DNA of 35,606 nt from Balneolaceae bacterium (GTDB lineage Bacteria; Bacteroidota; Rhodothermia; Balneolales; Balneolaceae). Position 1 is the stretch's first letter. Each line of letters starts with the position of its first letter. The position numbers were made by a program, and so were the translations under genes. This document shows positions 1 to 35,606 of this stretch, one piece after another. The notes beneath the pieces are model-generated. The model was not told the origin of the DNA and made no database searches. It saw only the letters and a program-made list of their open reading frames with translations. Location of the stretch: contig SLPZ01000094.1 in assembly GCA_007131725.1 (NCBI GenBank), positions 1 through 35,606 on the forward strand, given 5' to 3'.

Positions 1-2
1 AA

Positions 3-3000
3 CTCGACCGGCTGAACCTGGATATGATGCTCGCAGACGGGAACCTGGATGTAAACGGGTTGCTGAATCATCAGCAGGAAGTAATCAACCTAACAGCTTC
101 GGTGCAAAGTTTGTTTGATGAACTGCCCCGATGGCAAACCGAAATCAGGTCAGATAATCTAAATATTGCCACCTGGCTGAATGATGAAGCACTGGACAGC
201 GATTTAAACATTTCCATTTCACTTGACGGTTCCGGTTTTGATACCGATCTGTTCAGCTCGCATGCGGATATTACAATTGCAGATAGCCGTTTTGGCGATC
301 AGCCTTTCAAAGAAATTCATTTTTTCGGGACTGTGGATCCGGATGATCTGGAAGGATTGTTCCGCGCCCGGCTTGACCGAAGTGTGCTTGAAACCCGTTT
401 TGCCGCAACCGGATGGCTGCAAGTTCCCACATACAGCTTTAACCTTGATTTGAGAGAATTTAATGCAGCTGAAATAACCGGACTCGAATTTTTTCCAACT
501 TACCTGAACGGTTCACTCGAAGGTGAAGGAACTGCCATCGAGCTTGATGAACTTGCAATGACGGCCACCGCTGCTTTTGACTCCAGTGTTGTAAATAACG
601 AAATCATTGAAACCCTGAAAGCAGATTTCAGGGTTGCACAACAATTCATTTCTATTGAAGATGGATTACTGGAAAGCCCGATTGCCGATGCTGCCTTTTC
701 ACTCCGGCAGCATTTGACTGAGCTGAGAAACCGGGAGAACAGCCTTCAATTCGAAGCAGTGTTTAAAGATTTGCAGCCGCTTGCCCCGCTTGTAAGGGTA
801 GACCGTTTGCGGTCGGAAGGTGCCTTCAGAGGAAACCTGGCGAGCAATGAAGCAGAACAGCTTGAATTTAACGGCAGCCTTAGTCTTCAAAACATTGAAG
901 TGGATACACTGTTTGCAGCCGAAAAAATTGACGGCACGTTTAAAGTTTTGCTGCTGGAAGAGCCGGAAGTAACCGCAGACCTCGAATTTTATGAACCAAC
1001 GGTTAATGATACCGGGGTTCAGGATGTTCAAATAGCTGCAAGCGCTATTTTAAAAGAGTTTGAAACAACAGGATCTCTCGGATTTTCCATTAAAAACGGC
1101 ACTAAAAGCTCTATAACTCACAGTGGTGATTTCCGGGCCGATTCAACCGAAGTGCGCCTGTTAACCAACACCCTGCTATTTGAAACAGGAACCCGCGAAC
1201 TGGTACTCGATAAACCGTTTGCAATGGTCTATGCCGATGATATTCTCCGGGTAGATACACTCACCATCTCTTCTGAACAGGATGATGCGTGGATGACTTT
1301 ATGGGCACCGCACATCGATTCTTTAAAACAGCACGCCGGGATTGATGCTAATAATCTGAATCTTGGCGTTCTTCAGGAAACAATAATGGAAGAGACTTTC
1401 TTTGAGGGAATACTTTCGGGCGGCATCGAATTTCTGAATACACCCGACAGCCTTGAAGTTAATGCATCCGTATTGCTGAGCCATCTGAGATTTGAAGAGG
1501 GTGAAATGGATTCACTAAAATTTTCGGCTGAGCTGAAAGATGAATGGCTAAACACCAATTTTGAGAGCTGGCATAATGGCAATCAGCTTGCCGAGGCCGT
1601 ATTCCGGGTGCCGTTTTTACCTGGAGATCCGCAGATGTTTGATGAACAGTTTTTCGAGCGGAACATAGAAGGCCGGTTCGATCTGTTTGAATCGAGTTTG
1701 CAGTACTGGCTTTCATTTACACCAGGCGGGATACCCGAGCAAACGGCCGGAAATATTGCACTTCATGCCGATTTAAGCGGTATTGCAGGCAGCCCTGAAC
1801 TTACAGGTCAGTTTACGATGAGTGAAGGGTTATTTTCCGGAATCAGGATTGATACTGTGGGCATGAATATTCAGTATATGCACGAAGATGAAAGAGTTGA
1901 GCTGAATGGTTCAGCCATCAAAGACAACCAACCGATTCTTAGTTTTGATGCCCTGGTGCCGTTTTTTGTAGACCTTAAAAGTGCCGATATAGACATTCTA
2001 TCGGAGGCAGACAGCCTGATCGTAAATCTGAACACCGACGATTTTGATCTCGCCATACTTAACAGTTATGTAGACCGGGATGTTATCCGTCAAATTTCGG
2101 GAAGGCTTGAAGGGAATATTTCGCTTGCCGGAACACTGAACGATCTTGAAACGCAGGGCAGAATGCAATTATCACGTGGTTCCATGCGCATTGTTGAGGC
2201 TGGAATTAATATCACCGAAATAGCGTCAGAAATCCGGCTTGAACAGGACAGAATCAGCCTTCAGCAATTTACCATGCGAAGCGGGCCGGGAAGATTGCGT
2301 GCAATTGGAAGTGTGGAATTGGATAATCTTACACCCGGCAATATCGATCTGGAAATAACGGCAAACCAGTTCAGGGCTCTAAATACCAGCGATTTGAATG
2401 CCATTATCAACCTGCAGTCAAGGTTGAGAGGAACCGCATCTGAGCCGAATCTAACGGGACAGCTTACATTTTTAAGCGGTTTTGTAAATCTTCAGAACTT
2501 CGGCGACCGGGCAGTAGAAGATGTGGTTCTGGATGATGAAGAAGAGGAAGAACCATTTGAATTTTTTGATGCGCTTGCTATGGAGTTCGGTGTCAATTTC
2601 AGCCGTCAGTTTTTTATACGCAACCGGCAATACCTCGATATGGAGATTGAACTGGGCGGAGAGGTAGACCTGGTTAAACAGCCCTACGAAGATATGCAGA
2701 TGTTTGGTACTCTGGAAGGAGTTCGGGGGTTCGCACGGCCGCTGGGTAAAAACTTTTTGCTTGATGAGGCATTGGTTGTATTTGCAGGCCCCATCGATAA
2801 TCCTGAGCTGAACATACGTACAAGCTATCAACCGCCGCAATCTCCCGGTGTGCAGATTTTTTACATCATTGAAGGCCCGCTCGAAGATCCATCATTCCGT
2901 TTTGACAGCGATCCGATGCTGGAACTTCAGGATATCATCAGCTATACGCTGTTCGGCAAACCTTTTTATGAACTTGAATCGTGGGAGCAGGTGGTGGCAG

Positions 3001-3323
3001 GAACCGGCAGCAGCCCCACGGCCGCAGATTTTGCGCTTGATGTTCTGCTCGATCGTGTTGAAATGCTCGCCTCACAACGCCTCGGGATTGATGTGGTACA
3101 GATCGACAATACTCGTACGGGTTCGGGCAATACCACATCCATCAAAACAGGATGGTTTCTTAATCAGCGCACATTTTTTGCTATTCTAAACGAAGTTGGC
3201 GGCCAGCGTCCTAAAACCCTCTTTATGCTTGAGTACCTGCTTCAGGAAAATCTTGAGCTGATCATTACGCAGGGAGATGATTCCCGAGAGGGAATTGACC
3301 TGAGATGGCGCCACGATTATTGA
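3..3323 (+). CDS. tamB: TamB-like translocation/assembly module protein (DUF490), 5' end outside window
   Basis: The frame is open from base 3, so the gene begins upstream of the window; the ATG at 24 is only an internal Met. About 1,106 residues are visible. They are rich in beta strands with repeated patterns such as LSGIAGSPELTGQ and LRGTASEPNLTGQ, which is characteristic of the long beta-taco fold of AsmA/TamB proteins. The C-terminal quarter carries typical TamB features: an ELNI-type strand segment, IFYIIEGPLEDPSF, and a D-I-I-S-Y-T-L-F-G-K segment. The family spans the periplasm from an inner-membrane anchor and helps outer-membrane protein insertion or phospholipid transfer. The N-terminal anchor would lie upstream and cannot be seen. 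An acidic run (DDEEEEEPFEFFD) sits near residue 845 of the visible part. The family call is firm; whether the partner is TamA or another Omp85 protein cannot be told here. Confidence 0.9.
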   Translation, partial: LDRLNLDMMLADGNLDVNGLLNHQQEVINLTASVQSLFDELPRWQTEIRSDNLNIATWLNDEALDSDLNISISLDGSGFDTDLFSSHADITIADSRFGDQPFKEIHFFGTVDPDDLEGLFRARLDRSVLETRFAATGWLQVPTYSFNLDLREFNAAEITGLEFFPTYLNGSLEGEGTAIELDELAMTATAAFDSSVVNNEIIETLKADFRVAQQFISIEDGLLESPIADAAFSLRQHLTELRNRENSLQFEAVFKDLQPLAPLVRVDRLRSEGAFRGNLASNEAEQLEFNGSLSLQNIEVDTLFAAEKIDGTFKVLLLEEPEVTADLEFYEPTVNDTGVQDVQIAASAILKEFETTGSLGFSIKNGTKSSITHSGDFRADSTEVRLLTNTLLFETGTRELVLDKPFAMVYADDILRVDTLTISSEQDDAWMTLWAPHIDSLKQHAGIDANNLNLGVLQETIMEETFFEGILSGGIEFLNTPDSLEVNASVLLSHLRFEEGEMDSLKFSAELKDEWLNTNFESWHNGNQLAEAVFRVPFLPGDPQMFDEQFFERNIEGRFDLFESSLQYWLSFTPGGIPEQTAGNIALHADLSGIAGSPELTGQFTMSEGLFSGIRIDTVGMNIQYMHEDERVELNGSAIKDNQPILSFDALVPFFVDLKSADIDILSEADSLIVNLNTDDFDLAILNSYVDRDVIRQISGRLEGNISLAGTLNDLETQGRMQLSRGSMRIVEAGINITEIASEIRLEQDRISLQQFTMRSGPGRLRAIGSVELDNLTPGNIDLEITANQFRALNTSDLNAIINLQSRLRGTASEPNLTGQLTFLSGFVNLQNFGDRAVEDVVLDDEEEEEPFEFFDALAMEFGVNFSRQFFIRNRQYLDMEIELGGEVDLVKQPYEDMQMFGTLEGVRGFARPLGKNFLLDEALVVFAGPIDNPELNIRTSYQPPQSPGVQIFYIIEGPLEDPSFRFDSDPMLELQDIISYTLFGKPFYELESWEQVVAGTGSSPTAADFALDVLLDRVEMLASQRLGIDVVQIDNTRTGSGNTTSIKTGWFLNQRTFFAILNEVGGQRPKTLFMLEYLLQENLELIITQGDDSREGIDLRWRHDY

Positions 3324-3386
3324 CTATAAGAAAGCCAAAGGGTGGGACACATCAAAGGCATAAGCCCCAAAGGTAAGGCACTAAAG

Positions 3387-3433
3387 GCACAAACGAGATA
3401 CTTCGTCAGGCTCAGTACAGGCTGTTTGCGCCA
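3387..3433 (-). repeat. Intergenic repeat family D, copy 1
   Basis: This roughly 47-base element reads, on the minus strand, as a variant of GCCTGTACTGAGC followed by GAAGTATCTCGTTTGTGC. Related copies lie near 14489-14538, 14754-14806 and 19713-19759. It sits in the convergent gap between tamB and the dipeptidase gene. Similar intergenic words are common in Bacteroidota genomes; no function is apparent. Confidence 0.7.
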
Positions 3434-3437
3434 TCTC

Positions 3438-3535
3438 AAGTCGGAATATGGTGTTTTCGACTTCGTTACGGCCAAAAAGCGGCCGAAACTGCGCTCAAAC
3501 TGACGAGGCCATAAATTTTATTGAACTTACGTTAT
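3438..3535 (+). repeat. Intergenic repeat family E (about 100 bp), copy 1
   Basis: This stretch matches 29488-29585 over about 98 bases with roughly 10 differences. It contains GTTTTCGACTTCG, then CCAAAAAGCGG, then CGAAACTGCGCTCAAACTG. In both copies the 3' side leads into an AT-rich tail ending close to GAACT(T/C)AC. Here it lies in the gap between two convergent genes; the second copy lies directly upstream of the rhamnosidase gene. Role unknown. Confidence 0.8.
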
Positions 3536-3536
3536 T

Positions 3537-4814
3537 TTAATCGAAGTCGGTGATGAGCACTTCGGAGGGTTCGTGTTCGGCCCTCAGGCGTTTGGATACT
3601 TCTTCGGCATCTCTGAAAACACGCAGCATATTCAGCCCCGCAATTTTTTTCAGCTCGTCTTCGGTGTAGCCTCGTTTCAACAGCTCGGCAAAAAGGTCGG
3701 GATAGGTGGATACATCCTCAAGCCCAAGCGGGAGGCTCGGAATCCCGTCGTAATCGCCGCCGATGCCGATATGCTCAACTCCGATCTGATACCGGATATG
3801 GTCGATATGGTCGGCCACCTGTTCCAGAGTGGATTTGGGCGCTTCGTTTTCGGCATCCCAGCGTTCCATGTGGGCCGAAACGCTGTCAGGCTCTCCGGGG
3901 TGCAGATATTGCTTTTTTCGCTGATAGGCGGCTCGTTCGGCAAAATGCTGCCTGCGCTCTTCTGAAGTAAAGGTTTCCACGAATGTCACCATCACAATGC
4001 CGTTGTTTTCTTTGGTGAGATGCAGCACATCATCGGGAACGTTTCGCGGATGGCCGGCAAGTGTGCGGGCGTTGGAATGCGAGAACATCACAGGTGCCTC
4101 AGATACCCGGATGGCATCTTTCATCGTTGCCGGAGTGGTATGCGAAAGATCTACCAGCATTCCCAGGCGGTTCATTTCTCGGATTATTTCTTCGCCGAAT
4201 TCTGTCAGCCCGTCGTGCTGCGGATCATCTCCGGCGGCATCGGCCCAGTCGAGTGTACGGTTGTGGGTAATGGTCATATACCTCACCCCAAGTTCATACA
4301 TCATCCGGAGGACAGCCATCGAATTGGCAATGGAGTGGCCGCCTTCCATCCCCATGAGAGATGCTATTTTTCCATCTGCAAAAATCCGTTCAACATCATC
4401 GGCTGTCAGGGCCATTTCAAAGTGGTCGGGATATTTTTCAGTGAGCCGGTGTACAAAATCGATCTGCTCCAGCGTGCGTTTTACGGCTTCATCTTCCGGG
4501 ATTTGTGCGGATACATAGACCGACCACCACTGCGCCCCAACCCGGCCTTCACGCAGACGGTTGATGTCGGTGTGCATAGTTGGTGTGAGGTGGGTGGTAT
4601 CATAAAAATCGAGTTCGGAAAACTTGTAACCAACCCGGTTGCGGTACTGCCAGGGCACATCGTTGTGGCCGTCGAACAGTGGTACGCTTTCAAGAATCTC
4701 AATAGCCTGCTGCCTGTAATTGTCGCGGTCGGTTTGGGCTGTAAGCGGGGCGGCAGTAAAATAGAATAGTATAGCCAGTAGCGGCAGAAATCGCCGGATA
4801 ATTTTTTGGTGCAT
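3537..4814 (-). CDS. Secreted membrane dipeptidase, peptidase family M19
   Basis: This 425-residue protein has an N-terminal signal peptide (hydrophobic residues about 9-26, ending LTAQ) and then a full M19/renal dipeptidase domain. The binuclear zinc site can be followed: H50-x-D52 in FDGHNDVPW, the bridging Glu in MGMEGGHS, the His in LVDLSHTT, the SHSNAR segment, and the Asp in IGIGGDYDGI. Family members cleave dipeptides, including some with a D-residue at the C-terminal position, and some act on beta-lactams. Export suggests periplasmic or surface peptide scavenging or cell-wall peptide turnover. The start is an ATG that gives a clean signal peptide. The gene is leftward, 98 bases downstream of the sialidase-like lipoprotein gene, and may be read with it. 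The family call is firm; the substrate is unknown. Confidence 0.92.
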   Translation of the reverse strand: MHQKIIRRFLPLLAILFYFTAAPLTAQTDRDNYRQQAIEILESVPLFDGHNDVPWQYRNRVGYKFSELDFYDTTHLTPTMHTDINRLREGRVGAQWWSVYVSAQIPEDEAVKRTLEQIDFVHRLTEKYPDHFEMALTADDVERIFADGKIASLMGMEGGHSIANSMAVLRMMYELGVRYMTITHNRTLDWADAAGDDPQHDGLTEFGEEIIREMNRLGMLVDLSHTTPATMKDAIRVSEAPVMFSHSNARTLAGHPRNVPDDVLHLTKENNGIVMVTFVETFTSEERRQHFAERAAYQRKKQYLHPGEPDSVSAHMERWDAENEAPKSTLEQVADHIDHIRYQIGVEHIGIGGDYDGIPSLPLGLEDVSTYPDLFAELLKRGYTEDELKKIAGLNMLRVFRDAEEVSKRLRAEHEPSEVLITDFD

Positions 4815-4878
4815 GTTATAAAGTGTGATTTGGATTAGTATATTTAATGTTTGTTTACTGAGAATTTGGACTTTTCAA

Positions 4879-4907
4879 TCGTCAGACCACATGGGGCGGT
4901 CAGACGA
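4879..4907. repeat. Degenerate family B hairpin just after a stop codon
   Basis: TCGTCAGACC, a short loop, and GGTCAGACGA form an inverted repeat with one central mismatch per arm. It lies 6 bases past the stop of the lipoprotein gene that ends at 4913 on the minus strand. It resembles the family B hairpins at 11048, 11098 and 14705 but has a different loop. Position and stem suggest it could help end or protect the leftward transcript; there is no long U run, so a classic terminator is doubtful. Confidence 0.55.
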
Positions 4908-4912
4908 GGGTT

Positions 4913-6145
4913 TTACCATAAATTAACTCTTGCTGTGCGGACTCTGACCAGCGGTTCGGTTTGTGTCCAGGCAAAAATCAGCGAATCATCCACTTTTTCC
5001 ATCCGGGGGAATCCGCTGGATCTTGAAGATGAAGTGATTCCCACATTAATGGCTTCACCAAGATCGCCGTTCGGCAGCACTTCCCTGAACATCACATAGC
5101 CGATGTCTTCGTCCCGCCGAAGCCAGCTTACATAGCTTGAGCCTTGATCCGTCATCACAACATCTGCCCGGCCAACGGTGGTTTCCTCAGCCACAACTAT
5201 TGGCTCCTGAAATGTTACACCCCCATCGGGAGACCTGGCCAGCAGTACACGAGGCTCATCATCTGCTTCGGTGTACCATGCAACGGCAACGTAATCACCA
5301 CTCACTGAAATTCGCGGGCCGTTTACCGGGCATGCCAATATCTGCCATTGGTCGTCATGAATCGCAACCGGGTCAGACCATTCACCGGTTTCCTGATCAT
5401 ACCGGCTCATCAGGATATCCCGGATTTCATCTGTAGTTCGTCCGCGGTAAACGGCAATAAAACCGTCATCTGTACGCACAAGGTCGGTCTGGCAGCAGTC
5501 GCAAACCATTTCGTCTATCACACGCTTTCTGTTGATTTCTCCGTCTTTCGACACTTCGGCTGAACGCAAGGTCATCGCTTTTTCGGGGTCGTCGTATTCG
5601 CCATGCCCCCGGCCTTCAGTGTTTCTACCGTCAAGCCAGATGGCCAATACTCTGTCATCACTGAGTGGTTCCATACTCACAAAACCGTGTTCGGTTGCGG
5701 TGCCGTCCAGGTGTGGTGTGATGGGATCTTGCCAGCGTAAAATATGCTCCCCGGGAAATGCGATTTCAACATTATATGCGTAAGGTCCGCCGTCAATTTT
5801 TTTGAGCCAGTGTGCAGCTACCGCTTCGCCGTCGAGGCCTACAATTGATGGAAAATCTGCCCAGTTCACAAAAAAGTCTGTTCCCACTTTAATGCCCCGC
5901 TCCGGGCTCCAGCTTCCGTCATCAAAAATGGCAAATTCCATAGAATACATATCCTCGTCGATGTGAGAGAGCCAGCTCATGTACAGGGCGCCGGTATTAT
6001 CCTGGTAAAGATTTGGAAATCTTGAGCCCACATCAGCAGGATTGTTGAGGGCATATTCGTGTACCGGCTGCTGACGGAGATCCTCACACGAAACGGCAAA
6101 AACCAAAAGAATGATGAAAAGGTACAGGTGCCTTGTAATCTTCAT
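4913..6145 (-). CDS. Lipoprotein with sialidase-like (BNR) beta-propeller
   Basis: I start the gene at the ATG at 6145, giving 410 residues beginning MKITRHLYLF. A TTG three codons upstream would only add a polar extension before the signal peptide. The signal ends in a lipobox (AVSC, Cys near residue 20), so the protein is probably lipid-anchored. The rest consists of repeated strands with Asp-box-like phrases (SPDGGVTFQEP, ETGEWSDPVAI) typical of sialidase/BNR propellers. A conserved-looking CDCCQTD cluster lies at about 5490-5510 and another Cys lies in ILACPVNGP. I do not see a complete sialidase catalytic set (Arg triad, Tyr/Glu), so sialidase activity is not supported; a binding or other hydrolytic role is equally possible. 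It is leftward and upstream of the dipeptidase gene. Confidence 0.8.
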   Translation of the reverse strand: MKITRHLYLFIILLVFAVSCEDLRQQPVHEYALNNPADVGSRFPNLYQDNTGALYMSWLSHIDEDMYSMEFAIFDDGSWSPERGIKVGTDFFVNWADFPSIVGLDGEAVAAHWLKKIDGGPYAYNVEIAFPGEHILRWQDPITPHLDGTATEHGFVSMEPLSDDRVLAIWLDGRNTEGRGHGEYDDPEKAMTLRSAEVSKDGEINRKRVIDEMVCDCCQTDLVRTDDGFIAVYRGRTTDEIRDILMSRYDQETGEWSDPVAIHDDQWQILACPVNGPRISVSGDYVAVAWYTEADDEPRVLLARSPDGGVTFQEPIVVAEETTVGRADVVMTDQGSSYVSWLRRDEDIGYVMFREVLPNGDLGEAINVGITSSSRSSGFPRMEKVDDSLIFAWTQTEPLVRVRTARVNLW

Positions 6146-6340
6146 AAATAGCAAATTTTAATTCTGTTCATATAATAAGGAGTGGATTTTTCCGGAGTAA
6201 TTGCCACAGTTTCAGTTTAACGTTAATCAGGACAAAATAGTGAAGTTGAATTGAAAGTTCAGAAGATTCATTGTGTAAAGTAATACAGGTTTCTGATGGT
6301 GGAGTGAAGTCAAAAAAATTGCTGCAGACATACATTACAA

Positions 6341-6447
6341 GGCTGTCCAAAAAGGGCGTCATCCCGTACACGATACGGGACCTCCTCACTTTGATAAGAG
6401 CAGGAGTTGCCGCCTGTCCCATTGGGGGATCGGTGCCCGGCATGACG
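6341..6447 (+). repeat. Intergenic palindromic repeat family A, copy 1
   Basis: The element starts GGCTGTCCAAAAAGGGCGTC and ends CCGGCATGACG. Its ends are imperfectly complementary (GTCATCCCG against CGGCATGAC), and an inner CGGGACCTCCT faces AGCAGGAGTTGCCG. A second copy lies at 23719-23871 with a larger insert in the middle. A long RNA hairpin is expected when it is transcribed. Similar GTCATCCCG...CGGCATGAC palindromes are widespread in Bacteroidota. Confidence 0.8.
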
Positions 6448-6574
6448 TTATCGTAGTTATTATCTGATGTTGAGCGCTCTTTGGAATCATCCCTCTTGCC
6501 CAGAGCGACTACCGGCGGCAAGGATTAAGGTTGGTTCCTTTCGCAGAACATCAAGCCATACAATATAAAACGAC

Positions 6575-6665
6575 AAAAAAGTCCCTCTCCCAAAGGGTCG
6601 GGATTTCCAAATACATTCAACTTACGGTGTGTTTTTCGCCGGAGCGAGGAATTGGGGAGGGTCCT
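6575..6665 (+). repeat. Intergenic repeat family C, degenerate copy 1
   Basis: It shares AAAAAAGTC, CCTCTCCC, AAGGGTCGGGATTTC and a TCAACTT...GTG...TTCGCC tail with 10913-11025. The two stretches are alignable with gaps and about a quarter of positions differ. It is the copy without an attached family B hairpin. Confidence 0.6.
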
Positions 6666-6813
6666 TTCATCACTGAAAAAACACAAAAATCCGGTACTGA
6701 AAATTGGGGGGCAACTTTATCGAAAAATTCTCGTTCGATTTTACAGATATTCTTCTTATTTTTGGGGTCTATCTAAAAACAGGACTCACGAATTTTTTAT
6801 CAATTAACAGGTC

Positions 6814-6969
6814 ATGAAACGTACATATCAACCCAGTAAACGTAAGAGAGCAAACAAGCACGGCTTCCGTAAACGCTCCAGGTCGAAAGGCGGCAGCAAG
6901 GTACTGAAAAACCGCAGGTCTAAGGGGCGCCATAAACTGAGTGTAAGTGATGAAAAAGGGCCGAAATAG
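6814..6969 (+). CDS. rpmH: Large ribosomal subunit protein bL34
   Basis: This 51-residue, strongly basic protein starts [18 protein letters not shown] and continues with a [13 protein letters not shown] segment, the hallmark of bL34. It is an rRNA-binding protein of the 50S subunit. The usual core is 44-47 residues, so a short C-terminal extension (SVSDEKGPK) is present; that extension is encoded where rnpA begins. The ATG at 6814 is the only sensible start. It is the first gene of rpmH-rnpA-yidC and overlaps the rnpA start by 20 bases, suggesting coupled translation. Confidence 0.97.
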
Positions 6970-7435
6970 GTCTGATTTTCATAAACCTGATCAATCTTTA
7001 CCACGCTCGAAAATTCTTCGTGGAAGGCGCAATTTCGAACGCCTATTTGAAAAGTCAACCGTGCTGAAATCTGATACACTTCAACTCCGTTTTCGTTATT
7101 ATCAGGATCCCTCCGAAGGATGTTTAATCGGATTTATTGCACCCAAAAAGAAAATAAAAAGTGCAGTTAAACGGAACAGGGTGAAGCGTTTATTACGGGA
7201 AGTTTACCGTACTAACCAGCAATATTTGAACGATCTTTTTTCAAAAGAAAATTTTGGTCTGCACGGTGTTTTTATCGCACAGAGAGAAACAGACTATCAT
7301 CAAATCAAAGAAGAGATGATTCCTCTTCTTAAAACATTAAGAGAGCAGTTAATTACGTTGCTTAATAAGCAATCCTGCAAAGAACCGGGAGGCAGTTCCG
7401 GGATGAAGATGAACACAGAATCTAAACAGAACTAA
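6950..7435 (+). CDS. rnpA: Ribonuclease P protein component
   Basis: This basic protein of 161 residues starts at the ATG at 6950; a GTG one codon earlier is the alternative. It carries the family signature [18 protein letters not shown] (the RNR box) near 7162-7215, preceded by an [10 protein letters not shown] helix and an IGFIAPKKK strand. With the RNase P RNA it removes 5' leaders from tRNA precursors. The start lies inside rpmH, a short version of the nested rpmH/rnpA arrangement known from Thermus. The last 20 or so residues (Lys/Ser/Asn-rich after [10 protein letters not shown]) are not conserved in the family. yidC follows after 3 bases with no yidD between. Confidence 0.95.
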
Positions 7436-7438
7436 ATT

Positions 7439-9289
7439 TTGGACAGAAATACCGTAACAGGACTTCTTCTGATTTTTGTAATTACAATTGCCTGGGCGTG
7501 GTTTACAATGCCCAGCCAGGAAGAACTGGAGAGAAGGCAGGCAGAACGTGCCATTCAAGACAGTATTGCAGCAGCAGAAGCCGAAGAACAACGTGCACTG
7601 GAATTGCTGGATGAAGATCCCCCCATTCGTGACCGGGATGATATTGTTGACCCGGTTACAGATCCCGAAACGGATGAAGAACGCCCCACACGCGCTCTGG
7701 GGGTATTTGGCGAAGCGATGTATCCGGATACAGTAAGCACTGTTATCCGAACATCGCGCTACGAAATTGAGATGTCGAACCTCGGCGGCGGCCCGGTTAA
7801 ATACACCCTGTTCGATTATAATACCTGGGACCAGCAGCCGGTTCAAATGATACGCGACACACTGCGCTCGGCCTATTCGCTCGGTTTTCTGTCTGCACAG
7901 AATTACAACATCGAAACCAATGAGCTGGTTTTTGAGCCGCTGAATGAACCCGGCATCTTCGAGCTTGAAAATGACGAAAGCATCTCGATTGCTTACAGGC
8001 TGAATCTACAGAACGACGCGCAAATAATTTTTACTTACACATTTCATGCAAATCAGTATGCGTTCGACTTGGATGTTCAGTTCATTAATATGGAGCAGCA
8101 TATCAGCGGCACACATGTCGATTTTGGATGGACGGCAGCACTTAATCTGACCGAACGTGATTTCTACCAGGATGCCCAGCATACTGAAGCTTTTGTATAT
8201 CTGGGCGGCGGGACCGAAAAGTTCCAGCTTTCCGAAGAGGGTGAAGGCGAACAGCACTTCAACGGAACCATTGACTGGGTGATGACAAAAACCCGTTTTT
8301 TCGGACAGTTTATAAAACCGGTTACCCACTCAAATGCCGCTACTCTGCGCGGAGAAATTACCGGTGCACCTGATGAGCAAAATACCATTCACCGCTACGA
8401 GGCTTACATTCAGTCCAATTTTGCACAGAATCCCGTTTTAACCTATGAGCTTTATGCCGGCCCGCTGCAATATTACGACCTGAGAGAGTTTGATGACAAC
8501 GCTTATGATGTGATCGAGATAGGGTATGCTCTGATCCGCTGGTTTGCCGATCCGCTGGTGCGCTATATCGTGATTCCGTTTTTTGCCTTCGGAAGTATGT
8601 TTATTAATAATTACGGAGTGCTGATCATACTTTTTGGAGTCATCATTAAAGTGGTTCTGTTCCCTCTTACTCAAAAGAGTTTCAAGAGCATGGCTGCCAT
8701 GAAGGAGTTGCAGCCGCAGATGAAGGAAATCCAGGAGAAATACAAAGACGATCCGCAAAAGCAGCAGAAAGAAACTATTGCACTGTACCGGAAGGCGAAA
8801 GTAAATCCGCTTGGTGGCTGTCTGCCAATGCTCCTGCAGTTCCCAATTTTGATTACACTCTTTTTCTTCTTCCAGAATTCGATGATTATCCGGCAGCAAT
8901 CATTCCTCTGGGCTGATGACCTTTCTGCGCCCGATTACATTTTGGACCTGCCGTTTCACATTCCATTGCTGGGTGATCAACTGGCCGGATTTGTGTTATT
9001 TATGTCGGCCGCAATGTTCCTGCAATCCAAGATTTCAGGTGGAATGAGTGCCGGAGCCGCACCAAGCGGCGGGCCGAACATGAAAGTGTTCATGTATATC
9101 ATCCCGTTTGTTCTGTTGTTTGTGTTTAACAATTTTGCCTCCGGTTTGAGTCTCTACTACCTGGTTTACAACATTCTCTCAATTGCGCAGCAATCTCTGA
9201 TCAACAAGCAGATGGGGAAAAATAAACCCGAACAGGAAGCTGTTACCAACAATAACAAGTCCAAAAAGAAACGCAAGAAGAAAAAGTAG
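7439..9289 (+). CDS. yidC: Membrane protein insertase YidC, TTG start
   Basis: This 616-residue protein starts MDRNTVTGLL, the conserved beginning of Gram-negative YidC, and its first codon is TTG; no ATG fits. Segments in order are an N-terminal membrane helix (about 6-23), an acidic linker, a large periplasmic beta domain (about 95-340), then the five-helix insertase core from about 360 to 590. In the core, the IIKVVLFPLTQKSF segment places Lys404 where E. coli has the groove Arg, and the NPLGGCLPMLLQFPI and LYYLVYNIL segments are typical. A very basic tail (KSKKKRKKKK) may touch the ribosome. It inserts inner-membrane proteins alone or with Sec. No ribosome-binding site is visible and the rnpA stop is 3 bases away, so translation is probably coupled. 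Confidence 0.96.
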   Translation: MDRNTVTGLLLIFVITIAWAWFTMPSQEELERRQAERAIQDSIAAAEAEEQRALELLDEDPPIRDRDDIVDPVTDPETDEERPTRALGVFGEAMYPDTVSTVIRTSRYEIEMSNLGGGPVKYTLFDYNTWDQQPVQMIRDTLRSAYSLGFLSAQNYNIETNELVFEPLNEPGIFELENDESISIAYRLNLQNDAQIIFTYTFHANQYAFDLDVQFINMEQHISGTHVDFGWTAALNLTERDFYQDAQHTEAFVYLGGGTEKFQLSEEGEGEQHFNGTIDWVMTKTRFFGQFIKPVTHSNAATLRGEITGAPDEQNTIHRYEAYIQSNFAQNPVLTYELYAGPLQYYDLREFDDNAYDVIEIGYALIRWFADPLVRYIVIPFFAFGSMFINNYGVLIILFGVIIKVVLFPLTQKSFKSMAAMKELQPQMKEIQEKYKDDPQKQQKETIALYRKAKVNPLGGCLPMLLQFPILITLFFFFQNSMIIRQQSFLWADDLSAPDYILDLPFHIPLLGDQLAGFVLFMSAAMFLQSKISGGMSAGAAPSGGPNMKVFMYIIPFVLLFVFNNFASGLSLYYLVYNILSIAQQSLINKQMGKNKPEQEAVTNNNKSKKKRKKKK

Positions 9290-9295
9290 TTTTCT

Positions 9296-9382
9296 GGGTT
9301 TAGGGGGCAGGACCTGGCAGAGTACCCCGGCAAACCTGACGGAGTTCCTGCCAGAGCCCGGGACAAGGCACAGGGTTTAGGG
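9296..9382 (+). repeat. Small element bounded by GGGTTTAGGG, with hairpin
   Basis: GGGTTTAGGG occurs at 9296-9305 and 9373-9382. Between them GGCAGGA (9306-9312) pairs with TCCTGCC (9346-9352). It begins 6 bases after the yidC stop, where an operon end is expected, so the hairpin may stabilise or terminate the mRNA. No T run follows the stem. The rest of the gap to 9719 is AT-rich and I see nothing in it. Confidence 0.5.
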
Positions 9383-9719
9383 TGCAAGATCCAAAGGTGC
9401 GAGTTTGCCAAAAAGCATCCTTTTTTATTATGCAATGTATAGATCACATTTAAACTCATTTATTCGTTTCGAAGTTTTGTTGATTATATTATTTTCGAAA
9501 AGTTGAAGGCATTAGTTCAATAGATAATTATTCCAATTTGTTAGAAATAAGCCTTTGGCAAACTGGCGGAAGGATTTTTTTATGTGAATGTCAGACGCAA
9601 GAATGCTCTTAAATTTTTAAAAAATTCTGATAACATAATCTTCGGACAGGAATCCCGGCAGAGAAATTCTACTGTATCAGGCAGCTTTTAGATTAAAAAA
9701 ATCAGATTACTAAGATAAA

Positions 9720-10634
9720 ATGGATGATAAAACGTACAGTGAAAAGGAAGTGGCTGAGATTATCCGACAAGCTGCAGAAATGTAATCAAGCCAAATTCGT
9801 AAGCATCATGATGCAGAAAGTCTTCCCGGACTACATCTTGAAGAGATTTCGAAGATTGCAGCAGATGCCGGGCTCGACCCTGAGAATATCAGAAAAGCCG
9901 CCCTACAGCTTGAACAACCTAATTCTGCTCCTGAGGTAAATCATTCCAAAGATGAAATCTTTGCTGAACGCTGGGTGGATGGTAAATTGACCGATGAACT
10001 CGCCGATCTCATAGTTTCAGACCTGAACCACCGGTACAGTGCTTCTCATAAAAAACAAAACTGGATAGAGTCAATTCTTGAGGATGGTGATGAAGATGAA
10101 GTTTTAAAAAGCACTGTTAAACGCACCGGTAAAAGTCTTGAGTGGAAATTTACTGATGATTATCAAGGCATAGTAACACGAGCATTGATTCAGCCGAGAA
10201 AAGATAAGGTTCGCATCAGGGTTAGCAAAAAAGCTGCTTGGGGATATGAACTGAATGAAAACTATTTTGATGATGATTCGATTGAATATCTCTCTTATGT
10301 ACCGTACCTGGCCGGTTTTGCCGCACTCTTTTCGCTGCAATACGATTTTCTCATAAACCTGATTATTGCCATTTTGATATTCTCAGCGTTGCATCTTACG
10401 CTGGTGCCAGGTGCAAAAAAGTTGTCTGGCCTTTTTGACAAATCCAGTTCATCAAAGTTTAATAAGTTTAAAAGTGAAGTGGATCGGGTGGCTGATGACC
10501 TTCAGGTGCTGATTGGAGGTTTAGAAAAAGAACCCAAATCATCCGGCCGGATTCAAATTCCGGATTCAGACACGAATACACTGGATTCAGAAAATACGCA
10601 ACAAAGTCCTAAAAACAACTTGCGAGGTTCTTGA
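9720..10634 (+). pseudogene. Two-helix membrane protein gene broken by in-frame TAA at codon 22
   Basis: Reading from the ATG at 9720 gives MDDKTYSEKEVAEIIRQAAE, then M and TAA at 9783-9785. The same frame then continues open to 10634 with a matching sequence (GLHLEEISKIAADAGLD, then PENIRKAALQLE). This pair of helices, an EKEVAEIIRRAAEL-type start followed by G-L-S-x-E-E-L-x-x-I-A-x-E-A-G-I-D, is a recurring N-terminal module in membrane proteins of related phyla, so both sides of the stop belong to one gene. One CAA-to-TAA change would explain it. Further on are two membrane segments (about 10295-10425) and a polar tail. A shorter protein could start at the GTG at 9975 but would lack the N-terminal module. 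Function is unknown; total length would be about 304 residues. Confidence 0.7.
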
Positions 10635-10912
10635 AGCAAGAATCGGTACGCAAAATGAAGTGAGAGCAAAACTCAATACAATCCATCGTCACGTTTACAA
10701 TCCCTGGCTCTCTCTGAATATTAGTTCTCTAAGAACTCAGTACAGCGCAGAGATTTTCCAAGTATATTTTGTGAGATATTTACCTCAGCGTTTCCCAGCA
10801 TCCTGCAGTTTAACCTGAAAAGCCCATCATTTTTTATTGATCTTAGATCTCATTTATCCTTCTAAAATCACTCCCTATACCGACAAATAATGCGTGCCAA
10901 GAGAAGGATAGA

Positions 10913-11025
10913 TTTTTTTCATTGGAAACCCCTTTTAAAAAAGTCAATCCCTCTCCCGAAGGGTCGGGATTTCGAAAAGCACTCAACTTGTGGCGTGCAG
11001 TTCGCCATAGGGAGGATACGATATC
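10913..11025 (+). repeat. Intergenic repeat family C, copy 2
   Basis: It begins TTTTTTTCATTGGAAACCCC, then TTTTAAAAAAGTCAATCCCT, followed by an inverted CCGAAGGGTCGG. The first 40 bases nearly match 14583-14622. A GTGTG(T)GGTCC word then leads directly into the family B hairpins, so C and B behave as parts of one composite element. Confidence 0.75.
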
Positions 11026-11047
11026 AGTCTGTGTGTGGGTCCTTAAA

Positions 11048-11080
11048 CTCGTCAGACGAAAATTGCAATCGTCAGGCGAG
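11048..11080 (+). repeat. Family B hairpin, copy 1
   Basis: CTCGTCAGACGA, a nine-base loop AAATTGCAA, then TCGTCAGGCGAG. The arms are inverted repeats with a central mismatch and one further substitution; each arm is also nearly self-complementary. A second copy starts 50 bases downstream. Confidence 0.85.
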
Positions 11081-11097
11081 GGTGGTTGCCTTAACTA

Positions 11098-11130
11098 CTC
11101 GTCAGACGAAAACTGCAATCGTCAGACGAG
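11098..11130 (+). repeat. Family B hairpin, copy 2
   Basis: CTCGTCAGACGA, loop AAACTGCAA, TCGTCAGACGAG. It is identical over all 33 bases to the copy at 14705-14737, although they flank opposite ends of the tricorn-like gene. Such identity in otherwise diverged intergenic DNA suggests recent spread or gene conversion. Confidence 0.9.
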
Positions 11131-11235
11131 GATTTGATGCTCTGAAAGATCGCATATTTACCATATTTTAATCGGTAATTCAGAACTCTTTTTTGCATTA
11201 AACAATAATTAAAATTTGACCAGCCTGAACCTGCT

Positions 11236-14200
11236 ATGAAATCCCTGTTTACTATACTTCTTTTCACATTTACCTGGACACTTTCTAACGCCCAGGATAA
11301 CCCCCAATGGATCCGCTATCAAACCATTTCGCCCGATGGGTCACAGATAGCGTTTACCTACAAAGGAAATCTGTACCGGGTTCCGGCTGAAGGAGGAGTG
11401 GCGCAACAACTGACCTTTCATGAAGCACACGATTTTATGCCGGTCTGGAGTAATGATGGTGATCGAATTGCCTTTGCTTCCGACAGATACGGAAATTTCA
11501 ATGTGTTTGTGATGGATGCAGAAGGCGGGCAGGCTGAACGTCTCACCTGGCATTCAAACGATGAACACCCCTACAGTTTTACGCATGATGATGAATATGT
11601 GATTTTCGGAGCCGTTCGGCAGGACCTGGCTGAACACCGTCAGTTTCCTGCAATGTCTCAGCCGGAACTTTACAAAGTGCCTGCAAATGGCGGGAGGGTG
11701 AGCCAGATCTTTACGATTCCGGCAGAGTATGCACAGGTGAGCAGTGACGGAAACAGAATGGTCTATCACGATAAAAAAGGAGGCGAAAACGAATGGCGAA
11801 AGCATCACACCTCATCCATTACCCGGGATATCTGGCTTTATGATGCTGAAGCCGATGAACACACCATGCTGAGTACTTTTGAAGTTGAAAACCGTCAGCC
11901 CGTATTCAGTTCCGATGAGAATTATCTGTACTACCTGAGTGAGGAGAGCGGCAGTTTCAACGTACACAAGATGTCGATAGAAAATCCGGATCATAACGAA
12001 CAACTGACCGATTTTTCCCTTCACCCGGTGCGATTTTTGAGCTATGGCAATGGAACTCTCTCTTTCGGTTTTGATGGTGAACTTTATACCATGCGCGATG
12101 GTGAAGAACCGCAAAAAGTGGATGTCATCATCCGCACACAGCGCGGAACCAATCCTGACAGCTACATCACCATAAACGGCGGTGTGCAGGAGATGGATAT
12201 TTCTCCGGACGGAAAAGAGATCGCATTCATCGCACGGGGCGAGGTATTTGTGACATCGGTTGACGGCTCCCTCACCAAACGGATCACCAACACACCGGAA
12301 ACCGAACGGTTTGTTACATTCACACCTGATGGAGACGGCGTGGTGTATGCAAGCGAACGGGATGGAAAGTGGAGCATCTTCAAAACCACTAAAGTCCGCG
12401 ACGATGAACCGTTTTTCTACGGATCAACCCTGCTGCAGGAAGAAGTTTTGGTGAGCGATGATGTGGATAATTATATGCCTTCGTTCTCGCCGGATGGCAA
12501 AAAGCTGGCTTATATTGCGGCCAGGCGAACACTTCGGGTGAAGGACATGGAATCGGGCGAAACCATTGACCTTTTAACTCCGGAAGACCTGTTCCACATG
12601 CAGGACGGAGACCAGTATTTTACCTGGAGCCCGGACAGCCAATGGCTTCTTGTGGGATGGAGAAAATTCCTGCATAACAGCGAGGTGCTTCTGCTGGCTG
12701 CCGACGGAAGCGAGCGAGTCAACCTGACCCGAAGCGGCTACCAGGATATGAATCCGAAATGGGTAAATGACGGCAAAAAAATGATCTGGCTTACAACCCG
12801 CGACGGGCTGCGCAGCTACGCAACAAGCGGACGATCTGAACGGGACGTTTATGCTATGTTTTTCTCGCAGGAGGAGTGGGACAAATTTAATCTGAGCGAA
12901 GAAGATTATAAGCTGATGCAGGCCATTGAAGAGGCCCAGGAATATGATGAAAATGGCGATGATAATGACAATAATGATGAGAATGAGCTGATTGAATTTG
13001 ACCGCGACGGTATGAAAGACCGGAAAGCCCGGCTGACCATTCACTCCAGCACGCTGAGTGATGCGGTTCTTTCGAAAGATGGTGAGACGCTCTACTACCT
13101 GGCGCGATTTGAAGAAAATTACAATCTCTGGCAGACCAATCTGCGAACTCGCGAAACCAGTATGGCTATCACGCTGAATACCGGGCCCGGGAGCCTTTCA
13201 TGGGATAAGGAGATAGAAAATCTCTACCTGCTTAGCCGGGGTACAATTCAAAAACTGAATCCTTCAGGAGGTAGTGCCACACCGGTCAGAATTGCCGGTG
13301 AAATGAAATATGATGAGGAAAAAGAACGCGAACATCTGTTTGAGCATGTCTACATCCGAACTAAAAATGTTTTTTACGAGCCAACCTTTCACGGCAATGA
13401 GTGGGATATGCTCTATGAAGAGTACAAAAAATATCTTCCGCACATCGGGAACTCCTACGAGTTTGCCGAGATGCTTTCCGAGATGCTGGGCGAGCTGAAT
13501 GTGTCTCATGCAGGTGCACGTTACAGTCGCAGCATTGATAATCCCGATCAAACAGCTTCTCTCGGAATTTTCAAAGATTACGAACACACCGGAGACGGCA
13601 TCCGGATAGTTGAAGTCATTGAAGGCGGCCCGCTGGATAAAGCGGCTTTTGATATTGAGCCGGGGATGATCATTGTCAGTATCGATGGAGAAACCGTAAC
13701 TCCCGATCGCGATGTTGCAAGTTACCTGAACCGGAAAGCCGACAAGTTTGTATTGCTGGAGCTGACGGATGCCGATGGAAACAACCGTCAGCAGATCAGG
13801 ATGAAGCCAATCACACTCGCTCAGGAGCGAAGCCTGCTCTATCGGCGGTTTGTGCGAATCAACGAGCGTGAAGTGGATGAGCTGAGTGACGGCAGGCTGG
13901 GTTACGTCCACATCCCGGGAATGGGAGACGGGCCGTTCCGAAATGTGATTCAGGATATGCTTGGGAAATATCACGACCGGGAGGGAATAATTGTGGATAC
14001 CCGTTTTAACGGCGGCGGAGATTTGGTTGCCGACCTGGCGATGTTTTTTACCGGCGTGGAATTTAACACCTACGCCACGGCAGACAGGGATGTAGGCGGC
14101 GAACCGACCTCACGATGGACCCGGCCGACACTGAGCCTGATTGGAGAAGCACAATATTCTGACGGACACTGCTACGCCAGCGCATACACCGAGCTCGAAA

Positions 14201-14445
14201 TTGGGAAAACCGTCGGGATGCCGGTGCCGGGCACGTGCAGTTATGGCGGATGGGAACTTCTGCCCGACGGAACACGCTGGGGCGTAGTGCCGATCAGTGC
14301 GAGAAATATGTCGGACGAATGGATGGAAAACAATCAAACCGAACCGATCATCAAAGTGAGAAATGAGCCGGGCTATATCGACCGGGGTGTGGATCAGCAG
14401 CTTGAACGTGCGGTTGAGGTACTGCTTGAACAGGTTTCTGAATAA
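11236..14445 (+). CDS. Tricorn-like exported S41 protease with propeller and PDZ domains
   Basis: This 1,069-residue protein has a signal peptide (about 1-19, ending SNAQ). WD40-like PD40 propeller repeats follow (SPDGSQIAFTYKGN, TPDGDGVVYASERDG, SPDGKKLAYIAA and others) to about residue 650. A core domain comes next with LNVSHAG, the Ser-His pair of tricorn-type proteases. It is followed by a PDZ domain (about 780-865) and an S41 catalytic domain with the RFNGGGDLV loop and YSDG, where the nucleophile Ser is expected. The C-terminal NQTEPIIKVRNEP segment matches the family end. An acidic, Asn/Asp-rich spacer lies near 575. The tricorn core protease degrades peptides downstream of a larger protease; here the signal peptide argues for a periplasmic role. 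ATG 11236 gives the signal peptide directly. It stands alone between two repeat clusters. Confidence 0.92.
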   Translation: MKSLFTILLFTFTWTLSNAQDNPQWIRYQTISPDGSQIAFTYKGNLYRVPAEGGVAQQLTFHEAHDFMPVWSNDGDRIAFASDRYGNFNVFVMDAEGGQAERLTWHSNDEHPYSFTHDDEYVIFGAVRQDLAEHRQFPAMSQPELYKVPANGGRVSQIFTIPAEYAQVSSDGNRMVYHDKKGGENEWRKHHTSSITRDIWLYDAEADEHTMLSTFEVENRQPVFSSDENYLYYLSEESGSFNVHKMSIENPDHNEQLTDFSLHPVRFLSYGNGTLSFGFDGELYTMRDGEEPQKVDVIIRTQRGTNPDSYITINGGVQEMDISPDGKEIAFIARGEVFVTSVDGSLTKRITNTPETERFVTFTPDGDGVVYASERDGKWSIFKTTKVRDDEPFFYGSTLLQEEVLVSDDVDNYMPSFSPDGKKLAYIAARRTLRVKDMESGETIDLLTPEDLFHMQDGDQYFTWSPDSQWLLVGWRKFLHNSEVLLLAADGSERVNLTRSGYQDMNPKWVNDGKKMIWLTTRDGLRSYATSGRSERDVYAMFFSQEEWDKFNLSEEDYKLMQAIEEAQEYDENGDDNDNNDENELIEFDRDGMKDRKARLTIHSSTLSDAVLSKDGETLYYLARFEENYNLWQTNLRTRETSMAITLNTGPGSLSWDKEIENLYLLSRGTIQKLNPSGGSATPVRIAGEMKYDEEKEREHLFEHVYIRTKNVFYEPTFHGNEWDMLYEEYKKYLPHIGNSYEFAEMLSEMLGELNVSHAGARYSRSIDNPDQTASLGIFKDYEHTGDGIRIVEVIEGGPLDKAAFDIEPGMIIVSIDGETVTPDRDVASYLNRKADKFVLLELTDADGNNRQQIRMKPITLAQERSLLYRRFVRINEREVDELSDGRLGYVHIPGMGDGPFRNVIQDMLGKYHDREGIIVDTRFNGGGDLVADLAMFFTGVEFNTYATADRDVGGEPTSRWTRPTLSLIGEAQYSDGHCYASAYTELEIGKTVGMPVPGTCSYGGWELLPDGTRWGVVPISARNMSDEWMENNQTEPIIKVRNEPGYIDRGVDQQLERAVEVLLEQVSE

Positions 14446-14488
14446 AGTCCTTCAAATTTCGAAATCAAATAGCGCAATCCTAAAAAAA

Positions 14489-14538
14489 ATGGCGCAAACA
14501 GCCTGTACTGAGCGGAGCCGAAGTATCTCGTTTGTGCC
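14489..14538 (+). repeat. Intergenic repeat family D, copy 2
   Basis: ATGGCGCAAACAGCCTGTAC followed by TGAGCGGAGCCGAAGTATCTCG and TTTGTGCC. It is the fullest copy, and its ends GGCGCAAAC and GTTTGTGCC are near-complementary. The copies at 3387 and 19713 are inverted relative to this one. Confidence 0.75.
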
Positions 14539-14582
14539 CTCAGTAGTTGGTGGGACTTTGCAGTTTTAATCTGTGAATTCCA

Positions 14583-14676
14583 TAATTTTTTTTCATTGGA
14601 AATCCCTTTAAAAAAAGTCACTCCCTTCTTGTCCCGACGCATTTCAGTCGGGATAGGAAGGGAGCCGGAGGTTTGG
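14583..14676 (+). repeat. Intergenic repeat family C, copy 3
   Basis: It opens with the TTTCATTGGAAATCCC and TTTAAAAAAAGTCACTCCC words of copy 2. It then has a different centre: TCCCGAC at 14632-14638 pairs with GTCGGGA at 14648-14654, and CTCCCTTC faces GAAGGGAG. It leads into the family B hairpin at 14705 through GTGTGGTCC, as in copy 2. Confidence 0.75.
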
Positions 14677-14704
14677 TCCGAACAGCCGATGTGTGGTCCA
14701 TAAA

Positions 14705-14737
14705 CTCGTCAGACGAAAACTGCAATCGTCAGACGAG
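14705..14737 (+). repeat. Family B hairpin, copy 3
   Basis: A 33-base match, without difference, to the hairpin at 11098-11130: CTCGTCAGACGA, loop AAACTGCAA, TCGTCAGACGAG. It is preceded by CATAAA where the other copies have CTTAAA or CTTAACTA. Confidence 0.9.
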
Positions 14738-14753
14738 GGGGAACACAAATGAA

Positions 14754-14806
14754 GCAGACAGCCTGTACTGAGCTAAAAAATGGCGCAAACGTCTCGTTTG
14801 TGTCCA
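14754..14806 (+). repeat. Intergenic repeat family D, rearranged copy 3
   Basis: It has AGCCTGTACTGAGC, then an insertion AAAAAATGGCGCAAAC, then GTCTCGTTTGTGTCCA. The parts of the family D unit are present but partly duplicated and out of order, as if one copy had inserted into or recombined with another. Confidence 0.6.
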
Positions 14807-14902
14807 CTAAAGGTGACTTGAAAAAATTGGAATTCCCGCAATTAAAAAAGTTTTTCTATTCCCCGTCTGCATTTTCCGGATCAGTTGTTTTGATATATGC
14901 CA

Positions 14903-15970
14903 TCACTGATCACTTTTTAATTTAAAAATTGACACGGAGTCATCTATTTCGATTCCCGCAGTATTAACAGCATGCTTATGATTTCTGACCAGCATGATGG
15001 TATCACTCGCCGTGGGGAAGGCAACCCACTCTCCCAGGGGAACATCTCCATAGGATTGCCCATAGAAAACTTTTCGGAATTGTCCGTGGATTTTGGCCAG
15101 AAAATAATCTCCCTGCTCAATGCCGAACTCTTCAAACTCATCAGGATGAAAACCAAGAAATGCATTTCCATAAAATGGGTTGATGTCAATAACCCGGTTT
15201 TTTATTGAATAATCTTCAATGATCGTCCCGGTTTCGCGTTCGGGCAGATACCGGGTTCCCTCACTCACGGGGCTGATGGTTCCTTCATCCAGCCAGGCCT
15301 GCATCGCTTTCAGTGCGCCATATCGCTCTTTCCAGTTTACGTTTACATGGCCCGGCCTCAGCAGCGGACGAAGAGCCGGAACCACATCCGAATTTTCTGC
15401 CCTGGCTGTGTAGGCAACCGGGCCGTCCAGCTCGGTGAGGTTGCTCATCAAAATGGCGGGAATGGATGGGCCGGCCTCAAGGTAGGAGTCATGGGTTTCA
15501 TCTTCCAGGTTTACGAAGGCGCCTTTGGCAATCACCCCGTCAGCGAGATCCGGATTTTGCTCGGCAATGCGCAATACGAGCGTTCCGGCTGTGGATTCTC
15601 CTTCCAGGATCAGCCGTTCAACCGTGCCGATTTCTTCGTGAATAAATTTTTTCAAATCGTACAATGCCGCGGTGTGTGCATCATGATCAACGCCGTTTTC
15701 CAAAAAAGCTGTTCTGCCAATGGCCCAGCCTTCCTCAAGAATTTTCTGATAGAACGGGTCATCAGGGTTGATGTCGGCTTTGTGAGGGGCGTCATCAGGG
15801 CGCCAGCCGTGTACGTGGAAAAACACGTAGCCGCCCTGCCAGTCAACAGGGGTTAAAACCTTGTAGGGAGCTCCATCCAGTTCGCCTTCATGCAGGATGA
15901 AGTTGTTGTTTTGGGCTGTCAGATCAACAGATAAAAACAGAAAAAGAAATGCGAGGATAAAAATTTTCAT
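14903..15970 (-). CDS. Exported alpha/beta hydrolase fused to DUF62-like C-terminal domain
   Basis: This 355-residue protein has a signal peptide (1-19, ending DLTAQ). Residues about 25-235 look like an alpha/beta hydrolase: an HVHGW oxyanion strand, the nucleophile elbow GESTAG, and a candidate catalytic His in RPGHVNVNW. Residues about 255-350 resemble the C-terminal beta domain of SAM hydroxide adenosyltransferases: a V-I-D-I-N-P-F-Y-G-N opening, EEFGIEQGDYF, then QSYGDVPLGEWVAF and AGIEIDDSVSIF. In that family this domain forms half of a SAM site between subunits; the catalytic N-terminal domain is absent here. This is the last gene of the leftward six-gene operon and its ATG overlaps the stop of the thiol oxidoreductase gene by 4 bases. 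Hydrolase substrate and role in the operon are unknown. The hydrolase call is good; the DUF62 similarity was recognised by eye. Confidence 0.75.
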   Translation of the reverse strand: MKIFILAFLFLFLSVDLTAQNNNFILHEGELDGAPYKVLTPVDWQGGYVFFHVHGWRPDDAPHKADINPDDPFYQKILEEGWAIGRTAFLENGVDHDAHTAALYDLKKFIHEEIGTVERLILEGESTAGTLVLRIAEQNPDLADGVIAKGAFVNLEDETHDSYLEAGPSIPAILMSNLTELDGPVAYTARAENSDVVPALRPLLRPGHVNVNWKERYGALKAMQAWLDEGTISPVSEGTRYLPERETGTIIEDYSIKNRVIDINPFYGNAFLGFHPDEFEEFGIEQGDYFLAKIHGQFRKVFYGQSYGDVPLGEWVAFPTASDTIMLVRNHKHAVNTAGIEIDDSVSIFKLKSDQ

Positions 15971-16617
15971 GATGATATTTTCTCAATATTTCGGATGATG
16001 TGGTGCAGGTGGGATTCGATGGTATCGTACGGGCGGTATCCGCGTGAGATTAACCCGGTTTCATCGCCAATTTGCAGCATTAGGGCGGGGAATGCACTGG
16101 CGCCCGTTTTTTTGCACCAGTCAAAATGTTCGTGGGTTTTTTGGGCCGTTTTCTCATCCTGATAGGTTTTTTTGAACTGATCGGGGGTGATCGTGTAATC
16201 TTCAATCAAACCGGTAAATGTGTCAATGTCGTTTAGATTTTCTCCGTCTGTAAACAGTGCATGCTGCAACCTTCCGGCAAAATCGAGAGATTTTTCCGGC
16301 AGCAGTTCGTTGATAGTGGTTTGAGCAATGCAGGACGGCTCCGAATCGTAGAGATAGCTTCCTTCTTCCGCAAGCAGTTTGAAATTTTCACCAAATTCCA
16401 CACCGGTTGTTTTTTCCACCTGCGGGATGGCTCCGCGGATGTAGCTGTATCCTTCTCCGATGGCCTGTGCATTTTCATCAATGGCAAGTCCGCCGGGCAC
16501 TACGTGGATGTGCAGGTTTTCTTTGAACCTGGTGGCCAGTTTATCAATCACCGGATGAAATCCGAAACACCAGCCACAGAGCGGGTCGTAGGCGTAAATC
16601 AGGATAGGTTTCTCCAT
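15967..16617 (-). CDS. DsbA-family (FrnE-like) thiol oxidoreductase
   Basis: This protein of 216 residues has no signal peptide and is probably cytoplasmic. After a first strand (PILIYAYDP) it has the active site C14-G-W-C17 followed by FGFHPVIDKL. An all-helical insert follows, then a thioredoxin-fold second half with the cis-proline region ASAFPALMLQIG. This layout fits the FrnE/DsbA-like group (DSBA domain), whose members are disulfide oxidoreductases or isomerases. It starts 5 bases after a PII-like gene and overlaps the next gene by 4 bases, so it is firmly inside the operon. A redox role in controlling the neighbouring membrane proteins is conceivable but not shown. Confidence 0.85.
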   Translation of the reverse strand: MEKPILIYAYDPLCGWCFGFHPVIDKLATRFKENLHIHVVPGGLAIDENAQAIGEGYSYIRGAIPQVEKTTGVEFGENFKLLAEEGSYLYDSEPSCIAQTTINELLPEKSLDFAGRLQHALFTDGENLNDIDTFTGLIEDYTITPDQFKKTYQDEKTAQKTHEHFDWCKKTGASAFPALMLQIGDETGLISRGYRPYDTIESHLHHIIRNIEKISS

Positions 16618-16622
16618 TCCGT

Positions 16623-16955
16623 TTACTCAATCAGGTGATTGATGCCTGTGGCTTTTTCCACATCAATAACAAAAGCAATTCCGTATCCGGGCTCATTCAG
16701 TTTGGTTGCTTTTACAATAGCTTCGAGCACTTTTTCGGTACGATCGTGGGGCACAAGTGTAAGGATAATATCTTTTTCCGGTTCAATGGCAAAAGAGAAA
16801 AGTTTTGCTTTTTCGTGAATTCCCGATCCACGGCCTGTAATAATGGTGCCACCTTCGGCCCCGGCTTCAAGGGATGCATCGAGCACGGTTCCGCAGTGGC
16901 CTTTATTAACGATGGTTACAATCAGTTCGAAGTCGATATCCTGGTATTTACTCAT
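16623..16955 (-). CDS. PII-like signalling protein, paralogue 2
   Basis: This 110-residue protein has the PII/GlnB ferredoxin-like layout: a strand FELIVTIVNKG, a helix with VLDASLEAGAEGGTII, the GRG turn leading into the T-loop, a strand IILTLVP, a helix VLEAIVKATK, then the ATP-site loop EPGYGIAFVIDVE. The T-loop (HEKAKLFSFAIEPEKD) is close to normal length but has no Tyr, so GlnD-type uridylylation at Tyr51 is not possible. The C-terminal RIRTGE-type end is replaced by ATGINHLIE. It lies 4 bases after a second PII-like gene and 5 bases before a DsbA-like gene. It probably senses a nucleotide or metabolite and binds the neighbouring DUF1538 proteins; this is inferred from context. Confidence 0.88.
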   Translation of the reverse strand: MSKYQDIDFELIVTIVNKGHCGTVLDASLEAGAEGGTIITGRGSGIHEKAKLFSFAIEPEKDIILTLVPHDRTEKVLEAIVKATKLNEPGYGIAFVIDVEKATGINHLIE

Positions 16956-16959
16956 GGTA

Positions 16960-17307
16960 TTATAGATTAAAATCGTTGTTTAAAAGGTGGGCAATTCCGC
17001 AAATGCTTTTGCTGTTCACAACAAACGCGATGCCCGTTCCCGGTTCGTCAAGATTGGCTGATTCTCTCACTTTTGATATGACCGATTCAACTTTGGAATT
17101 CGGAACAAGACAAAGTACAACTGCTTTTTCCGATTCAACTTTCACTCCAAAAATGGAACCGGTGTCTTTTTTGCTGGTGCCGCGGCCCTGCATGACCGTG
17201 CCACCTTCAGCACCTCCTTTTTTCACGGCTTTAATGACCGTCCGTGAGAGTTTTTTCTTTACTATGATAAAAATGAGTTTAAACTCGTCTCCAACTTTTT
17301 TAATCAT
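16960..17307 (-). CDS. PII-like signalling protein, paralogue 1
   Basis: This 115-residue PII-like protein has a strand FKLIFIIVKKK, a helix VIKAVKKGGAEGGTVM, a GRG turn, a T-loop rich in Ser/Thr/Lys (TSKKDTGSIFGVKV, no Tyr), a strand AVVLCLVP, a helix with VISKVRE, and the ATP-site loop DEPGTGIAFVVNSK. It shares the A-E-G-G-T and G-R-G words and the EPGxGIAFV loop with its neighbour, so the two arose by duplication but have drifted far apart. Its ATG lies 8 bases inside the end of a DUF1538 gene, which strongly suggests translational coupling of regulator and membrane protein. Two different PII proteins could form homotrimers or mixed trimers. Confidence 0.88.
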   Translation of the reverse strand: MIKKVGDEFKLIFIIVKKKLSRTVIKAVKKGGAEGGTVMQGRGTSKKDTGSIFGVKVESEKAVVLCLVPNSKVESVISKVRESANLDEPGTGIAFVVNSKSICGIAHLLNNDFNL

Positions 17308-18031
17308 CTGATCTGGATTCTTTGTATTTAAAAAGTAAACCGAGTGTCAAAACGGTCAAAATCGGGGCCAGGGCTACAAGTGCAATCATCCCGAAGCCGT
17401 CAAGCAGCGGATCTCTTCCTTCTAACGTCTCAGCAAAACCAAGTGCTATAGCAAGAATAAAAGTCACCGTCATAGGTCCGGTTGCCACGCCTCCTGCATC
17501 AAAAGCGATGGATGTAAACGTTTCCGTTGAAAAAATGGCCATGGAGAGTGCCAGGAAATATCCCGGCCCGATAAAATACCACAACGGGATGCCGTAAATA
17601 ATTCTTGCCATTGCCAGTGCAATGGAAATTGCAACTCCAATGGATAACGTATAAAGCATCAGTCTGGATGGGATGTAGCCGCTTGTAACCTTGTCAACCT
17701 CGGCATTTAATACCCGTACAGCCGGTTCGGCAAATGTAGCCACAAACCCAAGCAAAAAGCCAACCGGTATTAAAATCCACTGGTAATCCCAATCGCCGAC
17801 AATATCACCGATTTCTCTTCCTACCGGCAAAAACCCAACATGCACTCCTTGAAGGAAAAATGCAAGTCCGACGAATGTCAATACCATGCCAACCATAATG
17901 TCTTTTACCTTTTTCCAGGGAAGTTTTAGCATAAAAACCTGGAAGAAAAAGAAAAACAGCATCAAGGGAATCAGCGCCATTGATACTTCAAAAAGAACAT
18001 CTCCGAAACCGTAAAAAATCTTTACATCCAT
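17300..18031 (-). CDS. DUF1538 membrane protein, half A
   Basis: This polytopic membrane protein of 243 residues has about six or seven hydrophobic segments. Landmarks are GVHVGFLPVGREIG (about 62-75), FVATFAEPAVRVLNAEV (about 96-112), IALAMARIIYGIP, the FDAGGVATGPMTV segment (about 178-190) and LDGFGMIALVALAPI (about 209-223). All recur in the neighbouring half B, so the two are paralogues. As I recall, many DUF1538 proteins are about twice this length and contain two such units, so here the units are separate genes. The Gly-rich helix break in FDAGGV-x-TGPM looks like a transport-site motif, but no substrate is known. It follows half B by 3 bases and overlaps the PII-like gene by 8. Confidence 0.85.
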   Translation of the reverse strand: MDVKIFYGFGDVLFEVSMALIPLMLFFFFFQVFMLKLPWKKVKDIMVGMVLTFVGLAFFLQGVHVGFLPVGREIGDIVGDWDYQWILIPVGFLLGFVATFAEPAVRVLNAEVDKVTSGYIPSRLMLYTLSIGVAISIALAMARIIYGIPLWYFIGPGYFLALSMAIFSTETFTSIAFDAGGVATGPMTVTFILAIALGFAETLEGRDPLLDGFGMIALVALAPILTVLTLGLLFKYKESRSDD

Positions 18032-18034
18032 GCT

Positions 18035-18733
18035 TTATCCGAGAAAAATTCCTAAAAGTAATACTGCAATTAAGGGGCCTATAGATGCCAGTGCAACCAG
18101 TCCAAACCCATCGGCTGATTTGTCATCACTGCGAAGAACAGAAGCCACACCCACGCCAAAAGCCAAAATGAATGGCACGGCCATAGGGCCGGTTGTAACC
18201 CCGCCGGCGTCGAAAGAAATGGGAACAAACTCATCCGGAATCCAGGGTGACAATGCCAGGGCAAATACAACAATGTAGCCGGCAATCAAAATCCATTTGA
18301 TGGAGACTTTCAGAATAACACGCGCCATTGAGAGGGCAACAAAAATTCCAAGGCCAATAGCCACAGGGATAATGAGCGTCCATTTGCCGATGGCACCGTC
18401 AGAAACCTGGTCTACATAACCGGCAAGAACGTGTACATCCGGCTCGGCAACGGTTACTGCAAAACCCAGAACGAAGCTGAAAAGCAGAATCATCCATACT
18501 TTACCGGTGTTTGGGAGCGCCGACCCGATCATTTCGCCCACAGGCAGAAGCCCGATATGCACCCCGATTAAAAAGAGTGCAAATCCAACAGAAACAAATA
18601 GAACACCAACAAGAAACTGCAAGACGGATTCGAAAGGAAGCCAGATTAGTGTGTACTGAAGAATCAGCACCAGGATGGTAATCGGCAAAATTGCATAAAC
18701 AACTTCCCAAATTGTTTCTTCTACTGTTTGCAT
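18035..18733 (-). CDS. DUF1538 membrane protein, half B
   Basis: This 232-residue polytopic membrane protein has the same landmarks as half A: GVHIGLLPVGEMIG, VAEPDVHVLAGYVDQV, VALSMARVILK, FDAGGVTTGPMAV and ADGFGLVALASIGPL. It is the first gene of the six-gene operon and starts at an ATG at 18733, 45 bases after the esterase gene. That gap could hold a promoter or simply be read through. Its partner half A starts 3 bases downstream, so the two are probably made in equal amounts and pair in the inner membrane. Confidence 0.85.
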   Translation of the reverse strand: MQTVEETIWEVVYAILPITILVLILQYTLIWLPFESVLQFLVGVLFVSVGFALFLIGVHIGLLPVGEMIGSALPNTGKVWMILLFSFVLGFAVTVAEPDVHVLAGYVDQVSDGAIGKWTLIIPVAIGLGIFVALSMARVILKVSIKWILIAGYIVVFALALSPWIPDEFVPISFDAGGVTTGPMAVPFILAFGVGVASVLRSDDKSADGFGLVALASIGPLIAVLLLGIFLG

Positions 18734-18778
18734 CTAAAAATGTAAAGGTTTGAATTTTCGATTATCCAAAATAATAAA

Positions 18779-19453
18779 TCAATTGCTTGATATCACTGTA
18801 TCGATCAATTTATTGACTTCCATTATCTCATCTGCATTTACGGTGTGCCCCATTCCGGAATAGATTTTTTTGGTGATATCGGCGCCAAGTTTCTCCAGAA
18901 CTTCCTCGGTTTGATGAACCCGTTCAACGGGAATGTGCGGGTCCACATCAGAGCAGCCGAGAAAACAGGGGGTGTTCTCCAGCGATCCTGAATAGTTTTC
19001 TGCTGAAACAGTATCTCCGATCAGTCCACCGCTCAGCGCTGCAAGGCCGCCATACCGTGCAGGATGCCTCGCCATAAATTCTGATACAAGGCAGCCACCC
19101 TGCGAAAATCCAAGCAGAATGATTTTCTCTTTTGGGATGCCCTGCTTTTCAAGGTCTGTGATGATATCAAAAATAGCCTGAAGGCCGGAAGAGAGCCCCG
19201 GCTCGTTTTGCTCTGTTGGTGATAAAAATGAGTAGGGATACCACGCGAACTTGGTTGCCTGGGGTGCGGCAAAGTGCATGCCTTCGGTATTTTCAAACTC
19301 GTTGGCGAGCGTTAAAATACTTTCGGCCGAGGCGCCCCGCCCGTGAACCAGGATCATGGCGGCCTTAGCGCCTGCTGGATCTGCCCCGGCTGTTACCGTT
19401 TTACTATTTTGATGCGGCCCCTGAAACGGGTTTTCTAAATTGGCTCTGAACAT
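18779..19453 (-). CDS. Phospholipase/carboxylesterase-family hydrolase (MhqD-like)
   Basis: I start at the ATG at 19453 (MFRANLENPF), giving 224 residues; an upstream TTG adds 27 residues that run through an intergenic palindrome and are unlikely to be coding. It is an alpha/beta hydrolase with the oxyanion strand MILVHGRGA, the nucleophile elbow GFSQGG, a catalytic Asp in GCSDVDPHIP and a catalytic His in SGMGHTVNADE. There is no signal peptide. The size fits the cytoplasmic carboxylesterase/YpfH-MhqD group. The VOC dioxygenase gene lies upstream on the same strand; in Bacillus subtilis mhqE (dioxygenase) and mhqD (hydrolase) form an operon for quinone and catechol stress, and this pair may do the same job. 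Confidence 0.85.
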   Translation of the reverse strand: MFRANLENPFQGPHQNSKTVTAGADPAGAKAAMILVHGRGASAESILTLANEFENTEGMHFAAPQATKFAWYPYSFLSPTEQNEPGLSSGLQAIFDIITDLEKQGIPKEKIILLGFSQGGCLVSEFMARHPARYGGLAALSGGLIGDTVSAENYSGSLENTPCFLGCSDVDPHIPVERVHQTEEVLEKLGADITKKIYSGMGHTVNADEIMEVNKLIDTVISSN

Positions 19454-19495
19454 GGTCTGTTTTTGAATGTTTAGGATGATTCTATTTTTAAGAAC

Positions 19496-19521
19496 CTGCG
19501 AGCGTCCGAAGGTCCTCGCAG
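19496..19521. repeat. Hairpin CTGCGAG...CTCGCAG
   Basis: Seven-base arms CTGCGAG and CTCGCAG enclose a GTCCGAAGG-type loop. The GCGAGGGTC-CGAAG-type palindrome is another familiar intergenic word in Bacteroidota. It lies about 40 bases upstream of the esterase ATG, in its leader or promoter region. Confidence 0.6.
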
Positions 19522-19577
19522 CGTTCGGGATCAAAGTTTGTACTATTATTTCAATATGTAAGTTAGCAGGTTGGGAA

Positions 19578-19592
19578 AGACTTCCGAAGTCT
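19578..19592. repeat. 15-base palindrome, copy 1
   Basis: AGACTTCCGAAGTCT is a perfect palindrome around one central base and is followed by TTTTC. Copy 2 at 19655-19669 (AGACTTCGGAAGTCT) is its reverse complement, 77 bases away. Either could fold into a tight hairpin, or the two could pair with each other. Confidence 0.8.
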
Positions 19593-19654
19593 TTTCAGGT
19601 TTAAATAAAACTTTGTCTAATTAGATCTTTCAAAACTTTTGTTAGTGTTGTTGC

Positions 19655-19669
19655 AGACTTCGGAAGTCT
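19655..19669. repeat. 15-base palindrome, copy 2
   Basis: AGACTTCGGAAGTCT is identical to copy 1 except for the central base. It lies between the dioxygenase stop and the esterase start. Confidence 0.8.
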
Positions 19670-19712
19670 CATATTCCCGGCATTCTATTGTTGATACGAC
19701 AGTTGAACAACG

Positions 19713-19759
19713 GCACAAGCAGGATACTTCGACTCCGCTCAGTACAGGCGCTTGCGACC
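19713..19759 (-). repeat. Intergenic repeat family D, copy 4
   Basis: On the plus strand it reads GCACAAGCAGGATACTTCGA, then CTCCGCTCAGTACAGGCGC and TTGCGAC. This is the reverse of the copy at 14489, with several substitutions at the ends. It lies just past the dioxygenase stop. Confidence 0.7.
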
Positions 19760-19784
19760 AGCTAAAATCCCATCAGCATAAAAA

Positions 19785-20714
19785 TCACAAATCCGGCAGT
19801 TTTCGTTCAATTTCATCCCGGTGTTTCTCATGCCAGGGCGGCAGTTTTAGTTCACTGCCCAGGCTTTCCAGTGGTTCGTCGTGTGTGAAACCGGGGATGT
19901 CTGTAGCAATTTCAAAAAGCACACCGCCCGGCTCACGGAAGTAGATAGACCGGAAATACATCCGGTTTTGAACGGGTGTTGGCTGAAAGCCCATTTCCTG
20001 CAGTTTTTCCCGCCAATCCAGTTGTGTTTCATCATCCGGTACCCGAAAAGCGATATGGTGGATCGAGCCTCTCCCGAACCTGCCGCTGAGCCCGGGTTCT
20101 TGTTCCAGGTCAACAGTTGTGCCGAGGTTATTATCTGTGTCGATAGTATACCGCAGTGTGTCTTCTGTTTCGGCAGACTTTTTCCAGCCAAATTCCGACA
20201 GCAGTTCGGCTGTGCGACCGGTGTCATTCAATGAGAGGGTGGCTCCGTAAAAACCGCGAATGGCAGCCGATTCATCAATCCTATCGGCAGGGTTTGGTTT
20301 CACTTTATCGATACCATCACTCTCAACCAGCTCATTTTTCATTCCTTCCACATCTTTAAAAAGCAGTCGGGTGTCATCAAATACCGATTCTTCTGAAAGA
20401 ATTTCCACTTCATGTTTTTTCAAATGCCCTTTCCAGAATTCAATGCTTCCCTTGGGCACAGCATAAGCCGTCACAGTAGTTTCGCCGGTGTTGGGGCTGC
20501 CCTGCACCACCCCCTGCCACGGGAAAAACGTGATGGAGCTGCCCGGGGTGGCCTCATAATTTCCATAATATAAATGGTAGGTAAACGGGTCATCAAAATT
20601 TACAGTCTTCTTGGTGAACCTCAGGCCGAGCACCTTTGTGTAAAAATCGTAGTTCTCCTTCGGCGGGCCGGAAACCGCGGTGATGTGGTGGATGCCCTTT
20701 ATTGGTGATGGCAT
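19785..20714 (-). CDS. Ring-cleaving dioxygenase, VOC/glyoxalase family (MhqE/MhqO-like)
   Basis: I start at the ATG at 20714 (MPSPIKGIHHITAV), giving 309 residues; an upstream in-frame Met adds 14 residues not typical of the family. It has two VOC modules: residues about 5-130 with His in GIHHITAV, and about 150-285 with GRGSIHHIAFRVPDD and GVLFEIATDIPGF. The expected metal ligands are the N-terminal His, the His in SIHHIAF and the Glu in LFEIAT. The closing FTHDEPLESLGSELKLPPW segment is typical of the MhqA/MhqE/MhqO group. In Bacillus these remove methylhydroquinone-like quinones and catechols. The esterase gene lies downstream on the same strand, an mhqE-mhqD-like pair. No MarR-type (MhqR) regulator is seen nearby. 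The family call is firm, the substrate inferred. Confidence 0.88.
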   Translation of the reverse strand: MPSPIKGIHHITAVSGPPKENYDFYTKVLGLRFTKKTVNFDDPFTYHLYYGNYEATPGSSITFFPWQGVVQGSPNTGETTVTAYAVPKGSIEFWKGHLKKHEVEILSEESVFDDTRLLFKDVEGMKNELVESDGIDKVKPNPADRIDESAAIRGFYGATLSLNDTGRTAELLSEFGWKKSAETEDTLRYTIDTDNNLGTTVDLEQEPGLSGRFGRGSIHHIAFRVPDDETQLDWREKLQEMGFQPTPVQNRMYFRSIYFREPGGVLFEIATDIPGFTHDEPLESLGSELKLPPWHEKHRDEIERKLPDL

Positions 20715-21372
20715 AAAAATGTATGATTGATTCTGGGTTGTGATTCGAAGTGGCACAAATTTTCTTTTAACCAGACTAAAGATAAGGAATAATAGTTTAA
20801 CATTAAACTAAATATCATAACATCTGAACAAATTGTAATGACTAACAGAATTCAATATCATACTATAACTTTTTATAACTGTAAATAATATTGTTAAACA
20901 TATAATATTGAATTTATTATGTTTAACATCATTTCGATATAAAAAAAATAGTTGAAGTATCATTAGAATCTTCCGCTTCAATAGCACTTTGTATTTACGG
21001 GTGCCACTTATGCTTTTTTGATGCTCCAAAGGAATGGCTATGCCACAAAGATATACCCCATTTTTTTAAAATGATTTTCCACTTTCTGAATAGAAATCTC
21101 TATGATTTTAATTGATTTATAAAGCGTTAATTGGAAATTTCGAATTTACTCATCAACCTAATCTTCTTGAATTTGTTATAAAGAGAATGTAGTTTTTCCA
21201 AATGTGACGGCTATCCTGCGATAAACAGTTATTGTACTGATTTCAAATATTGAAACATACAAAGAGGATTGATTTAATAGAGTCATATCTTAATATATTA
21301 CAGGTGACTGCCGGTTATGTTAAATTAATTCAATTAATTGGATGTCCACCTCAAACAGAATAAAAAGCTTCT
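20715..21372. other. Divergent AT-rich promoter region
   Basis: This 658-base stretch separates the leftward dioxygenase gene from the rightward permease gene. Bases 20770-20960 are very AT-rich with several short inverted words (for example AATATTG near 20887-20910). Promoters for both genes must lie here, but I cannot place them. Open frames in it lack protein character. I see no RNA gene or repeat family in it. Confidence 0.6.
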
Positions 21373-23632
21373 ATGAGTAACCGGCAGAGAGAGTTAGCCA
21401 AGGATCTGAACCTGACTGCCGCACTGACTATTGGTGTGGGAACCATGATCGGCGCTGGAATATTTGTGCTTCCAGCTGTGGCAGCCGCCAGCACCGGCCC
21501 TGCTGCAGGCATCGCGTTTGTAGTAGCGGGGTTTATCGCCCTGTTTACAGCACTGTCAATCAGCGAACTCCGGCACGGCGATGCCAAAATCAGGCGGTGC
21601 TTATTATTATATAAACGATTCGCTGGGGCCGCTTTTTGGGTCAGTAGCAGGCTGGGGCAACTGGCTCGGACTCATTTTTGCCACCGCCTTTTATATGATC
21701 GGGTTTGGGAGCTATCTGACGATCTTATTTCCTGTGCCTGATCTTTTTTTTCTTTCAGCCTCTCAGGTTGGCGCATTGATTGCCGCAATCATTTTTATAG
21801 GGGTTAACTATTACGGAACCAAGGAGACTGGCAGGCTTCAAATCATCATTGTGGTTATACTGGTGGGAATACTGGCCATTTTCAGCTTTGTGGGCCTGTT
21901 CCATGTAAACCTGGATAATCTTCAGCCGCTGGCTCCCGAAGAAACCGGGGGATGGTTTGCTGTCCTGCCAGCGGCAGGCCTGATTTTTGTAACCTACCTC
22001 GGCTTTGCTGAAATCAATACAGTAGCTGAGGAGCTGAAAAATCCCAACCGGAATCTGCCGATTGCTGTTATTGGCAGCCTTCTGTTTGTGATTGTTTTGT
22101 ATGCTCTTGTGATGTTTGTGATTATGGGTGTGGAACCCTATGAGACGGTTGTTGGATATGGTGAGCGGGCTGTGGCACTTGTGGCAGAAACCATGCTTGG
22201 CTGGCCGGGCCTCATTTTGCTAACTCTCGGAGGGCTCCTGGCAACGGCATCATCGGCAAATGCATCCATTCTTGCTTCTTCCAGAATTTGTTTTGCAATG
22301 GGGCGCGATCACATCATCACAGACTGGTTAAACCAGATTCACAGAAAGTTTTTCACTCCCTACCGTTCCATTGGCCTGACCGGTGCACTTATTGTTTTGT
22401 TTGTATTGGTTGGAGACATTGAAGTACTCGCAAAGGCGGGCAGCGTGCTGCACCTGATAGTCTACGGGCTGCTTAACATCGGTTTAATCGTGTACAGGCA
22501 ATCTCAGACCACAGAGTACAAACCGGCATTTAGAGTTCCCTTCTATCCTGTTGTACCCATTTTGGGGGCAGTGCTATCATTTGGCCTGATAGCTTTCATG
22601 GCTACAATGGAGATTGTCCTCAGTTTGCTTTTTGTGATATTCGGTGTGCTTTGGTACCTGTTTTACGTAACCAGGCATGTGGATAAGGTAAGCCTTGTGG
22701 GTGAGGCAATAGCCCACACCGCAGTCGAACCGGTTGAAACAACAAAAGCTTACCGTATTATTGTTCCTTTGGCAAACCCTGATACTCAGCCGGAGTTATT
22801 GCGGCTGGCTGCGGCAAGCGGAAGTTTACACGCAAAAGAAGATCCTGAAATTGTAGCGGTGAACGTGATGGAAATACCGATGCAAACTTCCCTGGAACAG
22901 AAAATCTTATTTGAGGAAGAACGCATTGAACGCCAGCGCAAACTGCTCCTGAATGCCAAAGAATCCGCAATGGATCTCGATGTAAATATTCGTACCCGGG
23001 CAATTCTTGGGCGGAATGTTGCAAAAATCCTGCTCTCTGTTTTGAAGGAAGAAAATGCAGATCATGTGCTTCTGGGTTGGCGCGGAAAACGCAGCAGGCG
23101 CGAACATATACTTGGCTCTACACTCGACCCGATTTTAAAGATGGCACCTTGCGAAGTGACTCTTGCCCACATAAAACAAGCTTCCATCGGCAGTATAGTT
23201 GCACTGGCTGGGCCGGGTCCTCACTCACCTGTAGCTGCCCGCCGGGCATTCGAATTTGCAAGGCTGGAAAATAAAAAACCAACTTTGTTAAATGTTCAGC
23301 GCCCTTCGTCTGACAGTGAAACAGACCCGGAAAAAGCCGGCAGGCAAGCAGTAAAAAAAGTAGCACGCGAAGCCGGGCTTGAGCCGGGCTCTTATGATGT
23401 CAAGGTATTCGTGACCGATAATCTGAAACCCGCCATCATAGAAGCAGTCAATAAATACGATACAGTTTGTGTTGGAATGTCCACAACAAGCGCCATGGAA
23501 AGAATTCTATTCGGATCGCTTGCAGAACGAATCGGGAGAAAAGCAAAAGGAAACGTAATTATGGTTCGCGGCCCGTTCAGGATGCACCGTACCATTCGCC
23601 AGGCTTTGGCCGAACGCCTCATGAAAGGGTGA
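21373..23632 (+). pseudogene. APC amino-acid permease with two UspA domains, one-base frameshift
   Basis: From ATG 21373 the frame encodes MSNRQRELAKDLNLTAALT, the GVGTMIGAGIFVLP substrate-site helix and FTALSISEL, then turns into unrelated residues. From 21581 a second frame carries on with MPKSGGAYYYINDSLGPLFG, exactly what should follow in this family. Removing one C near 21570-21571 joins them as SISEL-GT-AMPKSGG and gives a 752-residue protein. It has about twelve membrane helices (to about 440) and two cytoplasmic UspA-like domains (about 455-597 and 604-732), whose second ends in a G-x-x-x-x(9)-G-S nucleotide-loop pattern. Permease-UspA fusions are probably amino-acid or cation/amino-acid transporters under stress control. 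The rest of the gene is well kept, so the shift is recent or an assembly error. Confidence 0.85.
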
Positions 23633-23644
23633 TTATGCACTGAG

Positions 23645-23667
23645 AAAGAGCCTCCAAGGCCTCTTTT
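23645..23667 (+). terminator. Likely rho-independent terminator after the permease gene
   Basis: AAAGAGCCT (23645-23653), loop CCA, then AGG and CTCTTTT form a stem with one bulged C and a T run. It lies 13 bases after the permease stop on the same strand. Confidence 0.6.
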
Positions 23668-23718
23668 CAATCGATTAATTAACGTCAGTTCGACATAAGA
23701 AATAAAAAATGAGCCTGA

Positions 23719-23871
23719 GGCTGTCCAAAAAGGGCGTCATCCCGTACCTGCCTTCCGAAGCCTGTCCGCCGTACAAGACTTTGGCAGGCAGGCGGCAGCG
23801 CAGGCAGGCCTGATACGTGATCTCCTATCTTTGATTTAAGCAGGAGATGCCGCATCAAGTCCGGCATGACG
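23719..23871 (+). repeat. Intergenic palindromic repeat family A, copy 2
   Basis: Starts with the same 29 bases as the copy at 6341 (GGCTGTCCAAAAAGGGCGTC, then ATCCCGTAC) and ends CCGGCATGACG. The centre has an extra stretch of about 55 bases with its own inverted words (CCTGCCTTCCGAAG; TTTGGCAGGCAGGC; GCAGGCAGGCC), which looks like a second small palindromic element inserted into the first. It fills most of the gap before the propeller gene at 24036. Confidence 0.8.
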
Positions 23872-24035
23872 GAATCGAACATTCATTATCTCGTTGTGTG
23901 CCCTTTTGGATACTTATTTCAACGACTTTATTTCAAACTCACGCAAAATATATCGCTTTCATTTTGATTCAATCCGCGGATTTGAGAGATTGAGTTCTGA
24001 CTAACAGTACCGGGAACTCAACCAAAATAGATTTT

Positions 24036-25988
24036 ATGACTGCTCGATCTATTTCTGCCAATATCACGCTATTCTCGCTTCTTGCTTTTTTTATTGTATC
24101 TTTTTTCTCAATTCCTCAAATAAGCTATTCCCAGAATGCCGACATCACACCCGAAAACCGGGATGGCTTTGAAACCGGCGACTGGCGCAATTTCCGGCCA
24201 AGATATGTTGGAGATTCATCGGAATTTATCCGCCCGCGGTTTAGAGTGAGTGACCGGAATCCCATCAATGGAAATTACTCCCTTGAATGGCATGGCGGTG
24301 AAGAGAATCACGAATGGGTGATGGTCAGCAATGCATTTTACCTGGCACGCCCGATGACAGCCACCGTTGACTTCAGGACTGAGGCGGATACCACCGACTG
24401 GCGAGCCGGTTTTTATCTGATGGAGGATTACGACCATGTATCGGGCATTCAGATTCACTCTGGCGGCGGATTGCTGCAAAGTGATGCGGCTGATTTTAGA
24501 ATTGGATTTAATTTCGAGGAAGAGATTGTGCCGGAAGAAATATACCGGCTGAAGCTGGAGTGGGATTTGGATCGAAATTTAAAAGCCTCGATTATGCATA
24601 TTGAAAGTGGTGATTTGGTTGCCACAGCCCGGGATAAAACAGTGATCGAACCCCATGCAATCGGTTTTTATGTGCAAACCGGGGAAGAGAGTGAAACCAT
24701 TCTCACGTTCGATGATCTAAGCATTGAATCAGGGCCTTATTATGTGAGATCGGGAGAGTGGACACGATCTCCCCATTTCGTTGTACTGCCCCGAACCCCG
24801 GAAATTACCCAGGAAGAAGGAAACTGGGTGGGTGCGCAGTCAGTGATGAAAACCGAAGACGGCACCTATAAAATCTGGTACCGCATGCGTGATAATGTCC
24901 GGCGCGGAATCGGTTACGGATTTGCCACCAGCACCGATGGTTTGAACTGGGATAAATATGAGAACAATCCCGTGTTTCAAGTCCATGAAAGATATGCGAG
25001 CAACGAAAAAATTTCAGTCCTGAAAATTGATGGCCAATACCGAGCGTGGTACACCGTAGAAGGTGATGGTGACTGGCTCACCGTGCATGCCACCAGTGAA
25101 GATGGAATCAATTGGGAAAATCACGAGGAAGTGATTCCGCTTGATCAGATGGTTACAAAAGATCCCGTGGTGATCTATGTGGACGGAACCTACTACCTCT
25201 ATTCACTCGGCCCAAGATATGATGATATATCCGTGCTAACATCAGATGACGGGCTAAACTGGGAGCTGCAAAATACCATCCATTTCGGCGGCCTCCGGTG
25301 GCATATGCATGTGGCCGCCTATTATGATGCAGGCAATGAAGAGTTTGTTGTATATGCAACAAATACGGGGCTTGGTTTCAGTTCAGCCACGTCAAAAGAC
25401 GGCATCCATTTTGGTGCATTCACGCGGGAATGGTGGCCGCCAAATGTTGGACTGGACGACTGGTACCAGGCCGGGCTGACTTACCTCTCTTTTTTAACTA
25501 ATGAACACGGCCACATTCAGGACAGAAAATACCTTCCGGGCTATTACCAGGCGAGGAATACGTACGAAAACAACATTCCCTCCTGGCTCTATCATGGCGG
25601 AGAGCGTGTGGTGCTGGCCGGTAAATTTGACGGAATCTATCCCGGCATTCCAACCCTCATCAAACCGGATGGGACCTATCTTTATGAGGCTTTTCCATTC
25701 GAAGTGGAGAGGGCAAGGAATTTTTATGTGAGATCAACCGATGATGCCCGGATTCTGGTGGAAGAGTGGAATCCCGATGGTGAAATATTTACAAGCGGTA
25801 CGATAGAACACGAAGAGACGGTTCAGGTTCAGTGGGTGCTTAAAAATCAGCAGCCTGATACATTTGCAGAAGTTCGGATTAATGAAGAATCAGGCAATAC
25901 AGCATCGGCTGATTCCAAGGGTAACATTTTAATCCGTACGGTAATCGATGAACCGGGGAAGTGGGAGTTTGAGATTTTACTTGAATGA
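24036..25988 (+). CDS. Secreted GH43/GH32-superfamily-like five-bladed propeller protein
   Basis: This 650-residue protein has a signal peptide (about 1-33, ending SYSQ). Residues about 35-235 form a jelly-roll/LamG-like domain (ENRDGFETGDW, SLEWHGGEENHEW, ILTFDDLSIESG). Residues about 240-560 carry propeller blades with the phrases YKIWYRMRDN, FATSTDGLNWDKYENNPVF, YRAWYTVEGDGDW and LTSDDGLNWEL, typical of the GH43/GH32/GH68/GH117-type superfamily. DPVVIYVDGTYYLY looks like a blade with a catalytic or structural Asp. A C-terminal Ig-like domain closes it. I cannot assign the exact family or substrate. It is the first gene of a stretch of secreted carbohydrate enzymes. Confidence 0.75.
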   Translation: MTARSISANITLFSLLAFFIVSFFSIPQISYSQNADITPENRDGFETGDWRNFRPRYVGDSSEFIRPRFRVSDRNPINGNYSLEWHGGEENHEWVMVSNAFYLARPMTATVDFRTEADTTDWRAGFYLMEDYDHVSGIQIHSGGGLLQSDAADFRIGFNFEEEIVPEEIYRLKLEWDLDRNLKASIMHIESGDLVATARDKTVIEPHAIGFYVQTGEESETILTFDDLSIESGPYYVRSGEWTRSPHFVVLPRTPEITQEEGNWVGAQSVMKTEDGTYKIWYRMRDNVRRGIGYGFATSTDGLNWDKYENNPVFQVHERYASNEKISVLKIDGQYRAWYTVEGDGDWLTVHATSEDGINWENHEEVIPLDQMVTKDPVVIYVDGTYYLYSLGPRYDDISVLTSDDGLNWELQNTIHFGGLRWHMHVAAYYDAGNEEFVVYATNTGLGFSSATSKDGIHFGAFTREWWPPNVGLDDWYQAGLTYLSFLTNEHGHIQDRKYLPGYYQARNTYENNIPSWLYHGGERVVLAGKFDGIYPGIPTLIKPDGTYLYEAFPFEVERARNFYVRSTDDARILVEEWNPDGEIFTSGTIEHEETVQVQWVLKNQQPDTFAEVRINEESGNTASADSKGNILIRTVIDEPGKWEFEILLE

Positions 25989-26107
25989 ATTGTTTTTGGT
26001 CTTAACTCATCACCGAAAAATGTGAATTTTTTAAAGTTTTTAGAATTTGCAGGAACATTTTGATTTCTGTAATCTTCGGATATTTTCAATACGCAAAATT
26101 GGGGAAT

Positions 26108-29100
26108 ATGGAGCTGCTTGATACTTACATGGATCGTATTACGGAGATCATCAAAAAGGGAGATGCTCGTGAGGAGACATTCTATCCGGCTCTTGAAACT
26201 TTAATCAAATCTGTGGCTGAACAACTTAATCAGCCAAAAGCTGATTTAACTATACTCCCCAAGCCCACCGAGGCAGGCAATCCCGATTTTCGGGTATGGG
26301 ATGGCAGCCACTCCATCACCGGGTACATTGAAGCCAAACTTCCCGGTGAAAATCTCGACAACATCGCCGAAACCGAACAATTGCAGCGTTATCGTTCCAC
26401 TTTTCCCAACGTAATTCTGACCGATTTTTTTGAGTTCCGGCTCTATAAAGATGGTGATCTCGTTGACAAAGTGAATATTGGCAGGCCGTTTGTGGCAACT
26501 AAGCTGGGTGAAAAACCTCCGCTCGAAAATGTGGAGGAATTTTTACAGTTGATTGAACTGTTTTTTTCTCACTCTGTGCCCCGCTCTCTGCGGGCTTCTT
26601 CTCTTGCCAAAGAACTGGCAAAGCGCACTCGATTTCTCGAACATATTATTGAAAAGGAGCTGATTCAGGAAAAGAACAGAAATCTCACCGGCTTTTACAA
26701 AGCATTTCAGCAGCATCTGATTGCCGGGCTTTCAAAAAATGAATTTGCCGATCTGTATGCACAAACCGTAGCCTATGGCTTGTTTGCTGCCCGAACCCGA
26801 GCAAATGAAACTTTTACCCGTAGAAATGCGGTTGAGTTTATCCCCTCCACCATTGGTATTCTGAAAGAAGTTTTTCAGTTCATCTCATACGGTCAGTTGC
26901 CTGAAAACATCCGATGGATTGTAGACGATATTGCTGAGATTTTGAATGCTGCCGACATCAACAATATTTTGAAACGCTATTTTGATGAAGGAAAAGGAGC
27001 CGACCCTATCATCCATTTTTATGAAACGTTTCTGAGTGAATACAATCCTGAACTTCGTGAACGGCGCGGCGTTTACTACACACCAGAACCGGTGGTTGGA
27101 TACATCGTTCGTTCAGTTCATCAGGTTTTAAAAGAAGATTTTGGAAAACCGATGGGCCTGGCCGACAACTCTGTCACCGTGCTCGATCCTGCCGCGGGAA
27201 CCCTTACATTCATTGCAGAAGCCATAAAAGTGGCTGTTAACGAATATGTTGAAACCTACGGCGAAGGCGGAGTGAACGAGCTGATTAAAGATCATCTGCT
27301 GGAACATTTTTACGCTTTTGAATTGATGATGGCTCCCTATGCCATCGGGCATCTCAAAATGGGTTTTATCCTGGAAGAGCTCGGTTATGCGATGCAGGAT
27401 GATGAACGGTTTCAACTATATCTCACCAACACTCTCGAAATGGAAGACCTTGAGCAGACCGAACTTCCCGGAATGGCCAGCCTGAGCGATGAGAGTAAAG
27501 CCGCCGGAAAAATCAAAAAAGAAGAACCGGTTCTGGTGATTTTGGGTAATCCGCCCTATTCGGGCCATTCGGCCAATAACAGTCCGTGGATTGACGAACT
27601 CCTGAAACAAGGCTACAAAACCAACGGACATGAGGATGACGGATACTACACCGTAGACGGAGAACCACTGGGTGAGCGCAATCCGAAATGGCTTCAGGAC
27701 GATTATGTGAAATTCATCCGTTTTGCTCAGTGGAAAATGGATCAGAATGGCAGTGGTATTGTGGGCGTCATCACAAATCACAGCTATCTCGACAATCCTA
27801 CATTCAGAGGAATGCGTGAATCTCTCATGAATAGTTTTGATGAGATTCGACTACTTGACCTTCATGGGAACACCCTGAAAAAAGAAACAGCTCCGGACGG
27901 CTCCAAAGATGAAAATGTATTCGATATCCGGGCTGGAGTTTCCATCGCTTTAATGAAAAAGAAAAATGGCAATACCCATCGGGTTTACCGTGGTGATTTA
28001 TATGGGCGTCGTAATGAAAAGTATTCGTGGCTGGAAAGCCATCAGGCCGGAAATACTTCCTGGGAGGAGATTAAACCGCAAAGGCCATTCTATTTTTATA
28101 AAAAACAGGATTACGACCTGAATAAAATCTATCAAACCTACATATCGGTCAATGACCTGTTTCCGGTTAATTCTGTGGGGATCGTTACATCGAGGGATCC
28201 GTTTGTAATCGATTTCGAGCGGGAAAAACTGATTCAAAGAATTAACACATTCCGCAACAGAAGATATACAGATGAACAGGTTTCGCAACTGCTTGAACTG
28301 AAAAGTACCGGTACCTGGAACCTGTCTGAAGCGCGAAAACAATTTCAGGCAGTTGAAAACTGGAAGGACTATGTAACTGAAATTCTATACCGCCCTTTTG
28401 ATAAAAGGAAGATTCTTTATCACCACCTTTTGATAGAAAGAGACCGGGGTGAAGTGATGCAACACATGATTAAAAATGATAATCTTTCATTGTGTACAAT
28501 GAGACAAGTTTCTTTAAATGAGGATTATACACATGCTCTTATTTCAGAAAATATTGTCGATAACAGAACATTTTTAAGCAGTAAGGGAATTATTCAGCAA
28601 GCGCCTCTTTACCTTTATAATGAAAATAATCGCAATACTGCCAAAAATAAAAAAGGCTATGGAACCATGATGATGGTTTTTGAGGAAGAGGTTGAGTATG
28701 ATGACAAAAAACCAAATATCAATAAAGAGTTTTATGTACTGCTTGAGAAAACCTATAAATTCCGCCCCACCCCGGAACAGATTCTCCATTATACATATGC
28801 CGTTCTTTTTGCACCTGCATACCGGCAAACATATGCCGAGTTTCTGAAGAGCGATTTTCCGAGAATACCTTTCACAAAAAATTCTGAAATGTTTGAGGAA
28901 CTGGCAGAATTGGGCCGGGAACTTGCAGACCTTCATTTAATGAATGCACCTGCATTACATCAGCCGGTTGCCAAATTTCAGGGACGGGGGAGCAATGTAG
29001 TTGCAAAGACCAAAAGCACCGGGCGAAATTACAAAGCAGATGAGCAGCGGGTCTACATCAACGAGGAGATGCAGTATTTTGAAGGAATTCCCGAAGGGGT

Positions 29101-29293
29101 GTGGGAATATCAGATTGGCGGCTATCAGGTGCTGGACAAATGGTTGTACGACCGAAGGGAACGTCACCTGAGTAATGACGAAATTCAGCACTACTGCCGC
29201 GTAGTTACTGCACTGGCACACACCATCAATATGCAAAGCCAAATTGATGAAATTTATGAAGGTGTTGAAAAAGAAGTGATCCAATGGGAATAA
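26108..29293 (+). CDS. Type IIG/ISP-like restriction-modification enzyme (nuclease-methyltransferase)
   Basis: I start at the ATG at 26108 (MELLDTYMDRIT) with GGGGA just upstream, giving 1,061 residues; the upstream TTG is unlikely. Residues about 55-76 hold a PD-(D/E)xK-like nuclease core (AGNPDFRV... then YIEAKLPGENL). The methyltransferase domain has a pre-motif ERRGVYYTPEPVVGYIV, motif I DPAAGTLTFIAEA (about 360) and motif IV LGNPPYSGHS (about 477-486), typical of N6-adenine methylases. The C-terminal third would be the target-recognition region. The N-terminal and methylase parts resemble LlaBIII/type ISP enzymes, but no helicase ATPase motifs are present and the protein is about 500 residues shorter. 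No partner R, M or S gene lies nearby, so it should act alone, cutting and methylating one site. It sits between two sugar-hydrolase genes. Confidence 0.85.
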   Translation: MELLDTYMDRITEIIKKGDAREETFYPALETLIKSVAEQLNQPKADLTILPKPTEAGNPDFRVWDGSHSITGYIEAKLPGENLDNIAETEQLQRYRSTFPNVILTDFFEFRLYKDGDLVDKVNIGRPFVATKLGEKPPLENVEEFLQLIELFFSHSVPRSLRASSLAKELAKRTRFLEHIIEKELIQEKNRNLTGFYKAFQQHLIAGLSKNEFADLYAQTVAYGLFAARTRANETFTRRNAVEFIPSTIGILKEVFQFISYGQLPENIRWIVDDIAEILNAADINNILKRYFDEGKGADPIIHFYETFLSEYNPELRERRGVYYTPEPVVGYIVRSVHQVLKEDFGKPMGLADNSVTVLDPAAGTLTFIAEAIKVAVNEYVETYGEGGVNELIKDHLLEHFYAFELMMAPYAIGHLKMGFILEELGYAMQDDERFQLYLTNTLEMEDLEQTELPGMASLSDESKAAGKIKKEEPVLVILGNPPYSGHSANNSPWIDELLKQGYKTNGHEDDGYYTVDGEPLGERNPKWLQDDYVKFIRFAQWKMDQNGSGIVGVITNHSYLDNPTFRGMRESLMNSFDEIRLLDLHGNTLKKETAPDGSKDENVFDIRAGVSIALMKKKNGNTHRVYRGDLYGRRNEKYSWLESHQAGNTSWEEIKPQRPFYFYKKQDYDLNKIYQTYISVNDLFPVNSVGIVTSRDPFVIDFEREKLIQRINTFRNRRYTDEQVSQLLELKSTGTWNLSEARKQFQAVENWKDYVTEILYRPFDKRKILYHHLLIERDRGEVMQHMIKNDNLSLCTMRQVSLNEDYTHALISENIVDNRTFLSSKGIIQQAPLYLYNENNRNTAKNKKGYGTMMMVFEEEVEYDDKKPNINKEFYVLLEKTYKFRPTPEQILHYTYAVLFAPAYRQTYAEFLKSDFPRIPFTKNSEMFEELAELGRELADLHLMNAPALHQPVAKFQGRGSNVVAKTKSTGRNYKADEQRVYINEEMQYFEGIPEGVWEYQIGGYQVLDKWLYDRRERHLSNDEIQHYCRVVTALAHTINMQSQIDEIYEGVEKEVIQWE

Positions 29294-29632
29294 AAATCAT
29301 GACGTATCAATGTTAATGATACAATAGCATCCTCTGAATAATGAGTAGATCACTCCACACAACCCCTCTTAGTAGATAGGAAGCATCGAAGAATTTTTAT
29401 AAAATAACCTGAGTTCGAGATAAGAATGATGATAATTGGTTGAATACGTCAAGAGCGCAATTCCGATGGTGCATTTCCAACGGAATGAAGTCGAAATATG
29501 GAGTTTTCGACTTCGTTCCGACCAAAAAGCGGTCGAAACTGCGCTCAAACTGACGAGTCCTTAAATTTATATCGAACTCACATTAAAATAGATTACAGGG
29601 GCTTCAGAATCTAAATTTAAAATCAGGGAACT
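29294..29632. other. Gap between restriction enzyme and rhamnosidase genes
   Basis: Bases 29488-29585 are repeat family E. The rest shows no gene, RNA or clear terminator. The final 45 bases are AT-rich and end in AGGGAACT before the rhamnosidase ATG, a fair ribosome-binding site. Confidence 0.6.
29488..29585 (+). repeat. Intergenic repeat family E (about 100 bp), copy 2
   Basis: Matches 3438-3535 over its length. GTTTTCGACTTCG, CCAAAAAGCGG and CGAAACTGCGCTCAAACTG are shared; TTTTCGAC and GTCGAAA give partial inverted structure. It ends about 48 bases upstream of the rhamnosidase start, so it overlaps the likely promoter zone. Confidence 0.8.
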
Positions 29633-32600
29633 ATGGGAAAGCTAAGGTCAGTACTGCTGATTGGATTGCTCGTTCTAATTTCAGCGACGGAGGTTATACA
29701 GGCACAGGCACTTCAGGCAGATCATCTTACAACAGAGTACAGGGTCAATCCGGTCGGGATTAATGTGACGGCCCCGCGTTTTGGGTGGGTTCTTCAAAGT
29801 GATGAAAGAAACACCATGCAGGAGGCTTACCGGCTGCAGGTTTCCAAAGGTGATGGGAATTTTGATGAATCCGCAAATTTAATTCACGATACCGGAAGGG
29901 TTCAAACCGGCCAATCGGCTCACAAAGTGTACAGCGGTCCTGAACTGCAGCCGGGAATGCGGTATTTCTGGCGGGTGAAAGTATGGGGCAATCATGGAAA
30001 TGAATCAGGCTGGAGTGACACAGCCTACTGGGAAACAGGGTTGCTGAGCGGGGAGAACTGGCATGCAGCCTGGATTGAACCGGATCTTGAAGAAGATGTG
30101 GAAACACCGCCGCCTGCACCTTTTCTGAGAAGAGAATTCAGTTTAAACGGTGAAGTTGTACATGCAAGAGCATATGTGACCAGCCATGGGGTGTATGAGA
30201 TGGAGATCAACGGAGAGCGGGTTGGAGATCAGATTTTAACTCCCGGCTGGACCAGCTACCACAACCGGCTGCAATATCAAACCTATGATGTATCCGATTT
30301 CCTTTCAGAGGGCGAAAATGCTGTTGGAGTGATGCTTGGCGACGGCTGGTTCCGGGGTTTCATCGGCTGGGCCGATCAGCGAAATTATTATGGAGATGCA
30401 CTCGCTCTTTTGATGCAGCTCGAAATCACCTACAGTGACGGAAGCACCGAGCGAATCACATCCGATGAATACTGGAAATCTGCAACCGGCCCGATTTTGT
30501 ATTCCGACATCTACAATGGCGAATTCTACGATGCCCGGAAAGAGATGCCGGGATGGTCACAGCCGGGATTTGATGATGGGGATTGGACGGGGGTCCAAAC
30601 GGCAGATCATGGAAAAGCACATTTGATCGGCCAGCAGGTGCAGCCGGTTAAAAAAATCCAGGAGATGAAACCGATCGAAATTTTTGAAACGCCCGAAGGT
30701 GATACCGTTCTCGACATGGGACAGAATATGATCGGCTGGATTCGCCTGAAGGTGGAAGGCGAAGAAGGCACAAAAGTTACCCTGCGCCATGCCGAAACTC
30801 TTGACAGATATGGGAATTTCTACACCGATAACCTGCGCTCAGCCGATCAGGAAAATATTTATATCCTGAAGGGAGACGGTGTTGAGATATGGGAGCCCCG
30901 CTTTACCTTTCAGGGATTCCGGTACGTTGCCATAGAGGGATTTCCGGGAGAACTCACACCCGATGCCATAACCGGAGTGGTGCTTCATTCGGACATGGAG
31001 CCGACCGGACATTTCCAAAGTTCCAATGAGCTGGTTAATCAGCTTCAGCACAACATTGTGTGGGGACAAAAAGGGAATTTTCTGGACATTCCCACAGACT
31101 GCCCCCAGCGCGACGAACGGATGGGCTGGACCGGTGATATCCAGGTGTTTGCCGAAACGGCCAATCTGAACATGAATACCAATGCATTTCTCACCAAATG
31201 GCTTGCCGACCTTGAAGCCGATCAGAACGAAGAAGGCAGCATTCCGTTTGTGGTGCCCGATGTATTGGAAGGTTTTGGCGCCGCAGGCTGGGGCGATGCC
31301 GGAGTGATTGTGCCCTGGACATTGTATCAGTCGTTCGGAGATACCCGGATTCTGGAAGACCAGTACGAAAGTATGAAAGCCTGGGTGGATTATATGGACA
31401 CACGCGCAGCTACCACAGAAAATAGGTACATCTGGGATGCGGATTTCACCTTTGGTGACTGGCTTTCATTTTCATCCGACAGCCCTGCCTATCCCGGTGC
31501 TTACACCGACCAGCACCTGATATCGACGGCCTTTTTTGCATGGTCGAGCAAACTGATGAGTAAAACGGCCAGGGTACTTGGCAGGGAGGATGATCGGAAA
31601 CACTACGATCAGCTATATGAAAATATCCGGGAGGCATTCCAGCATGAGTTTGTGACACCGGTAGGCCGGGTGATGTCGGACACACAAACGGCATATCTTC
31701 TTGCACTCAGAATTGGTTTGCTGCCGGATGACATGGTGAATACCGCAGTGGAGCATTTGGTGAGGCGAATTCGTGCCCACGGCCATTTGACGACCGGCTT
31801 TTTGGGTACGCCTCATCTCAACCCCATTTTGAGTGAATACGGCCACAGAGACCTGGCATACCAACTGCTAATGCGCACGGATTATCCTTCGTGGCTTTAT
31901 CCGGTAACCATGGACGCAACCACCATCTGGGAACGCTGGGACGGCATCCGGCCCGACGGAACCTTCCAAAGTGAGAGCATGAATTCGCTGAATCACTATG
32001 CTTACGGAGCGATTGGTGAGTGGCTGTTTAAAGAGGTGGCGGGGATTGAAGCGCTTGAACCGGGATACAAAAAAATTCAAATCAAACCGGTGCCGGGCGG
32101 CGGACTCGATCATGCCCGTGGCCTGCTGATCTCTCCCTACGGAAAAATCGAATCATCCTGGGAGATTACTGATGATGGATTTCTCCTGAAAGTTGAAGTT
32201 CCGGCAAATACCACAGCCCTTATTACTCTGCCTCATGCCGATCTGGATGATGTGACTGAAAATGAAAATCCTCTCCGGGAAGGTGTGGGTATTGAAGTGA
32301 TAGAATCTGACAATAGCGGAGTGAGATTACAAACCGGTTCAGGTAAATATATTTTCAGTTATCCATCCGAGAAACTGATTTCTGAATTAAAACAGTATCA
32401 CGAGGAACAGGAGCTGGAAGATGAGCCTGATATTACAATGGATGCCGATTCAAAACTGGCGCGGCTGCTAACTGACAAAAACAGGCGAGCAGTGATGAAC
32501 GAACACCTGCCTGAATTGATGAATTCAGCGTGGCTGAGCCAGGTGATGGGTTTATCGCTCGAAACTGCATTTCAGGCACTCCCGGAGAAATATCAAATAT

Positions 32601-32647
32601 CTGAATCTGATTTGAATGATCTGATTCGTGATTTGGCCGGGGAGTGA
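29633..32647 (+). CDS. Secreted alpha-L-rhamnosidase, GH78
   Basis: This 1,004-residue protein has a signal peptide (1-26, ending VIQAQ). The standard GH78 order follows: a fibronectin-like N domain (APRFGWVLQSDERNTMQEAY), carbohydrate-binding beta domains (AYVTSHGVYEMEINGERVG, TPGWTSYHNRLQYQTYDVS), then the (alpha/alpha)6 barrel from about residue 465. The hallmark DCPQRDERMGWTGD (about 490-503) carries the acidic residues of the active site; further barrel landmarks are TFGDWLSF and TTIWERWDG. It removes terminal alpha-L-rhamnose from pectin, ulvan-like or glycoside substrates. A helical tail of about 70 residues (SKLARLLTDKNRRAVMNEHL onward) lies beyond the normal end; I recall similar tails on other Bacteroidota glycosidases. 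ATG 29633 gives the signal peptide. Confidence 0.93.
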   Translation: MGKLRSVLLIGLLVLISATEVIQAQALQADHLTTEYRVNPVGINVTAPRFGWVLQSDERNTMQEAYRLQVSKGDGNFDESANLIHDTGRVQTGQSAHKVYSGPELQPGMRYFWRVKVWGNHGNESGWSDTAYWETGLLSGENWHAAWIEPDLEEDVETPPPAPFLRREFSLNGEVVHARAYVTSHGVYEMEINGERVGDQILTPGWTSYHNRLQYQTYDVSDFLSEGENAVGVMLGDGWFRGFIGWADQRNYYGDALALLMQLEITYSDGSTERITSDEYWKSATGPILYSDIYNGEFYDARKEMPGWSQPGFDDGDWTGVQTADHGKAHLIGQQVQPVKKIQEMKPIEIFETPEGDTVLDMGQNMIGWIRLKVEGEEGTKVTLRHAETLDRYGNFYTDNLRSADQENIYILKGDGVEIWEPRFTFQGFRYVAIEGFPGELTPDAITGVVLHSDMEPTGHFQSSNELVNQLQHNIVWGQKGNFLDIPTDCPQRDERMGWTGDIQVFAETANLNMNTNAFLTKWLADLEADQNEEGSIPFVVPDVLEGFGAAGWGDAGVIVPWTLYQSFGDTRILEDQYESMKAWVDYMDTRAATTENRYIWDADFTFGDWLSFSSDSPAYPGAYTDQHLISTAFFAWSSKLMSKTARVLGREDDRKHYDQLYENIREAFQHEFVTPVGRVMSDTQTAYLLALRIGLLPDDMVNTAVEHLVRRIRAHGHLTTGFLGTPHLNPILSEYGHRDLAYQLLMRTDYPSWLYPVTMDATTIWERWDGIRPDGTFQSESMNSLNHYAYGAIGEWLFKEVAGIEALEPGYKKIQIKPVPGGGLDHARGLLISPYGKIESSWEITDDGFLLKVEVPANTTALITLPHADLDDVTENENPLREGVGIEVIESDNSGVRLQTGSGKYIFSYPSEKLISELKQYHEEQELEDEPDITMDADSKLARLLTDKNRRAVMNEHLPELMNSAWLSQVMGLSLETAFQALPEKYQISESDLNDLIRDLAGE

Positions 32648-32732
32648 AGATGAAAGCTTTTGAAACGTGAAGCCGGGTCTTTTAATAATTCAGGTTATTC
32701 AATAATAATCAGACTGGGATATTACCAAAAAT

Positions 32733-32782
32733 GTGAATTGGGCGATTTTAACCATCTAATTAATGTTAATTGGGCGGTTTTA
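32733..32782 (+). promoter_or_regulatory. Tandem 18-base direct repeats upstream of the GH5 gene
   Basis: GTGAATTGGGCGATTTTA (32733-32750) and GTTAATTGGGCGGTTTTA (32765-32782) match at 16 of 18 bases. Their starts are exactly 32 bases apart, about three DNA turns, which would place two bound proteins on one face. They lie about 140 bases upstream of the GH5 start. A regulator-binding site is plausible; no regulator gene is in the window. Confidence 0.45.
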
Positions 32783-32918
32783 GAAAGAATTCATAAATAA
32801 CTTCATACCTGATTCTATCAAATCGAAGTATGACCCGTTCTTAAAAATTTTGGGTAGATCTGCCGTATTGAGTACTCTTTTATTATTGAAAAAGAATCAA
32901 AAATGACATTACTATACT

Positions 32919-34055
32919 ATGGAAGCAACCAGTAATCTTCAATCGGCCCGGATAGTCAAAACATTCACACTAATCATTGCAATTGCTTTGATGAGTTTTT
33001 TTCAGGCAGCATGCAACGGATCTGTCGAAGAAGATGCCAACGAGGAAAATGGTGAGGAATTAACAGGCATCCGGGTAGAAAATGGTGTGCTGGTCGATGC
33101 TGACAATATTCCTTTTATTCCCTACGGAGTAAACAGCATTCATGTTTGGAGAGATGGCGATCATAGTGTAAACGCCCTTCGAAACGAGATCAACAAAACA
33201 GGTGCAAACACGGTGCGCCTGGTAACGGCAGGCAAATCTTGGCATTGGAATAATCAATCCAGAACAGCATCACAAAAACGGCAGCTTGTACGAGATGCCA
33301 TCGATGCCGGGCTGGTTCCGATGCTCGAAATGCACGATGGCACCTGTGTATCGGAGTTCGATCTGCCACCCTTCGATGAAAACGGAGAACCCAACAATGA
33401 AATGGGACTAAAACAGATTGTTGAAGAGTGGCTTGAACCGGAAAATCTGCAGACGCTCCGGACTTTTGAAGATAAACTGTTGCTGAATATCGCCAATGAA
33501 TGGGGTGAACATGATGAGGTTTTCTTTGAGGGTTATAAATACGCGATAACCGAATTGAGAAATGCCGGCATAAATAACGTTCTGGTAATTGACGCGGGCG
33601 GCAACTGCGGTCAAAATCCCCATTCCCTGCTGGAATATGGGGACGCCCTTTTCGAGCATGATCCGCTGAATAACGTGGTTCTTTCTATTCATCTGTACGG
33701 TTTCTGGAGAACTGATGACCAGCAGTTTACCGACTGGACTCCACCATTTTCTGTAGAAGAAATTTTCCCTCAGCTTGCCGAATTAAAAGCCCCGGTTATT
33801 GTGGGAGAATATGGCTGGGATCCGGTTGACGGTCACGTAAACTTTGATCCGGTAAAAATGATGCAGATCAGCAAAGACCTTGGTTTTGGATGGTATTTCT
33901 GGGCATGGAGTGATGGGGAAGAGTACCACAATGTGGTGAACACCCACGATTATACCTACAACGGGCCGGAAGATTTAACACCAGCCGGGCAGGTTTTGGT
34001 GAATGATCCTGAACTTGGCTTTCAGAACATAGCAAGGCAGGCGGCAGGGTTTTAA
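32919..34055 (+). CDS. Lipoprotein glycoside hydrolase, GH5 (cellulase/mannanase fold)
   Basis: This 378-residue protein has an N-terminal hydrophobic signal after a 12-residue polar lead and a lipobox FQAAC (Cys near 32), so it is probably lipid-anchored. An acidic linker (EEDANEENGEEL) follows. The catalytic domain is a GH5-type TIM barrel: FIPYGVNSIHVW, GANTVRLVTAG, the acid/base Glu in LNIANEWGEHDE, LSIHLYGFW, and the nucleophile Glu in PVIVGEYGWDP, with FGWYFWAWSDG near the end. GH5 enzymes cut beta-1,4-glucans, mannans and related chains; the short NEW/GEYGW form is closest to mannanase- or endoglucanase-like subfamilies, but the substrate cannot be fixed. An ATG 17 bases upstream ends after ten codons, so 32919 is the start. 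Confidence 0.9.
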   Translation: MEATSNLQSARIVKTFTLIIAIALMSFFQAACNGSVEEDANEENGEELTGIRVENGVLVDADNIPFIPYGVNSIHVWRDGDHSVNALRNEINKTGANTVRLVTAGKSWHWNNQSRTASQKRQLVRDAIDAGLVPMLEMHDGTCVSEFDLPPFDENGEPNNEMGLKQIVEEWLEPENLQTLRTFEDKLLLNIANEWGEHDEVFFEGYKYAITELRNAGINNVLVIDAGGNCGQNPHSLLEYGDALFEHDPLNNVVLSIHLYGFWRTDDQQFTDWTPPFSVEEIFPQLAELKAPVIVGEYGWDPVDGHVNFDPVKMMQISKDLGFGWYFWAWSDGEEYHNVVNTHDYTYNGPEDLTPAGQVLVNDPELGFQNIARQAAGF

Positions 34056-34073
34056 TTCTCAAAAAAAATTGAA

Positions 34074-34253
34074 ATGAAAAAATCTGTTACTTTACTTTTT
34101 GCATTCCTGTTGATTGGTATTTCAGGTATATCAGCTCAAAACAGTTAAAAAATCAGGCCCGGCCTGCTTTCCGATTATTAATAAACAAACTGGATTGCAC
34201 ATCCAAATGCATCTGCCCGTGATTACGGAGAGTTTTATTTCAGAAAAACATAG
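34074..34253 (+). pseudogene. Remnant of a secreted sugar-hydrolase gene (signal peptide and N-terminal piece)
   Basis: The ATG at 34074 starts a clean signal peptide, MKKSVTLLFAFLLIGISGIS, then AQNS and TAA (34146-34148). The same frame continues with KIRPGLLSDY, two TAA stops (34179-34184), then TNWIAHPNASARDYGEFYF and RKT before a TAG at 34251. The W-I-x-H-P-x-A-S-A-R-x-Y-G-x-F-x-F-R-K pattern resembles the start of GH78-type rhamnosidases and related sugar hydrolases, where a Trp-Ile-pro segment precedes the first beta domain. Signal peptide and this piece in one frame, broken by stops and much too short, suggest the 5' scar of a deleted gene. It starts 18 bases after the GH5 stop, so it was probably the next gene of that operon. 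Confidence 0.6.
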
Positions 34254-34302
34254 AGCCTGAATGATATTTCCGAATCGTTTATTGAGAAGATATTGCAAGC
34301 CA

Positions 34303-35571
34303 TCACCGCCGCAGCCACCGATGGCCCTGGATGTCGAGGTTGGTCAGTCCCAGCCCCTGGGCATGGTCCACTACCTGGCTATACTCCTCATTGGTAATTC
34401 TGCGTGATATTTCCGGAAAATCGAAGGCTCTGTGATACGGATTATACTGAGCCATAATATTGACGTAGGTATCTTTTGGCAGGTTCTCGGCAATCCAGTC
34501 CAGGATTTCAACCGATCCCCCAATCTCGTTGGGCATCACCAAATGCCGAATCATCAGGCCGCGTTCCATAATGCCGTGCCGGTTGGGTTTGGCCACACCA
34601 ACCTGCCGGTGCATCTCAAGAATCGCTTTTTTAGTTAGATCCGGATAGTCGTCGGTGCCGGCCGTCAGGTCATATGAAATGCTGCTGTCCCAGAACTTGA
34701 AATCAGGCAGATAAATATCCACAACTCCATCCAGCAAAGATAGTATTTCCAGTCGTTCCCATCCGCAGGTATTGTAAACCACGGGTAATCGCAGGCCGCG
34801 TTCAGAGGCTACATCCAGAGCCTTAAGAATGAATGCGGAGTAGTGAGTGGGCGTAACGAAATTGATGTTGTGACAACCAAGCTGCTGCAACTGTAGCATC
34901 ATTCCTGCCATCTCTTCAATTCCGCGCTCATGTCCGCGGCCCAAGTGACTGATCTCGTAGTTTTGGCAGAAAACACATCGCAGGCTGCAATGGGTCAGAA
35001 AAATAGTGCCCGAGCCCCCTCGGCCCACCAGCGGGCGTTCCTCACCAAAATGAGGCATGGCTGAAGAGATGAAAAGCTCTGTGCCGGGTGATTGACAAAA
35101 ACCCGTCTGTCCGCGATGCCGGTTTGCACCACACTCCCTCGGGCAAAGCTGACAGCTTCTCATGATTTCCCACAGAGTATCGGCTCTCTCGGCCAGTTCA
35201 CCGGATTCCTGAAGGGGTACATAGCCAGGTACAAAATCATCATCAAAAAGCTTCTTGATTTCTGCACCGGATTCAGCATCATCTTTTCTGTTTTTTGCAA
35301 AGGCCGTTCCGGCCGCAAGCTGGCCAAAAACCATCGCCGTGAGACCTGCTTGACAACAGAATTTGGCGGTTTGCCCCAGAAAACAACGCCGGCTCATATT
35401 TTTGTTAGATAATGGTTCGGGTTGAATTTGAGCCTCCTGAATTGGTTTGGGTGCTTTCCATTCAGGCAGATTCGGATGCAGGTTTGTTTCATTCGCTAAT
35501 TGAGGCGAAACCCGTCTTTCGTTTGTTGAAGTTTCAGTTTTTTTACGGTTTGATGTTTTTTGATTATTCAT
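34303..35571 (-). CDS. PflX-like radical SAM iron-sulfur protein with twin-arginine-like signal
   Basis: This 422-residue protein begins with about 57 polar residues, then MSRRCFLGQTAKF and a hydrophobic stretch ending GTAFA (about 59-92), which looks like a twin-arginine signal. After a linker comes a Cys cluster, C140-x2-C143-x3-C147 with C159 (RSCQLCPRECG, TGFC). The radical SAM site follows: C195-x3-C199-x2-C202 in THCSLRCVFCQNYEIS. The layout fits the COG1313/PflX group, related to pyruvate formate-lyase activases, with no known substrate. A Met at 35397 would start the protein right at the signal; the ATG at 35571 gives the long polar lead. If the signal works, a folded Fe-S protein is exported, which is unusual for radical SAM enzymes. 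No AMMECR1 or Memo partner is in the window. Confidence 0.85.
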   Translation of the reverse strand: MNNQKTSNRKKTETSTNERRVSPQLANETNLHPNLPEWKAPKPIQEAQIQPEPLSNKNMSRRCFLGQTAKFCCQAGLTAMVFGQLAAGTAFAKNRKDDAESGAEIKKLFDDDFVPGYVPLQESGELAERADTLWEIMRSCQLCPRECGANRHRGQTGFCQSPGTELFISSAMPHFGEERPLVGRGGSGTIFLTHCSLRCVFCQNYEISHLGRGHERGIEEMAGMMLQLQQLGCHNINFVTPTHYSAFILKALDVASERGLRLPVVYNTCGWERLEILSLLDGVVDIYLPDFKFWDSSISYDLTAGTDDYPDLTKKAILEMHRQVGVAKPNRHGIMERGLMIRHLVMPNEIGGSVEILDWIAENLPKDTYVNIMAQYNPYHRAFDFPEISRRITNEEYSQVVDHAQGLGLTNLDIQGHRWLRR

Positions 35572-35606
35572 AGTATTGGTTCTTTATGCCGCTTCACAGG
35601 TTCGGC

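Follow-up and report, generated by a model that had tools for sequence, protein, structure and literature searches.

A PII-linked DUF1538 membrane system and its candidate role as a PII-gated cation/proton antiporter

We found that, in 154 of 160 distinct loci, a gene for a PII protein lies downstream of a gene for a DUF1538 membrane protein and is read in the same direction, a recurrence of gene order far above chance. The loci come from Balneolota, Bacillota, Desulfobacterota, methanogens and other taxa. The window, which is the whole 35,606-nucleotide stretch of Balneolaceae DNA analyzed here, carries one such locus. A sequence-only reading of the window had proposed a PII-linked DUF1538 membrane system, and both this adjacency and a near-complete co-occurrence in genomes support it. 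We consider it reasonably likely that the core of the operon is a PII-gated monovalent cation/H+ antiporter, a reading that takes transport from the relative UmpAB and takes binding and gating by analogy.

Results

Organization of the DUF1538-PII operon

All six open reading frames of the operon lie on the minus strand (Table 1). Their coordinates confirmed exactly the six genes and the spacing given in the sequence-only reading, with successive gaps or overlaps of 3, -8, 4, 5 and -4 bases; the 8-base overlap is between the start of PII-1 and the stop of DUF1538-B. Scores were judged against the Pfam cut-offs for DUF1538 (22.6 bits), P-II (25 bits), Thioredoxin_5 (27 bits), DSBA (25.6 bits) and SAM_HAT_C (25.5 bits). 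Both DUF1538 proteins scored far above their cut-off, both PII proteins scored above theirs, and the DSBA profile matched the DsbA-like protein at 21.3 bits, below its cut-off. By eye, the hydrolase has a signal peptide and a GESTAG motif. An esterase gene, absent from the earlier description of the operon, may be on the same transcript, and a glyoxalase-fold gene recognized by Pfam is also upstream of the operon. One promoter-like site was found within PII-2 (16792-16765), although matches of this kind may be no more frequent than chance would give.

Table 1. Features of the DUF1538-PII operon and the adjoining esterase gene; positions are those of the window.
Feature	Coordinates	Strand	Length	Profile score and remarks
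DUF1538-A, putative UmpA-like antiporter subunit	18035..18733	-	232 aa	PF07556 247.8 bits
DUF1538-B, putative UmpB-like antiporter subunit	17300..18031	-	243 aa	PF07556 257.6 bits
PII-1, more divergent DUF1538-linked PII	16960..17307	-	115 aa	PF00543 37.4 bits
PII-2, second DUF1538-linked PII	16623..16955	-	110 aa	PF00543 37.9 bits
DsbA/thioredoxin-like protein	15967..16617	-	216 aa	Thioredoxin_5 29.1 bits; CGWC motif
Exported hydrolase-like protein	14903..15970	-	355 aa	SAM_HAT_C 28.9 bits; C-terminal SAM_HAT_C-like domain
Abhydrolase_2 esterase	18779..19534	-		PF02230 96.1 bits; 45 bp upstream of DUF1538-A

PII genes accompany DUF1538 genes across distant genomes

The neighborhood check had been set beforehand and gave a strong result: PII next to DUF1538 is conserved far beyond the window. 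In the 154 loci, the distance from the DUF1538 stop codon to the first aligned PII residue had a median of 14 bp and was at most 314 bp. Among relatives of the window's organism, a strong PII match was present in 34 of 35 genomes with DUF1538, compared with none of 23 without it; in another phylum, PII was found in 100 of 101 genomes with DUF1538 versus 2 of 198 others. PII also came after DUF1538 in 13 of 16 further stretches from Desulfobacterota, where the UmpAB-like loci share the order A-B-PII.

The arrangement varies in detail. Two transporter domains are accompanied by one PII in 23 of 169 loci, and by a distant, weakly matching second PII in three more, hence there is no fixed 1:1 stoichiometry. 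Three Bacillus-like loci (L086, L090 and L102) encode a DUF1538 pair without PII, which means that PII is not indispensable; in one of these three genomes (G430) the only PII is of the classic type. We observed no DUF1538-PII fusion, either in the 169 loci (279 DUF1538 and 211 PII open reading frames) or in the 16 stretches from Desulfobacterota. The idea that three DUF1538 domains per chain pair with three PII domains was rejected, as the chains in question consist of two DUF1538 domains plus inserts.

The same data bear on whether PII would contact the transporter at all. PII might instead respond to the cation, pH or nucleotide state of the cell, in part perhaps as a consequence of transporter activity, and act on enzymes or transcription, with co-transcription merely matching levels. 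PII proteins elsewhere do regulate enzymes and transcription factors, and a few loci retain the transporter without PII. However, clustering of the genes around the 160 loci yielded no third conserved neighbor that could be such a partner, and the near-strict linkage in Bacteria and sampled Archaea outlasts fusions, splits and the switch to one PII, behavior more typical of a protein complex. We regard this no-contact explanation as quite unlikely and favor a PII that would bind the transporter.

Family relationship of the DUF1538 pair to UmpAB

UmpAB of Halomonas zhaodongensis is a proven Na+(Li+,K+)/H+ antiporter whose two subunits form a heterodimer (PMC5484666). The window pair resembles it in having paired DUF1538 proteins of the same Pfam family, encoded by adjacent genes in the order A then B. 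DUF1538-A scores better to UmpA (NF041627, 124.1 bits) and DUF1538-B to UmpB (NF041628, 121.8 bits), although both are far below the equivalog cut-offs of 490 and 500 bits. In a tree, the A and B groups split cleanly, with DUF1538-A of the window in the former and DUF1538-B in the latter. The window pair is thus a member of UmpAB's family, and by extrapolation from these distant relatives it may carry out cation/H+ transport. The sequence-only reading had called the substrate unknown, which is too strong given what is proven for the UmpAB pair. Among the matches listed, the nearest relatives of UmpB are from Desulfobacterota (314-324 bits, still below the cut-off), and PII is present in 4 of 4.

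Alignments of 12 and 35 sequences show no variation at the acidic positions of the AEP and FD.GG motifs. In the predicted model, AEP lies at a helix break and FD.GG runs into one, in both halves, a placement that we infer to resemble that in many ion transporters. A sequence search related DUF1538 to no solved transporter fold. Foldseek with the modelled transporter returned 340 matches up to an E-value of 10, the best at 0.015 and none at or below 0.001, and TM-scores were at most 0.22 among the best 50 of the 340; the modelled DUF1538 transporter is therefore without a good match among solved structures.

It is also conceivable that antiport is confined to the UmpAB subgroup and that the window's branch moves something else, such as ammonium, bicarbonate or a divalent cation. 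The low scores to UmpA and UmpB (~120 bits) suit such a divergence, transporters of ammonium and of bicarbonate are among the known partners of PII, and the DUF1538 family extends beyond halophiles to gut Clostridia and methanogens. Against this, the acidic motif residues are invariant, the A-B-PII order is common to UmpAB-like loci, and the names of many hosts point to halophiles or alkaliphiles (an uncounted impression). On balance we think a different substrate unlikely, and Na+, perhaps K+, would be the cation exchanged for protons. A viral origin was considered separately: 48 stretches from viral contigs matched a pattern, and none encodes a DUF1538 relative.

DUF1538-linked PII domains depart from the classic ligand site

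The first PII domains form one clade (117 of 117, support 0.99) that includes PII-1 of the window. PII-2 falls on the opposite side of the PII tree and retains the GRG.G and EPEK motifs. Trees indicate that DUF1538-A and DUF1538-B, like the two PII proteins, are paralogues that separated long ago; in some loci the members of one or the other pair are fused. A tandem-PII relative, distinct from the window's own proteins, was modelled as two PII folds with a TM-score of ~0.7 to solved PII chains.

We examined the ATP site, in which we take the C-loop arginine to be R101 and the lysine after GDG to be K90 (E. coli numbering). The arginine is replaced by G in PII-1 and PII-2 of the window, and all 147 second and single PII domains examined show the same R to G change, while the comparison PIIs keep the R in 6 of 6 (three of them near-identical). 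The group consensus also has a T-loop region ~5-6 columns shorter than that of classic PII. With the arginine of the classic nucleotide site lost, the signal read by these PII domains is probably other than the classic ATP/2-oxoglutarate pair. All but one of the 264 DUF1538-linked domains carry a hydrophobic residue, usually I, at the K90 position, yet variation is also seen there among the comparison PIIs (I in three, K in two, R in one); we withdrew loss of this lysine as a mark of the group, as half of the comparison PIIs also lack it.

The DsbA-like, hydrolase and esterase genes are lineage-specific

The sequence-only reading had counted the DsbA-like protein and the hydrolase as partners in the system, which was not borne out. 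In 13 same-genus loci besides the window, the DsbA-like gene is present in 11 and the hydrolase gene in 10; outside the window's relatives, neither phmmer at 1e-5 nor clustering recovered a member of either group, which rules them out as core partners. A 14-bit DsbA-like match in Clostridia locus L221, obtained with a loose profile, was judged unrelated. The esterase lies upstream of DUF1538-A in 11 of the 13 same-genus loci. It has this position in L045, from a different genus, as well, and clustering of the 160 loci placed no member of its group outside the window's relatives. The DsbA-like protein and the hydrolase, whose close relatives turned up in the window's genus only, and the esterase, which is limited to the family, are lineage-specific passengers outside the core.

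The whole six- or seven-gene cluster could nonetheless be one unit, for example in protection against electrophiles or oxidants, combining a thiol oxidoreductase, hydrolases and a glyoxalase-fold enzyme with K+/H+ exchange in the manner of the E. coli KefC system. The tight spacing on a single strand fits such a unit, as do the esterase and glyoxalase-fold genes upstream; in two Sutcliffiella genomes, moreover, the DUF1538 pair that lacks PII has a glyoxalase from this family as its neighbor. However, the DsbA-like, hydrolase and esterase groups are restricted to the window's relatives, and even within the genus 2 of the 13 loci lack the DsbA-like gene and 3 lack the hydrolase gene. We judge a single protective unit very unlikely, and retain the DUF1538 pair and its PII proteins as the core.

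Discussion

In the antiporter reading, DUF1538-A and DUF1538-B would form a heteromeric secondary transporter, and PII-1 and PII-2 would be its own dedicated PII-type regulator, most likely positioned at the cytoplasmic side of the A/B complex. PII would switch the transporter on or off in response to an intracellular signal, like GlnK on AmtB and SbtB on SbtA. AmtB-GlnK is an ammonium channel with its PII, and SbtA-SbtB is a bicarbonate transporter with a PII-like protein. As in AmtB-GlnK, the genes for the transporter and for PII are immediate neighbors, and the solved PII structures that the predicted fold resembles include the GlnK chain of the AmtB-GlnK complex (2ns1_B). In contrast, DUF1538 is not Amt, the DUF1538-linked PIIs have a shorter T-loop and no ATP-site arginine, and DUF1538 loci usually have two PII domains where AmtB-GlnK has one. 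SbtA-SbtB likewise joins a transporter to a dedicated, non-classic PII-like partner (PMC10991534) but involves another transporter family. PII-NG of Geobacter, a non-canonical PII encoded beside a cation/proton antiporter, is similar in arrangement, whereas its neighbor CzcABC is a metal exporter and not DUF1538; PII-NG, compared here by description, is a proteobacterial clade derived from GlnB/GlnK (PMC7726332).

UmpAB was active in E. coli without a co-cloned PII; the main text of that paper contains neither PII nor P-II, and the cloned fragment, as described there, ends at umpAB (PMC5484666). Since UmpAB works in this way, PII more probably restrains or tunes the transporter than serves as an obligate subunit of it. 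More tentatively, and less likely than not, the system might be a signal-gated ion exchanger of ancient origin, shared by Bacteria and Archaea, that combines a transporter fold new to solved structures with a heteromeric PII ring lacking the classic ATP/2-oxoglutarate site and reading cytoplasmic cation, pH or another nucleotide.

Few signal proteins are as widespread as PII, yet to our knowledge only a few PII-governed transporters are known. We found no report of the DUF1538-PII link in the openly accessible journal literature searched. Term searches found no PII protein in the main texts of DUF1538 papers, where one "PII" string was part of a peptide motif, and no PII match in cable-bacteria papers that mention umpAB; a further paper, PMC7143216, was unrelated to the pair. 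The DUF1538-then-PII pattern is also unremarked in public annotation, and it is testable with the E. coli assay strain used for UmpAB. It offers a new candidate PII-transporter pair, encoded side by side in nearly all of the loci studied from several bacterial phyla and methanogenic archaea, and suggests a dedicated sensor on a cation/proton antiporter, that is, cells controlling a salt and pH pump. In the more tentative signal-gated exchanger reading, PII, known as a sensor of nitrogen, carbon and energy, would also run salt and pH homeostasis. The group further provides PIIs with a non-textbook ligand site, and its natural two- and three-domain fusions should be useful for structural work. 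DUF1538 is also on a list of pH-adaptation features in a machine-learning study.

DUF1538 and PII genes are tightly linked

The sequence-only reading had named a conserved DUF1538-PII neighborhood as a check on a PII-controlled membrane system, and we found PII genes in 154 of 160 distinct loci around DUF1538 genes, on the same strand in all 154. The distance from the DUF1538 stop codon to the first aligned PII residue had a median of 14 bp (≤60 bp in 142/154 loci and ≤314 bp in all). The pooled set comprised 169 loci, among them the window's own, L219 from Bacteroidota, and a repeat locus (L218). Among the window's relatives, PII followed DUF1538 in 33 of 34 stretches, the remaining one being a contig end. 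A genome scan gave 80 named loci, 74 of them with PII; these were the best matches to the query and hence are biased towards it. In the phylum of Hungatella, PII was present in all 40 stretches sampled from the 101 DUF1538 genomes (one per genome, hand-picked, mostly distant from contig ends). It was also present in a further 8 of 8 stretches and in the four plasmid records examined out of nine. Three of the six loci without PII stop at a contig edge (L045, L097, and L125), and in the other three (two from Sutcliffiella, one from Metabacillus lacus) PII is absent. A later Desulfobacterota set, separate from the 160 with overlap possible, had PII in 13/16 stretches; two others lie at contig edges, and one carries a truncated DUF1538 piece. 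Public annotation already places the two genes side by side, and our literature searches found no paper linking them. In one relative (L039), a stop codon interrupts the DUF1538-B gene, reflecting either real decay or an assembly error.

In the converse test, we searched 58 relatives with a profile of DUF1538-linked PII proteins. Strong matches (at least 80 bits) occurred in 34 of 35 genomes with DUF1538 and in 0 of 23 without; in the exception (G028), the contig stops after DUF1538. Weaker matches (33-71 bits) were seen in six of the 58 genomes, two of these without DUF1538. Among 299 genomes of Hungatella's phylum, 101 held DUF1538, 102 held this type of PII (E 1e-10 or better), and 100 held both (Fisher p 2e-76, relatedness ignored); G490 had DUF1538 only, and G483 and G656 had PII only.

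The DsbA-like and hydrolase genes are local passengers

The operon consists of six ORFs in a tight array, and the ORF lengths and spacing reported earlier were reproduced (gaps or overlaps of 3, -8, 4, 5, and -4 bases). Pfam assignments in gene order were DUF1538, DUF1538, P-II, P-II, Thioredoxin_5, and SAM_HAT_C, and 45 bp upstream, on the strand of the operon, is an esterase gene. Promoter-like sites numbered 14 in the region against 8.3 expected (sd 3.1), an excess over chance that is not clear, and terminator-like sites, 6 against 7.3 expected, were not clearly above chance; one of the latter comes after the final gene, and PII-2 contains a promoter-like site. No further DUF1538 gene was found in the window's genome (assembly 88.6% complete). 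Upstream of the operon lies a glyoxalase-fold gene; in two Sutcliffiella genomes, a gene of its family stands, on the opposite strand, next to the DUF1538 pair that lacks PII. An amino-acid-permease-like gene in the window is seemingly split into two overlapping frames, perhaps by a frameshift or assembly error.

We clustered 3331 ORFs of at least 90 aa from the 160 loci. DUF1538 was present in 160/160 loci and PII in 154/160. The next group (137 loci) resembles an ORF antisense to the PII region, and an ABC ATPase ranks after it with 18 loci. The esterase (13 loci), DsbA-like (12), and hydrolase (11) clusters were lineage-bound, with no member beyond the window's relatives; of 13 same-genus loci, 11 carried the DsbA-like gene and 10 the hydrolase. 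In these loci, no further gene travels with the DUF1538-PII pair. The DsbA-like protein and hydrolase, previously put forward as new partners, are instead local passengers.

Coordinates of features in the window and in other loci
Feature	Locus	Position	Strand
Six-gene operon	window	18733-14903	minus
Promoter-like site	window	16792-16765	
Terminator-like site	window	14800-14786	
Glyoxalase-fold gene	window	19785-20756	
Split permease-like gene	window	21373-23632 (frames 21373-21741, 21581-23632)	
Glyoxalase family gene	L086	5760-6728	
Glyoxalase family gene	L090	6388-7362	
Stop codon in DUF1538-B	L039 (G017:C252)	about 5283-5302	
Two-CBS-domain gene	L229	7187-7651	
Two-CBS-domain gene	L231	7218-7685	
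Two-CBS-domain gene	L232	7275-7676	
Three-domain PII	L219	6001-7143	
Three-domain PII	L237	4324-5433	
Three-domain PII	L238	6470-7852	
Three-domain PII	L239	4388-5533	
PII-like gene and neighbor	L210	3791-5698	
PII-like gene and neighbor	L209	3965-5956	
PII-like gene	L211	5353-5733	

Both partners are old paralogue pairs

Gene layouts combined in many ways: DUF1538 was either a pair of genes or a single fusion, and PII was encoded by one gene, by two, or by a fused tandem. None of the ORFs in the loci examined contained both DUF1538 and PII domains. In six loci (L174, L184, and L202-L205), one DUF1538 accompanied one PII. Four had a fused DUF1538 pair with three PII domains in one chain, the first domain being weak in two of them; such a chain perhaps corresponds to a whole PII trimer in one polypeptide. 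We built trees of 300 DUF1538 and 264 PII domains, leaving out short domains and 15 loci that were duplicates or unusual. The 146 A (UmpA-like) and 146 B (UmpB-like) domains separated without exception, as did the 117 first and 116 second PII domains (support ≥0.99 for each), indicating that both partners are old paralogue pairs.

The pair is most likely a PII-gated cation/proton antiporter

The top NCBIfam models for the window proteins were UmpA (124 bits) and UmpB (122 bits), and because these scores are far below the equivalog cut-offs (490 and 500 bits), we do not assign the pair as UmpAB itself. It is a remote member of a family in which one member has been proven. Meng et al. (2017; PMC5484666) showed Halomonas UmpAB to be a heterodimer that carries out Na+(Li+,K+)/H+ exchange in E. 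coli KNabc, with an optimum at pH 9.0. UmpAB was active there without a co-cloned PII, suggesting that PII tunes transport rather than enabling it. A 2026 machine-learning study names DUF1538 in a section on key pH-adaptation genes (PMC13255231). Most likely, the DUF1538-PII system is a PII-gated antiporter, in which the DUF1538 pair would exchange cations for protons and PII would contact and gate the transporter.

The loci closest to UmpAB were four from Desulfobacterota (UmpB-model scores of 314-324 bits, below the cut-off), each with A, B, and PII in that order. In three of them, the gene after PII encodes a protein with two CBS domains; adenine nucleotides are frequent ligands of CBS domains.

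The naturally fused DUF1538 pair of L052 was predicted with pLDDT 84 and pTM 0.84, and both halves showed an AEP motif at a helix break and an FD.GG motif just ahead of the next break. Among the matches listed, no solved structure matched the model well (best E 0.015, TM ≤0.22), and a sequence search found no solved relative of DUF1538; the absence of a structural match does not prove that the fold is new.

DUF1538-linked PII proteins form a distinct group

The 264 DUF1538-linked PII domains all separated from six comparison PIIs (support 0.993), of which three are near-identical and come from relatives of the window's genus; three PII-like proteins of other loci grouped with the DUF1538-linked side. 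A C-loop arginine present in 6/6 comparison PIIs has been lost, with glycine there in 147/147 second and single DUF1538-linked domains and in 97/117 first domains. The T-loop is also shorter, and alignment with solved PIIs showed the same loop differences. Loss of the ATP-site lysine was no clear mark of the group, the position being hydrophobic here but also in 3/6 comparison PIIs. The tandem PII of L054, a relative, was predicted as two PII domains (pLDDT 76) resembling solved PIIs, among them the GlnK chain of the AmtB complex. Two of six genomes searched had no PII except the DUF1538-linked one.

PII-like proteins may work with antiporters of more than one family. A related divergent PII-like gene was seen in L211, where no antiporter was noticed. 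In L209, a close relative of the L210 gene is arranged convergently to a gene for a 512-aa membrane protein that has no Pfam match. The divergent PII-like gene of L210 itself sits shortly downstream of the gene for a CPA1-type Na+/H+ exchanger that carries a TrkA_C domain.
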